From contig CP063848.1 in the NCBI GenBank assembly GCA_015277795.1, positions 3,906,001 to 3,970,000 of the forward strand: a DNA stretch of 64,000 bases, read 5' to 3'. The translations under genes were made by a program, and so were the position numbers. The notes under the pieces were generated by a model. The model had not been told where the DNA came from, made no database searches, and was given only the letters and a program-made list of their open reading frames with translations. Positions within the stretch are counted from its first letter, which is position 1; every line of letters begins with the position of its first letter. This stretch comes from Massilia sp. UMI-21. GTDB lineage: Bacteria > Pseudomonadota > Gammaproteobacteria > Burkholderiales > Burkholderiaceae_D. This document shows, piece by piece, positions 1 through 64,000 of the stretch.

Positions 1-928
1 CCGCAGTAATTAACTGTGTTCCGTCGAGCGCCCGGTGCCAGCCCAGGTAATTCGGCAGGTAGCGCGATGCCACGCCGCGAAAGCGGGCTAGCCAGTCGCG
101 CAGACGCTGATGGAAGGCGTTGACGTTCTGGACGTGGAGGGCGTTGCCAGCGTCACGGCGCACCCGCACGCCGGCGCGCAGGTTGACCGCCTGGTGGGCG
201 ATCCCATGTTTGCGTGAGAACGCCCGGTAGGCGGCATTGGCGTCGCTGACCAGGAGTGCTTGCCGGTCGAGCCTGGGCAGCAGGTGGCGTTCCAGGTGCA
301 CCGTCTTCAAGGCCCCGCGCCCGACCAGCGCGACGATGGTCTGCCTGGCGCGGTCGCGTGCCACCAGGATGCAGTCGAGCTCGCTCGAGATGCCGCGTTT
401 GCGCGCCGCGCCGCCGCGCCTTCTCGGCGCCCGGTCCAGCTTGCGCGCGCCCTTTTGCGATTCCAGGATGAACATTTCATCGGCCTCGACGATGCCGCTC
501 AGTTGCTGTGGTTGGTCGTGCTTGACCCGGTCGACGAAGCGGTGGCGCCAGCGAAACGCGGTGTTGCGGTGCACGCCCACGTCAAGGGCGGCACGCCGCA
601 CCGATTTGGCCGCGATCAATGCGCCCAGGTAGTCGAGCCACTTTTCGCGCAGCCGCAGCCGAGCGAAAGGCGTGCCGCTCAAGTCGTTGAAGCTGCGGCC
701 GCATTCCCTGCAGCGGTAGCGCTGCAAGCCATTGGCATGGCCGTGCCGGTAGCAGCGCGGGCAGGCGCAGCGCGGGCAAGCGCGTTGGGGTGCGCGGATC
801 TGCTCGATGAGGGCGACGATCCGGTCCAGCCCCGCGGCCGGATGCAATGCCGCCAGTGTTTGTTGGCGCTGCGCCCCGTTCAGCGCGGGGAGTCGTGCGA
901 ACCATTTTTTGAAGCTGGGTGTTTTCAT
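1..928 (-). CDS. IS1595-family (ISXO2-like) transposase, 3' end missing
   Basis: Translation from the ATG at 928 gives at least 309 residues without a stop. The N-terminal region carries a zinc ribbon (CPRCACPRCYRHGH then CRECGRSF), followed by a helix-turn-helix-like segment (RRAALDVGVHRNTAFRWRHR). The DDE-type core shows GIVEADEMFILES with the first acidic residue and LLVSDANAAYRAF with the second. The third position reads VQNVNAFHQRLRDWL, with Asn where many relatives have Glu, which fits the DDN-like subset of the family. The motif NYLGWHRALD near the end is typical. The frame is intact as far as it goes, so the gene may be functional. It cuts and pastes the element; no passenger gene is seen. 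Confidence 0.85.
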   Translation of the reverse strand, partial: MKTPSFKKWFARLPALNGAQRQQTLAALHPAAGLDRIVALIEQIRAPQRACPRCACPRCYRHGHANGLQRYRCRECGRSFNDLSGTPFARLRLREKWLDYLGALIAAKSVRRAALDVGVHRNTAFRWRHRFVDRVKHDQPQQLSGIVEADEMFILESQKGARKLDRAPRRRGGAARKRGISSELDCILVARDRARQTIVALVGRGALKTVHLERHLLPRLDRQALLVSDANAAYRAFSRKHGIAHQAVNLRAGVRVRRDAGNALHVQNVNAFHQRLRDWLARFRGVASRYLPNYLGWHRALDGTQLITA

Positions 929-1015
929 GGCCGCTTCCTGTCGATGGAGACAGGTGTTCGACCAGGGAGATGCTCAGCAGTTCACGCCTCATCCATAGTT
1001 AACGCTGACAGAGCC
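1..1015 (-). mobile_element. IS1595-family insertion sequence, partial
   Basis: The transposase reading frame runs off the left edge and its start lies at 928. The outer end is placed near 1015, where the minus strand begins GGCTCTGTCAGCGTTAAC (998-1015), a plausible terminal inverted repeat. The other end is outside the window, so neither the inverted repeat pair nor the target duplication can be checked. The element stops directly beside the T-run of the tRNA-Asn terminator, so it appears to have inserted just behind that terminator. Boundary is inference. Confidence 0.65.
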
Positions 1016-1016
1016 A

Positions 1017-1046
1017 AACAAAAAGGGCCGCATTTGCATGCGGCCC
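1017..1046 (-). terminator. Rho-independent terminator of first tRNA-Asn
   Basis: On the minus strand a GC-rich stem (GGGCCGCAT pairing with ATGCGGCCC) is followed by a run of T broken by one G. It begins ten bases after the tRNA 3' CCA. The second tRNA-Asn has a terminator of the same shape with a different stem. Confidence 0.8.
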
Positions 1047-1055
1047 TTCGAATTC

Positions 1056-1131
1056 TGGCTCCCCGACCTGGACTCGAACCAGGGACCTGCGGATTAACAG
1101 TCCGTCGCTCTACCGACTGAGCTATCAGGGA
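1056..1131 (-). tRNA. tRNA-Asn (GTT), copy 1
   Basis: The minus strand gives a 76-nt tRNA starting TCCCTGATAGCTCAG and ending GGGGAGCCA. The acceptor stem pairs over 7 bp with one T-G pair. The anticodon loop reads CTGTTAA, anticodon GTT for Asn; the T loop is GGTTCGAGTCC. The CCA is encoded. The copy at 2083-2158 is identical. Confidence 0.95.
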
Positions 1132-1198
1132 TTAGAGGCCGTATTATAGCAGCGCTTTTCGATTTCGCGAAGCCCCGCGCTATCGGCAGGCAATCTTT

Positions 1199-1957
1199 CT
1201 ACGTCGGCAACCGACGGACCAGCGCCGCCAGGGCATCCAGCACCACTTGCGGCTCGGACATCTGCGGAAAATGCGCACTGCGCTTCGCGATCACGCGCTC
1301 GCCCAGCGGCGACAGGTGCGCCAGCGCCTGCTGGTTACGTTCGCGTTCGCGCTGCGCTTCGCCCGAGACGATCCAGCGCGGCAAGCGCTTGCCGCCCGAG
1401 ACCACGGTGAGCGGAATGGCCGGGAACGGCGGCGCCTCGGCGATCTCCTCCACCGTCTCCGCTTCGTTGCTGATCTCGTCGTTCGGATCCGGCGGCGAGA
1501 CGCGGTCGAGCAGGCCGGTGACGGCGCGCTGCAGGCCCGAGCGATAGCGCCTGATGTTGAGGACATCGGCGGGCGCGGTCGCCTCGAGGAACAGCACCCC
1601 ACAGGTCTCTTCGGGATAGACGCGCGCGAACAGGTTGGCGTGCAGCCCGCCGAAGGCATGCGCCACCAGCAGGAAAGGCGGCCTGGCGCCGATCTCGCGC
1701 AGCAGTGCGCGCAGTTGCAGGATGGCGGTGGTCCCCATCTGGGGCTCGCGCGGCCGTCCGCTGGCGCCCACGCCCGGCCGGTCGTAGGCGACCACCGTGC
1801 CCAGTTTCTCGATCTCGGGAAACAAGCGATGCCAGCCTTCGATCGGACCGCCGGAACCGCCCAGCATGACGATGGTCGGGCTACCCTGCCCTGACATCGA
1901 AAAACGCAGCACCTGCCCCGCGACCGCAATTCTCTTGCTCGATGGAAGATGCTTCAC
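1199..1957 (-). CDS. Alpha/beta hydrolase-fold protein with Ala at the nucleophile position
   Basis: A 252-residue single-domain alpha/beta hydrolase fold. The oxyanion-hole strand VMLGGSGGPIEGW (about 30-42) and the segment VVAYDRPGVGASGRP (about 55-69) are typical of the family. At the nucleophile elbow, where G-x-S-x-G is expected, it reads LLVAHAFGGLH (97-106): residue 101 is Ala, encoded by GCC at 1655-1657. The late His (SAHFPQMSEP) is kept. No signal peptide is seen. Hydrolysis by the usual mechanism is therefore unlikely; a lyase-like, binding or degenerate role is possible. It lies alone between two identical tRNA-Asn genes, all on one strand. Substrate unknown. Confidence 0.75.
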   Translation of the reverse strand: MKHLPSSKRIAVAGQVLRFSMSGQGSPTIVMLGGSGGPIEGWHRLFPEIEKLGTVVAYDRPGVGASGRPREPQMGTTAILQLRALLREIGARPPFLLVAHAFGGLHANLFARVYPEETCGVLFLEATAPADVLNIRRYRSGLQRAVTGLLDRVSPPDPNDEISNEAETVEEIAEAPPFPAIPLTVVSGGKRLPRWIVSGEAQRERERNQQALAHLSPLGERVIAKRSAHFPQMSEPQVVLDALAALVRRLPT

Positions 1958-2040
1958 TTATAAATTCCTGAAGAGACGAGTGTCGCCAGCGTACCCCGTG
2001 CGCATGAGATTCTGCAATACCCAAAGTAATTGTTGCGTGA

Positions 2041-2072
2041 AAACAAAAAGGCCACATCTTGCGATGTGGCCT
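2041..2072 (-). terminator. Rho-independent terminator of second tRNA-Asn
   Basis: On the minus strand the stem GGCCACATC / GATGTGGCC is followed by a T-rich tract. It matches the terminator of copy 1 in position and shape, but the stem bases differ in a paired way. Confidence 0.8.
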
Positions 2073-2082
2073 TTCAGAATTC

Positions 2083-2158
2083 TGGCTCCCCGACCTGGAC
2101 TCGAACCAGGGACCTGCGGATTAACAGTCCGTCGCTCTACCGACTGAGCTATCAGGGA
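2083..2158 (-). tRNA. tRNA-Asn (GTT), copy 2
   Basis: Identical over all 76 bases to the copy at 1056-1131, including anticodon GTT and encoded CCA. A 925-bp stretch holding only the hydrolase gene and the copy-2 terminator separates the two. Confidence 0.95.
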
Positions 2159-2273
2159 ATTGATGACAGCATTATATGTTTGCGGTGACAGACTGTCAAA
2201 TTCGAGTCGTGCCGCGCAGCCACTTTTGCCGCTCTTCGGAACCGCAACTACTCAGTGCCGAAGAGCCAAGATT

Positions 2274-3485
2274 TTAAAGAACTTTCGCGACGGCGTCAAC
2301 GACGCGATCGAGATTGGTCGAGTTCAGGGCGGCGACGCAGATGCGGCCGGTATCCACCGCGTAGATCGACTGTTCGCGCAGCTTGCCCACCTGCTCCTTG
2401 CTCAGGCCCGAGTACGAGAACATGCCGACCTGCTCGCGCACGAATTCGAAGTCGTGGCCCGGCGCCCGTTCCTTCAGCTTGGCGACGAAAGCGTTGCGCA
2501 TTTCCTTGATGCGCACGCGCATGCCGGCCAGTTCGTCTTCCCACAGCTGGCGCAGCTCCGGGGTGGACAGCACCGTGGCAACCACCTTGCCGCCATGGGT
2601 CGGCGGGTTCGAATAGTTGGTGCGGATGACGCGCTTCAGTTGCGACAGCACGCGCGCGGTTTCGTCGGCGCTGGTGCCGACGATCGACAGCGCGCCGACA
2701 CGCTCGCCGTACAGCGAGAAGGACTTCGAGAACGAGTTCGAGACCAGCATCGGGATGCCGGTGGCGGCGAAGCGGCGCACCACGGCGCCATCTTCCGCGA
2801 TGCCTTCGCCGAAGCCCTGGTAGGCCATGTCGAGGAAAGGCACCAGGCCGCCCGCGACCACCGCCTCGATCACCTGGCCCCACTGCTCCTGGGTCAGGTC
2901 GGCGCCGGTCGGGTTGTGGCAGCAGGCGTGCAGCACCACGATCGCGCCGCGCGGCATGGACGCCAGCGAGGCCAGCATGCCGTCGAAATTCACACCGTGG
3001 GTGGCTGGGTCGTAATACGTGTAGTTGTGGACCGCGAAGCCGGCGCTCTCGAACAGCGCGCGGTGGTTTTCCCAGCTCGGGTCGCTGATGTAGACCTCGG
3101 AGCCGGGGGCGAAACGCTTGAGGAAGTCGGCGCCCAGCTTGAGCGCGCCGGTGCCGCCCAGGGCCTGCACGGTGATCGCACGCTTCTCTTGAATTACGGC
3201 GCTGTCGGCCCCAAATACCAGCTCTTGCACGGCCTTGTCGTACGCCGCCAGCCCTTCGATCGGCAGGTAGGTGCGCGGCGACGGCTGCTCCATCAGCTTC
3301 GCTTCCGCCTCTTGCACGCACTGCAGCAAAGGAACCTTGCCATTGTCGTCATAATAGACGCCGACGCCCAGGTTGATCTTGGCCGGATTGGTATCGGCGT
3401 TGAATGCTTCGGTGATGCCCAGGATCGGGTCGCGCGGGGCCATGTCGATGGCGCCGAAGAGGCTGGAAGAGGCTGTGGAAGTCAT
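2274..3485 (-). CDS. tyrB: Aromatic amino acid aminotransferase (class I, PLP)
   Basis: A 403-residue fold-type I aminotransferase of the AspC/TyrB subfamily. It moves amino groups between aromatic amino acids or aspartate and 2-oxoglutarate, in the cytoplasm. The PLP lysine is Lys254 in SNSFSKSFSLYGERVG. Other family marks are NLGVGVYYDDNGK near the N-terminus, SDPSWENH, and HACCHNPTGADLT (187-199), which holds the Asn and neighbours that contact PLP. Length is normal. The ATG at 3485 gives a well-aligned N-terminus (LFGAIDMAPRDPILGITEAF). It diverges from uvrB over a 114-bp gap, the usual betaproteobacterial arrangement. Choice between tyrB and aspC specificity cannot be settled from sequence alone. 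Confidence 0.9.
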   Translation of the reverse strand: MTSTASSSLFGAIDMAPRDPILGITEAFNADTNPAKINLGVGVYYDDNGKVPLLQCVQEAEAKLMEQPSPRTYLPIEGLAAYDKAVQELVFGADSAVIQEKRAITVQALGGTGALKLGADFLKRFAPGSEVYISDPSWENHRALFESAGFAVHNYTYYDPATHGVNFDGMLASLASMPRGAIVVLHACCHNPTGADLTQEQWGQVIEAVVAGGLVPFLDMAYQGFGEGIAEDGAVVRRFAATGIPMLVSNSFSKSFSLYGERVGALSIVGTSADETARVLSQLKRVIRTNYSNPPTHGGKVVATVLSTPELRQLWEDELAGMRVRIKEMRNAFVAKLKERAPGHDFEFVREQVGMFSYSGLSKEQVGKLREQSIYAVDTGRICVAALNSTNLDRVVDAVAKVL

Positions 3486-3522
3486 CGTGATAAACTGGAT
3501 TTCGTCGGTGGGTTCGCAGCAG

Positions 3523-3549
3523 TTGATTAAACGACACTGCTTGTATAGT
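3523..3549 (+). promoter_or_regulatory. Possible promoter for uvrB
   Basis: TTGATT (3523-3528) and TATAGT (3544-3549) are separated by 15 bp, shorter than ideal, about 50 bp before the uvrB ATG. No CTGT-N8-ACAG LexA box was seen in the gap, so SOS control of uvrB is not supported here. Confidence 0.3.
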
Positions 3550-3599
3550 CATGCTGCAGTGCCGCAAGTGGATCCCCATTCTAGCAAAGGTCTGAAAAC

Positions 3600-5708
<2,109 letters not shown>

Positions 5709-5727
5709 GCCTCCTGCCCGCCAGGCC

Positions 5728-5758
5728 GAACCGTTCCCGGGCAAGGGGAACGGTTTTT
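5728..5758 (+). terminator. Terminator after uvrB
   Basis: The stem AACCGTTCCC / GGGGAACGGTT is followed by a T-run (5753-5758), about 20 bp after the uvrB stop. Confidence 0.85.
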
Positions 5759-5780
5759 CCAGCTTGCGCTCGCCGCCCAT

Positions 5781-5815
5781 GTAAAAGACCCCTGCCGCGG
5801 CTGCGGACAGGGGTC
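5781..5815 (-). terminator. Terminator after the PEP-CTERM protease
   Basis: On the minus strand the stem GACCCCTG / CAGGGGTC is followed by TTTTAC. It lies about 45 bp downstream of the protease stop and back to back with the uvrB terminator. Confidence 0.75.
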
Positions 5816-5858
5816 GGGTGGATTGCACGCGCCCCGAGGACGCGTTTTCATCCGGTTA

Positions 5859-6965
5859 TTACTTGCTCGACGGCTTGCGGCGGCGGCGCGCGCCCAGGGC
5901 CATCAGGCTGCCCAGGCCCAGCAGCGCTGCGCTGGCCGGTTCCGGCACCAGGCTGATGTTGCCGCCGGTGGCTTCCAGCAGGAAGTCGGTGTAGCCGCTC
6001 ATGATCATGCCGCCGAAGTAGGAGCCGAAGGCGCCCTGCGGTGCGCCGGCCAGGTAGCCGCCGAAGGTGTTGTTCGCCACCAGCATCAGTTCGCCGTACA
6101 TCTCGACGAAGGACGGGCCGCCCGAGTCGCCGCCGCCGATGCCGGCTTCGACGTCGTTCGCCAGTTTCGGCGTGCACACGCCGGCGTAGGTGCACCAGGT
6201 GTCCTTGCCGCCGCCATCGAAGTCGGCGTAGTACACTTCGGCCTTGCCGCCGAAGTCCTGTTCGTCGTCGCCTTCGAGCAGGTCGATGTAGTTCTCGCCG
6301 CTGCGCTTGATCGCGAAATCAGGCGAAACGTAGTGACCGTCGATACCGTCGCCCGAGGTGCCGTAGCCTGCCATGATGATGCGCTGGCCACTGGTCAGCG
6401 GATTGACCGCAACCTTGTAGATCTTGGCGGAAGCCGGCGCATCGGCCGACAGGGTGACGACGGCGACGTCGTCGTTGACGCAACCCCTGCTGCCGTCCGG
6501 GCAGTTGTTGAAGCCCTGGTAATCCGAGTGCACCGCGAACGAGGACGCGCGGATGATCCGGTTGTAGTCGCCGTCGCTGTTGAAGACGACGCTGATGCTC
6601 TGGCCCGGGGCCTTCAGGTCGACATATTTACCGTTGCCATTGGTGTCGACGCAGTGGCCTGCCGAGACGACCTGGCGCTTGCCGACCAGTGCGCCGGAGC
6701 AGATGAAACCTTGCTGAACGCCGTTTTCCGGATAAGTAATGTAAAGGCTGACCACGCCGGAGAACTTCGACGAGGAGACATTCGGATCGATACGATTGTC
6801 AGGGCTGTCGGGCGGCACGCCGTTCGGGTCGCCGGCCACGATCAGTGGCACGATGACACTGCCTGGAATCTGCGTCGCCTGTGCGAACGATGCGCTGCCC
6901 AGCATGACGCCGACTGCGATTGCCCGGCCTACCACTTCCTTAAAAGACATTTTCCGATTTTGCAT
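5859..6965 (-). CDS. Secreted trypsin-like serine protease with PEP-CTERM anchor
   Basis: A 368-residue S1-type (chymotrypsin fold) protease. The catalytic triad is visible: His104 in VVSAGHC, Asp166 in NDDVAVV, Ser281 in GGGDSGGPS. A signal peptide covers about the first 30 residues (hydrophobic core AIAVGVMLGSASFAQA). The C-terminus is a PEP-CTERM sorting signal: VPEPASAALLGLG, a transmembrane stretch, then ARRRRKPSSK. In the exosortase system such proteins are exported, cleaved at the PEP motif and passed to the envelope or matrix; no exosortase gene is in this window. The ATG at 6965 is preceded by AAGGAT at good spacing. Target substrates are unknown. It stands as its own transcription unit. 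Confidence 0.88.
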   Translation of the reverse strand: MQNRKMSFKEVVGRAIAVGVMLGSASFAQATQIPGSVIVPLIVAGDPNGVPPDSPDNRIDPNVSSSKFSGVVSLYITYPENGVQQGFICSGALVGKRQVVSAGHCVDTNGNGKYVDLKAPGQSISVVFNSDGDYNRIIRASSFAVHSDYQGFNNCPDGSRGCVNDDVAVVTLSADAPASAKIYKVAVNPLTSGQRIIMAGYGTSGDGIDGHYVSPDFAIKRSGENYIDLLEGDDEQDFGGKAEVYYADFDGGGKDTWCTYAGVCTPKLANDVEAGIGGGDSGGPSFVEMYGELMLVANNTFGGYLAGAPQGAFGSYFGGMIMSGYTDFLLEATGGNISLVPEPASAALLGLGSLMALGARRRRKPSSK

Positions 6966-7154
6966 TATTTATCCTTGTTTAGCAGAATGTTCTCTCACTC
7001 CATCGCCTACGCGATGCTGCTACATCAGCAAGGTTCGTGCCAGTAGGAAAATTTTATTTGAATCAATTACTTGCGATGTGGCGCGGGAATTTTCTTATCG
7101 GAATGTAAAATTTTTCGACAGCCCAGCCCGTCCCGCCCCACCCCCTGCGGGCGC

Positions 7155-7595
7155 CTAGCGTACCTCGAGCAGCTGCACATCGAAGATGAGATTGGCGCCC
7201 GGCGGAATCGGCCCCGCTCCGCGCGCACCGTAGCCAAGTGCTGCCGGAATGATCAAGGTGCGCTTGCCGCCGGTACGCATGCCCGCCACGCCCTGGTCCC
7301 AGCCCTTGATGACCTTGCCCGCGCCGAGCGGGAAGCTGAACGGCTCGCCGCCGACCGAGCTGTCGACCTGGCGCCCATGCCGGTCCGGCGCCGAGGGCAT
7401 GTACAGCCAGCCGGTGTAATGCACGGTGACCGTGCTCCCGGCAGTGGCGACTTTTCCCTTGCCGGTGACGGTGTCGACTGTCTGGAGCGCCATGGCCGGC
7501 CGGGCGGCGGGAGCGCTGTGCGGCTTCTGCGCGGCAGCGGGGACGGCCAACATGGCGAAGGCGAGGCCGAGGGCCGGTACGAGTGTCGATTTCAT
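7155..7595 (-). CDS. FKBP-type peptidyl-prolyl cis-trans isomerase, exported
   Basis: A 146-residue protein with one FKBP domain that speeds cis-trans turning of Xaa-Pro bonds in folding proteins. The start is placed at the ATG at 7595, which has GAGGA nine bases upstream and begins a clear signal peptide (MKSTLVPALGLAFAMLAVPAAAQ); a longer frame to 7652 lacks this. FKBP marks: VTVHYTGWLY, PFSFPLGAGKVIKGWDQGV, GGKRTLIIPAALGYG, and IPPGANLIFDVQLLEV. It probably acts in the periplasm. It is a stand-alone gene, with the hybrid kinase next on the same strand more than 100 bp upstream. Confidence 0.9.
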   Translation of the reverse strand: MKSTLVPALGLAFAMLAVPAAAQKPHSAPAARPAMALQTVDTVTGKGKVATAGSTVTVHYTGWLYMPSAPDRHGRQVDSSVGGEPFSFPLGAGKVIKGWDQGVAGMRTGGKRTLIIPAALGYGARGAGPIPPGANLIFDVQLLEVR

Positions 7596-7710
7596 GCGTG
7601 CATTCCTCAAGGAAGGTGAGCGGACTGGGTGCAAAAAAATACTTTCAGGCACCAGTATTGCTCAGCAGACGAAATCGAACAAGCATCTTCCGGCCAAGGC
7701 CGACGACGCC

Positions 7711-9726
7711 CTAGTCGGCCACGGCGCGTACCGACGCCAGGATGCGCAGCAGTTCCGACAGGTCGGCGGGCTTGACCAGGTGATGGTCGAAGCCGGCCTG
7801 GCGCGCGCGTTCGCGGTCCTCGCTCTGGCCATAGCCGGTGAGCGCGATCAGCAGCGCATTGGCGGTGTCGGGCGAGGCGCGCAGGCGGCGCGCCAGTTCG
7901 TGGCCGTCCATGTCGGGCAGGCCGATATCGAGCAGCATCACCTCGGGCCGTTCGCGCAGGGCGCGCGCCAGCCCGCCGGTGCCGTCGTACTCGACGCTCA
8001 CCGCATGGCCATGCGCTTCCAGCAGGGTGGCCAGCATCTGGGCGGCGTCGGCATTGTCGTCGACCAGCAGCACCCGCACCGGCCCGTCGGCGGCCCGTGC
8101 CTCGTGCGGCGGCGTCCCTGCCGCCGGGCTGCACTGCAGCAGCGGCAGCCGGATCACGAACTCGCTGCCCCGGTTCGCGCCTTCGCTGAACGCCGCCACC
8201 CGGCCGCCATGCAGGGCGACCAGGCTTTTCACCAGGGCCAGGCCGATGCCCAGGCCACCCTGCGAACGGTCGGGCGTGCGCTCGGCCTGCGTGAACAGTT
8301 CGAAGATATACGGCAGCACCTGCGGGTCGATGCCCTGCCCGTTGTCGCGCACGGCGATCACCGCCTCGCCGTCCTCGCGCGTCACGCGCAGGGCGATCCG
8401 GCCGCCGGAGGGCGTGTACTTGGCCGCGTTGTTCAGGATATTCGACACCACTTGCACCAGGCGCGTGCGGTCGCCGGACACGTGCAGCGCCTCGGGCGGC
8501 AGTTCCAGCGCCAGTTCGTGCCGCCGCATGTCCAGCAAGGGCCGTACCTGCTCGACGGCGCCGCCCACGATGAGCGCGACGTCCAGGTCTTCCTTCTCGA
8601 TCTCGGCCAGGCCGCGCTTCACGCGCGAGACGTCCAGCAGGTCGTTCACCAGGTCGGTCATGTGCTCGGCCTGGCGCACGATGATGTCGCTGGCATGGCG
8701 CGCACGCTGCGGGTCGAGCGCGCCGCGCTGCAGCAGCTGGGCCGCGGTCGTGATCGGCGCCAGCGGGTTGCGCAGCTCGTGCGCCAGCATCGCCAGGAAC
8801 TGGTCTTTCTGGCGATTGGCGGCGCGCAGGTCGTCCTCGACGCGCTTGCGCAGCGTGACGTCGCTGCCCTCCACGAAGATGCCCTCGACCTCGCCATTCG
8901 GGCCGCGGATCGGCTGGTACACGAAGTCGACGAAGCGCTCTTCCAGCGGTCCGTTGATGTCGCGCTGCACGCGCACCGGCACCGCATGCCCCACGAAGGC
9001 CTGGCCCGACTGGTAGACCTGGTCGAGCAGCTCGAAGAAGCCCTGGTCGGCCACCTCGGGAATCGCCTGGCGCGCCGGCTTGCCGATCAGCTCGCGCCGA
9101 CCGATCAGCTGCATGTAGGAATCGTTGGTGATCTCGAAGACATGGTCCGGGCCGCGCAACACGGCGAGGATGCCGGGCGCCTGCCCGAACAGGGTCATCA
9201 GGCGCTGGTTCTCGTGCTCGCGGTAGCGCTCGGCCAGCACCTCGGCGGTGGTCTCGACGCAGGCGCAGAACATGCCGGCCACGCCGCCGTCCTCGTCGCG
9301 CACCGGCGAATACGAGAAACGGAACCAGGTATCCTCGTCGTAGCCATGGCGGTTCATGCGCAGCTGCATCCGGTCGACATAGGTGGCTTCGCCCTTGAGC
9401 GCGCGCACGATCAGCGGATGGATGTCATCCCAGATCTCGCGCCAGATGTCGTGGAAGCGGCTGCCCAGCGCCGCCGGGTGCTTCTCGCCCAGGATGGACA
9501 TGTAGGAATCGTTGTACAGGAAGCCCAGCTCGGGGCCCCAGGCCACGAACATCGGGAACTTCGAGTTGAGCATGAGGCCGACCGTGGTGCGCAGGGCCTG
9601 CGGCCAGTTGCGCGGATGGCCGAGCGGCGATTTCGACCAGTCGTGCGCCCGCATCATGGCCCCCATCTGCCCGCCTCCGCTCAGGAAGGGTAGCCATTCC
9701 GAAGGGGTCTGGTATTCCGTTTTCAT
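7711..9726 (-). CDS. PAS hybrid sensor histidine kinase / response regulator
   Basis: A 671-residue cytoplasmic hybrid kinase with no membrane segment. Order: two PAS-like sensory domains (about 40-160 and 175-305, the second linked to the kinase by a PAC-like segment EGIFVEGSDVTLRKR), a HisKA helix with LAHELRNPLAPI (phospho-His around 334), a HATPase domain (N box ILNNAAKYTPSGG; G boxes DNGQGIDP and GGLGIGLAL), and a C-terminal receiver (VRVLLVDDNADA, phospho-Asp in MLLDIGLPDMDG, Lys in LVKPADL). This layout suits a phosphorelay that needs a separate Hpt protein or acts on an unlinked regulator. The signal is unknown; no partner gene is adjacent. Confidence 0.88.
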   Translation of the reverse strand: MKTEYQTPSEWLPFLSGGGQMGAMMRAHDWSKSPLGHPRNWPQALRTTVGLMLNSKFPMFVAWGPELGFLYNDSYMSILGEKHPAALGSRFHDIWREIWDDIHPLIVRALKGEATYVDRMQLRMNRHGYDEDTWFRFSYSPVRDEDGGVAGMFCACVETTAEVLAERYREHENQRLMTLFGQAPGILAVLRGPDHVFEITNDSYMQLIGRRELIGKPARQAIPEVADQGFFELLDQVYQSGQAFVGHAVPVRVQRDINGPLEERFVDFVYQPIRGPNGEVEGIFVEGSDVTLRKRVEDDLRAANRQKDQFLAMLAHELRNPLAPITTAAQLLQRGALDPQRARHASDIIVRQAEHMTDLVNDLLDVSRVKRGLAEIEKEDLDVALIVGGAVEQVRPLLDMRRHELALELPPEALHVSGDRTRLVQVVSNILNNAAKYTPSGGRIALRVTREDGEAVIAVRDNGQGIDPQVLPYIFELFTQAERTPDRSQGGLGIGLALVKSLVALHGGRVAAFSEGANRGSEFVIRLPLLQCSPAAGTPPHEARAADGPVRVLLVDDNADAAQMLATLLEAHGHAVSVEYDGTGGLARALRERPEVMLLDIGLPDMDGHELARRLRASPDTANALLIALTGYGQSEDRERARQAGFDHHLVKPADLSELLRILASVRAVAD

Positions 9727-9811
9727 GCCTCGATGTCCACGCTCAATGCCAAGCCCATCATATCAGCAAGGCTGTGCCATAACGATGCCGTTTGGCCACA
9801 CACCGCTGCCA

Positions 9812-10408
9812 TCACAGCGTCTTCACGAATTCGCGGATGCCGCCCAGCAGCATCTCGACCGACATGGCCGTCAGGATCAGGCCCATCAGGCGCTCGAAGG
9901 CGGTCATCACCTGCGGGCCGAGCTTCTGCTGCAGGCGCTCGGCGCTGAGGAACACCGCCAGCCACACCACGCCGACCGCCGCCAGCGCGGCCACGTGGAC
10001 CATGGTCTCGGTCAGGCTGCCGGCACTGAACAGCAGCACCGTGGCCAGGGCCGAGGGGCCGGCCAGCGCCGGAATCGCCAGCGGCACGATGAAGGGCTCG
10101 CCGTGCTCGCTGCGGCCGAGCACGCCGTCGGGATGCGGGAAGATCATGCGGATCGCGATCATCAACAGGATCACGGCGCCGCCGATCCGCAGCGCGACCG
10201 GACTCAGGTGCAGCGCCTCGAGGAAGTGCTGCCCGAAGAACATGAAGACCAGCAGCAGCAGGAAGGCGATGGCGCATTCGCGCACCACGATGCGGGGGCG
10301 GCGCTCGATCGGCACGTCCTTGAGGGCCGCGGCGAACAGCGGGACATTGCCGAATGGATCAGTAACGAGGATCAGGAGGATGAAGGTCTGGAAGAAGCTT
10401 TGGGTCAT
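9812..10408 (-). CDS. MarC-family integral membrane protein
   Basis: A 198-residue protein with about six hydrophobic helices, the size and pattern of the MarC (UPF0056) family. It opens with FFQTFILLILVTDPFGNVPLF, where the D-P-x-G-N motif in the first helix is the family mark; a second repeat-like motif appears as PLAIPALAGPSALATV. The MarC name comes from linkage to an antibiotic-resistance locus in E. coli, but a transport or resistance function has not held up, so the role stays open. It lies between the hybrid kinase and the phosphoribosyltransferase gene with its own gaps. Confidence 0.85.
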   Translation of the reverse strand: MTQSFFQTFILLILVTDPFGNVPLFAAALKDVPIERRPRIVVRECAIAFLLLLVFMFFGQHFLEALHLSPVALRIGGAVILLMIAIRMIFPHPDGVLGRSEHGEPFIVPLAIPALAGPSALATVLLFSAGSLTETMVHVAALAAVGVVWLAVFLSAERLQQKLGPQVMTAFERLMGLILTAMSVEMLLGGIREFVKTL

Positions 10409-10536
10409 CGTGTTCCGATCCTGTTATTGAATGTCGGCGCTTGGCCAGCGTGCATCTTAACAGAGTAGTTCGCAAAGTAGTTCGGCAGAGCAATGATCGT
10501 TTTGTATCGGCCTCGGCGCCCACCAGCCTGACCATG

Positions 10537-10574
10537 CAAAACGGGCAGGAAGGCTTGCGCCCCCCCTGCCCGTT
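10537..10574 (-). terminator. Terminator of the purA / phosphoribosyltransferase run
   Basis: On the minus strand the stem ACGGGCAGG / CCTGCCCGT is followed by TTTTGC. It closes the long minus-strand housekeeping run about 35 bp after the last stop. Confidence 0.8.
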
Positions 10575-10607
10575 CGCTTGCCGCCGTGTTGCCTGCGGCC
10601 GTGCGGA

Positions 10608-11147
10608 TTACTTCTCGAACTTCTTCAACCACGCCGACAGCTGGTGCGGACGCAGGCCGTCGTAGTCTTCGAAGGGCTGGTGGATCCACGGGTTGTGCGG
10701 CAGGTCTTCCAGGTGGTAGTCGGGCGTGAAGCTCGACGTACCTTTTACCCAGATGACGGCCGACTTCACTTCGGTGACGTCGGCGTAGTTCTGGGTCAGG
10801 TGCTCGCGCACCTTCTGCAGGGTCACGCCCGAATCGGCCAGGTCGTCGACCAGCAGGATGCGGCCGGCCAGCGGGCCCTTGGTCATCGTCATGTACTTGG
10901 CGATGTCCAGGTTGCCCTGCTTGGTGCCGGCTTCTTCGCGGTAGGAGCTGGTCGACAGGATCGCCAGCGGCACATCGAAGATGCGCGAGATCACGTCACC
11001 CGGACGCACGCCGCCGCGCGCCAGGCACAGCACCATGTCGAACTTCCAGTTCGATTCGTACACTTGCAGCGCGAGGCGCTCGACCAGGCGGTTGTACTCG
11101 TCCCAGGAGACCCACAGGTCCTTGTCGGTCGATGCAGGGGTGTTCAT
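10608..11147 (-). CDS. Purine-type phosphoribosyltransferase
   Basis: A 179-residue type I phosphoribosyltransferase. The PRPP-binding loop is ILLVDDLADSGVTL (about 105-118). LCLARGGVRPGDVIS holds the pyrophosphate-loop region. The family transfers ribose-5-phosphate from PRPP to a base such as hypoxanthine, guanine or xanthine. The aromatic residues expected to stack on the base are probably in the late segment (NPWIHQPFED). It follows purA by 28 bp in the same direction, so purine salvage is the natural reading: AMP synthesis and base recycling would be co-expressed. Exact base preference cannot be called; it resembles the Hpt/Gpt-like proteins annotated simply as phosphoribosyltransferase. 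Confidence 0.85.
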   Translation of the reverse strand: MNTPASTDKDLWVSWDEYNRLVERLALQVYESNWKFDMVLCLARGGVRPGDVISRIFDVPLAILSTSSYREEAGTKQGNLDIAKYMTMTKGPLAGRILLVDDLADSGVTLQKVREHLTQNYADVTEVKSAVIWVKGTSSFTPDYHLEDLPHNPWIHQPFEDYDGLRPHQLSAWLKKFEK

Positions 11148-11175
11148 TTCAGGATCCTATTTTTCTAATGGAGGC

Positions 11176-12495
<1,320 letters not shown>

Positions 12496-13650
12496 TTAAC
12501 CTAAGTTTTTGAGAATCCAATTTCCGTTTTCGAGGACGAGCACGCGGTCGCACTCGAACTCGTCCTGAATATTGTCGTGACCCGGCATGGACTGGATCAC
12601 GACTTCGCCTGCCTTGCGCAGGTCAGCGATTTTTTCCTTCAGCTCCGGGGCATTGCCCCAGGGCGCGCAGATGGAGTGCTTGCGCGAAGCCGTCGGCAGC
12701 AGCCGCGCCAGTTCGCGCAGGTCGAGCGAGAAGCCGGTGGCCGGACGCGCGCGCCCGAAAGCCTCGCCCACATGGTCGTAGCGCCCGCCCCTGGCCACCG
12801 CGTTCGGCAGGCCCGGCACGTAGAGCGCGAACATGGCGCCGCTTTCGTACTGGTAGCCGCGCAGGTCGGCCAGGTCGATCGCCACTTCCGCGCGGCCAAG
12901 GGCGCCCGCGGCGAGCGCGGCCAGTTCGGCCAGCGCGCGGGTGACGCCCGGCAGCGCCGGCAAGACTTCCTTCGCGCGCGCCAGCACCTCGACGTCGCCG
13001 TACAGCTGCGGCAGCGCCAGCAGCGCGCTGCGCGTGCTCGGTGCGTAGTGTCGGGTGAACTCGTCCAGGCCCGGCGCATCCTTGGCGCGCAGCAGGCTCG
13101 TCAAGTGGGCTTCGTCGCGGCGCGCGGCCGGGTCGTCGGCCAGCAGCGCGCGCAGGATGCCCACGTGGCACAGGTCGAGGCGTACATCAAGAAAACCGGC
13201 CAGGGCCAGCGCCCCGAGCGCCAGCTCCTGGATCTCGGCGTCGGCTTCCAGGCCGGCGTGACCGTAGATCTCGGCGCCGATCTGGAGCGGCTCGCGGGTG
13301 GCGTGCAGGCCCGATGGACGGGTATGCAGCACGCTGCCGGCGTAGCACAGGCGGGTGATCGATTCGCGGTTGAGCAGGTGGGCGTCGATGCGCGCCACCT
13401 GGGTGGTCATGTCGGCGCGCAGCCCGAGCAGGCGGCCGGACAGCTGGTCGACCACCTTGAAGGTACGCAGTTCGGTGTCCTGCCCCGCCCCGGCCAGCAG
13501 CGAGTCGACGTATTCGAGCAGCGGCGGCATGACCAGTTCGTAGCCGTACAGGCGGAAGGTGTCGAGCATCTTGCGGCGCAGATCCTCGATCTTGCGCGCT
13601 TCGGACGGCAAGACATCGGCGATATTTTCAGGCAGAAGCCAATTCGGCAT
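12496..13650 (-). CDS. hisZ: ATP phosphoribosyltransferase regulatory subunit
   Basis: A 384-residue HisRS paralogue that lacks tRNA-charging function and serves as the regulatory partner of short-form HisG in the first step of histidine synthesis. It opens with [23 protein letters not shown] and keeps the class II synthetase core ([24 protein letters not shown]), but without the HisRS anticodon domain; the end is short and different ([17 protein letters not shown]). The hisZ-purA pair is a common betaproteobacterial arrangement. HisG itself is not in this window. Distinction from true HisS is supported by the full-length HisS at 21086-22456. Confidence 0.93.
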
Positions 13651-13956
13651 GGGCAGACAGCTAACGGGTTGTTTTCAAGAGCGGCGAAGGCGCACGGCAT
13701 GGACACGGGCGCGCCGGCGCACGGTGCGAGCGCCGAATCGGCAATTTTACCCGAAAATGATAAGGCGTAGGCAGGGGATGTTGGGTTGACAGGCGCAGGG
13801 GCTTGTCAGAGTGCCATTGTGCAACGCTTGTATAGACGAAAAACTTCCGGGTTAACGTAGCGTGGGCGGGTCTCCCGCCCACACGTTCAAGCAGCTCATG
13901 CACTGTCTGAACGCGTGGGCGGCAAAGCCGCCCACCCTACAAAAGCAAGCCCGGTT
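13651..13956 (-). other. Gap between hflC and hisZ (306 bp)
   Basis: No gene is seen. Bases 13856-13940 hold repeat copy A. The rest is the likely hisZ leader and promoter region on the minus strand; no clear -35/-10 pair stands out. Short frames here are shadows. Confidence 0.6.
13856..13940. repeat. REPIN-like two-armed palindromic repeat, copy A
   Basis: Two hairpins, GTGGGCGGG-TCT-CCCGCCCAC (13862-13882) and GTGGGCGGC-AAA-GCCGCCCAC, are separated by a 17-bp spacer flanked by inverted ACGTTCAA and TGAACGC. The outer ends GTAG and CTAC match. It is the shortest of five copies in this window. Confidence 0.8.
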
Positions 13957-14829
13957 TTACTTGCCGCCCGGCTGCTTGAAGTACTTGAAGAATTCCGAGT
14001 TCGGATCCACCACCATCACGTCGCCGCGGTTCTTGAAGGTGGCGCGGTAGGCTTCGAGCGAGCGGTAGAACTTGGCGAACTCCGGGTTCTTGCCGAAGGA
14101 CTCGGCATAGATCACCGATGCCTTGGCGTCGCCGTCGCCCTTGATCTTCTCGGCCTCGCGGAAGGCTTCGGCGATGATCACGGTGCGCTGACGGTCGGCA
14201 TCCGCGCGAATCTGCTCGGATTCGGCGGCGCCGGTGGAGCGCAGTTCGTTGGCCACGCGCACGCGCTCGGCCTTCATGCGGTCGTAGACCGAGTTGTTGA
14301 TCTGCTCGATGTAGTCGACGCGCTTGAGGCGCACGTCCACCACGCCCACGCCGATCTCCTTGGCTTCGGCGACCACCTTCTGCTTCACCGCTTCCATCAC
14401 GGCGCCGCGCTCGCCCGAGATCACTTCGCGCACGGTGCGCTTGGTGATCTCGTCGTTCAGGGCCGCCTTGATGATCTGCGACAGGCGGTCGCGCGCACGG
14501 GCTTCGTCGCCGTTGAAGCTGACGTAGTACAGGCGCGGATCGGTAATACGCCATTTCATGAAGGCATCCACCAGGATGTTCTTCTTCTCGGCCGTGATGA
14601 AACGGTCGGCGTCGGGCGTGTCCAGCGTGAGGATGCGCTTGTCCAGGTAGAGCACGTTCTGGAACGGCGGCGGCAGCTTGAAGTGCAGGCCCGGCTCGGT
14701 GATCACGTCGCGCACCTGGCCGAGCGCGAACACGATCGCGAAGCGGCGCTGGTCCACCACGAACACGGTCGAGGACAGCAGCATCAGGGCAATGAAGCCC
14801 GCCACAAAAAGAGTTACGAGGCGGTTCAT
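13957..14829 (-). CDS. hflC: Modulator of FtsH protease HflC
   Basis: A 290-residue SPFH/band 7 protein with one N-terminal membrane anchor (LVTLFVAGFIALMLLSSTVFVV). With HflK it forms the large periplasm-facing cage around FtsH that limits access of membrane substrates. The band 7 core runs from about 20 to 200 (FAIVFALGQVRDVITEPGLHFKLPP), followed by a helical coiled region rich in Ala, Glu and Arg (AESEQIRADADRQRTVIIAEAFREAEKIKGDGDAKA). The start overlaps the hflK stop by one base, so translation is coupled. The end FFKYFKQPGGK is typical. It is the last gene of the hfq-hflX-hflK-hflC segment. Confidence 0.96.
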   Translation of the reverse strand: MNRLVTLFVAGFIALMLLSSTVFVVDQRRFAIVFALGQVRDVITEPGLHFKLPPPFQNVLYLDKRILTLDTPDADRFITAEKKNILVDAFMKWRITDPRLYYVSFNGDEARARDRLSQIIKAALNDEITKRTVREVISGERGAVMEAVKQKVVAEAKEIGVGVVDVRLKRVDYIEQINNSVYDRMKAERVRVANELRSTGAAESEQIRADADRQRTVIIAEAFREAEKIKGDGDAKASVIYAESFGKNPEFAKFYRSLEAYRATFKNRGDVMVVDPNSEFFKYFKQPGGK

Positions 14830-16112
14830 TAACGGCTCTCCCGGTCACGTGAGGAATCGCGGCTCCGGCTGTCGCGCTGGCGCACCGAATCCATGGCTTG
14901 CATGACGTCCTGCGGCGGCGTCGTCTGGGGCACCTGCACCGGTCCGGAGCGGCTGCCGACGGCTTCGCTGCCTGCGGCCTGGCCGATCAGCTTGTCCAGC
15001 GGCAGGTAGATCATCGGGTTGCCCGTGCGCGAATCGACCATCACCTTGCTGGTGTTGGAGAAGATCTGCTGCATGGTGTCGATGTACATGCGGTCGCGCG
15101 TGACGGCCGGGGCCTTCGCATAGGCTTGCACCACCTGGTCGAAGCGCGCCGCGTTGCCGAGGGCGTTCTCGACCACCATCGAGCGGTAGGCTTCGGCGTC
15201 CTGCTGCAGGCGGAAGGCCTGGCCGCGCGCCTGCGGGATGACCTGGTTGGCGTAGGCCTCGCCTTCGTTGCGGGCACGGGCGCGATCCTGGCCGGCCTTG
15301 ACGGCGTCGTCGAAGGCTTCCTGGACCTGCTCCGGCGGCTGCACGCCCTGCATGGTCACGTTGGTGACCAGCGCGCCCAGCGCGTAGCGGTCGAGAATCG
15401 TCTGCATCATCTGGTGCACGTCGGCCGCGACCTTTTCGCGGCCTTCGTACAGGACGAAGTCCATCTTGCTCTTGCCGACCACCTCGCGGATCGCGGTCTC
15501 GGCGACCTGGCGCACGGTCTCGTCGTTCTCGCGGTTGTTGAAGAGCCACTGAACCGGATCTTTCAGCGTGTACTGGACCGCGAACTGGATGTCGATGATG
15601 TTCTCGTCGTCGGTCAGCATCAGCGCCTCTTGCGGCTGCTTGTTGCGGACGTTCGCGCGATAGCCGATCTCGGCGGTGCGGATCTGCGAGACGTTGACGG
15701 TTTCGTGGGCCTGGATCGGGTACGGCCAGCGCCAGTTGAAGCCGGGGCCGGTCTTGTGGCTGAGCTTACCGAAGGTGGTGACGACACCGACCTGGCCTTC
15801 CTGCACGATGAAGGCGCCGCTCGCCAGCCAGATCAGGCCGACGATGACCGCCACCACGCCTGCGGTGACGCTGGCGCCGCGCGATTCGCCCCGGCCGGAC
15901 GGGCCGTTGCCGCCGTCGCCGCCGTTGTTACGGCCGCCGAACAGGCGGTTCAGGCGGGCATTGAAGTCGCGCCAGAGCTGGTCGAGGTCGGGCGGGCCTT
16001 CGCCCGGCCGACGGCCTTCCTGGGCCTTGGGGTCCCCCTGGGGCCGGTGGCCCCAGCGAGGGTCGTTGAGCGACAGTTTGATGCCGCAACGCTTGAGTAA
16101 AGAAACGAGCAT
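14829..16112 (-). CDS. hflK: Modulator of FtsH protease HflK
   Basis: A 427-residue partner of HflC. The cytoplasmic N-terminal region (1-85) is polar and Gly-rich (FGGRNNGGDGGNGPSGRG), then a membrane helix (VTAGVVAVIVGLIWLASGAFIV) leads into the SPFH domain (VVTTFGKLSHKTGPGFNWRWPYPIQ). The C-terminal tail is disordered and ends in an Arg/Ser/Asp-rich stretch (RQRDSRSRDSSRDRESR). It lies three bases after hflX. HflKC shapes membrane-protein turnover by FtsH. Confidence 0.96.
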   Translation of the reverse strand: MLVSLLKRCGIKLSLNDPRWGHRPQGDPKAQEGRRPGEGPPDLDQLWRDFNARLNRLFGGRNNGGDGGNGPSGRGESRGASVTAGVVAVIVGLIWLASGAFIVQEGQVGVVTTFGKLSHKTGPGFNWRWPYPIQAHETVNVSQIRTAEIGYRANVRNKQPQEALMLTDDENIIDIQFAVQYTLKDPVQWLFNNRENDETVRQVAETAIREVVGKSKMDFVLYEGREKVAADVHQMMQTILDRYALGALVTNVTMQGVQPPEQVQEAFDDAVKAGQDRARARNEGEAYANQVIPQARGQAFRLQQDAEAYRSMVVENALGNAARFDQVVQAYAKAPAVTRDRMYIDTMQQIFSNTSKVMVDSRTGNPMIYLPLDKLIGQAAGSEAVGSRSGPVQVPQTTPPQDVMQAMDSVRQRDSRSRDSSRDRESR

Positions 16113-16115
16113 AGG

Positions 16116-17354
16116 CTAGTGTGGCCCGAGATGGGTGGAGGTTGTCATATTGTTCTCTGCAGGATTGACCAGGGAGCCGCCCACCGCCGGTTCTTCCCCG
16201 TCCTGCCTGTTCTCTTCGAGGCGCACATCGCGCTGCGCGCCGGACTGCGTGTCCGTGCGCGCCGCCGTCGCCGCTTCGACGATGGCTTCGCGCAGCAGGT
16301 CCAGGCCGGCTCCGCTGTGGGCGCTGATGAAAACGCGGCTGATCTTATCATATTCATCACGCTCGATCCCGGGCTCCAGCCCGGCCGCATCGATCTTGTT
16401 CCAGACCAGGATCTGGGGCACATGATCGGCGCCGATCTCGCGCAGCACCTCGTTGACCTGCTCGATCTGCTCCATGCGCACCGGCGAATTGCCGTCGACC
16501 ACGTGCAGCAGCAGGTCGGCGTGGATGGTTTCCTCGAGCGTGGCGCGGAAGGCGGCGACCAGCTGGTGCGGCAGTTCGCGCACGAAGCCGACGGTATCGG
16601 AAATCACCACGCTGCCCACTTCGTCGCCCAGGTAGAGGCGGCGGCTGGTGGTGTCGAGTGTGGCGAACAGCTGGTTCGCGACATACACCCCGGCCTTGGT
16701 GAGGGTATTGAACAAGGTCGACTTGCCGGCGTTGGTATAGCCGACCAGCGACACCGAAAAGGTCTGGTTGCGACCGCGCTGGCGGCGCTGGGTCTCGTGC
16801 TGCTTGCGCAGCTTGGTGAGCTTGATGCGCAATTGCTTGACGCGCTCGCCGATCAGGCGGCGGTCGGTCTCGAGCTGGGTTTCGCCGGGACCGCGCAGGC
16901 CGATACCGCCCTTCTGGCGCTCGAGGTGGGTCCAGCCGCGGATCAGGCGCGTGGCCAGGTGCTGCAGCTGGGCCAGTTCCACCTGCAGCTTGCCCTCGTG
17001 GCTCTGGGCGCGCTGGGCGAAGATGTCGAGGATCAGGCTGGTACGGTCGACCACGCGCACTTCGAGACGGCGCTCGAGGTTGCGCTGCTGGGCAGGCGAC
17101 AGGGCGTGGTTGAAGATGACGATGTCGATCGCCTCGGCCTTGCAGGCCATCTTGATTTCGTCGGCCTTGCCGCTGCCGACGAAATGGGCGGGATCGGGAC
17201 TGCTGCGCTTGGCCGTGATCGTGGTGATCGGTTCGGCGCCGGCGGAGCGCGCAAGCAGGGACAGCTCTTCCAGGCTGGCGGTGAAATCGCCAGCGCCAAA
17301 ATCGATGCCGACCAGCGCTGCGCGCATGGTGTTGTTGCCGGGGGCGTCAGCCAT
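16116..17354 (-). CDS. hflX: Ribosome-associated GTPase HflX
   Basis: A 412-residue GTPase that splits stalled 70S ribosomes, mainly under stress. Domain order: N-terminal nucleotide-binding-like domain (to about 180, with the Gly-rich signature GWTHLERQKGGIGLRGPGETQLETDRR), then a G domain: G1 GYTNAGKST, G3 DTVGF, G4 NKID. The C-terminal tail is longer and more polar than the minimal protein (VEAATAARTDTQSGAQRDVRLEENRQDG). The ATG at 17354 is five bases after the hfq stop; a second Met at codon 10 is an alternative start. Co-transcription with hfq is conserved in proteobacteria. Confidence 0.96.
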   Translation of the reverse strand: MADAPGNNTMRAALVGIDFGAGDFTASLEELSLLARSAGAEPITTITAKRSSPDPAHFVGSGKADEIKMACKAEAIDIVIFNHALSPAQQRNLERRLEVRVVDRTSLILDIFAQRAQSHEGKLQVELAQLQHLATRLIRGWTHLERQKGGIGLRGPGETQLETDRRLIGERVKQLRIKLTKLRKQHETQRRQRGRNQTFSVSLVGYTNAGKSTLFNTLTKAGVYVANQLFATLDTTSRRLYLGDEVGSVVISDTVGFVRELPHQLVAAFRATLEETIHADLLLHVVDGNSPVRMEQIEQVNEVLREIGADHVPQILVWNKIDAAGLEPGIERDEYDKISRVFISAHSGAGLDLLREAIVEAATAARTDTQSGAQRDVRLEENRQDGEEPAVGGSLVNPAENNMTTSTHLGPH

Positions 17355-17359
17355 CGGCC

Positions 17360-17596
17360 TTACTCGGCTTCGGAGTCGAGGTTAAGGTTGACGGCGCGAG
17401 CCGGGACGACGGTGGAAATGGCATGCTTGTAGACCATCTGGGTCACGGTATTACGAAGCAGGACGACGTACTGGTCGAAGGATTCGATATGGCCTTGCAG
17501 TTTGATGCCGTTGACCAGGTAGATGGAGACGGGGACGTGCTCCTTGCGCAAGGCGTTCAGGAATGGGTCTTGTAACAGTTGCCCTTTGTTGCTCAT
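17360..17596 (-). CDS. hfq: RNA chaperone Hfq
   Basis: A 78-residue Sm-like protein forming a hexameric ring that pairs small RNAs with mRNAs. The Sm1 motif is [29 protein letters not shown] and the Sm2 motif is [13 protein letters not shown], with the proximal-site Tyr and Lys of the YKHA motif. The C-terminal tail is very short and acidic (NLNLDSEAE), as in many betaproteobacteria. GGAGCTGTT precedes the ATG. A 154-bp gap separates it from der, so it may have its own promoter. Confidence 0.98.
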
Positions 17597-17750
17597 AACA
17601 GCTCCGTAATGTTGTTGTAGTTAAGTGGGTATAAATGCAAATTTGAGGCAATTTGCCTTTTTTCAAGTGCTTGGGCCACATTCCGCTGAGGCGAATGAAA
17701 GCCCTGAGCTACTGTAACCTGTTTTGCCACTTTTTGTCGTACTGCTACGG

Positions 17751-19094
17751 CTATTTCTGCTCCTTGGCAAATGGGTTCTTGCCGCTCTTGAGCTCGATAC
17801 GAACCGGGGTGCCGACCAGATTGAAGGTGTCACGGAAATGCCGCTCCAGGTAGCGCTTGTAGGGCTCGCTGACGGCTTCCAGCGCGTTACCGTGGATGAC
17901 GATGATCGGCGGATTCTGTCCGCCCTGGTGGGCGTAGCGCAGCTTGGGACGCGTGCTGCCCTTGCGCTTCGGCTCCTGCTTTTCGATTGCTTCCTGCAGC
18001 GCGCGGGTCAGGCGCGGGGTCGACAGGTTGGCGGTGGCGGCGGCATAGGCGGCGTCCACCGACTTCATCAGCTGGCTGATGCCGGTACCCTTGAGCGCCG
18101 ACACGAAGTGGGTTTTTGCGAAGGACAGGAAGTCCAGCTTGCGGTCGAGGTCGATCTTGACCTCGTCGCGGTCATCCGACTGCAGGCCATCCCATTTGTT
18201 CACCGCCACCACCAGCGCCCTGCCCGACTCCAGGATGAAGCCGGCAATGTGGGCGTCCTGCTCGGAGATGTCCTGCTGGGCGTCGAGCAGCAGCACGATC
18301 ACGTTGGCGTCCGAGATCGACTGCATGGTCTTGACCACCGAGAATTTCTCGATCGCCTCGAAGATCTTGCCGCGGCGGCGGATGCCGGCGGTGTCGATCA
18401 GCGTGTATTTCTTGCCTTCGCGCTCGAACGGCACTTCGATCGAGTCGCGGGTGGTGCCCGGCATGTCGAAGGCGATCACGCGCTGCTCGCCGACCAGGGT
18501 GTTGATCAGGGTCGATTTGCCGACGTTCGGGCGGCCGACGATGGCGATCTTGATGCCATGGTCGGGATGCTCGGGTTCGTCTTCTTCGTCGGTACGGTTC
18601 GCGAAGGCGACATCGAGCGCCTCGTTCACCAGGTCGTGCACGCCGTCGCCGTGGGCGGCGGAGATGACGTAGGGGTCGCCCATGCCGAGTTCGTAGAAGT
18701 CGGCGGTGACCGAGGTGTACTTCATGCCCTCGGACTTGTTAACCACCAACATGACCTTGCGGCCCGACTTGCGCAGGTAATCGGTGATGGTCTTGTCGTG
18801 CGGGGTCAGGCCCTGGCGACCGTCGACGATGAACACGACGACGTCGGCTTCGGCCACCGCCTGGCGCGTCTGCAGCGCCATCTCGTGCATGATGCCCTCT
18901 TTGGCCACCGGTTCGAAACCGCCGGTGTCGATGACCAGGAACGGGCGTTCGCCGATCCGGCCTTCGCCATAGTGGCGGTCGCGGGTCAGGCCAGGGAGGT
19001 CGGCAACCAGCGCGTCCCGCGAACGGGTCAGGCGGTTGAATAGGGTCGACTTCCCGACGTTCGGGCGACCAACGAGTGCAATTACCGGCTTCAT
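17751..19094 (-). CDS. der: Ribosome assembly GTPase Der
   Basis: A 447-residue protein with two tandem G domains and a C-terminal KH-like domain, needed for 50S subunit maturation. First G domain: [12 protein letters not shown] near residue 8, DTGGF, NKSEG. Second: [12 protein letters not shown] near 185, DTAGI, NKWD. The KH-like end carries [23 protein letters not shown]. Length is normal. It follows bamB by nine bases, as in many proteobacteria, so the two are co-transcribed. Confidence 0.98.
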
Positions 19095-19103
19095 GGTGTT
19101 ATT

Positions 19104-20273
19104 TTATTCGACCGCAATGGCGGCCACAGTTCCATTTTGTGTTTGAAAAATCAGGTGCGATCCAGCCACCAGCGGAGTGCCGATGACGGCGCTGCCATCA
19201 AGGGAGGCGCGCGCAAGGAAGGATCCATCCTCGCGCGACAGGAAATGCACGATGCCCTGGTAGTCGCCCACGGCCACGGCGCGGCCATAGGAGACCGGGG
19301 TCGACAGCCGGCGGAAGCTCAGCTTGTCGTTCTTCCAGGCGCTCGATCCGGTGTCGCGGTTGAAGGCGAACAGCGCGCCCTTGTCGTCCGGCGCGAACAC
19401 GAAGCGCTGGTCGACGGCGACGCCGACTTCGGACGACAGGTCGCGGGTCCACTTGGCCGAACCGGCGGCGGCGTCGAAGCAGCCGACGCGGCCCTGGTAG
19501 GACACCGCGCAGACATCGCCTTCGAACAGCACCGGGGCGCCACCGATGTCGGTCACGCGCTCGAGTTCGGTCGCGCCGCGCGCCACGCCCACTTCCAGGT
19601 CCCAGCGCGGTGCGCCGGTCGCCAGGATGAACGAGGACAGGCGGCCGGCCGGCTGGGCGATGATGACGTCGCTGCCGTTGATGATCATGCCCGGCGCGGT
19701 GCGCAGGGTCAGGGCCGGCGAGGTGCGCTGCACGGTCCATTTCTTTTCGCCGGTCTGGGCGTCCAGGCCGACGATGCGGTTGTCCAGGCTGCGTGCGACG
19801 ACGATGCCCTGCCCCACCACCGGCGAGGACAGGATCTCGCTCGACAGCTGCGCGGTCCACAGCTTCTTGCCATCCATGTCGAAGGCCAGCACGGTGCCCT
19901 TGGCGCCGCCGACCACGATCAGGTTGCCGTCGGTGCCGACGCCGGCGCTCAGCTCGGTGCCGGCCTTGGTGCGCCACAGCTGCTTGCCGGTGGCCGCTTC
20001 GACGCGGGCGATGTCGCCGCCGCCGCCGGCCACCACCACGGTGTTGCCGGCCAGCGCCGGCGAGAAGCTGTACGGTCCGGCCTTGCCGATGTCGAGCTTC
20101 CATGCGGTACGCACGGCCATCGTCGCCTTCAGCTCGACCAGCGGCGCCGGCTGGTCGGTCTTCGGCTTGGAGAAGGGATTGAGCGAGCTGAAGGAGGGCA
20201 TCGAGGGAAGGCTCGAGCAGCCCGTCATCAGGGCCAGTACACCAACACCAACAAGTTTGCTGCTAATACGCAT
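19104..20273 (-). CDS. bamB: Outer membrane assembly lipoprotein BamB
   Basis: A 389-residue lipoprotein of the BAM complex that inserts beta-barrel proteins into the outer membrane. The lipobox is ALMTGC with the lipid Cys at 19. The rest is an eight-bladed PQQ-like propeller, with repeated blade motifs such as VEAATGKQLWRTKAG, AFDMDGKKLWTAQL and LDAQTGEKKWTVQR. It lies directly upstream of der and downstream of the YfgM-like gene in the conserved hisS-yfgM-bamB-der order. Confidence 0.96.
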   Translation of the reverse strand: MRISSKLVGVGVLALMTGCSSLPSMPSFSSLNPFSKPKTDQPAPLVELKATMAVRTAWKLDIGKAGPYSFSPALAGNTVVVAGGGGDIARVEAATGKQLWRTKAGTELSAGVGTDGNLIVVGGAKGTVLAFDMDGKKLWTAQLSSEILSSPVVGQGIVVARSLDNRIVGLDAQTGEKKWTVQRTSPALTLRTAPGMIINGSDVIIAQPAGRLSSFILATGAPRWDLEVGVARGATELERVTDIGGAPVLFEGDVCAVSYQGRVGCFDAAAGSAKWTRDLSSEVGVAVDQRFVFAPDDKGALFAFNRDTGSSAWKNDKLSFRRLSTPVSYGRAVAVGDYQGIVHFLSREDGSFLARASLDGSAVIGTPLVAGSHLIFQTQNGTVAAIAVE

Positions 20274-20358
20274 ATTCTTTAACCTTGTTCCTGGACTGTA
20301 GAAACCGCGAAACCCGCGCGCGCCTTGGCGGCGGGCGCGGGCCTGTCAATCTTGGGTA

Positions 20359-21024
20359 TTACGCGGCTGCCTTGGCGTCTGCGGCTTGCGCCGGCACCGT
20401 ACCGCCGATGGCTTCGAGCTTCACCTGGACCAGCTGGCGGCCCGGGTTATCCTTGTGCATCGCCGCCAGCGCGGCCACGTAGGCCTGGCGCGCCTCGGCA
20501 ATCTTGTTTTGCGCCACCAGCACGTCGCCCTTGCGGTCCGCCACTTCGGCCGAGAACTGCGCCGGGAAGCTCTGGCCGAGCAGCTTGAGCGCGGCGTCGT
20601 AGGCCTTCTCGTCGAGCAGCACGCCGGCCAGGCGCAGCTTGGCGATGGCCTGGTATTCCTCGTCGCCGTGGTCCACCGCCCACTGCAGCTGGGCCTTGGC
20701 GGTCTTCAGGTCGGTCGCGTCGAACGCGGCCTTGGCGGCGGCCAGCGCCGCCATCGGCGCGTAGACCGTGCCCTCGTACTTGTTCTGGATGTCGCCGGCG
20801 ATGCGCTGGGTCTTGGCGTTGTCGCTGGCCGCCAGCGCCGCCTGGAGTTCGTCGTACAGCGCCGAGGCCTCGACGGCCTGGGTGCGCTTGTGCGATTGCC
20901 AGAAATTGTAGCCGGCGTAGGACAGCAGCGCGACGATCAGCACGCCCATGATGAGGTTGCCGAAACGCGCCCAGAAGGCCTTGAAGTTCGCTATCTGTTC
21001 CTGTTCTTCGAGATCGTATGCCAT
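20359..21024 (-). CDS. YfgM-family TPR membrane protein
   Basis: A 221-residue protein with a short cytoplasmic N-terminus (AYDLEEQEQIANFKAFWARFG), one membrane helix (NLIMGVLIVALLSYAGYNFW) and a periplasmic TPR-like helical domain. YfgM is an ancillary SecYEG translocon subunit that works with periplasmic chaperones such as PpiD. The length, anchored topology and place between hisS and bamB match the family. The Ala-rich end (AQAADAKAAA) is low complexity. Confidence 0.9.
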   Translation of the reverse strand: MAYDLEEQEQIANFKAFWARFGNLIMGVLIVALLSYAGYNFWQSHKRTQAVEASALYDELQAALAASDNAKTQRIAGDIQNKYEGTVYAPMAALAAAKAAFDATDLKTAKAQLQWAVDHGDEEYQAIAKLRLAGVLLDEKAYDAALKLLGQSFPAQFSAEVADRKGDVLVAQNKIAEARQAYVAALAAMHKDNPGRQLVQVKLEAIGGTVPAQAADAKAAA

Positions 21025-21085
21025 GGTCTGCTCTGTGTTGTTCTAGTGGTGGTGGATCGGTGCTGTTGCCGCCCGCTGAAGGCGA

Positions 21086-22456
21086 TCAGGGACGGTGGTG
21101 ATGCCCGTGCTCGTTGCAGTTCTCGTCGTCGCAGTCGTGCTCGCCGCCGCCGACGATCTGGTCGACCACATGGTCGACCACGTTCTCGAAGGCGACTTTG
21201 GCCTGCTGCTGTTCGCCGCCCTGGCTGGCGAATTCGCCGCGCATGGCCTTGACCACGGCCTGGCCGGAAGCAATCTCGTCTTCGCCGATGATCACGGCAA
21301 AGGCCGCGCCGCTGCCGTCGGCCTTCTTCATCTGGCTCTTGAAGCTGCCCGCGCCTGCCGGCGTTGCGCAATGTAACACAACATCCAGGCCGGCATCCCG
21401 AAGACGCTCGCCCAGGATGAAGGCCTGAGCCTGGGCTTGCTCGCCCTGGTGGACCAGGTACACGTCGCACTGCGCCGGGGCGGCGCTGTCGCCCAGCCCC
21501 TTCATCAGCTCGATGATGCGCTCGATGCCCATCGCGAAACCGATCGCCGGGGTGGCCTTGCCGCCGAACTGTTCGATCAGCGGGTCGTAGCGCCCGCCCG
21601 CGCAGATCGTGCCCTGCGAGCCCAGCTCGTCGGTGACCCACTCGAACACGGTGCGGTTGTAGTAGTCGAGGCCGCGCACCAGGCGCGGGTTGATGGTGTA
21701 CTGCACCGCGTTGCGGTCGAGGATCTTCTTCAGGCCGTTCAAGTGGGCCAGCGACTCCTCGCCCAGGTAGTCGAGCAGCTTGGGCGCGCCGTTGACCATG
21801 TCCTGCATCGCCGGGTTCTTGGTGTCCAGGATGCGCAGCGGATTGCTGTGCAGGCGGCGCTTGGCCTCGGCGTCGAGGATGTCCTCGTGCTGTTCGAGAT
21901 AGGCGATCAGGTCGGCGCGGTGGCGCAGGCGCTCGTCGGCGTTGCCGATCGAATTCAGCTCGAGACGCACGTTCTGCAGGCCGAGGTCGTCCCACAGGCG
22001 GCGGCACAGCATGATCAGCTCGGCGTCGATGTCCGGGCCCGAGAAGCCGACGGCTTCGGCGCCGAACTGGAAGAACTGGCGGTAGCGGCCGCGCTGCGGG
22101 CGCTCGTGGCGGAACATCGGGCCCTTGTACCACAGGCGCTTGGGGCCGTCGTACACCAGGTTATGTTCCAGCACGGCGCGCACCACGCCGGCGGTGCCTT
22201 CCGGACGCAGGGTCAGCTGGTCGCCGTTCATCGAATCCTCGAAGGAGTACATCTCCTTCTCGACGATGTCGGTGACGGCGCCGATGGCGCGCGCGAACAG
22301 CGAGGTATCCTCGACGATCGGGGTGACGATCTTCTGGTAGCCGTAGCTCTTCAGGATGGTCTCGGCGGTGTTCTCGAACAGCTCCCACATCGGTGCGTCT
22401 TGCGGGAGGATGTCGTTCATGCCTTTGACGGCGACGATTTTTTCTGGTTTGGACAT
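21086..22456 (-). CDS. hisS: Histidyl-tRNA synthetase
   Basis: A 456-residue class II synthetase that charges tRNA-His. It begins [20 protein letters not shown]. Motif 2 is [18 protein letters not shown], the histidine signature is [15 protein letters not shown], and motif 3 is GFAMGIERI. The C-terminal anticodon-binding domain follows. The end carries an odd extension of about 20 residues rich in His, Cys and acidic residues ([20 protein letters not shown]), which looks able to bind metal and is not part of the catalytic fold. Repeat copy B begins 17 bp upstream of the ATG, so this gene's leader is partly made of repeat. Confidence 0.97.
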
Positions 22457-22472
22457 AGTTTCTTTCGCTCTT

Positions 22473-22598
22473 GTAGGGTGGGCGGCTCCGCCGCCCGCGC
22501 GTTCAACTCACGGATGCACTGTGGCAGAGCACCAGGAAGTTGGACGCGTGGGCGTTTGTAATTCCGGGCACTGCCCGAAATTACCCCGCCCACCCTAC
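22473..22598. repeat. REPIN-like two-armed palindromic repeat, copy B
   Basis: Fills the gap between ispG and hisS. The left arm is GTAGGGTGGGCGG-CTC-CGCCGCCC. The right arm, CGTGGGCG to CGCCCACCCTAC, contains a nested near-palindrome (about 22555-22585) centred on GGGCACTGCCC. GCGCGTTCAA follows the left arm. Confidence 0.8.
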
Positions 22599-22602
22599 CA
22601 AT

Positions 22603-23907
22603 TCATTCCGTCACCGCTTCGCGGCTGTAGTTCTTCTGTACGTAATTCAGCACGATGGTCTTGAACTCGTCCACGATACGCTCGCCGCGCAAGGTGGCGA
22701 ACTTCTGGCCGTCGACGAACACCGGCGCCGCCGGCGATTCGCCCGTACCCGGCAGGCTGATGCCGATGTTCGCGTGCTTCGATTCGCCCGGGCCGTTGAC
22801 GATGCAGCCCATCACGGCCACGTTCATCGCTTCCACGCCCGGATAGGTCTTCTTCCACTCCGGCATCTGCTCGCGCAGGAAGGTCTGGATGTTGTCCGCC
22901 AGCTCCTGGAACACGGTCGAGGTCGTGCGGCCGCAACCCGGGCAGGCGATCACCATCGGGGTGAACTTGCGCAGGCCCATGGTCTGCAGGATTTCCTGGC
23001 CGACCACGACTTCCCTGGTGCGGTCGCCGCCCGGTTCCGGCGTGAGCGAGATGCGGACGGTGTCGCCGATGCCTTCCTGCAGCAGCACCGACAGTGCAGC
23101 GGTCGAGGCGACGATGCCCTTGCTGCCCATGCCGGCCTCGGTCAGGCCCAGGTGCAGCGGGTAGTCGCAGCGACGCGCCAGTTCGCGGTAGACCGCGATC
23201 AGGTCCTGCACGCCCGACACCTTGCACGACAAAATGATCTTGTCGCGCGCCAGGCCCACTTCTTCGGCGCGCACCGCGTTCTCGATCGCGGAAGTGATGA
23301 GCGCTTCGTACATCACGGCCTGGGCGCTCCAGGGCGTGGCGCGCGCGGCATTCTCGTCCATGATGCGGGCCAGTAGCGTTTGATCCAGGCTGCCCCAGTT
23401 GACGCCGATGCGCACCGGCTTGTCGTATCTTGCCGCGATCTCGATCATCTGGGCGAACTGGGTGTCGCGCTTGGCGCCCTGCCCCACGTTGCCCGGGTTG
23501 ATGCGGTATTTCGACAGCGCCTGCGCGCATTCCGGATAGTCGCGCAGCAGCAGGTGGCCGTTGTAGTGGAAGTCGCCCACCAGCGGAGTGTCGATCTCCA
23601 TGCGGTCGAGCTGTTCGCGGATCGCCGGCACCGCGGCGGCGGCGGCCGGCGTGTCCACCGTGATGCGCACGATCTCGGAACCGGCGCGCGCCAGTTCCTT
23701 GACCTGGATCGCGGTGCCGATCGCGTCGGCCGTATCGGTGTTGGTCATCGACTGCACCACCACCGGCGCATCGCCGCCGACCCAGACGGTACGCGCGCCG
23801 TGCGAAACCGCGACCTTCCGGCTGGCGCGGCGCGCGAGCGGGCCCGAGGGAATCGGTTGGCCGAGGCAGGATTCGTTCACGATCATGTTCTGTTCCCGAT
23901 CTTTCAT
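22603..23907 (-). CDS. ispG: 4-hydroxy-3-methylbut-2-enyl diphosphate synthase
   Basis: A 434-residue iron-sulfur enzyme that converts MEcPP to HMBPP in the MEP isoprenoid pathway. The N-terminal TIM-barrel part includes [13 protein letters not shown] and the family motif [10 protein letters not shown]. The [4Fe-4S] ligands are in CPGCGRT (two Cys) and CIVNGPGE (third Cys). The length fits the longer proteobacterial type. An internal Met at codon 8 (23886) has GGGAAC upstream and is an alternative start. It sits three bases after the rodZ-like gene. Its stop codon is only four bases from repeat copy B. Confidence 0.97.
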
Positions 23908-23910
23908 TCT

Positions 23911-24894
23911 TTACTTCAAGGACACTTGCGCGAATGTCTTGCCCGGCACCTGCTGCAGGGCGACCGCCGCGCCACGCAGGGTGGCCGTCACGCCGGCAGG
24001 GTTACCGACGGTCAGCACGACCGGTCCGGCGACCTCGACGGTTTCCAGCGAACCGGCCTTGACCTCGCGCCAGATCAGCGGCTTGCCGCCGCCGACCGGA
24101 CGCACGCCGATCCAGGCGTCTTCACGCACGTTCAGCACGAGCGCATTGGCGCCCGCGGCCGCCGCGCTTGGCGGCGCCGCCGCCGGCACTGCCGCGGCGA
24201 CGGCAGGCGCCGGCGTCGTCACGGCGGAGGCCGGCGCGGACGGCGTCGCGCCTGGCGTGCCCGAGGGAGCGGCCGCTGCCGGCGCAGTGCCTTCGCCGGC
24301 GGGCGCCGGCACCGAGATCAGCGGCACCGACGGGTGCTGCAGCGCATCCTGCGCAGGCAAGGGGGTGGCGCCCTGGAGTGCCGGCGCGGCCACCGGCGAC
24401 TCGAGCACGGCGGTGCTGGCGCCATCCGCCGGGCGGCTGCCCGGGAGCAGGCCGAAGTGCCACAGCGCGAAGCCGGCCGCGATCACGGCCGCGGCGCCGA
24501 AGAAGGCGCCGGTCGGCACCTTGCTGCGCTTGCCGCCGATCGGGAAGCGGCTTTGCGAGAACGAGGCCGGGCGCTGTTCGCGGCGCGGAATCGATGCGGT
24601 CGCGCCGGCCTGGGCTTCCGGCGGCATGTTCATCGGGATCGCTGCCACCAGCGGGGTGGCGTCGATCTTCAGGAGTTTGGCGTAGGCGCGCACGAAACCG
24701 CGCGTCACGGCCGGGCTCGGGAGCGAAGCGTGATCGCCGGCTTCCAGCGCCACCACCTGGCGCGGCGCCAGCTTCAGCTGGTCGGCCACCTGCTCCACGC
24801 TCCAGCCCATCGCTTCGCGCTGGGATTGCAGGGTCTTGCCGGGGACGCCGGCGTCGTTACCCGGCGTGGCCGGCTGGTCTGCATGCTCGTTCAT
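23911..24894 (-). CDS. rodZ: RodZ-like helix-turn-helix membrane protein
   Basis: A 327-residue protein with an N-terminal HTH_25/Xre-like domain (LQSQREAMGWSVEQVADQLKLAPRQVVALEAGDHASLPS), a single membrane helix around 150-170 (AAAVIAAGFALWHFGLL), a long Ala/Pro-rich linker, and a C-terminal DUF4115 domain (NVREDAWIGVRPVGGGKPL to QVPGKTFAQVSLK). This is the RodZ layout; RodZ links MreB to cell-wall synthesis and keeps rod shape. Position between pilW and ispG is conserved in proteobacteria. The periplasmic linker is highly repetitive and likely unstructured. Role as cell-shape factor is inferred from domain order. Confidence 0.85.
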   Translation of the reverse strand: MNEHADQPATPGNDAGVPGKTLQSQREAMGWSVEQVADQLKLAPRQVVALEAGDHASLPSPAVTRGFVRAYAKLLKIDATPLVAAIPMNMPPEAQAGATASIPRREQRPASFSQSRFPIGGKRSKVPTGAFFGAAAVIAAGFALWHFGLLPGSRPADGASTAVLESPVAAPALQGATPLPAQDALQHPSVPLISVPAPAGEGTAPAAAAPSGTPGATPSAPASAVTTPAPAVAAAVPAAAPPSAAAAGANALVLNVREDAWIGVRPVGGGKPLIWREVKAGSLETVEVAGPVVLTVGNPAGVTATLRGAAVALQQVPGKTFAQVSLK

Positions 24895-24918
24895 TGTCCT
24901 CGTCTCACTTTGAGTGTT

Positions 24919-25721
24919 TCACTCATCAAATGCGCCGCGCTCGAAGGCCGTGTACTCGGGCGAACCGGGGAAGCGCCGCCGCAGCTGGGCTGCCAGGCTG
25001 GCCTCGCGGGTCCGGTCGCCCAGCTTGCGCTGCACGCGCAGCGCCAGCCAGAGCGCATCGGCCGACAGCGTGTCGAGTTTCGACGTCTCGATCAGGCGGT
25101 TAATGAAAAAACCGGCGCGCTGGTAGTCGCGCCGCTCGTAATAGATCCGCGCCAGGCCGGCATTCGTGGCCTGCAGGTCAGGGTTGTAGCGCACGGCCTC
25201 CAGCAGGTAGCGCTCGGCGGCCTGGAAATCGCGGCTGCGGATGCTGCACACGCCCGCATTCACCAGCGCGCTCACCGGCGTCCGGTAGGCCCGGTCGCGC
25301 AGCGCCGCATCGAAGTAAGGCATCGCCTGCGCCGGCTTGTCCAGCGACTGGCACAGGAAGGAACCGTAGTTGTTCGACAGCTCCGGGTTGCCCGGCTCGA
25401 TGCGCAGCGCGGTCCGGTAGTTCTCGTCGGCCAGCGCCAGCCTGCCCATCGCGGTGTAGATCAGGGCCCGCAGGCCGTAGGCCTCGGCATTGTCCGGCTC
25501 GGCGGCGATCGCCTTCTTGACCTCGTCCAGCGCGGTGTCGTACTGGGCGTTCTGGTAGTAGCCGACCGCCAGCTGCATGCGGATCGAGGCGCGCTTCTCC
25601 GCCGCCGTCTGGTCCGACGCGGTCTTCAGTTCGCCGCCGCCATTGCCGGCGCAGCCCGCCAGGAGGGCAAGCGCGAACACGGGCGCGACCAGGAACGCAG
25701 CGCGGCCGGCGAAGCGCGCCA

Positions 25722-25722
<1 letters not shown>
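24919..25722 (-). CDS. pilW: Type IV pilus biogenesis lipoprotein PilW/PilF
   Basis: A 267-residue lipoprotein (lipobox ALLAGC, lipid Cys near 24) made of TPR repeats from about 45 on (LAVGYYQNAQYDTALDEVKKAI, AYGLRALIYTAMGRLALADENY, ELSNNYGSFLCQ). PilW/PilF is the pilotin that helps the PilQ secretin assemble in the outer membrane. Its place between rlmN and rodZ-like is the standard order in this class. The ATG overlaps the rlmN stop (TGATG), so translation is coupled. Confidence 0.92.
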
Positions 25723-26891
<1,169 letters not shown>

Positions 26892-26914
26892 GGCAAAATC
26901 CTTTATTCCTGAAA

Positions 26915-26948
26915 CCACTCGCGCCGGCCCGGGGCCGCGGGCGAGTGG
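26915..26948 (-). terminator. Strong hairpin between ndk and rlmN
   Basis: The stem CCACTCGC / GCGAGTGG encloses a GC-only loop and is followed on the minus strand by only TTT. It could be a weak terminator that tunes downstream expression or an mRNA-stability element. Confidence 0.4.
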
Positions 26949-27030
26949 CTTACCTCTTTCAATTAGTCCGGGGAGAATTCGACCGGGGCGCGCCCGGACT
27001 GCGCTGCCATACCGGCCGTCCCCCTGCTAA

Positions 27031-27456
27031 TTAACGCGAGTAGACGTTCAGTGCCGGGAAGAAGTACGCGATTTCCTGGGCAGCGGTTTCAGCGGCGTCC
27101 GAACCGTGGACGGCGTTGGCGTCGATCGAGTCGGCGAAGTCGGCGCGGATGGTGCCGGCGTCGGCTTTCTTCGGATCGGTCGCGCCCATCAGGTCGCGGT
27201 TCTTCAGGATCGCGCCTTCGCCTTCGAGCACCTGGATCATGACCGGACCCGAGATCATGAAGTTGACCAGGTCCTTGAAGAACGGACGTGCCGCGTGCAC
27301 GGCGTAGAAGCCTTCGGCTTCGGCCTGCGACAGCTGGGTCATGCGTGCAGCGACGACTTTCAGGCCAGCGCCTTCGAAGCGGCTATAGATTTGGCCGATC
27401 ACGTTTTTTGCAACTGCGTCCGGTTTGATGATCGACAGGGTGCGTTCGATTGCCAT
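27031..27456 (-). CDS. ndk: Nucleoside diphosphate kinase
   Basis: A 141-residue NDK that balances nucleoside triphosphates. It opens [20 protein letters not shown]; the phospho-His is in [12 protein letters not shown] (about 117). [27 protein letters not shown] is the classic core. It is the first gene of the long minus-strand run, with a 233-bp gap upstream toward the divergent Bax-inhibitor gene. Confidence 0.98.
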
Positions 27457-27689
27457 TTAAAAACTCCAATAAAAAGAAAGGTTTGGATCAAGAACTTGGT
27501 GAGAGTCTGCAACAACTTTTATGAACTCAATCAACCTTTAATTTTACCATACATCCCTCATATAACCGATATTGCAGCACTGGCAAGCAAAGTGGTAGAG
27601 TTGCACCGTAAAACCGTCCTGTTTTCATCCACGCTTAAGCTCCTTCGTGTATGTTTTCAGTGACGGCTCATCCATCAACCGGAGGCACC

Positions 27690-28385
27690 ATGTTCCCTAA
27701 TTCGCAACCCCGCAGCACGATCGACCTGACCAAAGCCGGTCGGGGCCAGGTCGCACGCAACAATGTCTTGCGCAACACCTACTGGCTGCTGGCGCTGTCG
27801 ATGATCCCGACCGTGCTGGGCGCGTACCTCGGCGTGTCGCTCAACCTGATGGCCGGCATCGGCGGGTTGGGCTTCCTGGCCCTGATGCTGGTCGCGTTCG
27901 GCTTCATTTTCGCGATCCAGAAGTACAAGGATTCCGCCGTCGGCCTGGGCTTGCTGCTGACCTTCACCTTCATCATGGGCCTGATGCTGACCCCGCTGCT
28001 GCAGCACACCCTCGGCTACAGCAATGGCGGCACCCTGATCATGACCGCCTTCGGCGGCACCGCCTGCGTGTTCGCCGTGATGGCCAGCATCGCCACCACC
28101 TCCAAGCGCGACTTCTCGGGCATGGGCAGCTGGCTGATGGCCGGCGTGATCGTGCTGGTCCTGGCTGCGATCGCCAACATCTTCCTGCAGATGTCGGCCC
28201 TGACGATCGTCGTCTCGGTGCTGGCGATCGGCATCTTCTCGGCCTTCATCCTGTATGACGTGCAGCGCATCGTCAACGGCGGCGAGACCAACTACATCAG
28301 CGCCACGCTGTCGATCTACCTGGACGTGTACAACATCTTCACCAGCCTGCTGCGCCTGCTGGGCATTTTCGGCGGCGACGACTAA
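27690..28385 (+). CDS. Bax inhibitor-1 / YccA-family membrane protein
   Basis: A 231-residue protein with about seven hydrophobic helices. The start at 27690 is set by GGAGG five bases upstream; a longer frame from 27651 is not needed. The N-terminus RSTIDLTKAGRGQVARNNVLRNTYWLLALSMIPT and the last part ILYDVQRIVNGGETNYISATLSIYLDVYNIFTSLL, with the paired acidic residues that act as a pH-sensing latch in the family, are highly characteristic. Relatives are YccA (which modulates FtsH) and calcium-leak channels of the TMBIM family. A clear terminator follows. Confidence 0.92.
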   Translation: MFPNSQPRSTIDLTKAGRGQVARNNVLRNTYWLLALSMIPTVLGAYLGVSLNLMAGIGGLGFLALMLVAFGFIFAIQKYKDSAVGLGLLLTFTFIMGLMLTPLLQHTLGYSNGGTLIMTAFGGTACVFAVMASIATTSKRDFSGMGSWLMAGVIVLVLAAIANIFLQMSALTIVVSVLAIGIFSAFILYDVQRIVNGGETNYISATLSIYLDVYNIFTSLLRLLGIFGGDD

Positions 28386-28407
28386 GCGGTTTCAGCCGCA
28401 ATGAACA

Positions 28408-28434
28408 AGCCGACCCGCGGGTCGGCTTTTTTGT
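28408..28434 (+). terminator. Terminator after the Bax-inhibitor gene
   Basis: The stem AAGCCGACCC / GGGTCGGCTT is followed by TTTTTT, 23 bp after the stop. Confidence 0.9.
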
Positions 28435-28457
28435 TGTCGCGTGCTAATGCGGTTTTC

Positions 28458-28590
28458 GTAGGGTGGGCAGGTCTCCTGCCCACGCGTTCAAATCACGGAG
28501 AAGCCGCCGGAGCGCTATTCATCCACCAACTATCGCCGCGTGGGCGTTTGTAATTCCGGGCGTTGCCCGAATTTACCCCGCCCACCCTGC
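28458..28590. repeat. REPIN-like two-armed palindromic repeat, copy C
   Basis: Left arm GTAGGGTGGGCAGG-TCT-CCTGCCCAC; right arm CGTGGGCG to CGCCCACCCTGC with a nested near-palindrome at about 28547-28577. The nested part matches copy B closely but is centred on GGGCGTTGCCC. It ends one base before the rlmD stop codon. Confidence 0.8.
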
Positions 28591-28591
28591 G

Positions 28592-29980
28592 TCAAGCGGC
28601 GTCGGCGGGCACTTCGTACGCGGCGGCAGCGACCGGCTTCGGTCCCAGCTCGAACACCGCGATCGACTCCACGTGCGAGGTATGCGGGAACATATTGCAC
28701 ACCCCCGCCTTCTTCAGCACGTAACCTGCCTTGTGCACCAGGATGCCGGCATCGCGCGCCAGCGTCGACGGGCTGCACGAGACGTACACGATCCGCTGCG
28801 GCATCAGTTCCTCGTGGGTCTGGCGCAGCTCGGCCAGCGCCAGCGACAGCGCCATCGCGCCGTCGCGCGGCGGATCGACCAGCATGCGGTCGAATTTGCC
28901 CAGCACGACCAGGTCGTCCTTCGTCACTTCGAACAGGTTGCGGGTCGAGAACGCCGTCTTGGCCGCCAGCCCGTTGGCCTGTGCGTTCTCCAGCGCGCGC
29001 GTGGTCAGCGCGGTGCTGCCTTCGATGCCGACCACCTCGCCCGCCCGGGTCGCCAGCGGCAGCGTGAAGTTGCCCAGGCCGCAGAACAGGTCGGCCACGC
29101 GCTCGCCCGGCTGCACCGCCAAGAGGCGCAGCGCCTTCGACACCAGCACGCGGTTGATCTGGTGGTTCACCTGGGTGAAATCGGTCGGCTTGAAGGGCAT
29201 GCGAATGCCGAACTCGGGCAGCGTGTAGTAGAGCTCCTTGCCCAGGGGGTAGTACGGATAGGCCGTGTCCGGGCCCTTCGGCTGCAGCCACCACTGGATG
29301 TCCCACTTGTCGGCGAAGGCTTTCGCCAGTTCCTCGTCGGCCGGGCTGAGCGGGGCCATGATGCGCAGCACCAGCACCGTGACTTCTTCGCCGATCGCGA
29401 CCTCGATCTGCGGAAGCTGGTTGTAGATCGACAGCTGGCCGATGAATTCGCGCAGCGGCACGATCAGGCGGGCGACGTGGTCCGGCAGGATCTCGCAGTA
29501 GGTGATGTCGGCCACGTAGGACGAGGCGCGCTCGTGGAAGCCGACCAGCACCCCGCCCTTCTTGGCCACGTGGCGCACCGACAGGCGCGCCCGGAAGCGG
29601 TAGTCCCAGGTCGGGCCGTACAGCGGACGCATGATGTTCTCGGACTTCACCTTGCCCAGGTGCCAGAGGTTGTCCTCGAGCACGCGCTGCTTCATCGCCA
29701 CCTGGCTTGATGCCTCCAGGTGCTGCATCGAGCAGCCGCCGCAATAGCCGAAATGCTTGCACTTCGGCTCCACGCGCATCGACGAGGCGCGCTGCAGGGT
29801 GAGCATGCGGCCCGACTCCCAGTTCTTCTTCTTGCGCAGCGTCTCGAAACTGACGCGTTCGCCCGGCAGCGCGCCTTCGACGAAGATGACCTTGCCCGGC
29901 GTGCCGTCTTCATTCTCGAGGTGACCGACGCCGCGCGCGTCGGCATCCAGGGCTTTGATGTCGATGAAAATTTCTTGCAT
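28592..29980 (-). CDS. rlmD: 23S rRNA (U1939-C5) methyltransferase RlmD
   Basis: A 462-residue TrmA/RumA-type enzyme. The TRAM domain is at the N-terminus ([20 protein letters not shown]). The [4Fe-4S] Cys set shows as [14 protein letters not shown]. The SAM site is [15 protein letters not shown], with DPPRDGA, and the nucleophilic Cys lies in [14 protein letters not shown]. The ATG at 29980 starts the conserved part; upstream codons to 30049 look like spurious extension. The C-terminus ends on repeat copy C. It follows rpoS by about 140 bp, as is usual in betaproteobacteria. Confidence 0.95.
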
Positions 29981-30121
29981 GGTGGTGAATAAAAGAAGTG
30001 GGCACAGGACAGGCTGTGCAGGGAGTTCGCAAATAAAAAATGGGCGCATTCGCCCGGCGGAGATGATAACAAGGAAATGGGGTGGCCGCTACCGGGAGGG
30101 CCGGCCTGGCGACGGCAGCCC

Positions 30122-31129
30122 CTACAACAGCGAGTCGCGCACCACGCCGCGCGCCGCCATCGCCCGCTTGAGCTTGACCAGCGCCTCCTGCTGGATCTGG
30201 CGCACCCGTTCGCGCGTCACGCCCATCTCTTCGGCCAGGGTCTCGAGCGTGGCCGGATCGTCGTTGTCCAGGCCGAAGCGCCGCGTCACCACCTGGCGCT
30301 GCTTGTCGGGCAAGCGCCCCAGCCAGTCGCGCACCAGCAGCGTCATTTCGTGATGCTCGGCGCGGGCGTCCGGACTGGCCTCGCCATCGTCGGGCAGCAT
30401 GTCCATCAGGCTGGAAGTGGGGTCGTTGTCGAGCGGGGCGTCGAGCGAAGCCGCGTGCTCGGACAGCGCCAGGATGTCCTGCACCTCTTCCACCGGCCGG
30501 CCCACCAGGCTGGCGATGTCTTCGCAGGTGGCTTCCTTGCCGTCGTGCTTCTGGGCCTCGAGGTGGTACTTGGCGCGCAGGACCCCGTTGAGTTCGCGCA
30601 CCATGTGCACCGGCAAGCGCACCGTGCGCGCCTGGTTCATGATGGCGCGCTCGATGCTCTGGCGGATCCACCAGGTGGCGTAGGTGGAAAAACGGAAGCC
30701 GCGCTCGGGCTCGAACTTGTCGATCGCGCGCATCAGTCCGATATTGCCTTCTTCGATCAGGTCGAGCAGCACGACCCCGCGGTTGATGTAGTGCTTGGCG
30801 ATCGAGACGACCAGGCGCAGGTTATGCTCGATCATCTTCTGGCGCGCCGCGAAGTCGCCCGCCTTGGCCAGGGTGGCCACCTGGACTTCCTCGGCCGCGC
30901 TCAGGAGCGGCCGGGTGCCGATCTGGTTCAGGTAGTGCTGGGTGGTGTCGGTGGCGAGCTCGGCCTGCAAGACCTTGCGCAGCTCGTCCACCGTGTCGAC
31001 GGCCGGCTCGATCTCGGGGACGCTCGCCAGCACCTCGGCCCCATCGGCCGCAAGCGCACCGTCGCGTTCCGGTTCGTCCGGAAACTCGTCTGTCTCCTGC
31101 TGGTCCAGCGAGTGCGGCGGCTGCGTCAT
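30122..31129 (-). CDS. rpoS: RNA polymerase sigma factor RpoS
   Basis: A 335-residue group 2 sigma-70 factor for stationary phase and general stress. Region 1.2 starts [22 protein letters not shown]; region 2 is [44 protein letters not shown] and [16 protein letters not shown]; region 4 is [24 protein letters not shown]. The first 50 residues are acidic and variable. It lies 23 bp downstream of nlpD, the standard nlpD-rpoS arrangement, so a promoter inside nlpD is likely (family knowledge). The KGG stress gene at 54488 is a possible target. Confidence 0.97.
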
Positions 31130-31152
31130 ACCCTCCCTACCCTTCCCACCTT

Positions 31153-32091
31153 TTATCGGCCGGGCAGGAACCTCGACGGATCGACGGGTTTGCCCTGTTG
31201 GCGGATCTCGAAATGCAATTTGACCGAGTCGGCGTCCGAATCGCCCATTTCCGCAATCATCTGGCCCTTGGCCACGTTATCGCCTTCCTTGACGACGATC
31301 TTGCGGTTGTGCGCGTAGGCCGACAGCAAGCTGTTGTTGTGCTTGACGATCACGAGGTTACCATAACCCCGGATGCCACTACCAGCGTACATCACCTTGC
31401 CGGCGCCTGCCGCCACCACCTGTTGTCCGGGACGGCCGGCGATATCGATGCCCTTGTTGCGGCCTTCGTCGAAGCTGGCGACGATGCGGCCGTCGGCCGG
31501 CCACATCCAGCTCAGCCGGTCTTCGTCGCCGGCGCCCGCGGCGCTGCCGGCAGCGACAGCGGGGGCCGGGGCGGCCGCCGGCGTTGCAGCGACGGGACGG
31601 ACCGGCTCGTTGCGTGCCGGCGCATCCGACGGGTTGGCGGCGACGCTATCGCTGTAGGGCTGCTTGTCGGCGCGCGGCGCGCTCTTGCGCGGCGGCGTCG
31701 GGCTCGGCGGCATCGGGACGGGCTGGGTCTGCACGTTGGCGGCGCGCTCGCCGCGTTCCGGCGGCGCGACGCGCAAGACCTGGCCGACCTTGATGTCGTC
31801 CGGATCGCGCAGCTTGTTCCAGGCGACCAGGTCGCGGTAGTCTTCGCCGTTGTCCAGCGCGATGCGCAGCAGGGTGTCGCCGCGGCGCACGGTGTACATG
31901 CCCTTCTCGTCCTTCGCGTCGTCGGCGCGGGTGGCCGGAGCCGGGCGCGCCTGCGACGCTTTCGGGCCGGCGGTACGCTCGACAACCGGGGCCTGGCGCG
32001 TGACGGAGTTACAACCGGCCAGCAGGCCGAGGGCGAGGGTGAGCAGTGCTAATCGGGGTGCTTGGTTCATTGTCTTTCTGTTTCTGTTCAT
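31153..32091 (-). CDS. nlpD: Murein hydrolase activator lipoprotein NlpD
   Basis: A 312-residue lipoprotein: lipobox LGLLAGC (lipid Cys near 26), a LysM peptidoglycan-binding domain ([20 protein letters not shown] to IKVGQVLRV, about 65-110), a Pro/Ala-rich linker, and a C-terminal LytM/M23 domain ([24 protein letters not shown]). The M23 zinc ligands are incomplete (NKGIDI where H-x-G-x-D is usual), as in NlpD/EnvC-type activators that switch on amidases without cutting. A second Met at codon 8 is an alternative start. It sits between pcm and rpoS. Confidence 0.93.
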
Positions 32092-32283
32092 GTTCTGTGG
32101 CGCGCTGCCCGGCTCCAGGCCAGGCGCTGCACGCGGCGGACATCGGCGGCCGAAGCCATGCCGATCGGGCCAGGCTCTTCAACGCCGGCGGAGCCGGTCG
32201 CGTTGACCCGGCAGTAGTGGCACCAGGCAGGGCCGGGCATCGGCGCGGCGCCAGGGCGCACGCCGGCGCGCGGACACGCCGCG

Positions 32284-33192
32284 CTAAATGGTACCGGGAC
32301 GCAGCGGCACGAAATGGCACGCTTCCAGCGTTTCGCTGGCCCATTCGCTCTTGCCGATGCGGGTAATGCGTTGCAGGTGCTGGACCTGGGCGCCGACCGG
32401 CGCGACGAGGTGCGCGCCGACGGCCAACTGTTCGAGCAGCGCACGCGGCACTTCGAGTCCCGCGGCTGCGAGGATGATGCCGTCGAAAGGCGCAACCTGC
32501 GGCAAGCCTAGCATACCATCGCCATATTGCAAACGCAGGTTCGAAATCCGCAGCGGCCGCAACTTGGTCTTGGCCAGCTCGTGCAGCGGCCTGATGCGCT
32601 CGATCGAATACACCTCGCGCGCCACGAAGGACAGCACCGCGGCCTGGTAGCCGCAGCCGGTGCCGATCTCGAGCACCCTGCCCAGCTGCCTGCCTTGCTG
32701 GGGCGAGGCGCGCGTGGCCTCGCGCATCGCCTCGATCATGCGCGCCACGATGTAGGGCTGCGAAATCGTCTGGTTGTGCCCGATCGGCAGCGAGGCATCG
32801 ATGTAGGCTTGCGCGGACAGGGCCGGTTCGATGAACAGGTGGCGCGGTACCGCTTCCATCGCGCTTAGCACGACGCCGTCCTTGACGCCCTGGCGCGCCA
32901 CGCGCGCCACCATGGCGCGCCGCAGCGCTTCCGATGCCATCAGCTCGGAACGCTGCGCGACCGGCGCGGAAGGCGTGTGGGCCTGGGCATAGCCGGGCGG
33001 ACGCGCCGACGGCGCCGTCGAGGCCGCTCCCGCGCGCGTCCCCGTTCCCACTGCGCTGCTGGCATTGCGGGTGGCGGTCTGCGGCGTCGCCACCGGCGAG
33101 GGCGCGACCGGCTTGCGGATGCCGCCGCCGGTCACGGAGGACAGCGGCAGCGGAAAGGTGCTGCGCTTGTCGGTGCTGCGCGTGTCGCTCAT
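32284..33192 (-). CDS. pcm: Protein-L-isoaspartate O-methyltransferase
   Basis: A 302-residue protein: a catalytic domain from about 85 on, and an extra N-terminal stretch of about 80 residues rich in Pro, Ala, Ser and Thr that the usual 210-residue enzyme lacks. The methyltransferase repairs isoaspartyl residues in aged proteins. Visible marks: [21 protein letters not shown], the SAM site [16 protein letters not shown], and [18 protein letters not shown]. The start ATG overlaps the surE stop (ATGA), so translation is coupled. A gap of 192 bp to nlpD holds nothing recognisable. Confidence 0.93.
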
Positions 33193-33923
33193 ATGATTCC
33201 CCGCAGCAGTTCCAGCTGGGCCTTGTGGGTCAGGTCGATCTGCAGCGGCGTGATCGACACGCAGCCCTGTGCGGTGGTGTGGAAATCGGTACCCTCGCCG
33301 GCGTCGCGGCAGGCGCCGGGCGCCCCGATCCAGAAGATTTCGCGGCCGCGCGGATCCTGCGAACGGATCACCGGCTCGGCCTGGTGACGGCGGCCGAGGC
33401 GCGCGGGGGTCAGCGGGCCGATCTGCTCGTAAGGCAGGTTCGGGATGTTCACGTTGAACAGGAAGGGCAGTTCGAGCTTGTCGAAGCGGCGCTCGACGAT
33501 CTCGCGTGCGACCCGGGCGGCGGCGTCGACGTGGGCCCAGCCCGAGTGCACCTGCGAGAACGCGATCGCGGGGATACCAAACAGGTAGGCTTCGGTTGCG
33601 GCCGCCACGGTGCCGGAATACAGGGTATCGTCGCCCATGTTCTGGCCATTGTTGATGCCCGAGACGACCAGGTCGGGCGGGCTGTCCATCATCGCGGTCA
33701 GGGCGACGTGGACGCAATCGGTGGGGGTGCCATTGACAAAATGAAAACCGTTCGCCGCTTTCGTGACCGTCAGCGGACGGTCGAGCGACAGCGAATTCGA
33801 CGCACCCGAGCGATTGCTGTCGGGTGCGACCACCACGATGTCCGCAATCGCGGACAAGGCATCGGCCAGCGCACTGATACCAGGCGCCAGGTAGCCGTCA
33901 TCGTTACTGATAAGAATTCGCAT
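33189..33923 (-). CDS. surE: 5'/3'-nucleotidase SurE
   Basis: A 244-residue metal-dependent phosphatase for nucleoside monophosphates. The metal site is [12 protein letters not shown] (Asp8-Asp9 pair), with [21 protein letters not shown] and [22 protein letters not shown] as the other signature loops. Length is normal. It starts the surE-pcm-nlpD-rpoS-rlmD order typical of stress-survival loci; upstream lies the TIR/TPR cassette, which interrupts what would otherwise be a housekeeping block. Confidence 0.96.
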
Positions 33924-34037
33924 GTACGCGATTTTACCTGAAGCAACGGTCGCTTCGTTCGTCGACGCTGCCTTTTTGTTTCCTGACGGCGATTTTTTGT
34001 GGCGCCGGATCGCCCGCCCCAGCGCACCGTATTGTCG

Positions 34038-36218
34038 TTAACGCAAGCCCTGTGGATGGTCGGGTGCGCTCCGGAACAGCGCCCCCTCCAGAGACGAGAC
34101 CAGGCCCTTGTTGAAGGCCAGCGCCGCGTCCTTGTCCCCTTCCTGCAGGTAGACCTGCTCGATCATGGCCGTCACGCGCTTGCGTAGCGGAAGTGCCACA
34201 CTCGGCCACTGCACCGAATGCGCCAGGCTGTCGGCCAGCGCCCGCGCTTCGTGCTGGCTGTCCCGGTCGATCAGGTCTTTCAGCTGGGCGCACTTGTGCT
34301 GCAGGCTGTCGAATACCGGGTGCGCATCGGGGTGCGCATCCGGGTGCTCATCGGGGTGGGCAACGCCGGGCGTGCGCTCCGGCAGCAGGGTGTGCGCAGC
34401 GTGGATGATGCGTACCGCCGCCATGTCGCCCTGGGCGGCAAGGATCCTGGTCAGCGCCTCGCGCGCCTGCAGGGTCGGCACCGCGTAGCGGCCGTCCTGG
34501 CGTTCGCGTCCGCGCAGCACGGCCTCGAGCAGGCGTCGTGCATTGCCGAGGTCGCCCATCTTCCCGAGCAGCTGGGCCAGCCGCTGTCCGCAGCGCAGCG
34601 TGTTTTCGTGCTCGCCGCCCTGCAGCCGCCGGCGGCCGTCGAGCACGCGCTCGAACAGCACCCGTGCGCGCTCGTTCTCGTGCTGCTCGCGCAGGGTGAC
34701 GGCCAGGTCTTCGAGGCTGTCGAGCGTGGCCGGGTGGGCGTCGCCCCAGCGCCGCTCGCAGCTCGCCACCACCTGTTCGTGCAGGGCCAGCGCGCGTTCG
34801 CGCTCCCCGAGCCGGCCGAGCACGCGCGCCAGGCCCGAGCGGGCCGCCAGCGTTTCGGGATCTTCGGAATCGGTGCTGCGCGCGCACAGCCGGACCAGCT
34901 GTTCGTAGCTGCGGCGCGCCTCGTCCAGCCTGCCTCCCGTGAAGTGCAGCGCAGCCAGCGCGGCCAGGGCGGCGCGCGCCTCGGGGTGTTCCTCGCCCTG
35001 CACGGAACGGCGCAGCGCCAGGCTTTCGCCGAGCAGACCGGCCGCTTCGCGCTCGCGACCTTCTTTGTGGCAGAGCGTGGCGAGCCGCGCGAGCTGGCCG
35101 GCCAGCCGCGCGGTGGCCGCGGCGCCCTGCTCGGCGCGGGCGTGCGCGCTCGCCAGGCGCAGGCGCACCTCGGCCAGGGACTGCCATGGAAGACACCCAT
35201 GGAGGAACCACGACAGCAGGCAGCTCGCGGGGCGCGCCAGCGCACCGCGCGCGGCGCCGCCGCTGTCGTCGATGGCGACGGCCTCGCACAGCGGCAACTG
35301 GACTTCGTCGAACCAGCTTTCCAGGCCCAGCAGGCTGGTGCCGTAGGCGTCGCGCAGCAAGCCTTCGCTACGCGCCTGGTAGCCGGCCATGCCATGCGCC
35401 GGATCGCCGCGGCGCCAGCGCTGGCCCGGGTCGCTGCGTGCGCCGTCGGCGGCGCACGCCACCGGATACACCAGCAGCGGCCGCTGTTCGTCCTCGTGCG
35501 TGCAGCGGTACTCGATAGCGCGCCGCACCACGCCCTCGAACCCGTCCAGGCTGCCGGGGCTGGGGGTGAACAGGCCGACCAGGCGGTCGGGCACCAGCGT
35601 GGTGCAGACACTGACGCTCGACGAGCGTCCGGCGCTGGCGGCCACCAGCACGTGGCGGAAGTGGCGCGCCATACGGGCGGCGAACCGGCGCGGCAGCGCC
35701 GGACAGGCATCGAACAGGGCGTCCCAGTCGAGACGCCCGGCGCGCTCGACGTAGGCATCGTCGAAGCGGCCGGCACGCATCAAATAAAGCGGATAGCGGC
35801 CGTCGGCGCGCCGGATATGGGGGCGCCAGTCGACCGCATCGAGCAGCTCGTCCGCCAGGCCAGCGGCGGCATCGTCGCGGGTGAGGCGCCGCAGGCGCAG
35901 TTCGTCGCGCAGCGCCCCGATGTACTCCACCAGCCCGGGCGCCTTGCCCTGCTCGTTATAGTTCTCGCTCTCGCTCTCGTCCTCGTCCTGCAGCGTGCCG
36001 AAGTAGCCGTGCAGCGAGGGCGATTCGAGGTCCCAGTCGATGACCAGCACCGGCGCCTGGGCCGTGTCGGCGGCCAGCTGCAGCGCCATCGCGGCCAGCA
36101 GGCCGTTGCGGGCCGGGCCGCCTTCGTAGGCGTAAAACGTGCTCACCTGACCGGGACTGTCCAGCGGCAAGAGCGTACCGGAAAGCGCAGGTGAAAGCGA
36201 AAGACGATCCTGTTCCAT
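34038..36218 (-). CDS. KGGVGR-type P-loop protein with degenerate Walker A, fused to TPR repeats
   Basis: A 726-residue protein with two parts. Residues 1-370 follow the SIMIBI-like KGGVGR family: the P-loop strand reads STFYAYEGGPARNGLLAAM (26-44), where relatives have T-F-Y-S-Y-K-G-G-V-G-R, so both basic residues and the G-V-G-R core are lost (EGGPARN, 32-38). The Walker B-like strand VLVIDWDLESPSLHGYF (57-73) is kept, as are later features such as LYLMRAGRFDDAY and RLVGLFTPSPGSLDG. Residues about 375-620 are kinesin-light-chain-type TPRs (EEHPEARAALAALAAL, DAHPATLDSLEDLAVTL). An HPDA tandem repeat follows near 630. The ATG at 36218 has GAGGAG upstream and lies eight bases after the TIR gene stop. 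Likely a scaffold or sensor for the TIR protein; nucleotide hydrolysis is doubtful. Function is inference. Confidence 0.8.
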   Translation of the reverse strand: MEQDRLSLSPALSGTLLPLDSPGQVSTFYAYEGGPARNGLLAAMALQLAADTAQAPVLVIDWDLESPSLHGYFGTLQDEDESESENYNEQGKAPGLVEYIGALRDELRLRRLTRDDAAAGLADELLDAVDWRPHIRRADGRYPLYLMRAGRFDDAYVERAGRLDWDALFDACPALPRRFAARMARHFRHVLVAASAGRSSSVSVCTTLVPDRLVGLFTPSPGSLDGFEGVVRRAIEYRCTHEDEQRPLLVYPVACAADGARSDPGQRWRRGDPAHGMAGYQARSEGLLRDAYGTSLLGLESWFDEVQLPLCEAVAIDDSGGAARGALARPASCLLSWFLHGCLPWQSLAEVRLRLASAHARAEQGAAATARLAGQLARLATLCHKEGREREAAGLLGESLALRRSVQGEEHPEARAALAALAALHFTGGRLDEARRSYEQLVRLCARSTDSEDPETLAARSGLARVLGRLGERERALALHEQVVASCERRWGDAHPATLDSLEDLAVTLREQHENERARVLFERVLDGRRRLQGGEHENTLRCGQRLAQLLGKMGDLGNARRLLEAVLRGRERQDGRYAVPTLQAREALTRILAAQGDMAAVRIIHAAHTLLPERTPGVAHPDEHPDAHPDAHPVFDSLQHKCAQLKDLIDRDSQHEARALADSLAHSVQWPSVALPLRKRVTAMIEQVYLQEGDKDAALAFNKGLVSSLEGALFRSAPDHPQGLR
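34318..34359. repeat. 12-bp tandem repeat coding HPDA units
   Basis: Units GGGTGCGCATCG, GGGTGCGCATCC and GGGTGCTCATCG follow each other, then a partial unit. On the minus strand they encode repeated His-Pro-Asp-Ala/Glu inside the TPR protein, between the last TPR and the C-terminal helices. Probably length-variable by slippage. Confidence 0.8.
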
Positions 36219-36226
36219 ATGGCTCC

Positions 36227-36835
36227 TCATTTTTTCGGGAAGGTCAGGCTTGGCATCGCGCGCCATTCGGGTGGGACATCGGGAAGCTCGAATTGGTTGC
36301 AGTCATGGTTGGATGGCGTATGGATTTTTTGGCATTCGTAATGCTCGGCAATACGCCTGACCATCTTGTCGATGTCGGGGAGGAAGTCGGGATTCGACTT
36401 GAGGTCGGCGGTCGCCATCGTGAAATGCGAGAAGTCGACGTAGAACGTGCTGTCGGTAACCTGCGGCGGCAGCGATTCCGGATGCCGCGTCATGATGACC
36501 GGAATGATCAGGCGGCTCGGCAGCGGATACCAGGTGGCGCGCTCGCTTTCCAGCAGGCGCATGGCGGCGTACTCGCGCCGGGTGTAGGCGTGCGCCTCGT
36601 ATTTGGGCGTATAAATGAGGATCATGCACACGCTCTCGCACATCGCGCGCGCGATCTTGCGGTCGAGGTCGTCGCCACCGCCCAACTGTTCGGTGTCGAT
36701 GAATAGTTCGTCTTCGTTGTCGAAGTAGGGTTCGAGATAGCAGCGCAGCGCGTCGGCCAGGGCGTTCTTGAACCGGTTCATCAGTTCATGCCTGCCGTGC
36801 GCGTAGCTGAAGAAACATCCGTAACGGATCGCCAT
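36227..36835 (-). CDS. TIR-domain protein
   Basis: A 202-residue protein. The first 120 residues form a TIR domain: strand A YGCFFSYAHGRHELMNRF (5-22), the BB-loop region FIDTEQLGGGDDLDRKIARAM (45-65), strand D CMILIYTPKYEAHAYTRREYAAMRLLE (70-96). Glu88 in RREY sits where NADase TIRs place their catalytic Glu on helix C. The C-terminal 80 residues (from about 120) are not recognised. The start at 36835 is set by GGGGAGG six bases upstream. It is followed after eight bases by the degenerate P-loop/TPR gene, so the two form an operon. Bacterial TIRs of this kind cleave NAD+ or act as signalling adaptors; which applies here is open. Loosely resembles FxsC-type TIR-like proteins. Confidence 0.85.
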   Translation of the reverse strand: MAIRYGCFFSYAHGRHELMNRFKNALADALRCYLEPYFDNEDELFIDTEQLGGGDDLDRKIARAMCESVCMILIYTPKYEAHAYTRREYAAMRLLESERATWYPLPSRLIIPVIMTRHPESLPPQVTDSTFYVDFSHFTMATADLKSNPDFLPDIDKMVRRIAEHYECQKIHTPSNHDCNQFELPDVPPEWRAMPSLTFPKK

Positions 36836-37044
36836 GCTGCCCTCCCCAATCAATGTGCTCACCGGCGCTCACTGGCTCACTTAGCGACTCTAGCGCCGGC
36901 GACCCCGGCCATTTTGCGGGCGCACAAGCGAGTTGGCGGACTCGGCAGCATCGACGCTGAAGCTGCCCTGCCGCGGCTTCAGGCATAATTCCGCTGATTA
37001 AGAAGTCGCCACATCCGCGACATCAGCCACATCAAGGAGAGCAA

Positions 37045-38019
37045 ATGAAAGCCGTACGTTGCAAGGATTGGGGCCCGATCGACAGCCTGGTGATCGAAGA
37101 GCTGCCGGAACCGGTGCCGGGTGCGGGTGAAGTCCTGGTCGATGTGAAAGCGGCAGGCGTGAATTTCCCCGACGTGCTGACGGTGCAGGGCAAGTACCAG
37201 GTGCGACCGGAACTGCCTTTCACACCGGGAAATGAATTCGCCGGCAAGGTGTGCGCGGTGGGCGACGGTGTCAGCGGCTTCGCGCCGGGCCAGCCGGTGA
37301 TCGGCTTCACGCGCACCGGCGCCTTCGCCGAGCAGGCCGTGGCGCCGGCCGAGGCCTTGATGCCGATACCGCCGGGCATGGACTTCGACACCGCCGCCGC
37401 GATCACCCTCACCTACGGCACCTCGCACCATGCGGTGGTGGACCGCGCCGCCCTGCAGCCGGGCGAAACCATGCTGGTGCTGGGCGCGGCCGGCGGCGTC
37501 GGCCTGGCGGCGATCGAGATCGGCAAGGCCATCGGCGCGCGCGTGATCGCGGCGGCGTCGAGTGACGACAAGCTGGCGGTCTGCCGCGAACACGGCGCCG
37601 ATGTCCTGATCAACTACGAAAAGGAAGACCTGCGCGAGGCGCTCAAGGCCGCCACCGGCGGACGCGGACCGGACGTGATCTACGATCCGGTGGGCGGCCG
37701 CTACAGCGAGCCGGCGCTGCGCTCGATCGCGTGGCGCGGACGGCACCTGGTGGTGGGCTTCGCGGCCGGCGAGATTCCGAAGCTGCCCTGGAACCTGATG
37801 CTGCTGAAGGGCGCCTCGGTGATCGGCGTGTTCTGGGGCGAATTCGTGCGCAAGGAGCCCAAGGCAAACCTGGCGGCGATGCGCCAGATGCTGGGGTGGA
37901 TGGCGGAAGGGAAACTCAAGCCGCTGGTGTCCCGGCGCTACAGGCTCGACGAGACGGCGCAGGCGCTGAACGACATGGCGGCGCGCAAGGTCACGGGCAA
38001 GGTCGTGATCTGCCCGTAA
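37045..38019 (+). CDS. NADPH:quinone oxidoreductase (zinc-free MDR family)
   Basis: A 324-residue medium-chain dehydrogenase/reductase of the quinone oxidoreductase branch. The Rossmann motif is LVLGAAGGVGLAAIEIGKA (about 147-165); GVNFPDVLTVQGKYQ and PFTPGNEFAGKV are typical, and there are no structural-zinc Cys. It likely reduces quinones or enals with NADPH in the cytoplasm. AAGGAGAGCAA precedes the ATG. It diverges from the TIR cassette over a gap of about 210 bp. In related genomes this gene is often beside surE (from memory, unverified), which would mean the TIR cassette is an insertion. Confidence 0.9.
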   Translation: MKAVRCKDWGPIDSLVIEELPEPVPGAGEVLVDVKAAGVNFPDVLTVQGKYQVRPELPFTPGNEFAGKVCAVGDGVSGFAPGQPVIGFTRTGAFAEQAVAPAEALMPIPPGMDFDTAAAITLTYGTSHHAVVDRAALQPGETMLVLGAAGGVGLAAIEIGKAIGARVIAAASSDDKLAVCREHGADVLINYEKEDLREALKAATGGRGPDVIYDPVGGRYSEPALRSIAWRGRHLVVGFAAGEIPKLPWNLMLLKGASVIGVFWGEFVRKEPKANLAAMRQMLGWMAEGKLKPLVSRRYRLDETAQALNDMAARKVTGKVVICP

Positions 38020-38034
38020 CGTGTATCGGTTCGT

Positions 38035-38142
38035 GTAGGGTGGACGGCTATGCCGTCCGCGCGTCCAACACGTGCATGCAGGCCATGGAGCGGGCCGGGA
38101 TACGACATGTGAACGCGCGGTCGGCGGAGCCGACCGCCCTAC
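38035..38142. repeat. REPIN-like two-armed palindromic repeat, copy D
   Basis: Fills the convergent gap between the quinone oxidoreductase and dinG stops. Left arm GTAGGGTGGACGG-CTAT-GCCGTCC; right arm GGTCGGC-GGA-GCCGACCGCCCTAC. The arm stems differ from the other copies but are paired, so the hairpins are kept while sequence drifts. The dinG stop TAG (38139-38141) is inside it. Confidence 0.75.
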
Positions 38143-40229
38143 GCGTTCAGGTCCGCCGCTTCCGCCATGGTGCCCGGCTGGAAGAATTCGATCACTTCCG
38201 TCTGCACCCGCGTGCGCTTGAACGGCGGCAGGCTTTGCCAGATGCGGCGGCCATAGGGCTTGGTGATGATGCGCGGATCGCAGATCATCAGGACGCCGCG
38301 ATCGTCGACGTCGCGGATCAGGCGCCCCGCCCCCTGCTTGAGCGTGATGATCGCTTCCGGCAGCTGGTGGTGCATGAAGCCGTTCAAGCCCTGCTTTTCC
38401 ATCACCTCGATGCGGGCAGCCAGCACCGGGTCGTCCGGCGGCGCGAAGGGCAGCTTGTCGATGATGACCAGCGACAGCGCCTCGCCGCGCACGTCCACGC
38501 CTTCCCAGAAGCTCTGGCTGCCGACCAGCACGGCATTGCCGGCGTTGCGGAAGGAATCCAGCAATTCGGTGCGTCCGCGCTCGCCCTGCACGAACAGCGG
38601 GAAGTCCAGGCCGCGGGCGGCGAACTCCTCGCGCAGGCGCTCGGCCACCTTGTTGACCGCGCGGATGGTCGTGCACAGGAAGAAGGTGCGCCCGCCGGCC
38701 GCCTCGATCACCGGCAGCGCGGCGTCGACGCAGGCGTCGGTGTACTGGAAGGAATTCGGCTCCGGCAGCCCGGTGGGCACGTACAGGATGCCCTGCTCGC
38801 CGTAGTTGAAGGGACTGGGCCAGGTCATGGCCGGTTCGCCGCTCAGGCCCATCTGGTCGGAAAAGTGCTTGAAGTCGTTCTTCACCGCCAGGGTCGCCGA
38901 CGTGAAGATCCAGCTGCGCGGCGTGCCTTCGCGCTGACTGGAAAAGATCGGCGCGATCGACAGCGGTGTCTTGTGCAGCTGCAGCGAGGAGTTGAAGGCC
39001 TCGACCCACAGCACCGCCGCCTCGTCGCCCTGCACCGCCTTGCCTTTCCGGGTGTCCGGCTTCCAGGCGTCGAAGGAAGCGGCCAGCTCCTGCGCGCGGA
39101 TGCGGCAGGCTTCGACGGTCTCCGCGCGCGCGGCGTGCTCTTCCAGCACGGTGATCATGCCGGACAGCTCTTCCTTCAGCTTGTCGAGCGCCGGGAAGAA
39201 GGCTGACGTCGGCAGGATCTGCGGCAGCGACAGGCGGGTGCCGCCTTCGGGGAAGGTCAGGCGCAGGTCGCGCGCGGCCTTTTCGACCACGGTGACGACC
39301 TTGGCCCAGTCGGGGCCGCGCGCATGCGCCAGGCCTTCGGCCAGCACGTCGCGGCACAGTTCCAGCACCTGCGAGGTGGACACCGACTGGCCGAAGAACA
39401 GGGTGGCGGTGTCGGGCAGCTGGTGCGCCTCGTCGAAGATGATGGTGTTGGCCGAGGGCAGCAGTTCGGCCACGCCGGTATCCTTCAGCGCCACGTCGGC
39501 GAAGAACAGGTGGTGGTTGACCACCACCACATCGGCCTGTTGCGCCTCGCGGCGCGCCTTCATGACGAAGCAGTCCTGGTAGTACTGGCACTCGGCGCCC
39601 ATGCAGCTGTCGCGGGTGGAGGTGACCAGGTTCCAGACCGTGGCGGTTTCCGGCACCTTGGCCAGCTCGGCCTTGTCGCCCGAGTTGGTCATCTTGATGA
39701 AGCGCGAGATCTCGCGCAGGTGGCCGACATCGTCGCGCGAGGTCAGGCGCCCGTTGTTCAGCGTGCGTTCCAGGTGGAAGTGGCAAACGTAGTTCGAGCG
39801 TCCCTTGAGCAGGGCCACCGACACCGGTGCGCGCAGGGCGGCCCGGATGGTCGGGATGTCACGCAAGAACAATTGATCTTGCAAGTTCTTGGTGCCGGTC
39901 GAGATGATGGTCTTGCCGCCCCACAGCAGGGCGGGCACCAGGTAGGCGAAGGTCTTGCCGGTGCCGGTACCGGCCTCGGCCATCAGGACGCGCTGGTCGG
40001 CGATGGCGGTGGCGATGGCCTTGGCCATTTCTGTCTGCGACTGGCGCGGCTTGAAGGTGCCGACGGCGGGCGCGAGCGGGCCGCCCGGACCGAACAGGCG
40101 GTCGAGCTCTTCGTCGTATTTACCCGATGGGCGGGCGCTGTCCGGCAGCACGTCGCCCTGTGGCGAGGTGGCTGCCGGCGCCGCGGCGACACCGGAGTCC
40201 GCGGCAGCGGCGGGGAGATGATCGGTCAA
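38139..40229 (-). CDS. dinG: DinG/YoaA-type ATP-dependent DNA helicase
   Basis: A 696-residue XPD-like superfamily 2 helicase that unwinds 5' to 3'. Walker A is AEAGTGTGKTFAYL (about 80-93); the DEAH box is FDEAHQLPD. Four Cys set for a [4Fe-4S] cluster are seen: YVCHFH, DSCMG, AECQ, QDCF. Motif VI region reads QGAGRLIRDVDDRGV. The start is TTG at 40229, the first sensible start; the next ATG lies about 50 residues in and would cut conserved sequence. The last codons (LNA then TAG) are supplied by the edge of repeat copy D. Distinction between DinG and YoaA is uncertain. Confidence 0.88.
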   Translation of the reverse strand: MTDHLPAAAADSGVAAAPAATSPQGDVLPDSARPSGKYDEELDRLFGPGGPLAPAVGTFKPRQSQTEMAKAIATAIADQRVLMAEAGTGTGKTFAYLVPALLWGGKTIISTGTKNLQDQLFLRDIPTIRAALRAPVSVALLKGRSNYVCHFHLERTLNNGRLTSRDDVGHLREISRFIKMTNSGDKAELAKVPETATVWNLVTSTRDSCMGAECQYYQDCFVMKARREAQQADVVVVNHHLFFADVALKDTGVAELLPSANTIIFDEAHQLPDTATLFFGQSVSTSQVLELCRDVLAEGLAHARGPDWAKVVTVVEKAARDLRLTFPEGGTRLSLPQILPTSAFFPALDKLKEELSGMITVLEEHAARAETVEACRIRAQELAASFDAWKPDTRKGKAVQGDEAAVLWVEAFNSSLQLHKTPLSIAPIFSSQREGTPRSWIFTSATLAVKNDFKHFSDQMGLSGEPAMTWPSPFNYGEQGILYVPTGLPEPNSFQYTDACVDAALPVIEAAGGRTFFLCTTIRAVNKVAERLREEFAARGLDFPLFVQGERGRTELLDSFRNAGNAVLVGSQSFWEGVDVRGEALSLVIIDKLPFAPPDDPVLAARIEVMEKQGLNGFMHHQLPEAIITLKQGAGRLIRDVDDRGVLMICDPRIITKPYGRRIWQSLPPFKRTRVQTEVIEFFQPGTMAEAADLNA

Positions 40230-40268
40230 AGTAATCGTTTTGGGTAGCGCCAGGCACAGCGAACTGCG

Positions 40269-40469
40269 TCAGGCCGGAATATCGGGTACCAGCTGCATCT
40301 TCAGCAGCGTAATATGATCCTTGAGCTGCAGCTTACGCTTTTTCAAACGGCGCAGCTGGAGCTGGTCGGCATGGCCATCGGCGGCCAGCATCGAAATGAC
40401 GGCATCGAGGTCGCGGTGTTCCACGTCGAGTTCGATGATGCGGCGCTGGATGTCCTGGACGTCGGTCAT
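40269..40469 (-). CDS. DUF465 / YdcH-family small coiled-coil protein
   Basis: A 66-residue protein starting at the ATG at 40469. It consists of two helices with charged heptads (IQRRIIELDVEHRDLDAVISML and LQLRRLKKRKLQLKDHITLLK), the pattern of the DUF465/YdcH family. The first half carries the family's E-H-x-x-L-D-like stretch. Function unknown in the family. Longer in-frame sequence upstream to 40706 is not supported. It lies 39 bp upstream of dinG on the same strand and may be co-transcribed. Confidence 0.85.
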   Translation of the reverse strand: MTDVQDIQRRIIELDVEHRDLDAVISMLAADGHADQLQLRRLKKRKLQLKDHITLLKMQLVPDIPA

Positions 40470-40665
40470 GATGGGCTGTTCCAAACAGTTCTGTACAAGG
40501 CGTTGGTGGAGCTTGGGGCGATGGCGCCAGTGGCGGGCAGCGGCGCAGGCGGTACCGGGCGCTTGTGTTCGGCTTGCAACACCACGGCTTCTCGGTGCAT
40601 AGTTTAATCTACGCTGAGGTTGCCGCCAACAAAGATTGGCGCTGGCGCTACTGAAATAAAGGTTT

Positions 40666-41472
40666 ATGACAACATACAAGATCGAAGCCGGGACCGCGCA
40701 GCACATCGGGAACCGCCCCCAGCAGAACGACCGCGTCGCCCTGCTGACCGGCGCCCGTGCGCCCGGCTACGTGCTGGCGCTGCTGTCGGACGGCGTCGCC
40801 GGACCGGGCGGATCGGACCAGGTGCTGCACACCGCGCGCCAGGTCTTCGACGAATTCAAGCCCGGCGACCGCCCCAGCCTGGAGCGGCTCGGCGGACTGC
40901 TGCAAGAGATCGTCAGCGAGACCCACCTGGTCATCAAGATGAACGCCATCGCGGCGGGAGCGCATGCCCAGGCCGAGGGGCATGCCAGCTTCGTCGGCCT
41001 GGTACTGACGCCGCATGGCGACGCGGTGTGGGCGCATGTGGGCGATTCGCGCCTGTACCACTTCCAGAACGGCAAGTGCATGACGCGCAGCAGCGACGCC
41101 GCCTATGTGCAGCACCTCGTGTCGACCGACCGGCTGCCGGAAGAAGCGGCCAGGAACCACCGCCGGTCGAAGCTGTTGCTCAATTTGCTGGGCAATAGCC
41201 GCAAAGAACCGTTCGTCACGACCGGCAGCCACACCGGCCTGGCGCCCGGCGATGTGTTCCTGCTGGCCTCGGACGGCCTGTGGCATTTCTTCACGGACGC
41301 CGAACTGGCGGCGGTCACCAGCAAGGCCACGCCGCGGCAGGCGTCGGAAATGCTGATCAACAAGGCGGGAGAGCGCTCGCAGGGCAAGGGCGGAAACTGC
41401 TCGATGGCGATCGTGAAGCTGGTCAAGCCGGTGCAGGACGGCCCGCCACGACAGCCTGGCCGGGCGGTCTGA
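40666..41472 (+). CDS. PP2C-family protein phosphatase
   Basis: A 268-residue PPM/PP2C-type Ser/Thr phosphatase fold. Metal-site motifs are ALLSDGVAGPGGSD (38-51; usual D-G-M-G-G), AVWAHVGDSRLYHF and FLLASDGLWHFF. The final motif, usually D-N with a metal-binding Asp, here reads GKGGNCSMAIVKL: the Asp is Gly, so one metal contact may be missing. Kinase partner not in the window. The gene diverges from the DUF465 gene over 196 bp and converges with the lipoprotein gene over 29 bp. Cytoplasmic; regulatory role inferred. Confidence 0.85.
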   Translation: MTTYKIEAGTAQHIGNRPQQNDRVALLTGARAPGYVLALLSDGVAGPGGSDQVLHTARQVFDEFKPGDRPSLERLGGLLQEIVSETHLVIKMNAIAAGAHAQAEGHASFVGLVLTPHGDAVWAHVGDSRLYHFQNGKCMTRSSDAAYVQHLVSTDRLPEEAARNHRRSKLLLNLLGNSRKEPFVTTGSHTGLAPGDVFLLASDGLWHFFTDAELAAVTSKATPRQASEMLINKAGERSQGKGGNCSMAIVKLVKPVQDGPPRQPGRAV

Positions 41473-41501
41473 ACCAGGTCGGCGCCTGCCTCGGGCGCTC
41501 C

Positions 41502-42194
41502 TTACTTTTGCGCCGCCGGCGCCGCTTTCGCTTTTTCCTGCTCCGCCCTGCGCGCCGCGGCTTTCGCCTCGCGCTCGGCCACGCGCTCGGCGACTTCCTT
41601 CTGCTTCTGCGCCGCCTTGCGCTGGCGTTCCTCGAACGCGCGCGCGTTCGCGGCCGCCCTGGCCGCTTCTTGCGGCGCGCGGGCGGCCTCTTCTTTGGCC
41701 CGGGCATCGCGGCGCGCCATGCGCGACACGGCTGGCGACGGTTTCGGTGGCGGCAGGGCCGTGGTCTCGCGCGGCGCCGGCGGCGGCTCGGCCGCCAGGC
41801 GCGCTTCTTCGGCCTTGTACTCGGCCTCCGCGGCGGCGATCTCGCGGTCGCGCTCGTCCACCTTCAGGCGGCGCTTGAAACGCTCGGCTTCGATCTCGAT
41901 GCTGCGCTGCGCGGCCAGGGCCACGCGGCGGCGTTCCTTGGCTTCGTCGAGGCAGTGGTTCACGAAGAATTTCTCGTAGCACAGGGCTTCACGCTCGGCA
42001 TAACGCGCCTCGATGGCGGCGCGCTCGACGGCGACGGACGCCAGGCGCCCGTCGGCCTGTTCCACCGACGTGGTGGGGTCGACCGCGTCCACCGAAGGGC
42101 CCGGCTCGACGCTGGCGCAGGCCGACAAGGCTGCCGCGACCAGGACAGCAATCAAGGGACGGCGCAGCGCGCGCACGGGGGGATGACTCGGCAT
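41502..42194 (-). CDS. Putative lipoprotein with long charged coiled coil
   Basis: A 230-residue protein from the ATG at 42194. It has a signal peptide with a lipobox-like end (LIAVLVAAALSACAS, lipid Cys near 26), a middle segment with two Cys (ALCYEKFFVNHCLDEAKERRR), then a long Ala/Glu/Arg/Lys-rich helix expected to be coiled coil, ending KAKAAPAAQK. I do not recognise a named family beyond this pattern. It begins 14 bp after zapE on the same strand and is probably co-transcribed. A periplasmic or envelope role is suggested only by the signal sequence. Confidence 0.7.
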   Translation of the reverse strand: MPSHPPVRALRRPLIAVLVAAALSACASVEPGPSVDAVDPTTSVEQADGRLASVAVERAAIEARYAEREALCYEKFFVNHCLDEAKERRRVALAAQRSIEIEAERFKRRLKVDERDREIAAAEAEYKAEEARLAAEPPPAPRETTALPPPKPSPAVSRMARRDARAKEEAARAPQEAARAAANARAFEERQRKAAQKQKEVAERVAEREAKAAARRAEQEKAKAAPAAQK

Positions 42195-42208
42195 GGTGTC
42201 CTTTCGAT

Positions 42209-43306
42209 TCAAGCGATGGCGTCCGCCGCACCGCGGCGCTCGGCGAGCATGTACTCGCGCGACTGCATTTCGATGATACGCGAGACGGTACGGTGGAATT
42301 CGTTCGCCAGCATACCCTGGGTATACAGCGCTTCGGGTTCGACCGCTGCGGACATGATCAGCTTGACCTTGTGGTCGTAGAACACGTCCACCAGCCAGGT
42401 GAAGCGGCGCGCCTCCGAGGACTGGCCGGCCGACATCGCCGGAATGCCCGACAGCACCACGGTATGGAAGCGCTCGGCCAGTTCCAGGTAGTCGTTCTGC
42501 GAACGCGGTCCGCCGCACAGGGTGGCGAAGTCGAACCAGATCACGCCGCCGGCGCGGCGCAGCGCGCGGATCTCGCGGTTTTCGATGTGCACGATCGGGC
42601 TCTCGTCGGCGGTGTCGGCCACCTTGGCATAGGCGTCGCGCAAGGCCTTGTCGGAGACCGCGTTCAGCGGCGTGTAATAGGCCTGCACCTGCTCGAGCGC
42701 GCGCTTGCGGTAGTCGTTGCCGGCGTCGACGTTGAGGACGTCGAGCTTGTGCTGCAACAGCGCGATGGTGGGCAGCATGCGGTCGCGGTGCAGCCCGTCC
42801 GGATACAGCGTCGAGGGCTCGTAGTTGGAGGTCATCACGAAGCTCACGCCGTTGTCGAACAGGGCCTTGAGCAGGTTGTACAGGATCATGGCATCGGCGA
42901 TGTCCGAGACGTGGAACTCGTCGAAGCAGATCAGGCGGTACTTCCTGGCGATGCGCTTGGCCACTTCGTCGAGCGGATCGGCCACACCCTTGAGTTCATC
43001 CAGTTGGCCGTGCACGGCGCGCATGAATTCGTGGAAGTGCAGGCGCGTCTTGCGCACCACCGGCACCACCGAATAGAAGGAGTCCATCAGGAAGGACTTG
43101 CCGCGCCCCACCCCGCCCCACATGTAGACGCCCTTCGGCACCCCGGGGCGCTTGATGAGGCGCTTGAAAGCGGACGACCGCTGGGCCTTGTACTCGACCC
43201 AGTCGTCGTACGCCTGCTGCAGGCGGTCGACCGCGGCCTGCTGGGCGGGGTCGGACGTGAAGCCGCGCTCGGCGAGGGCGTGTTGGTAATACTCTTGAAC
43301 GTTCAT
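42209..43306 (-). CDS. zapE: Cell division ATPase ZapE (AFG1-like)
   Basis: A 365-residue AAA-like ATPase of the AFG1/LACE1 family. Walker A is MWGGVGRGKSFLMD (62-75) and Walker B is LICFDEFHVSDIADA. SFVMTSNYEPSTLYPDGLHR is the sensor-type motif. ZapE interacts with FtsZ and is needed for division under some stress in E. coli. It is downstream of lpdA, with repeat copy E between, and is followed closely by the lipoprotein gene. The odhAB-lpdA-zapE order is common in betaproteobacteria. Confidence 0.94.
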   Translation of the reverse strand: MNVQEYYQHALAERGFTSDPAQQAAVDRLQQAYDDWVEYKAQRSSAFKRLIKRPGVPKGVYMWGGVGRGKSFLMDSFYSVVPVVRKTRLHFHEFMRAVHGQLDELKGVADPLDEVAKRIARKYRLICFDEFHVSDIADAMILYNLLKALFDNGVSFVMTSNYEPSTLYPDGLHRDRMLPTIALLQHKLDVLNVDAGNDYRKRALEQVQAYYTPLNAVSDKALRDAYAKVADTADESPIVHIENREIRALRRAGGVIWFDFATLCGGPRSQNDYLELAERFHTVVLSGIPAMSAGQSSEARRFTWLVDVFYDHKVKLIMSAAVEPEALYTQGMLANEFHRTVSRIIEMQSREYMLAERRGAADAIA

Positions 43307-43323
43307 AAGTCGATGCTGTTAAC

Positions 43324-43479
43324 GTAGGGTGGGCGGGGCATTTCAGGCCAGTGGCCTGAAATGCGAACGCCCGCGCGTTCAACCAGAACATGAGCAGCCA
43401 CGGAGCGGGCCGGGAGACGTGATTTGAACGCGCGGGGTGATTCGGTCCAGTGGACCGAATCACGAACCGCCCACCCCAC
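43324..43479. repeat. REPIN-like two-armed palindromic repeat, copy E (longest)
   Basis: Between lpdA and zapE. Both arms carry nested palindromes: 43338-43364, centred on GGCCAGTGGCC, and 43437-43463, centred on GGTCCAGTGGACC. The inner flanks are GCGCGTTCAA and TTTGAACGCG; the outer ends are GTAGGGTGGGCGG and CCGCCCACCCCAC. Confidence 0.8.
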
Positions 43480-43532
43480 AAGGGCGCACCGGTGGTGCGC
43501 CCCATTCGAGGCGCGGGTGCGCCTCCATTGCT

Positions 43533-44966
43533 TTAGAAGTTCAGCGAACGCTTGTCCACCGCCAGCGCGGCTTCCTTGACGGCTTCCGACAGCGACGGGT
43601 GGGCGTGGCAGATGCGGGCGATGTCTTCCGACGAGGCCTTGAACTCCATCGCGACGACGGCTTCCGAGATCAGCTCGGAGGCCATCGGGCCGACGATGTG
43701 CACGCCCAGGATTTCGTCGGTGCCGGCGTCGGCCAGGAACTTGACCATGCCCGAGGTGTCGCCCAGCGCGCGCGCACGGCCGTTGGCCATGAACGGGAAG
43801 GTGCCGGCCTTGTAGGCCACGCCTTCGGCCTTGAGCTGCTGCTCGGTCTTGCCGACCCAGGCGATTTCCGGCGAGGTGTAGATGACCCAGGGGATGGTGT
43901 TGAAGTTGACGTGGCCGTGCTGGCCGGCGATGCGCTCGGCGACCGCGACGCCCTCTTCTTCGGCCTTGTGCGCCAGCATCGGGCCGCGCACCACGTCGCC
44001 CACCGCCCACACACCCGGCAGGCTGGTGCGGCATTCGTCGTCCACCACCACGAAGCCGCGCTCGTCGAGCTGCAGGCCGACGGTCTCGAGCCCCAAGCCG
44101 TTGGTGTTCGGCACGCGGCCGATCGAGATGATCAGGCGGTCGAAGATCGCCTTCTGCTCGGCGCCGGTGCTGTCCGCGTATTCGACGGTGACATCCTTGT
44201 CGCCCTTGGTGATCTTGCCGATCTTGCAGCCCAGGTTGATCTTCAGGCCCTGCTTGGTGAACAGCTTGTGCGCTTCCTTGGCGATCTGCTCGTCCACGGC
44301 GCCCAGGAAAGTCGGCAGGCCTTCCAGCACGGTGACGTCGGCGCCGACGCGGCGCCACACCGAACCCATTTCCAGGCCGATGACGCCGGCGCCGATCACG
44401 CCCAGCTTGCCCGGGACGGCATCGATCGCCAGGGCGCCGGTGTTCGACAGGATCAGTTTCTCGTCGAATTCCGCGCCCGGCAGCTGGCGTGCGTTCGAAC
44501 CGGTCGCGACGACCACGTTCTTGGCCGTCAGGGTGTCGGTGGTCGGGCCGCTGACGTTGATGGTGTAGCCGCCTTCGACCTTGCCGGCGAAGGCGCCGCG
44601 GCCGTGGAAGAAGCTGACCTTGTTCTTCTTGAACAGGAACAGGATGCCGTCGTTGTTCTGCTTGACGATGGTGTCCTTGCGCTTGAGCATGGTCGGCAGG
44701 TCGAGCTCCAGGCCCGCCACCTTGATGCCGTGGTCCGCAAACGCGTGGCCGGCGTGCTCGAAGTGTTCCGAGGACTGCAGCAGCGCCTTCGACGGAATGC
44801 AGCCGACGTTGGTGCAGGTGCCGCCCGGGGCCGGTTTACCGGCCGCGTTGCTCCACTCGTCGATGCAGGCGGTCTTGAAGCCCAGCTGCGCTGCACGGAT
44901 GGCGGCGATGTAGCCGCCAGGACCGCCGCCGATCACGACGACGTCGAATTGTTTCTCGTTACTCAT
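43533..44966 (-). CDS. lpdA: Dihydrolipoamide dehydrogenase (E3)
   Basis: A 477-residue FAD flavoprotein that reoxidises dihydrolipoamide in the 2-oxoglutarate dehydrogenase complex, yielding NADH. FAD motif [18 protein letters not shown]; the redox disulfide is in [16 protein letters not shown] (about 45-60); NAD motif [14 protein letters not shown]-terminal dimer motif [17 protein letters not shown] with the active-site His. An insert of about ten residues ([11 protein letters not shown]) precedes the disulfide, as in other betaproteobacterial E3s. It is the last odh gene, 15 bp after the PspC gene. Confidence 0.97.
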
Positions 44967-44981
44967 GAATAGCTTCCTTAT

Positions 44982-45332
44982 TTATTCTTCTGGGACAAAA
45001 ATCCACAGCGCCAGATAGGCCAGGGCCCCGAACCCGGAGGTCACCAGGGTGAGCAGGACGAACACGAGGCGCCAGGCATAGATGTCCATGCCGAAGGTAT
45101 CGCTCAGGCCGCCGCAGACGCCGGCCAGCCAGCGATCGCGGCGCGAGCGGCGCATCGCGCGCAGCTTCGCCTCCAGGCTGCCGGGCGGCGGGCCGAAGCC
45201 GCTGCCGCCGTCCTTGTCCAGGTTCACCCGCTCCGCAGCCAGGACTTTCGCCTTGGCCTGTTCGAATTCGGCGTCGCTCAGCGCGCCGGCCTGGTGCAAC
45301 TCGTGCAAACGCCGGATTTCATCGGAGATCAT
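44982..45332 (-). CDS. PspC-domain membrane protein
   Basis: A 116-residue protein. The start at 45332 is supported by GAGGA; an upstream extension to 45419 is spurious. The first 40 residues form a short helical segment like SHOCT (ISDEIRRLHELHQAGALSDAEFEQAKAKVL). The C-terminal half is a PspC domain: RDRWLAGVCGGLSDTFGMD then two hydrophobic stretches (YAWRLVFVLLTLV and GALAYLALWIFVPE). PspC proteins sense envelope stress in the phage-shock system. Its place inside the 2-oxoglutarate dehydrogenase operon, between sucB and lpdA, is odd. Confidence 0.88.
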   Translation of the reverse strand: MISDEIRRLHELHQAGALSDAEFEQAKAKVLAAERVNLDKDGGSGFGPPPGSLEAKLRAMRRSRRDRWLAGVCGGLSDTFGMDIYAWRLVFVLLTLVTSGFGALAYLALWIFVPEE

Positions 45333-45433
45333 GGCGGTCCTCACTGGTTGGCGGACAAGCGAGCCTGTCCGTGCTGCTGTGTCAGCGGACCTGCCCGCCC
45401 GGGCAGGTCCGCACTGCACTGCCGTGCCGCCGA

Positions 45434-46687
45434 TTACAGGTCGAGCAGCAGGCGGGCCGGATCTTCCAGCGCATCCTTCATGGCCACCAGGCCCAGCACG
45501 GCTTCGCGGCCGTCGATGATGCGGTGGTCGTAGGACATCGCCAGGTAGTTCATCGGACGCACCACGATCTGGCCGTTCTCGACGACGGCGCGGTCCTTGG
45601 TGGCGTGCACGCCCAGGATCGCCGACTGCGGCGGGTTGATGATCGGGGTCGACAGCATCGAGCCGAACACGCCGCCGTTCGAGATCGAGAAGGTGCCGCC
45701 GCTCAGGTCTTCCAGGGTCAGCTTGCCGTCTTTTGCCTTCTGGCCGAATTCGCCGATCTTCTTCTCGATCTCGGCGATCGACATCTGGTCGGCGTTGCGC
45801 AGGATCGGCACCACCAGGCCGCGCGGCGAACCGACGGCGATACCGATGTCGAAGTAGCCGTGGTAGACGATGTCGTTACCGTCGACCGAGGCGTTCAGGA
45901 TCGGGTACTTCTTCAGGGCGGCGACGGCAGCCTTGACGAAGAAGGACATGAAGCCCAGCTTGACGCCGTGTTCTTTCTCGAACTTGTCCTTGTACTTGTT
46001 GCGCAGTTCCATGACCGGCGCCATGTTCACCTCGTTGAAGGTGGTCAGGATGGCGTTGGTCTGCTGCGACTGCAGCAGGCGCTCGGCGATGCGGGCGCGC
46101 AGGCGGCTCATCGGCACGCGCTCTTCCGGACGGTCGCCCAGGTTGGCGACCGGGGCGGCCACTTGCTGCAGCGCTGGCTTGGCGGCCGGTGCCGGTGCCG
46201 ACGCTTGCGCGGCCGGCTTGCCGGCCACTGCCGCCAGGGCGTCGCCCTTGGTCACGCGGCCGTCGCGGCCGGTGCCGGTGGCGTCGCCGGTGCTCATGTT
46301 GTTGTCGGCCAGGATCTTGGCGGCGGCCGGCATCGCGACGTCGCCTTTCGAACCGGCCGGCGCTGCGGCCGGCGCGGCGGCAGGGGCTTCGGGCGCGGCT
46401 TGCACCGGGGCCGAACGCACGGCGACCGGGCTGGTCTGTGCCGAGGCTTCGGTATCGATGATCGCGATGACTTCGCCGGCCACGACGGTTGCGCCGTCGG
46501 CCTTGATCAGCTGCACGATCACGCCGGCGCTCGGGGCCGGCAGTTCCAGGACCACCTTGTCGGTCTCGATGTCGATCATGTTTTCGTCGCGATCGACCTG
46601 CTCGCCGACCTTCTTGTGCCACGACAGCAGGGTTGCTTCAGCAACCGATTCCGACAGTTGGGGGACCTTGACTTCGATTTGTGCCAT
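45434..46687 (-). CDS. sucB: 2-oxoglutarate dehydrogenase E2, dihydrolipoyl succinyltransferase
   Basis: A 417-residue E2 core protein. The lipoyl domain is at the N-terminus with the lipoylated Lys in [16 protein letters not shown] (about 43). Next comes an Ala/Pro linker, a peripheral subunit-binding domain ([29 protein letters not shown]), a second linker, and the catalytic domain ending in [16 protein letters not shown], with the active-site His and Asp. The ATG at 46687 begins [15 protein letters not shown]. It follows sucA by 108 bp, a gap holding two strong hairpins. Also called odhB. Confidence 0.97.
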
Positions 46688-46721
46688 TTTGATGTAGCTC
46701 CGTTTATGTATTCTGTGCAAA

Positions 46722-46786
46722 GCCCTGCGCAAAAGCGCAGGGCGTGGTGTGTTTTACTCGGCAGGAGCCGCACGCATGCGTGCGGC
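46722..46786 (-). other. Two strong hairpins between sucA and sucB
   Basis: Hairpin 1: GCCCTGCGC-AAAA-GCGCAGGGC (46722-46743). Hairpin 2: a perfect 20-bp palindrome GCCGCACGCA/TGCGTGCGGC (46767-46786). Neither is followed by a T-run on the minus strand, so they look like mRNA-stability or processing elements of the sucAB transcript, not terminators. Confidence 0.6.
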
Positions 46787-46795
46787 GCACCATTC

Positions 46796-49651
46796 TCACT
46801 TTGTGAGAATGAATCCTTTCAGCTTCGAGAACGCGGTTTCCAGCAGTTCCTTCTGCTGCGCCACGTGCTTGTCGGCATAGCCGACCGCCGGGGACGCGGA
46901 TGCCGCGCGGCCGGCGTACGCCAGGCGCTGGCCATCTTCCATGCTTTCGAAGATGTTGTGCTGGATCTGGAACCACGGCCCCTGGTTCTGCGGCTCGTCC
47001 TGGACCCACACCACCTCGGTCGCGTTCGGGAACTTCTTCAGTTCCGCGGCGAACGACTTGTGCGGGAACGGATACATCTGTTCGATACGCACGATGGCGA
47101 CATCGCTCACGCCACGGGTCTTGCGTGCGTTGACCAGGTCATAATAGACCTTGCCCGAGCAGACCTGCACGCGCTTGACCTTGCTCGCGTCGATCTTGTC
47201 GTCGCACTCGCCGATGACGGTCTGGAAGCCGCCCTTGGCCAGGTCGGTCAGCGGCGAGCCGGCGTCCTTGTTGCGCAGCAGCGACTTCGGCGTGAAGATC
47301 ACCAGCGGCTTGCGGAACTGGCGCACCATCTGGCGGCGCAGCAGGTGGAAGATCTGCGCGGCCGTGGTCGGCTGCACCACTTGCATGTTGTTGTCGGCGC
47401 ACAGCTGCAGGAAGCGCTCGATACGTGCCGACGAGTGCTCCGGACCCTGGCCTTCGTAGCCGTGCGGCAGCATCATGACCAGGCCCGAGGCGCGGCCCCA
47501 CTTCACTTCGCCCGAGGCGATGAACTGGTCGATCACGACCTGGGCGCCGTTGACGAAGTCGCCGAACTGGGCTTCCCAGATGGTCAGCGTGTTCGGTTCG
47601 GCGGTCGAGTAGCCGTACTCGAAGCCGAGCACCGCTTCTTCGGACAGCACCGAGTCGATCACGGTGAAATTGGCCTGGTTGTCCGAGACATTGGCCAGCG
47701 GCAGGTAGATGCCCTGGTCCCAGCGCTCGCGGTTCTGGTCGTGCAGCACGGCGTGGCGGTGCACGAAGGTGCCGCGGCCGGCATCCTGGCCCGACAGGCG
47801 GATCGCATAGCCCGAGGCCAGCAGCGAGGCGAAGGCCAGGTGCTCGCCCATGCCCCAGTCGAGGTTCAGCTCGCCCTTGCCCATGTTGGCGCGGTCGTTC
47901 AGCACCTTTTCCACCAGCGAGTGCGGCTTGAAGCCTTCCGGCACCTTGGTGATGCGTTCAGCCAGGCGCTTCAGCTCGGTCATCGGCACGGCGGTGTCGC
48001 AGGCGTCGGTCCACTTCTTGTTCAGGAACGGCGCCCAGTCGACCGCGTACTTGCCCTTGAAGTTGGTCAGCACCGGATCGACGGTGTGCTTGCCGGCGTC
48101 CATCGCGTTGCGGAACTCGGCGACCAGCTGGTCACCGGCATCCGGCGCGATGGTGCCCTGGGCAGCCAGCTTCTCCGCGTACATCTTGCGGGTGCCCGGG
48201 TGCTTGGCGATCTTCTTGTACATCAGCGGCTGGGTCAGCGCCGGGGTGTCCTGCTCGTTGTGGCCCAGCTTGCGGTAGCAGACGATGTCGACCACGACGT
48301 CCTTGCCGAACTCGCTGCGGTAGTCCATCGCGATCTGCGAGGCCAGCACGACCGCTTCCGGATCGTCGGCGTTCACGTGCAGCACCGGTGCTTCGATCAT
48401 CTTGACGACGTCCGAGCAGTAGATGGTCGAACGGGCGTCGCGCGGGTCCGAGGTGGTGAAGCCGATCTGGTTGTTGATGACGATGTGGACGGTGCCGCCG
48501 GTGCCGTAGCCGCGGGTCTGGGCCAGGTTCAGGGTTTCCATGACCACGCCCTGGCCGGCGAACGCGGCGTCGCCGTGCACCAGGATCGGCAGCACTTCCT
48601 TGCCCTTGCGGTCGCCGCGGCGTTCCATGCGCGCCTTGACCGAACCTTCGACCACCGGGTTGACGATCTCGAGGTGGGATGGATTAAAGGCAAGCGACAG
48701 GTGGACCGGACCGCCCGGGGTCGAGATGTCGCTCGAGAAGCCCTGGTGGTATTTCACGTCGCCCGCCGGCAGGTCGTCGGCGTGCTTGCCTTCGAATTCT
48801 TCGAACAGGTCGGCCGGGCTCTTGCCCAGGGTGTTGACCAGCACGTTCAGGCGGCCGCGGTGGGCCATGCCGATGACGATTTCCTGCACGCCCTTTTCAC
48901 CGGCGCGCTGGATCACTTCGTCGATCGAGGCGATGAAGGACTCGCCGCCTTCCAGCGAGAAGCGCTTGGCGCCGACGTACTTGGTGTGGAGGTAGCGTTC
49001 CAGGCCTTCGGCCGCGGTCAGGCGCTCGAGGATGTGCTTTTTCTTGTCGCCCGTGAAGCTCGGGGTCGAGCGGATCGATTCCAGGCGTTCCTGCAGCCAG
49101 CGCTTCTCGGTCGGATCGCTGATGTACATGAACTCGGCGCCAAGCGAACGGCAGTACGTGTCGCGCAGCATGTTCAGGATGTCGCGCAGGGGCGCGGTTT
49201 CCTTGCCGAAGTAGGTATTGCTGATGTTGAAGACGGTGTCGAGGTCCGCTTCGGTGAAACCGTAGAAGGCCGGGTCGAGTTCCGGCAGCGGCGGGCGTTC
49301 CTGGCGCTGCAGCGGGTCGAGGTTGGCCCAGCGCGAGCCGAGGTAGCGGTAGGCGGCGATCAACTGGGTGACGGCCACGCGCTTGCGGCCCATTTCCGGG
49401 TCGGGGCTGGCGCTGACGGTGCGGATCGGGCCCTGCTTGGCGCGCTCCGCGAACGAAGCGATGACCGACGAGTGGACCACGTCCGGGCGGCACGAACCGT
49501 CCACGGCAGGCACGTGCTGCATCTGGTCGAAGTAGGCGCGCCAGTTGTCCGGCACCGAACCCGGATTGTTCAGGTAGGCTTCGTACAACTCTTCCACGTA
49601 CGGCGCGTTACCGCCGAACAGGTACGAGTTCGCATTCTGTTGCTGCATCAT
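46796..49651 (-). CDS. sucA: 2-oxoglutarate dehydrogenase E1
   Basis: A 951-residue thiamine diphosphate enzyme that decarboxylates 2-oxoglutarate in the TCA cycle and passes the succinyl group to SucB. N-terminal helix SYLFGGNAPYVEELYEAYLNNPGSVPDNWR; substrate/ThDP segments include GMAHRGRLNVLVNTLGK and the ThDP motif region GDAAFAGQGVVMETLN; KYHQGFSSDI is also typical. Length is full. The first of two tandem ATGs (49651) is eight bases after AGGTG. A 325-bp gap lies upstream. Also called odhA. Confidence 0.98.
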   Translation of the reverse strand: MMQQQNANSYLFGGNAPYVEELYEAYLNNPGSVPDNWRAYFDQMQHVPAVDGSCRPDVVHSSVIASFAERAKQGPIRTVSASPDPEMGRKRVAVTQLIAAYRYLGSRWANLDPLQRQERPPLPELDPAFYGFTEADLDTVFNISNTYFGKETAPLRDILNMLRDTYCRSLGAEFMYISDPTEKRWLQERLESIRSTPSFTGDKKKHILERLTAAEGLERYLHTKYVGAKRFSLEGGESFIASIDEVIQRAGEKGVQEIVIGMAHRGRLNVLVNTLGKSPADLFEEFEGKHADDLPAGDVKYHQGFSSDISTPGGPVHLSLAFNPSHLEIVNPVVEGSVKARMERRGDRKGKEVLPILVHGDAAFAGQGVVMETLNLAQTRGYGTGGTVHIVINNQIGFTTSDPRDARSTIYCSDVVKMIEAPVLHVNADDPEAVVLASQIAMDYRSEFGKDVVVDIVCYRKLGHNEQDTPALTQPLMYKKIAKHPGTRKMYAEKLAAQGTIAPDAGDQLVAEFRNAMDAGKHTVDPVLTNFKGKYAVDWAPFLNKKWTDACDTAVPMTELKRLAERITKVPEGFKPHSLVEKVLNDRANMGKGELNLDWGMGEHLAFASLLASGYAIRLSGQDAGRGTFVHRHAVLHDQNRERWDQGIYLPLANVSDNQANFTVIDSVLSEEAVLGFEYGYSTAEPNTLTIWEAQFGDFVNGAQVVIDQFIASGEVKWGRASGLVMMLPHGYEGQGPEHSSARIERFLQLCADNNMQVVQPTTAAQIFHLLRRQMVRQFRKPLVIFTPKSLLRNKDAGSPLTDLAKGGFQTVIGECDDKIDASKVKRVQVCSGKVYYDLVNARKTRGVSDVAIVRIEQMYPFPHKSFAAELKKFPNATEVVWVQDEPQNQGPWFQIQHNIFESMEDGQRLAYAGRAASASPAVGYADKHVAQQKELLETAFSKLKGFILTK

Positions 49652-49782
49652 TCTTGCTCACCTTTCTTCGCGCTTCGCGAGTATGGGGCGGGTTGGTTTA
49701 ACCTTCCGCGACACGGCCTGACCGGTTAGCGGATCGCACTTACTACATCAAGTTGTGGGGAAGGACGAATTTCGTAATTCTT

Positions 49783-49806
49783 TGACAAAAAGCGTGACAA
49801 AAAGCG
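49783..49806. repeat. Tandem 12-bp direct repeat upstream of sucA
   Basis: TGACAAAAAGCG occurs twice with no spacer. Head-to-tail 12-bp copies could be a regulator site on one face of the helix, about 130-155 bp upstream of the sucA start. Inference only. Confidence 0.6.
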
Positions 49807-49944
49807 AGGCAAACGGGTCTCCCCTTGCCTTTTGGCGCACGGTATTGTAACGCAAGCTCCGACGCAAGGCGGAGCCTTCAGCGAGAAATGTTTTATTTCA
49901 ATTTGTAAAGCGAGCGCAAAGCAGAGCAAAGCCCCATCAGGCCG

Positions 49945-49975
49945 TTGACCGCGTAAATGATAATCGTTATCATTT
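49945..49975 (+). promoter_or_regulatory. Promoter overlapped by a Fur box
   Basis: TTGACC (49945-49950), a 17-bp spacer and TATCAT (49968-49973) make a good sigma-70 promoter. The palindrome AAATGATAA-TCG-TTATCATTT (49955-49975) is close to the Fur consensus GATAATGATAATCATTATC and covers the -10. Iron-loaded Fur would block it, so the five genes that follow should be induced in low iron. Confidence 0.85.
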
Positions 49976-49976
49976 A

Positions 49977-50654
49977 ATGATGCGCTCAACTGGACCGACC
50001 ACCTCCACCATTTCCGCCCCTCCCACCCCGGCTTTGCCGGGGCCGCGGCGCGCCTTCTACCTGAAGCAATTGCACCAATGGCACTGGATCAGTTCGGCCA
50101 TCTGCCTGATGGCGATGCTGCTGTTCAGCTTTACCGGCTTCACCCTGAACCACGCGGCCCAGATCGAGGCCAGGCCGCAGGTGACGCGCCTGAAGGCCAC
50201 CCTGCCCGCGCCGCTGCGCGCCCGACTGGAAAGCTATGCGCTGGAACATGCCGACGCCGACGTGCCGCTGCCGGGCGAGCTCGCCGACTGGGCGAATGCC
50301 GCCTTCCCGGTCGAGGTGCGCGGCCTGCGCGCCGAATGGAGCGAGGAAGACGCCTATATCGCCCTGCCGCGCCCCGGCGGCGACGCCTGGCTGCGCATCG
50401 CGGCCGACGGTTCGGCCGAGTACGAGGCGACCTCGCGCGGCTGGATCTCCTGGCTCAACGACATGCACAAGGGCCGCAACACCGGTGCCGTGTGGAGCTG
50501 GTTCATCGACATCTTCGCGATCGCCTGCGTGGTGTTCTGCCTCACCGGCTTCCTGATCATGAAATACCACGCGGCCAACCGGCCCGCGACCTGGCCGGTG
50601 ATCGGCTTCGGCATCGTGCTGCCGGCCGTGATTGCGCTGCTGTTCGTGCACTAA
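49977..50654 (+). CDS. PepSY-associated transmembrane protein
   Basis: A 225-residue inner-membrane protein: a cytoplasmic lead, the motif FYLKQLHQWHWISSAICLM entering the first helix (about 36-58), a periplasmic PepSY-like part (about 60-165), the segment WISWLNDMHKGRNTG, and two further helices (IDIFAIACVVFCLTGFLIM; WPVIGFGIVLPAVIALLFV). PepSY TM proteins carry heme or pass electrons in metal-reduction and siderophore systems; His residues HQWHW, DMHKGR and KYHAAN are candidate ligands. Start is 49977 or the next ATG at 49980; the promoter would start transcription at about 49980, giving a leaderless message. First gene of the Fur-controlled operon. Confidence 0.85.
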   Translation: MMRSTGPTTSTISAPPTPALPGPRRAFYLKQLHQWHWISSAICLMAMLLFSFTGFTLNHAAQIEARPQVTRLKATLPAPLRARLESYALEHADADVPLPGELADWANAAFPVEVRGLRAEWSEEDAYIALPRPGGDAWLRIAADGSAEYEATSRGWISWLNDMHKGRNTGAVWSWFIDIFAIACVVFCLTGFLIMKYHAANRPATWPVIGFGIVLPAVIALLFVH

Positions 50655-50700
50655 TCATCAGATTATCTTGTAATTACCCCTCTATATATAAGGCGACCTA

Positions 50701-51204
50701 ATGAAACTGTCTCACTCGCTGGCGCTCACCCTGCCTTTCGTCTCCGGCTGGGTCGTGGCTGCCGACCTGTCCGTGAAGTTCGAACTGCCGCAGCTGCAGG
50801 TGGCGGAATACCACAAGCCCTACGTGGCGATCTGGATCGAGAAGGCGGAAGGCTCGGTCGCCGCGAACCTGGCGGTGCTGTACGACGTCAAGAAAAAGAA
50901 CAATGCCGGCGAAAAGTGGGTCAAGGACCTGCGCACCTGGTGGCGCAAAGCCGGGCGCGACCAGACGCTGCCGATCGACGGCGTGAGCGGCGCAACCAAG
51001 GCCGCCGGCACCCACACGATGCGCTTCGCCGGCGCGCTGGATAAGCTGCCGGCCGGCGAGTACAAGCTGGTGGTGGAAGCGGCGCGCGAGGCGGGCGGCC
51101 GCGAACTGGTGCGGGTGCCCTTCACGCTCCCCGCCAAGGGCAGGCTGGCGGGCAGCGCCAGCGGCAAGGAAGAACTCGGCGCCGTGTCGATCACCGCCAA
51201 CTGA
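50701..51204 (+). CDS. DUF2271 exported protein with flavinylation motif
   Basis: A 167-residue protein with a signal peptide (LSHSLALTLPFVSGWVVAAD) and a DUF2271 beta-rich domain (FELPQLQVAEYHKPYVAIWIEKAEGS, NLAVLYDVKK). It holds DGVSGAT (93-99; DNA 50977-50997), the D-x-x-S-G-A-T motif to whose Thr ApbE enzymes attach FMN. With apbE two genes downstream, Thr99 is a strong candidate for covalent FMN. The protein would then be a periplasmic one- or two-electron carrier linking the membrane PepSY protein and a terminal acceptor, probably ferric iron. The match to a flavinylation site is direct; the acceptor is inference. Confidence 0.85.
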   Translation: MKLSHSLALTLPFVSGWVVAADLSVKFELPQLQVAEYHKPYVAIWIEKAEGSVAANLAVLYDVKKKNNAGEKWVKDLRTWWRKAGRDQTLPIDGVSGATKAAGTHTMRFAGALDKLPAGEYKLVVEAAREAGGRELVRVPFTLPAKGRLAGSASGKEELGAVSITAN

Positions 51205-51219
51205 CACCAGGAGACCACG

Positions 51220-52035
51220 ATGCACCACCTCGTCAAGAAAACCGTCCTGTCGCTGGCCCTGGCCAGCGTTTGCTGCAGCGCCAGCGCCCACCGCGGCTGG
51301 ATGCTGCCCTCCAGCTCCTTCATCGAGAAGGAAGAAGCCTGGGTCACGATCGACGGCGCCGTCTCGGAAGGCCTGTTCGAGTTCGACCACGTGCCGCTGC
51401 GCATGGACGGCGTCAGCGTGACCGACCCGGACGGCGTCACCACCGCGGCGACCGGCGCGGTGCTGGGCAAGCTGCGCTCGACGCTCGACCTGCGCCTGCC
51501 CAAGGACGGCACCTACCGCATCGCGATGGTGTCCAACAATGTGATGGGCAGCTACAAGCTGGGGGGCGAAGAGAAGCGTTTCCGCGGCCCCGAGGCGAGC
51601 ATCGCCGCGGAGATCCCGGCCGGCGCCACCGACGTCAGGAAATCGCATACCCACAGCCGCATGGAGACCTTCGTCTCGGCCAACAAGCTCAGCACCGGCG
51701 CCCTCAAGCCGAGCGGCGAAGGCCTGGAACTGGTGCCGGTCACCCACCCGAACGACCTGCGCGCCGGCGAGACCGCGCGCGTGCGCTTCCAGCTCGACGG
51801 CAAGCCGCTGCCCAACTTCCCGTTCAGCCTGGTGCCGGCCGGCGTCAAATACCGCGGCACGATCAACGAGATCCGCCTCAGCACCGACGCCAGGGGCGAA
51901 GCCAGCTTCACGCTGCCGGCCGCGAACCGCTACTGGATGAGCGCAAAATACCCGGTCGAACAGGCCAAGGGTCCGGGCGAGCCGGGTGCGCGCCGCTACG
52001 CCTATTCGGCCACCTTCGAGATCCTGCCGGAATGA
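51220..52035 (+). CDS. DUF4198 periplasmic protein
   Basis: A 271-residue exported protein (signal peptide HHLVKKTVLSLALASVCCSASA) of the DUF4198 family, often found with metal-transport genes. After the signal it reads HRGWMLPSSSFIEKEEAWVTIDGAVSE; the late part LRAGETARVRFQLDGKPLPNFPFSLV and LSTDARGEASFTLP looks like an Ig-like or carboxypeptidase-regulatory beta-sandwich. Two His lie near the start of the mature part and in SHTHSRME, possibly for metal. It is the third gene of the Fur-controlled run, 15 bp after the DUF2271 gene. Function unknown; metal binding or delivery is inferred from operon and family. Confidence 0.82.
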   Translation: MHHLVKKTVLSLALASVCCSASAHRGWMLPSSSFIEKEEAWVTIDGAVSEGLFEFDHVPLRMDGVSVTDPDGVTTAATGAVLGKLRSTLDLRLPKDGTYRIAMVSNNVMGSYKLGGEEKRFRGPEASIAAEIPAGATDVRKSHTHSRMETFVSANKLSTGALKPSGEGLELVPVTHPNDLRAGETARVRFQLDGKPLPNFPFSLVPAGVKYRGTINEIRLSTDARGEASFTLPAANRYWMSAKYPVEQAKGPGEPGARRYAYSATFEILPE

Positions 52036-52046
52036 AGGGGCACTGA

Positions 52047-53051
52047 ATGCGCGCCGTGCTGGTTCCGCTCGCGATCGACCTGGCGCTGCCGCCCGCCGGC
52101 AGCAGGCGGCGCCAGGCGGGCGGCCGCTCGATGGGCACCGGCTGGTCGGCGCAGATGCTGGTCCCCCCGGGCGTCGGCGCCGATCTGCAGGCGGCGCTGC
52201 AGCGCGAGCTGGACGCGATCGTCGCGCAAATGAGCCATTGGGAGCCAGACTCCCTGCTGGCGCGCTACAACCGGGCGCCGGCCGGCAGCTGGCATGCGCT
52301 GCCGGCGCAGTTTTTCGAGGTGGCCGACTTCGCGCTGCGGGTCCATGAAGACACCGCCGGCGCCTACGACCCGGCCGCCGGCGCGCTGGTCAAGCTGTGG
52401 GGGTTCGGCCCCAGCGGCCGTCACGACAGCGCCGGTTTTCACCTGCCGTCCCCGCACGAGGTCGCGAGCACGCTGGCGCGGCGCGGGCGGGCCCTTCCCG
52501 CGCTCGACCGGGCCGCAAGGCGCCTGCTGCAACCGGGCGGCGCCATCCTCGATTTTTCCTCGGTCGCCAAGGGCTACGGCGTGGACCGCCTGGCGCGCTG
52601 CCTGGAAGGACACGGCATCGGCCACTACCTGGTCGAGGTCGGCGGCGAACTGCGCGGCGCCGGCATGAAGCCGGACGGCGAGCCCTGGTGGGTCGAGATC
52701 GAAGGGGTGCCGGACGCGGCCTGCGGCCCGCAGGCGCTGGTGGCGCTGCATGGCCTGGCCGTCGCCACGTCCGGCGACTACCGCAGCTATTTCGATCGTG
52801 CCGAGCGCCGCGTCTCGCACACGCTCGACCCGCGCAGCGGCCAGCCGATCGCCAACGGCGTCGCTTCCTGCACCGTGGCAGCCGCCGCCTGCATGACCGC
52901 CGACGCGCTGTCCACCGCGCTGACCGTGATGGGCGTGGAAGCCGGACTCGCGTTCGCCGACACGCGCGGCATCGCGGCGCGCTACCTGGTCCGCGCCGCG
53001 GGCGGCCTGCGGGAACACACGAGCGCCGCCTGGCGCGACCTCCTCCAATGA
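52047..53051 (+). CDS. apbE: FAD:protein FMN transferase ApbE
   Basis: A 334-residue ApbE-family protein that moves FMN from FAD to Thr/Ser of a target motif. Family marks: MGTGWSAQM near 29-37, MSHWEPDSLLARYN, YDPAAGALVKLWGFG, LDFSSVAKGYGVDRLA, LVEVGGELRGAGMK, and AVATSGDYRSYF with SHTLDPRSGQPIANGV, which holds metal-site residues. No lipobox and no clear signal peptide are seen (MRAVLVPLAIDLALPPAGSRR), unlike many periplasmic relatives, so its compartment is uncertain. It starts 12 bp after the DUF4198 stop. Likely substrate is the DUF2271 protein. Confidence 0.92.
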   Translation: MRAVLVPLAIDLALPPAGSRRRQAGGRSMGTGWSAQMLVPPGVGADLQAALQRELDAIVAQMSHWEPDSLLARYNRAPAGSWHALPAQFFEVADFALRVHEDTAGAYDPAAGALVKLWGFGPSGRHDSAGFHLPSPHEVASTLARRGRALPALDRAARRLLQPGGAILDFSSVAKGYGVDRLARCLEGHGIGHYLVEVGGELRGAGMKPDGEPWWVEIEGVPDAACGPQALVALHGLAVATSGDYRSYFDRAERRVSHTLDPRSGQPIANGVASCTVAAAACMTADALSTALTVMGVEAGLAFADTRGIAARYLVRAAGGLREHTSAAWRDLLQ

Positions 53052-53061
53052 GACTGCTGCG

Positions 53062-54402
53062 ATGATCCTCACGATGGACCCGATGCGCTGGGGCGGCGCC
53101 CTCGGCTTGTGCGGCGCCTGGCTGGCGATGTGCCTGGCGATCTGGCGTGCGCGCGCCCATCGGGCCGCGCCCGCGGCCGATGCCGACTGGCTGGTCGTTT
53201 ACGCGAGCCAGACCGGCGGCGCCGAATACCTGGCCGGGCAGACCGCCGCCACCCTGCGCACCGGCGGGCTGGCCGCGCGCGCCGTGTGCATGTCGGCGCT
53301 GGCGCCGGACGCACTGGCCCGGGCCGACCGGGTCCTGTTCATCGCCAGCACCTACGGCGAAGGCGACGCCCCCGACACCGCCGCCCGCTTCGCGGGCCAG
53401 GCCATGGGCACGGCACCGGCGCTGTCGCACCTGCATTACGCCGTGCTGGCGCTGGGCGACAGCAGCTACACGCATTACTGCGGCTTCGGCCGCGCACTCG
53501 ACGGCTGGCTGGAGGCGCACGGCGCCACCGCCCTGTTCGGGCGCATCGACGTCGACCGCGGCAATGCCGACGCGCTGGCCGAATGGCAGCACCACATCGG
53601 CCGCCTGGCGGGCACCAGCGACGCGCCGGACTGGGAAGCACCGGCCTACGGCGACTGGCGCATCCTGGAGCGCGTGCTGGCCAATCCGGGCAGCGCCGGC
53701 GCCCCGCTCTACCGCATCGCGCTTGCCCCGTGCGAGGGCGCGCTGCCGGCCTGGGAAGCGGGCGACCTGGCGCAGGTCGGCGCCCCCGCCGACCCGCAGC
53801 ACCCGCGCGAATATTCGATCGCCTCGCTGCCCGGCGAGGGCCGGCTGGAACTGATGGTGCGCCTGCAGCGTCGCCCGGACGGCAGCCCGGGCGCGGCCTC
53901 AGGCTGGCTGTGCGCGACCGCGACGCCGGACGATGCGATCCGGCTGCGTGTGCGCGCGCACGGGCGCTTCCGCCTGAACGGCAACGCCGGGCGCGCGCTG
54001 ATCGCGATCGGCAACGGCAGCGGCCTGGCGGGGCTGCGCGCGCTGATCAAGTCGCGCATCGCGGCCGGCCATGGCGACAACTGGCTGCTGTTCGGCGAGC
54101 GCAACGCGGCGCACGACTTCCTGTGCCGCGACGAGTTGCAGGGATGGCTGGCCACGGGCGGCCTGGCCCGGCTCGACCTGGCGTTTTCGCGCGACCAGGC
54201 GACGCCACGCTATGTGCAGCATCTGGTGCGCGATCGGGCGCAGGCGCTGCGCGACTGGATCGGGAAGGGCGCAGCGATCTACGTGTGCGGCAGCCTGCAG
54301 GGCATGGCCGGCGGCGTGCACGAGGCGCTGGCGGAGGTACTGGGGGTGGACGCGCTGGACGCGCTCACGGCGCAAGGCCGCTACCGCCGCGACGTGTACT
54401 GA
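53062..54402 (+). CDS. Membrane-anchored flavodoxin/FNR-type reductase
   Basis: A 446-residue protein similar to the flavoprotein subunit of sulfite reductase. One N-terminal membrane helix (GGALGLCGAWLAMCLAIW); flavodoxin domain (VVYASQTGGAEYLAG FMN loop, FIASTYGEGDAPD, AVLALGDSSYTHYCG); then a ferredoxin-reductase-type module (REYSIASLPGEGR for FAD; IAIGNGSGLAGLRALIKSR and IYVCGSLQGMA for NADPH). Path is NADPH to FAD to FMN, then to a membrane acceptor. As last gene of the Fur operon it is the electron input for the PepSY and DUF2271 proteins; this link is inference. Confidence 0.88.
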   Translation: MILTMDPMRWGGALGLCGAWLAMCLAIWRARAHRAAPAADADWLVVYASQTGGAEYLAGQTAATLRTGGLAARAVCMSALAPDALARADRVLFIASTYGEGDAPDTAARFAGQAMGTAPALSHLHYAVLALGDSSYTHYCGFGRALDGWLEAHGATALFGRIDVDRGNADALAEWQHHIGRLAGTSDAPDWEAPAYGDWRILERVLANPGSAGAPLYRIALAPCEGALPAWEAGDLAQVGAPADPQHPREYSIASLPGEGRLELMVRLQRRPDGSPGAASGWLCATATPDDAIRLRVRAHGRFRLNGNAGRALIAIGNGSGLAGLRALIKSRIAAGHGDNWLLFGERNAAHDFLCRDELQGWLATGGLARLDLAFSRDQATPRYVQHLVRDRAQALRDWIGKGAAIYVCGSLQGMAGGVHEALAEVLGVDALDALTAQGRYRRDVY

Positions 54403-54487
54403 GCGCGGCGGTCGCGGCCTTGCGCCACACCAACCCGCCCGTGGCGGGCGGGGACCTCATGGGTCAGTGCAAGGTTCAGTGCAAGGA

Positions 54488-54838
54488 TCAGCCCTTGCGG
54501 TCGTTCTTGTGGCTCTGGGCGCCAGCGCGCGCATGCTGTTCCGGCGTTCCGCCTTGCACGCCGGTGCCGGCGTGGTGGCCCTTGTTGCCGCTGCCCTGGC
54601 TGCTGCCCTGGTTGCCGTTCTGGCCACCGCTTTGCTGGTTGCCGCGGCCATGCGAGGCGCGTCCGCCTTCGGATGCGATCTCGCGCTGGCGCTGCGGGTC
54701 CATCGATGCGAATCCCTGGTTACCGCTACCGCTGCCGCTCTGCTGGTTGCGGCCCTGGTCGCTGCGTTGCTGCTGATCGAGCCGATTGGTGTCCTGCTGG
54801 TTGTCGAGCTGCTTGCCGCTTTGCTTGTTCGATGCCAT
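54488..54838 (-). CDS. KGG-motif general stress protein
   Basis: A 116-residue hydrophilic protein, Gln/Gly/Asn/Ser-rich. The KGG/con-10 motif is FASMDPQRQREIASEGGRAS (about 54-73), with EGG in place of KGG. The rest is low-complexity (SGSGNQ, SGGQNGNQGSSQGSGN). The ATG at 54838 has GGAGG six bases upstream. Such proteins are induced in stationary phase and desiccation in other bacteria and are probably disordered; RpoS control is plausible but no promoter was identified. It converges with the Fur operon and diverges from baeS. Confidence 0.85.
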   Translation of the reverse strand: MASNKQSGKQLDNQQDTNRLDQQQRSDQGRNQQSGSGSGNQGFASMDPQRQREIASEGGRASHGRGNQQSGGQNGNQGSSQGSGNKGHHAGTGVQGGTPEQHARAGAQSHKNDRKG

Positions 54839-55105
54839 AGTTGCCTCCAATTCATTTTCGAAAGACCAGCCGGAAGTGGCTGAGACAGGTCCATCCTAGC
54901 TTTGGCGAACCCAGCAGACCACCGAAACACGGCAATCGTCTTGTAGGAATACGCCTTGCCCGCCCATGCGACCAGGCCCTCAAACGGAAAGAAATTGATA
55001 ATTTAGTATTTGTATTGTTGGCGGCGCTAGCATGGAAACATCGCACGCGCGCCGCGCACGAAACAAAACGACTTCGCCCCTGTAGTCCTGGACTGACTCG
55101 CCATC

Positions 55106-56677
55106 GTGAAATTTTCCATCGGCCACCGGCTATTCCTCTCGGTCCTGCTCGCCATCCTTGCGGTGGCGGCCAGCGCCGTCTACCTGCTGCGCCAGAACGT
55201 GCTGGCCGGCTTTGGCGACTATGCGGTCGCCATCGAACTCGACCGTCTCGACGAATTGTCGGGCGCCCTGGCCGCCCGCTACCGGACCCGCGGCGGCTGG
55301 GACTTCCTGCCCACGGACGGCGCACGGCGCGGCTGGATCGCCGCCGAGCTGCTGCGGCTGCAGGACGAACGCCGGCGCCGCGCGGATGCCGTGCCCGCGC
55401 CCCCCGCAGTGCCGGAGGCGCCGGCCGCGCCTGTTCCGGTGCAGGCGCCGGTGCAGGCGCCGGTGCGGGCACCGGTGCAGGCGGGGCCGCCGGCGCCACC
55501 CGCACCGCCCGCCCCGCCCGCCCCACCGGTCATCCCCCTGCCGCCGCCGCGCCTGGACGCCCCGCAGGCCGACGGCGTCACCTACGACCTGCACCAGCGC
55601 GTCGCCCTGCTCGACGCGCAGGGCGCCTAACTGGCCGGCCGCGTGCCAGGCACCCTGCCGCTGGCCCGCCGCCCGATCGAGGTGGACGGCCGCACGGTCG
55701 GCTACCTCGGGGTGGCGCCCAGCCACCGGCCGGGCGACGCCATGGCCCTGGCCTTCCTGGACCAGCTGCGCAGCAGCCTGTGGCTGATCGTGGCCGCCGC
55801 GGTGGCGCTGAGCGCGCTCGCCGCCGTGCTGCTGGCGCGCCACTTCCGCCAGCCGATCCGCCAGCTCGCCGCGGGCGCGGGCGCCCTGGCCGGCGGGCGC
55901 TACGACGTGCGCCTGCCGGCCGCGCGCAGCGACGAACTGGGCGAACTGGCACGCCACTTCAACGCGCTGGCCCGGCAGCTCGAAAGCGCCGAGGACGCAC
56001 GCCGCCAGTGGGTGGCCGATACCTCGCACGAGCTGCGCACCCCGCTGGCGGTGCTGCGCGCGCAGCTCGAAGCCCTGCAGGACGGGGTGCGCCACGCCAC
56101 GCCCGAGACGCTCGACGCCATGCTGCGCCAGGTGCTGGCGTTGACCAAGCTGATCGACGAACTGTATGCGCTGGCGCGCGCCGATGTCGGCGCGCTCGAC
56201 TGCAAGCCGGTGCCGCTCGACCTGTGGGACTTCGCCACCGCCCATGCGCGCGGCTTCGCGGGGCGCCTGCAGGCGGCCGGACTGGCGCTGGAACCCGGCG
56301 CCGCGCCGGCGTACAGCCGCGTGCTGGCCGACCCCGACCGCCTGCGCCAGGTACTCGACAACCTGTTCGAGAACAGCCTGCGCTACACGGCGCCGGGCGG
56401 CGCCATCGCACTGCACGCGCATGCCGGCGCCGGCCGCCTGCAGCTCGTCATCGACGACAGCGCGCCGGGCGTGCCGGACCAGGCCCTGGCGCGCCTGGCC
56501 GAACGCTTCTACCGCGTCGACGCCTCGCGCAGCCGCGCCCACGGCGGCGCCGGGCTCGGCCTGGCGCTGTGCCGGCGCCTGCTCGAGGCGCAAGACGGCG
56601 CGATCGCCTTCGCCCACTCGCCGCTCGGCGGCCTGCGGGTCACCCTGTCCCTGCCCTTGAGCGAGGAACGCGCATGA
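55106..56677 (+). pseudogene. baeS: BaeS-like sensor histidine kinase split by an in-frame stop
   Basis: The frame starts at GTG 55106 and would give about 523 residues, but TAA at 55628-55630 stops it at codon 175; the same frame goes on from LAGRVPGTLP to the end at 56677 with no shift. Before the stop: first membrane helix (LFLSVLLAILAVAASAVYLL) and a periplasmic sensor whose linker is Pro/Ala repeats (QAPVQAPVRAPVQAG, PAPPAPPAPPAPP). After it: second helix, HAMP, HisKA with DTSHELRTPLAVL, and ATPase boxes (NLFENSLRYT, GGAGLGLALC). The TAA is one base from AAA, CAA or GAA. An internal GTG at 55643 could start a shorter kinase. Real lesion, leaky stop or sequencing error cannot be told apart here. 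The end overlaps baeR (ATGA). Confidence 0.85.
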
Positions 56678-57342
56678 ACCAGACCATCATGATCGTCGAA
56701 GACGAGCCGGAACTGGCCGCGCTGGTGGCCGACTACGCGCGCGCGGCCGGCTACACGCCGGTGGTGTGCGGCGATGGCGCCGAGGCCCTGGACGCGATCC
56801 GCGCCGCGCCGCCGGCGCTGGTCGTGCTCGACCTGATGCTGCCGGGCCTGGACGGCCTGGCGCTGTGCCGCGCGCTGCGCGCATCGAGCGCGCTGCCGGT
56901 GATCATGGTGACCGCCCGGGTCGAGGAGATCGACCGCCTGCTGGGCCTGGAGGCCGGGGCCGACGACTACCTGTGCAAGCCCTTCAGCCCGCGCGAACTG
57001 ATGGCCCGCATCAAGGCCATCCTGCGCCGCGCGGGCGCCGCCGCGCCGCAGGCGGCGCGGGTGCTGGCGATCGACGCCGCGGCGCGCCAGGTCACGGTCC
57101 ACGGCCGGCCGCTCGACCTGACGCCGAGCGAATTCGCCATCCTGGCCGCGCTGGCGCGCCGTCCGGGCCAGGTGTTCTCGCGCGCCCAGCTGCTCGACTG
57201 CGCGCGCGCCGACAGCCTGGACGCCACCGACCGCGCCGTCGACAGCCACATCAAGAACCTGCGGCGCAAGATCGCGCTTGCCGCGCCCGGGCTGGAAGCG
57301 ATCCGTTCGATCTACGGCCTCGGCTACCGCTGCGACCTGTGA
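56674..57342 (+). CDS. baeR: BaeR-type OmpR-family response regulator
   Basis: A 222-residue regulator. Receiver: MIVEDEPELAAL, phospho-Asp in VVLDLMLPGLDGLALCR, then VIMVTARVEEIDRLLGLEAGADDYLCKPFSPRELMARI, very close to the BaeR pattern; C-terminal winged helix with DLTPSEFAILAALARRPGQVFSRAQLLD and DRAVDSHIKNLRRKI. BaeR controls envelope-stress and efflux genes in E. coli. The start overlaps the kinase end by four bases. With the kinase gene interrupted, its phosphorylation may depend on the shortened kinase, on small phosphodonors or on cross-talk. Confidence 0.9.
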   Translation: MNQTIMIVEDEPELAALVADYARAAGYTPVVCGDGAEALDAIRAAPPALVVLDLMLPGLDGLALCRALRASSALPVIMVTARVEEIDRLLGLEAGADDYLCKPFSPRELMARIKAILRRAGAAAPQAARVLAIDAAARQVTVHGRPLDLTPSEFAILAALARRPGQVFSRAQLLDCARADSLDATDRAVDSHIKNLRRKIALAAPGLEAIRSIYGLGYRCDL

Positions 57343-57507
57343 CGCATGGTCGGGTGCCCGCGCAATGCTGCCCGCGTGCAAGCTGACATCGCGAAGCGCG
57401 CCCGGTTCCACCAAACGCTTTGCGCTACTTCGTCCCGCAGCTTCCGCACTTCCCTACCTTGGTCGAACGCCCATGGCGACGCATGGAATGACTGGATGGA
57501 GGAGAAG

Positions 57508-59199
57508 ATGCAACACATTACCGCAGGACGAACTTGCACCGGCATCGGCATACTGCTGCTGACAGCGGCGGTGTCGGTGCATGGCATGGGCGACAGCGCG
57601 GCGGCGCCCGCGCAGGCCGGGTACGCCGGCGGCGGCCACGCCAGCCGCGACGTGTACGGCATCGTCAACATGGTGCCGTTCCGCACGTCCAGGGCAAGCT
57701 TCAATGCGCGCGGCCAGGCCGCGTTCGAGTACCTGCCGTTCGACTTCCGTCTGCGCGTCGGCTTCTTCGACGGCAGGCGCGTCGTCGATCCCTTGCCGCC
57801 GGCCGATACCCTGTCGGTGCTCGGCGACCTCAACGACAGGGGCGAAGTGGCCCTGCTGGCGCGCTACCTCGACCCCGCGCATCCCCTGTCCGACGGATTC
57901 CGGCCGGTGCGCTGGTCGGCCGCGCGTGGTGCGGTGATCCTGCCGGTGCCCTACCTGGCCGATGCCGACTTGTATCTCGGCGCCATCAACGACCGCGGCG
58001 AGATCGTCGGGAGCTCGTCGACCGCAGCCGGTGGCGGGAGCTACCGGGCAGTCCGCTGGACGGCCGCGAACCGGGTAATGCCGCTGCCCGCGCCGGCGGG
58101 CTTCGGCGACGTCGCCGCAGTCGACATCAACGACAGCAACGTCGCCATCGGCGGCAGCACGACCGCTGCCGGCGCCGCCCACGCGCTGCGCTGGGATCCG
58201 GCCGGACGCCCGGTCGACCTCGGCACTTTCGGCGCCGGCGGCGCGGCGCCCCGCTACATCAACAAGCGCGGCGACATCGCCGGCATGCTCGACCCGGGCA
58301 CCGACAACTTCCAGTCCTTCCTGTGGAGCCCAGGCAGGGGCCTGCTGCGGGTGGGCCTGCATACCGTACTCGCCAGGCTGAACGAGGCCGGCGAGCAGGT
58401 CGGACGCATCCAGCGCGCCGGCAACGAGAACCACGCCTACTATTTTTCGCGGGCGCGCGGGCTGGTCGACCTGCACCCGCGGGCGCTGTTCGCATCCGAA
58501 GCCAACGACATCAACCAGGGCGGCATCGTGGTCGGCCTGGGGCGGCGCAGCGAGGGCGATCCGGGCCTGGCCTACCGCTGGTCGCGGCCGGGCGGCGCAG
58601 TCGACCTCAACACGCGCCTGCTCGACCCGCCGTCGGGCCTGGAGGTGAACGAGGCGCTCGCGGTCGCGCCCAACGGCGACATTCTCGCCCACTCCAGTGC
58701 CGGCCTGGTACTGCTGCGCGCGCGCGGCGGGGGCAGCGATGCGCCGGTGCTTGGGCCGATCCAGTTGCCCCAGCCGGAACTGAACCGCCCGGTCACGCTC
58801 ACGCTGTCTTTCCGCGATCGCAATCCTGGCGACACCCACAGCGCGACCATCGACTGGGGCGACGGCAACGGGCCGCAGCCCGCCGCGGTGCGCGAGTACC
58901 GCGGCCAGGGCGAGGTGCGCGCCACCCGCACGTTCACCGTCGAAGGCGATTACAACATGGTCGTCCGCGTCACCGACTCGACCGGACTCGGCAAGATGCA
59001 GGTCACATCGATGCTGATCCGCGAACTCGGCGGGCCGCCACTCCCCGGCGAAAGCGCGCGTTCCGGGTCGGCGCCGCGGAGCATCGGCGGCGCGACGGCC
59101 CCGCCACCGGCGCCTGCTGCGCCACCGGCGATATTCCAGGCCACGCAAGCGAGGGCTCCCGGCATGCTCCGCCAGGGCCCACCGGAGCCGTCCCGCTAG
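57508..59199 (+). CDS. Exported HAF-repeat protein with a C-terminal PKD-like domain
   Basis: A 563-residue secreted protein. The start at 57508 is set by GGAGGAGA just upstream and gives a signal peptide (RTCTGIGILLLTAAVSVHG). The body carries about six propeller-like HAF repeats, each with an [I/L]N-x-x-G or similar core: DLNDRGEVALLARY, AINDRGEIVGSSS, DINDSNVAIGGST, YINKRGDIAGML, RLNEAGEQVGRI, DINQGGIVVGLG. Then comes a PKD-like domain (DWGDGNGPQ, REYRGQGEVRATRTFTVEGDYNMVVRVTDS) and a Pro/Ala tail. Probably a beta-propeller on the cell surface or outside the cell; ligand unknown. Confidence 0.82.
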   Translation: MQHITAGRTCTGIGILLLTAAVSVHGMGDSAAAPAQAGYAGGGHASRDVYGIVNMVPFRTSRASFNARGQAAFEYLPFDFRLRVGFFDGRRVVDPLPPADTLSVLGDLNDRGEVALLARYLDPAHPLSDGFRPVRWSAARGAVILPVPYLADADLYLGAINDRGEIVGSSSTAAGGGSYRAVRWTAANRVMPLPAPAGFGDVAAVDINDSNVAIGGSTTAAGAAHALRWDPAGRPVDLGTFGAGGAAPRYINKRGDIAGMLDPGTDNFQSFLWSPGRGLLRVGLHTVLARLNEAGEQVGRIQRAGNENHAYYFSRARGLVDLHPRALFASEANDINQGGIVVGLGRRSEGDPGLAYRWSRPGGAVDLNTRLLDPPSGLEVNEALAVAPNGDILAHSSAGLVLLRARGGGSDAPVLGPIQLPQPELNRPVTLTLSFRDRNPGDTHSATIDWGDGNGPQPAAVREYRGQGEVRATRTFTVEGDYNMVVRVTDSTGLGKMQVTSMLIRELGGPPLPGESARSGSAPRSIGGATAPPPAPAAPPAIFQATQARAPGMLRQGPPEPSR

Positions 59200-59295
59200 C
59201 CGGCCCCGGCTCCATGGTTTCTCCACATTCGGCATGCAGGATGCACCCATGGCCCGCGCATCCCGCCGCGCGGGCCGCCGCCAAAGGAGACCACC

Positions 59296-59736
59296 ATGAA
59301 GCTCAAGAACCAGGCCATCGTCGCCATCGCCCTGCTGGGCCTCGTCGCGGGCAGCGCCCAGGCCGGCGTCCACGTCCGCTACCAGTGCGACTCGACTGTG
59401 AAGGGCAAGTGCCCGCCGCCCCCGGTGCCCCCGGTACCGCCCATGCCGCCCACCCCGCCGGCGCCGCCCGCGCCCCCGGGCGACGATCTCGCCCGCCTCG
59501 CCCCGCCGGCGCCGCCGGCCATGCCCGCCATGCCCACGATCGCGGCGCCGCCGGCCCCGCCCGAGCCGCCTGCCATGCCGGAGGTGCCGGCCGCGGCCCA
59601 CGCGGCCTGCGCCGGCAAGGCCGCGGGCACCCGCCTCACCCACGTGCTGCGCAAGGGCGAAACCATGCGTGGCGTGTGCGAACGCGAGGACGGCAAGAGC
59701 GTGTTCCAGCTGCGCGAGTACCGGATCCACGACTGA
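59296..59736 (+). CDS. Small secreted proline-rich protein
   Basis: A 146-residue protein. AAAGGAGACC precedes the ATG. The signal peptide is KNQAIVAIALLGLVAGSAQA; the mature start is GVHVRYQCDSTVKGKCP. A Pro-rich stretch follows (PPPPVPPVPPMPPTPPAPPA; PPAPPEPPAMP). The C-terminal 45 residues look folded and hold two Cys (AACAGKAAGTRLTHVLRKGE, MRGVCEREDGKSVFQLREYRIHD). With the earlier pair there are four Cys, suggesting two disulfides. No family recognised. Confidence 0.7.
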   Translation: MKLKNQAIVAIALLGLVAGSAQAGVHVRYQCDSTVKGKCPPPPVPPVPPMPPTPPAPPAPPGDDLARLAPPAPPAMPAMPTIAAPPAPPEPPAMPEVPAAAHAACAGKAAGTRLTHVLRKGETMRGVCEREDGKSVFQLREYRIHD

Positions 59737-59784
59737 GACGGCGCCGGAGAAGACCCGGGGCCGCCGCGGACGGCTCGACTTGGC

Positions 59785-59808
59785 GGTCTAGATCATTTAT
59801 TCTAGACC
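59785..59808 (+). promoter_or_regulatory. Palindrome at the BlaI-type gene start (candidate operator)
   Basis: GGTCTAGA-TCATTTAT-TCTAGACC: a perfect 8-bp inverted repeat with an 8-bp AT-rich centre, ending one base before the ATG at 59810. Its place suits autorepression by the gene product. It does not match the classical TACA/TGTA-type BlaI site exactly, so it is a candidate only. Confidence 0.6.
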
Positions 59809-59809
59809 C

Positions 59810-60199
59810 ATGAACACCCCCGACGTTCCCGCCAAGCCGACCCCGTCCGAACTGGAAATGCTGCGCCTGCTGTGGCGGCTCGGCCCCGCCACCGCGCGCC
59901 AGGTGCACGACGCGGCGGTCGAGACGCGGCCCGACATGGCCTATGCCAACGTGCTGCGCCTGCTACAGGTGATGCACGGCAAAGGCCTGCTCACCCGCGA
60001 CGAAAGCGCGCGTGCCCACGTGTATGCGCCGGCCCAGCCGCAAGACAATCACCAGTCCAGCCTCATCAAGGACCTGATCCACAAGGCTTTCTCCGGTTCC
60101 GGCAAGGAATTGGTGCTGGCCGCCCTGCGCGGCCACGTCAGCAAGCAGGAACGCGAGGAAATCCAGCGGATCCTGAATGGCGAGCGGCGCGGTGACTGA
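59810..60199 (+). CDS. BlaI/MecI/CopY-family transcriptional repressor
   Basis: A 129-residue repressor with an N-terminal winged helix (TPSELEMLRLLWRLGPATARQVHDAAVETRPDMAYANVLRLLQVMHGKGLL, about 10-60, close to the family core) and a C-terminal dimer helix (LIKDLIHKAFSGSGKELVLAALRGHVSKQEREEIQRIL). Classical partners are BlaR1/MecR1 sensor proteases of the M56 family and a beta-lactamase; none is seen nearby. The protease-sensitive site cannot be judged. The gene is followed at once by the small Cys-rich protein at 60201, which is likely co-transcribed. Confidence 0.88.
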   Translation: MNTPDVPAKPTPSELEMLRLLWRLGPATARQVHDAAVETRPDMAYANVLRLLQVMHGKGLLTRDESARAHVYAPAQPQDNHQSSLIKDLIHKAFSGSGKELVLAALRGHVSKQEREEIQRILNGERRGD

Positions 60200-60200
60200 G

Positions 60201-60383
60201 ATGCCGCTCCCGCCGCCGGTGCCGCCGGTGCAGCCCGATCTCGAGGACTGCTGCCGCAGCGGCTGCGTACCCTGCGTATTCGACCTCTACGAGGAAGCGC
60301 TGGCGCGCTACGAGCGCGAACTGGCTGCCTGGGAGGCCGCCAACGCGGCTGTACCACCCGCTTCCCCTGCCAAGCCGTCCTGA
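60201..60383 (+). CDS. Small oxidoreductase-like domain protein
   Basis: A 60-residue protein matching the oxidoreductase-like (PF09791-type) pattern: a Pro-rich start (PPPVPPVQPDLED) then CCRSGCVPCVFDLYEEALARYERELAAWEAA, with four Cys in C-C-x3-C-x2-C. The ATG at 60201 is one base after the BlaI stop; an in-frame ATG at 60177 would overlap it. Function of the domain is unknown despite its name. Four close Cys suggest metal binding. Confidence 0.75.
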   Translation: MPLPPPVPPVQPDLEDCCRSGCVPCVFDLYEEALARYERELAAWEAANAAVPPASPAKPS

Positions 60384-60477
60384 TCCGGCAGCGCAGCCCT
60401 TTCCTTTACGCCTGTGCCTTAGGTACTTTTATCCGCCGTACGGTGTGGACGGTGCAGAATTGATGCGCTACTTTTTT

Positions 60478-60506
60478 CAGCAGTACACCCGCCGGGTGTG
60501 CTGTTT
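60478..60506 (+). terminator. Hairpin upstream of the CHRD gene
   Basis: The stem CAGCA-gta-CACCC / GGGTG-TGCTG is followed by TTT. It ends 28 bp before the CHRD start codon, so it may end the BlaI transcript, or act as an attenuator in the CHRD leader. Confidence 0.45.
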
Positions 60507-60534
60507 GGATTCTTTCCTAATCAGGAGGTTTGCC

Positions 60535-61125
60535 ATGAAAAAAGTACTGACCGCGCTTGCGCTGGCAGCCAGCACAGCGGCGCTCGCCCCCGCGGCCCAG
60601 GGTGCCGACATCTACCGCGCCGTGTCCAGCGGCCCGGCCGAGTCGCCGCCCAACGGGTCGCCCGGAGCGAGCGTCGCCACCATCGAAATCGACGGCAGCA
60701 TCATGCGGGCGGAAGTGCCCTTCCGTGACCTGCTGTCGGGAACGGTCGGCGCCCACATCCACTGCTGTACAACCGAGGCCTTCACCGGCGTTGCCCCGGT
60801 GGCGATCGCGCTGACCGACTTCCCGATGATGGTCACCGCCGGCGAATACAGACGCACTTTCGACCTGGGCGACCCGGCGGTGTACGACCCGGCCTTCCTG
60901 GCCTCGTTCGGCGGTACCGCGGCCTCGGCCGGCTCGGCGCTGCTCGACGCGATGAACGCCAACGAAGCCTACCTCAACATCCACACGGCCGACTACGAGA
61001 ACGGCGAGATCCGCGGTTTCGTGGTGGCGGCGCCGATTCCGGAACCGGCGACGTGGGGGATGCTGGGGGTCGGCCTGGCAGGGCTGGCGCTGGCCGCGCG
61101 CCGCCGCTCCAGCCCGCTCAAGTGA
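60535..61125 (+). CDS. CHRD-domain protein with PEP-CTERM anchor
   Basis: A 196-residue exported protein. AGGAGG lies upstream of the ATG at 60535; signal peptide KKVLTALALAASTAALAPAAQGAD. A CHRD domain spans the mature part: HIHCCTTEAFTGVAPVAIALTDFP, and the domain's end signature AYLNIHTADYENGEIRGFV. The PEP-CTERM tail is IPEPATWGMLGVGLAGLALAARRR. CHRD domains may bind metal or matrix; role here unknown. It is the second PEP-CTERM protein in the window. Confidence 0.88.
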   Translation: MKKVLTALALAASTAALAPAAQGADIYRAVSSGPAESPPNGSPGASVATIEIDGSIMRAEVPFRDLLSGTVGAHIHCCTTEAFTGVAPVAIALTDFPMMVTAGEYRRTFDLGDPAVYDPAFLASFGGTAASAGSALLDAMNANEAYLNIHTADYENGEIRGFVVAAPIPEPATWGMLGVGLAGLALAARRRSSPLK

Positions 61126-61129
61126 GCCC

Positions 61130-62053
61130 TCAGCTGAGCTCCGCGCCCTCGCGTTCGGCCAGCAGCAGGCTCCAGGCCGGTATCGCCGCGCGCCAGAAGG
61201 CGTCGAGCGATGCCGGCCGCTCCAGCGGCAGGCCGAGGAAACGTGCCGACTGGAGCAGCGCCTCCAGCGCGGCAGTCTCATTGCCCGGCGCCTCGCCCAC
61301 CGCCACGGCCAGCGCGCCGGTCTGCTTCGACAGCTTTTCGCCGTTCTCGTTGCGCACCACCGGCACGTGCAGGTAGCGCGGGGTCGGCACCCCGAGCACG
61401 CGCTGCAAGAAGATCTGGCGCGGCGTCGAGTCGAGCAGGTCGGCCCCGCGCACCACGTCGGTGACGCCCTGCGCGGCGTCGTCCACCACCACCGCCAGTT
61501 GATAGGCCCAGAAGCCGTCGGCGCGCTTCAGCACGAAGTCGCCCGATTCGGCGTGCAGGCGCTGGGTGAGCTCGCCCGCGAAGCGGTCATGGAAGCCGAC
61601 CACATCGTAGCCTGGCCCGGGCACGCGCAGGCGCAGGCTGCGCATGCTGCGCCCCTCGGCCAGGCCGAAGCGGCAGGTGCCCGGATAGATGGCGGCGCCG
61701 TCGGGCGCGACGCCCAGGCGCGAATCGGCGATCTCGCGCCGGTTGCAGCCGCACGGATAGGTATGGTCGGCAATGCGCTCGGCGGCGGCCTGGTACAGGT
61801 GCTTGCGCCGGCTCTGCCAGACGACTTCGCCATCCGCATGCATGCCCAGCAGCCCGAGCAGCGCCAGGATGCCCTCGGCCGCGCCGGGCACGCTGCGGCC
61901 TTCGTCGATGTCCTCGATGCGCACCAGCCAGGTGCCGTGATGCGCCCGGGCATCGAGGTAGCTGGCCAGGGCCGCGACCAGCGAACCGGCGTGCAGCGGG
62001 CCGGTCGGCGACGGCGCGAAGCGGCCGATGTAGGGGGAGTCCAGATGCTTCAT
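61130..62053 (-). CDS. gluQ: Glutamyl-Q tRNA(Asp) synthetase
   Basis: A 307-residue GluRS-like enzyme without an anticodon domain, which attaches Glu to queuosine in tRNA-Asp. The HIGH-type motif is RFAPSPTGPLHAGSLVAA (about 11-28), the KMSKS-type motif is NGEKLSKQTGA. Zinc-site candidates are in YPCGCNRREI and IYPGTCRF. ARAHHGTWLVRIEDID is the family core. No Ile/Val insert or C-terminal helical cage is present, so it is not full GltX. It converges with the CHRD gene, four bases apart. Confidence 0.94.
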   Translation of the reverse strand: MKHLDSPYIGRFAPSPTGPLHAGSLVAALASYLDARAHHGTWLVRIEDIDEGRSVPGAAEGILALLGLLGMHADGEVVWQSRRKHLYQAAAERIADHTYPCGCNRREIADSRLGVAPDGAAIYPGTCRFGLAEGRSMRSLRLRVPGPGYDVVGFHDRFAGELTQRLHAESGDFVLKRADGFWAYQLAVVVDDAAQGVTDVVRGADLLDSTPRQIFLQRVLGVPTPRYLHVPVVRNENGEKLSKQTGALAVAVGEAPGNETAALEALLQSARFLGLPLERPASLDAFWRAAIPAWSLLLAEREGAELS

Positions 62054-62137
62054 GTCGTCATGATACCCGCAGGCCGGGCGTTCAGACAGGCCGATGCTGC
62101 CGGTACGCCCATGCCATCGCCGGTCGGACGCCGCGTA

Positions 62138-62638
62138 TCACCTGGCAGCTTTGTCGTGCTCGCCGATCAGCCTGGTCACCTGCCCCGCCACCTCGTTCGG
62201 CACCGCCATCGACAGCTGGTAGTGGACGATCTCGAAACCCTTGGCCGTCTTGCGGATCACGCCGCTGGCCATGCAGGGCCCCATGTTCGGAGTGTCCAGC
62301 AGTTCGTCGAACCAGATCAGCGACCGGTCGGCCGAGGCATACACGTTGCGGCGGGTGGCCTTGAAGCTCCATGCCGACTTGCGGTCGAAATATTTCTTGG
62401 CCCAGCTCCTGAACGCATCGCGCTGCCACAGTTCGCTGCGGTCGGTGCCGATATAGACCCCGTCGCTGGCGATCTTGTCGAAATAGGCCATGCGCGCATT
62501 GGCCGCGTCTTCGTGCCATTCGTCGACGAAGGCATTGACCTGCCGCGTCAGGACGGCGTCGGTCTCGGCATGGGCGGTGCTGGACAGGCCCAGGATCAGG
62601 CTGAGGAACATACTGGCGGCGGCGAGAAATCGTTTCAT
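62138..62638 (-). CDS. Exported SnoaL-like/NTF2-fold protein
   Basis: A 166-residue protein from the ATG at 62638, with a signal peptide (KRFLAAASMFLSLILGLSSTAHA). The mature part fits the SnoaL/DUF4440-like NTF2 fold: VNAFVDEWHEDAANARMAYFDKIASDGVYIGTDRSELW, then FRSWAKKYFDRKSAWSFKATRRNVYASADRSLIWFDELL, and KGFEIVHYQLSMAVP. A catalytic role cannot be called. It stands alone on the minus strand between gluQ and a 210-bp gap. Confidence 0.78.
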   Translation of the reverse strand: MKRFLAAASMFLSLILGLSSTAHAETDAVLTRQVNAFVDEWHEDAANARMAYFDKIASDGVYIGTDRSELWQRDAFRSWAKKYFDRKSAWSFKATRRNVYASADRSLIWFDELLDTPNMGPCMASGVIRKTAKGFEIVHYQLSMAVPNEVAGQVTRLIGEHDKAAR

Positions 62639-62848
62639 GGTCTCTTTCGATAACGGAAGCATGGGGAGGACAAGGCGATGCACGCGCCAACGATAATGCA
62701 AAGTTGAGCATTTGCCAACGCCGGTCATGTCAACAATGTGGTTCCGACCGTCGATTCTTTAGTACAAGGTTCATGCGGATTTAACATTCCCTGTGTAAGC
62801 TTGACACGCTGTCCGGCCAACCCACCCTTTGCCTGAGGCTCCTGAACC

Positions 62849-63286
62849 GTGAGCAAGCGTGCACAGCTTCATTCCGATACCGTCTCGATCCAGGAAATCC
62901 TGGTGCTCGAAGCCGTCGCCGGCCGCCTGGCAAGACAATATCCGCCCGACTGGCTCGAACGGCAGGGGCGCCCGCTCTATGTCGCCACGCTCGTCCTGTC
63001 CTTTCTCGCCGCAGTACTGCTGGGAATGGCATGGGGGCCGTGGTGGGGCTTCCTGGTCCCGCTATGCATGCCCACCTGCGTGCTGGTGGTCCTGCCGTGG
63101 CTGCTCTTCGGACGCATCACGGGGCGTCCGCGCTGGGCCCATCGGCTGGCCACGCTCGACCGGCAGGATGCCGAACTGGTGCGGCGCTTCATTGCGCCGA
63201 TGCGACACCGTTGCGCGATCAGCGGCGACGACATCTTCGCGCTCTGGCGCCATGCCCGCCATGTCGTGGCCTACCGCCACGGCTGA
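62849..63286 (+). CDS. Two-helix membrane protein, unknown
   Basis: A 145-residue protein with a GTG start at 62849. The N-terminal 40 residues are soluble (IQEILVLEAVAGRLARQYPPDWLERQG), then two hydrophobic helices (ATLVLSFLAAVLLGMAWG and GFLVPLCMPTCVLVVLPWLLFG), then a charged C-terminal part (RWAHRLATLDRQDAELVRRFIAPMRHRCAISGDDIFALWRHAR). No family recognised. It lies 32 bp upstream of a two-component regulator and may be linked to it. Confidence 0.6.
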   Translation: MSKRAQLHSDTVSIQEILVLEAVAGRLARQYPPDWLERQGRPLYVATLVLSFLAAVLLGMAWGPWWGFLVPLCMPTCVLVVLPWLLFGRITGRPRWAHRLATLDRQDAELVRRFIAPMRHRCAISGDDIFALWRHARHVVAYRHG

Positions 63287-63318
63287 CCGCTACTGCTTCT
63301 GTGCACTAGAATAGACGG

Positions 63319-64000
63319 ATGCGCATCCTCATCGTCGAAGACCACCCGGACATCCTCGCCAATCTCTACGGCTTCCTGGAACCCAAGGGCCACCAGCTCG
63401 ATTCCGCCCGCAACGGCTACGGCGGGCTGGCACTGGCCTCCGAGAACGATTACGACGTGATCGTCCTCGACGTCATGCTGCCCGGCCTGAACGGGCTGGA
63501 GCTGTGCCAGAAGCTGCGCACCGAACTCGGCAAGGCGACGCCGGTACTGATGCTGACCGCGCGCGACAGCCTGCCCGACAAGGTGGCCGGCTTCGACAGC
63601 GGGGCCGACGACTACCTGGTCAAGCCTTTCTCGCTGGTGGAACTCGAGGTGCGCCTGAAGGCCCTGGTGCGCCGTTCGGCCGCGGGCCATGCGCTGCACG
63701 CGACCCTGCGCTTCGGCGACCTGAGCTACGATCCGGACATGCAGGAAGCGCGCCGCGCCGGGGTGCCGGTGCAGCTCACCAAGACCGGCTATACCCTGCT
63801 GCGCTGCCTGTTGGCCAGCGCGCCGCGCATCGTCACGCGCGAGACCCTGGAGCAGGCGGTATGGGGCGACGACCGCCCCGACAGCGACGCGCTGCGCACC
63901 CACATCCATGCGCTGCGCCAGGCCATCGACAAACCCTTCGCCACGCCGATGCTGCAGACCGTGGCCGGCGTCGGCTACAAGCTGGTGCAGGCGGACTCGC
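63319..64000 (+). CDS. OmpR-family response regulator, 3' end missing
   Basis: At least 227 residues before the window edge. Receiver: RILIVEDHPDILANLYGFLEPKGH, phospho-Asp in IVLDVMLPGLNGLELC, Thr in VLMLTARDSLPDKVAGF, Lys in DYLVKPFSLVELEVRL. Winged helix: PVQLTKTGYTLLRCLLASAPRIVTRETLEQAVWG, DALRTHIHALRQAID, ending TVAGVGYKL. The regulator looks complete apart from the last few residues. A partner kinase would be expected to the right. Confidence 0.92.
   Translation, partial: MRILIVEDHPDILANLYGFLEPKGHQLDSARNGYGGLALASENDYDVIVLDVMLPGLNGLELCQKLRTELGKATPVLMLTARDSLPDKVAGFDSGADDYLVKPFSLVELEVRLKALVRRSAAGHALHATLRFGDLSYDPDMQEARRAGVPVQLTKTGYTLLRCLLASAPRIVTRETLEQAVWGDDRPDSDALRTHIHALRQAIDKPFATPMLQTVAGVGYKLVQADS

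Follow-up and report, generated by a model that had tools for sequence, protein, structure and literature searches.

Structure of the TIR/partner locus

The window analysed here is a stretch of 64,000 nucleotides from Massilia sp. UMI-21 (contig CP063848.1, positions 3,906,001 to 3,970,000). On its minus strand we found, in this order, a gene encoding a TIR-domain protein, 8 bp, a gene encoding a large partner protein, 114 bp and surE. The TIR gene and the partner gene form one tight gene pair, and the features of the pair and its neighbours are as follows (window positions, strand).

36227..36835, minus: TIR-domain protein, 202 aa, with a conserved C-terminal extension (about residues 140-200); sequence and profile match
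36572..36574, minus: Glu88 codon (TRRE); putative NADase glutamate, conserved as Glu in 81/81 loci; locus alignment
34038..36218, minus: partner, 726 aa, with a KGGVGR-related pseudo-P-loop domain, a middle region and kinesin-light-chain-type TPRs
35520..36149, minus: KGGVGR-related (MinD/ParA-like) domain, partner residues 24-233; NF047398, 60.7 bits, cut-off 90
36105..36125, minus: degenerate loop EGGPARN in place of KGGxGRT, partner residues 32-38; loop Arg kept in 81/81 loci
34389..35081, minus: partner TPR array, about residues 380-610; profile and fold
33189..33923, minus: surE, flanking gene outside the pair
37045..38019, plus: quinone oxidoreductase gene, flanking gene outside the pair, divergent from the TIR gene
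33924..34037, no strand: 114-bp gap between the partner stop and surE, containing TTGCTTCAGGTAAAATCGC
36836..37044, no strand: 209-bp divergent intergenic region between the TIR and quinone oxidoreductase genes

Sequence and profile comparisons bore out the earlier note, which had described a TIR protein followed after 8 bp by a 726-residue protein with a KGGVGR-related N-terminus and kinesin-light-chain-type TPRs. The TIR protein scores 40.5 bits against Pfam TIR_2, above the cut-off of 28, TIR being the only domain that Pfam showed, and for the partner TPRs kinesin light chain is the closest match in both sequence and fold. A 12-bp tandem repeat of 3.8 copies (window 34316-34362) encodes a His/Asp-rich stretch of the partner that falls in a low-confidence part of its structure model (residues 613-633). 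A second TIR_2 protein (50.4 bits) is encoded at an unrelated locus of the same genome (G000:C1:2038470-2038805, L001).

Chromosomal position and origin of the pair

We compared 81 loci, namely the first 40 that were fetched, 40 further ones and the window. TIR, partner and surE share order and strand in all of the first 40 loci; 39 of them have a DinG-type helicase gene upstream, and in 30 the oxidoreductase gene lies between. The pair is followed by surE in 78 of the 81 loci, that is, in 78/78 where surE is within reach, since the three loci without it are all short or contig-end pieces. The wider neighbourhood is surE-pcm-nlpD-rpoS, and no defence neighbours were seen in the fetched stretches around the pair, which the earlier note had expected to be worth scoring for known defence genes. 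Its suggestion that a conflict cassette had been inserted into a housekeeping block, if taken to mean a mobile element or defence island, was rejected because of the fixed synteny and the lack of any match of the TIR in plasmid and phage collections, and PADLOC gave no strong match to the pair. The pair is a lineage-wide core locus of fixed position.

Comparison of the gap between surE and the oxidoreductase gene, also proposed earlier, placed the pair at this fixed spot in relatives and revealed empty sites in the outgroup. At five of the eight surE loci examined in outgroups, the oxidoreductase gene and surE are immediate divergent neighbours, 103-121 bp apart and with no pair; at the remaining three neither neighbour was found. 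These empty sites suggest that the pair entered between the oxidoreductase gene and surE in the ancestor of the group. A distant relative of the TIR (40% identity, Glu kept) was detected in G574 (L286, 1847-5562), flanked by an nSTAND1/FGE-sulfatase protein and by transposase-like ORFs, a conflict-type setting, and this one locus of a draft genome fits the recruitment of a conflict-system TIR to a resident role.

Distribution and losses

The TIR is present in 57 of the 62 genomes of the same genus and the first 340 residues of the partner in 56; in one genome that is 84% complete (G048) the TIR sits at a contig end. Both genes are absent from the same five genomes (G008, G009, G014, G039 and G040). 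Across 245 genomes of the family there were 73 TIR matches, or 72 once a weak one in G175 (27% over 71 residues), set aside before counting, was dropped, and 74 partner matches, or 71 after removal of the weak ones in G062, G070 and G267. Strong TIR matches are confined to five genera (g1, g4, g6, g12 and g40), with one strong copy per genome. Genus g6 holds the TIR in 36/40 genomes and the partner in 35/40, and the four without both include two that are only 82-88% complete. The TIR gene of G283 (48% complete, several gene frames broken) is represented by two pieces of one broken gene; this genome was scored as holding both genes and was otherwise left out of the reading.

At class level (321 genomes) one other genome, G574, gave a match, and at phylum level (299 genomes) we found two strong matches and two weak partial ones, the latter being part-length matches in G629 and G652 that were set aside before the counts. 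In a pattern search of genome contigs, 142 of 155 matches encode a relative. The best 80 of these 142 belong to Massilia, Telluria, Duganella, Pseudoduganella, Rugamonas, one Herbaspirillum sp. SJZ107, and unplaced Oxalobacteraceae, Burkholderiaceae or Pseudomonadota bins, and protein searches add Janthinobacterium to the carriers. The pair is single-copy and vertically kept in the Massilia/Telluria-Duganella-Janthinobacterium group.

The genomes that lack the pair differ in what is left at the site. In G014 the locus is empty again after the loss. G008, G009 and G039 lack the pair, and the oxidoreductase gene could not be seen there. G040 (L114, oriented 6396-6830) retains a TPR remnant of the partner, with 52% identity over 109 residues, between the oxidoreductase gene and surE, the TIR being gone. 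On a tree built from DinG, surE, rpoS and nlpD (89 taxa) the pair-lacking genomes fall at two places, indicating at least two joint losses. The tight two-gene layout and this joint loss (5/62 and 4/40 genomes) would be expected of a toxin-antitoxin system in which the free TIR is toxic because it depletes NAD and is kept inactive by the partner. Against this, G288 (L283, 5989-6651) keeps the TIR with Glu88 intact and its last residues differing, although the partner domain is gone and surE starts about 75 bp beyond the TIR gene, a case that concerns this one genome. As the fast-evolving member is moreover the large partner, and no mobility of the pair was seen, we consider a toxin-antitoxin system quite improbable.

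Selection and the putative catalytic residue

For dN/dS we used 29 pairs of related loci that were picked by hand. The TIR has a median of 0.084, the KGGVGR-related domain one of 0.217 and the TPR part (26 pairs) one of 0.281, compared with 0.072 for surE (28 pairs) and 0.060 for DinG (18 pairs) among the flanking genes. Both genes are thus under purifying selection; the TIR, with a value near those of surE and DinG, is kept like a housekeeping gene, and the partner is generally no pseudogene but is under looser constraint than the TIR.

The earlier note had pointed to a Glu placed as in NADase TIRs, and this residue, Glu88, is conserved in 81/81 loci as well as in the G574 relative (40% identity). 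In alignments with weak E-values it falls on a Glu in both BtTir and TcpB, at the place of the catalytic Glu of NADase TIRs. Relatives of the TIR in the PDB are weak by sequence (E 0.3 or worse), and the NADase pocket is putative, resting on one Glu plus the fold. The conservation of the TIR is strong across its entire surface, C-terminal extension included. Together with the degenerating partner, this is compatible with a structural role in which the TIR would be a non-catalytic adaptor, a protein-binding module on a TPR scaffold that does not cleave NAD; the unchanged Glu88 argues against such an adaptor, which we regard as improbable.

Decay of the ATP-binding loop in the partner

The P-loop of the partner varies strongly among the 81 loci. 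At the signature Lys position we counted 19 K, 47 E, 13 D, 1 Q and 1 R, and at the last loop position 41 S, 21 N and 19 T, whereas the loop Arg is R in all 81; the loops of L078, L148, L153 and L165 were read by eye. In the tree mentioned above, clade A (g6 and g40, the Duganella/Janthinobacterium side; support 0.994) has an intact KGG[TVA]GRT loop in 19 of 21 loci, with two separate losses (L088, QDGCGRS; L160, RNDGSRS), while in clade B (g1, g4 and g12, the Massilia/Telluria side, including the window) the intact loop is found in 0 of 60. If the intact loop is ancestral, it was lost at least three times. The scores follow this division: intact-loop partners exceed the AAA_KGGVGR cut-off (113.7-123.5 bits, 5/5 scanned) and degenerate-loop partners are below it (60.7, 74.4 and 78.7 bits, 3/3 scanned). 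These data point to repeated decay of the ATP-binding loop at one fixed locus, and we found no such series within one fixed locus in the open-licence literature.

The KGGVGR domain changes slightly more slowly where the loop is intact, with a median of 0.175 in intact-loop pairs (8 pairs) vs 0.25 in degenerate ones (21 pairs; Mann-Whitney p 0.025), the pairs being hand-picked and non-independent. The TIR showed no such difference (0.08 vs 0.09, p 0.52).

The partner also varies in its number of TPRs, from zero to many, and in length, from 346 to 954 aa when counted from the first Met after the TIR (L064, with a broken frame, left out). In L162-L165 of clade A it measures 346-350 aa; a Pfam scan of L162 and L164 found no TPR, and a search of a 350-aa partner against solved structures by sequence gave nothing at E 0.1. 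More than 400 bp separate the partner stop from surE in 7 of 78 loci, suggesting possible damage to, or splitting of, some partner genes.

Comparison with known systems

The nearest NCBIfam models for the TIR and the partner are FxsC (NF040588) and FxSxx_TPR (NF040586), which belong to one system with a TIR-like and a TPR protein. These and the KGGVGR families are the nearest named relatives of the pair, in agreement with the kinship named in the earlier note. The TIR scores 36.8 bits against FxsC (cut-off 130) and the window partner 92.3 bits against FxSxx_TPR (cut-off 300), a model that covers only the repeats of the partner; four of seven further partners score 73.9-173.3 bits and the other three have no match. 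The best candidate for an FxsB radical SAM protein in the genome reaches 35.3 bits against a cut-off of 370. These scores, all under the cut-offs, exclude the pair from this system, and unlike the FxSxx-COOH system it has no room for a peptide gene in the 8 bp between TIR and partner. Actinobacterial peptide-processing systems carry TIR, AP-ATPase, TPR and inactive MinD/ParA-like domains, the latter being predicted in other conflict systems as well, according to PMC7159879; a pseudo-P-loop beside TIR and TPR is therefore not new as an idea.

The window partner, with its loop EGGPARN, falls short of the KGGVGR-motif variant AAA ATPases (NF047398; 60.7 bits vs 90). This model and the PADLOC candidate PDC-M28 represent the same domain family as the partner, and the intact-loop members of the pair pass the cut-off. 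PDC-M28, however, combines a HEPN-like gene with a second ATPase, without TIR or TPR, whereas the pair has a TIR instead, its window partner has lost the KGGVGR motif, and the match to PDC-M28B is weak (E 8.6e-5 over 45 residues). A full PDC-M28 cassette lies elsewhere in the genome (G000:C1, about 1217343-1220569; L287:3344-6570), with a HEPN-like gene, an intact KGGVGR ATPase and a P-loop ATPase that score 100.8, 307.8 and 386.7 bits for PDC-M28A, B and C, and similar three-gene sets of HEPN-like, KGGVGR and ATPase genes occur in several of L172-L187. The KGGVGR cut-off was exceeded in 35 of 249 genomes. Among the 30 loci fetched, no TIR-like neighbour was flagged by a crude pattern in flanks of about 1.5 kb, a search in which a miss is possible, and the idea of TIR-KGGVGR pairing as a wide proteobacterial theme was set aside.

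AbTir, BtTir, SARM1, SPARTA TIR-APAZ and Thoeris ThsB share the TIR fold and the Glu position with our TIR, which differs from these catalytic TIRs in being stand-alone, with its own C-terminal extension and no Argonaute/APAZ fusion. Thoeris-type matches are weak (ThcB4, 18.9 bits vs 220; ThsB1, E 0.019), and SPARTA is excluded by a TIR of only 202 aa with a TPR protein as partner, the fold resemblance lying in the TIR part. NatR-NatT of Pseudomonas aeruginosa is, as presented in PMC11535050, a core-genome NAD-depleting pair; its proteins are unrelated by that description and follow toxin-antitoxin logic, and the comparison is only one of how such a pair may work. No description of the TIR/partner pair was found in the open-licence literature searched, consistent with its being labelled a candidate undescribed cassette in the earlier note.

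Promoters and a possible link to quorum sensing

The segment TTGCTTCAGGTAAAATCGC (window 33924-33950), immediately before the surE start, is identical in 11/11 close relatives aligned, and surE therefore probably keeps its own promoter; a simple sigma-70-type promoter scan of the gap between partner and surE found no site. The 209-bp divergent region is presumed to be the promoter region of the pair. A block around ATTATGCCT within this region (window 36836-37044) is conserved in 11/11 close relatives aligned and corresponds to an exact or near JAI-1 motif in some of the relatives (exact in L148); alternatively, it may be the -10 region of the quinone oxidoreductase gene. The JAI-1 motif TTGAN6/7TCAA was not found in the window. 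Of 81 upstream stretches, 1 has it exactly and 13 have it when up to one mismatch is allowed, vs 30 of 405 random stretches, which is a weak test.

In Janthinobacterium sp. HH01, Table 3 of PMC5080296 lists Jab_2c19720, a TIR domain containing protein, as quorum-sensing dependent: on entry to stationary phase its log-fold change is -2.29 in a mutant of the autoinducer synthase. The gene is listed with a JAI-1 motif and classified as core genome except in J. sp. Marseille. We set the motif aside as proof of the identity of this gene, the motif test being weak, and used gene order instead. Jab_2c19720 is 56 locus tags from the T6SS cluster of HH01 (Jab_2c19030-19160 in PMC3566124), and Duganella G147 carries a T6SS (ImpA, Hcp and IcmF) some 65 kb away from the TIR; in G248, the second genome examined, no T6SS was recognised within 100 kb of the TIR. 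As the core-genome class fits the distribution of the pair and the T6SS gene order agrees, Jab_2c19720 probably belongs to the same TIR family, by a gene order matched in one of two genomes. The table of PMC5080296 names the TIR gene only, and the partner is not in it; if the pair is an operon, both genes would be expected to respond alike, so this is a point against the gated-enzyme model set out below.

These data bear on the possibility of a physiological module in which the TIR would produce a signal derived from NAD when cultures are dense or stationary (quorum sensing, stress), tuned by the partner and with no anti-phage role. The core, fixed locus beside surE-pcm-nlpD-rpoS, the absence of defence neighbours in the fetched stretches, the response of Jab_2c19720 to the autoinducer synthase and the T6SS gene order are in its favour. 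However, the identity of Jab_2c19720 is itself indirect and G248 does not follow the T6SS pattern, the JAI-1 motif is not clearly present, and the neighbours are not tied to the pair, surE seeming to keep its own promoter. We find a purely physiological module somewhat unlikely.

Possible function of the pair

The reading that we prefer, with a probability of about 0.4, is that of a resident TIR enzyme gated by a sensor or scaffold partner that became a pseudo-ATPase. What the data establish directly is the anatomy of the pair, its fixed synteny, its shared presence and loss, the purifying selection and the decay of the loop; enzyme activity, physical interaction, direction of control and trigger are what we infer in this model. 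The small TIR protein would cleave NAD or make cyclic ADP-ribose, and would be inactive in its basal state. The partner would act as its regulator, receiving a signal through the TPR superhelix, while its MinD/ParA-like domain would help TIR subunits to assemble into the active form. On the Duganella/Janthinobacterium branch the regulator, with its KGGxGRT loop, could dimerise in an ATP-dependent way, and on the Massilia/Telluria branch, including the window, it would be a pseudo-ATPase working as a scaffold that is triggered by a ligand or a protein. Phage-triggered loss of NAD and an NAD signal linked to density or stress are both candidate outputs, as the present data fit either.

The division into a TIR effector and a TPR sensor put forward in the earlier note stands as far as the faster evolution and variable TPR array of the partner fit a regulator or sensor, the enzymatic side being putative. 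The same note considered a conflict role unlikely if the pair had a fixed place without defence context and the TIR had no NADase pocket. Such a fixed place was found, but Glu88 is retained in 81/81 loci, and a conflict role may still apply. A more far-reaching version, rather doubtful in our view, would see the TIR enzyme as a core, position-fixed, density-controlled and group-wide NAD switch whose regulator evolved stepwise in one unchanged operon, from a TPR-less KGGVGRT ATPase to TPR-bearing pseudo-ATPases keeping only the loop Arg. If this were true, the stepwise series would be a natural record of an NTP-driven immune switch turning NTP-independent.

Most of what is known of bacterial TIR enzymes comes from mobile defence loci of patchy distribution. 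The pair described here is real and unusual in its stability, and an NAD switch is a plausible role for it. A TIR that is constrained like a housekeeping gene and fixed across genera would offer a chance to ask what role permanently kept TIR enzymes have, and whether such enzymes answer to density or stress. The partner provides a dated series of P-loop decay in one locus, by which the need for ATP in TIR switching would be testable between close relatives.
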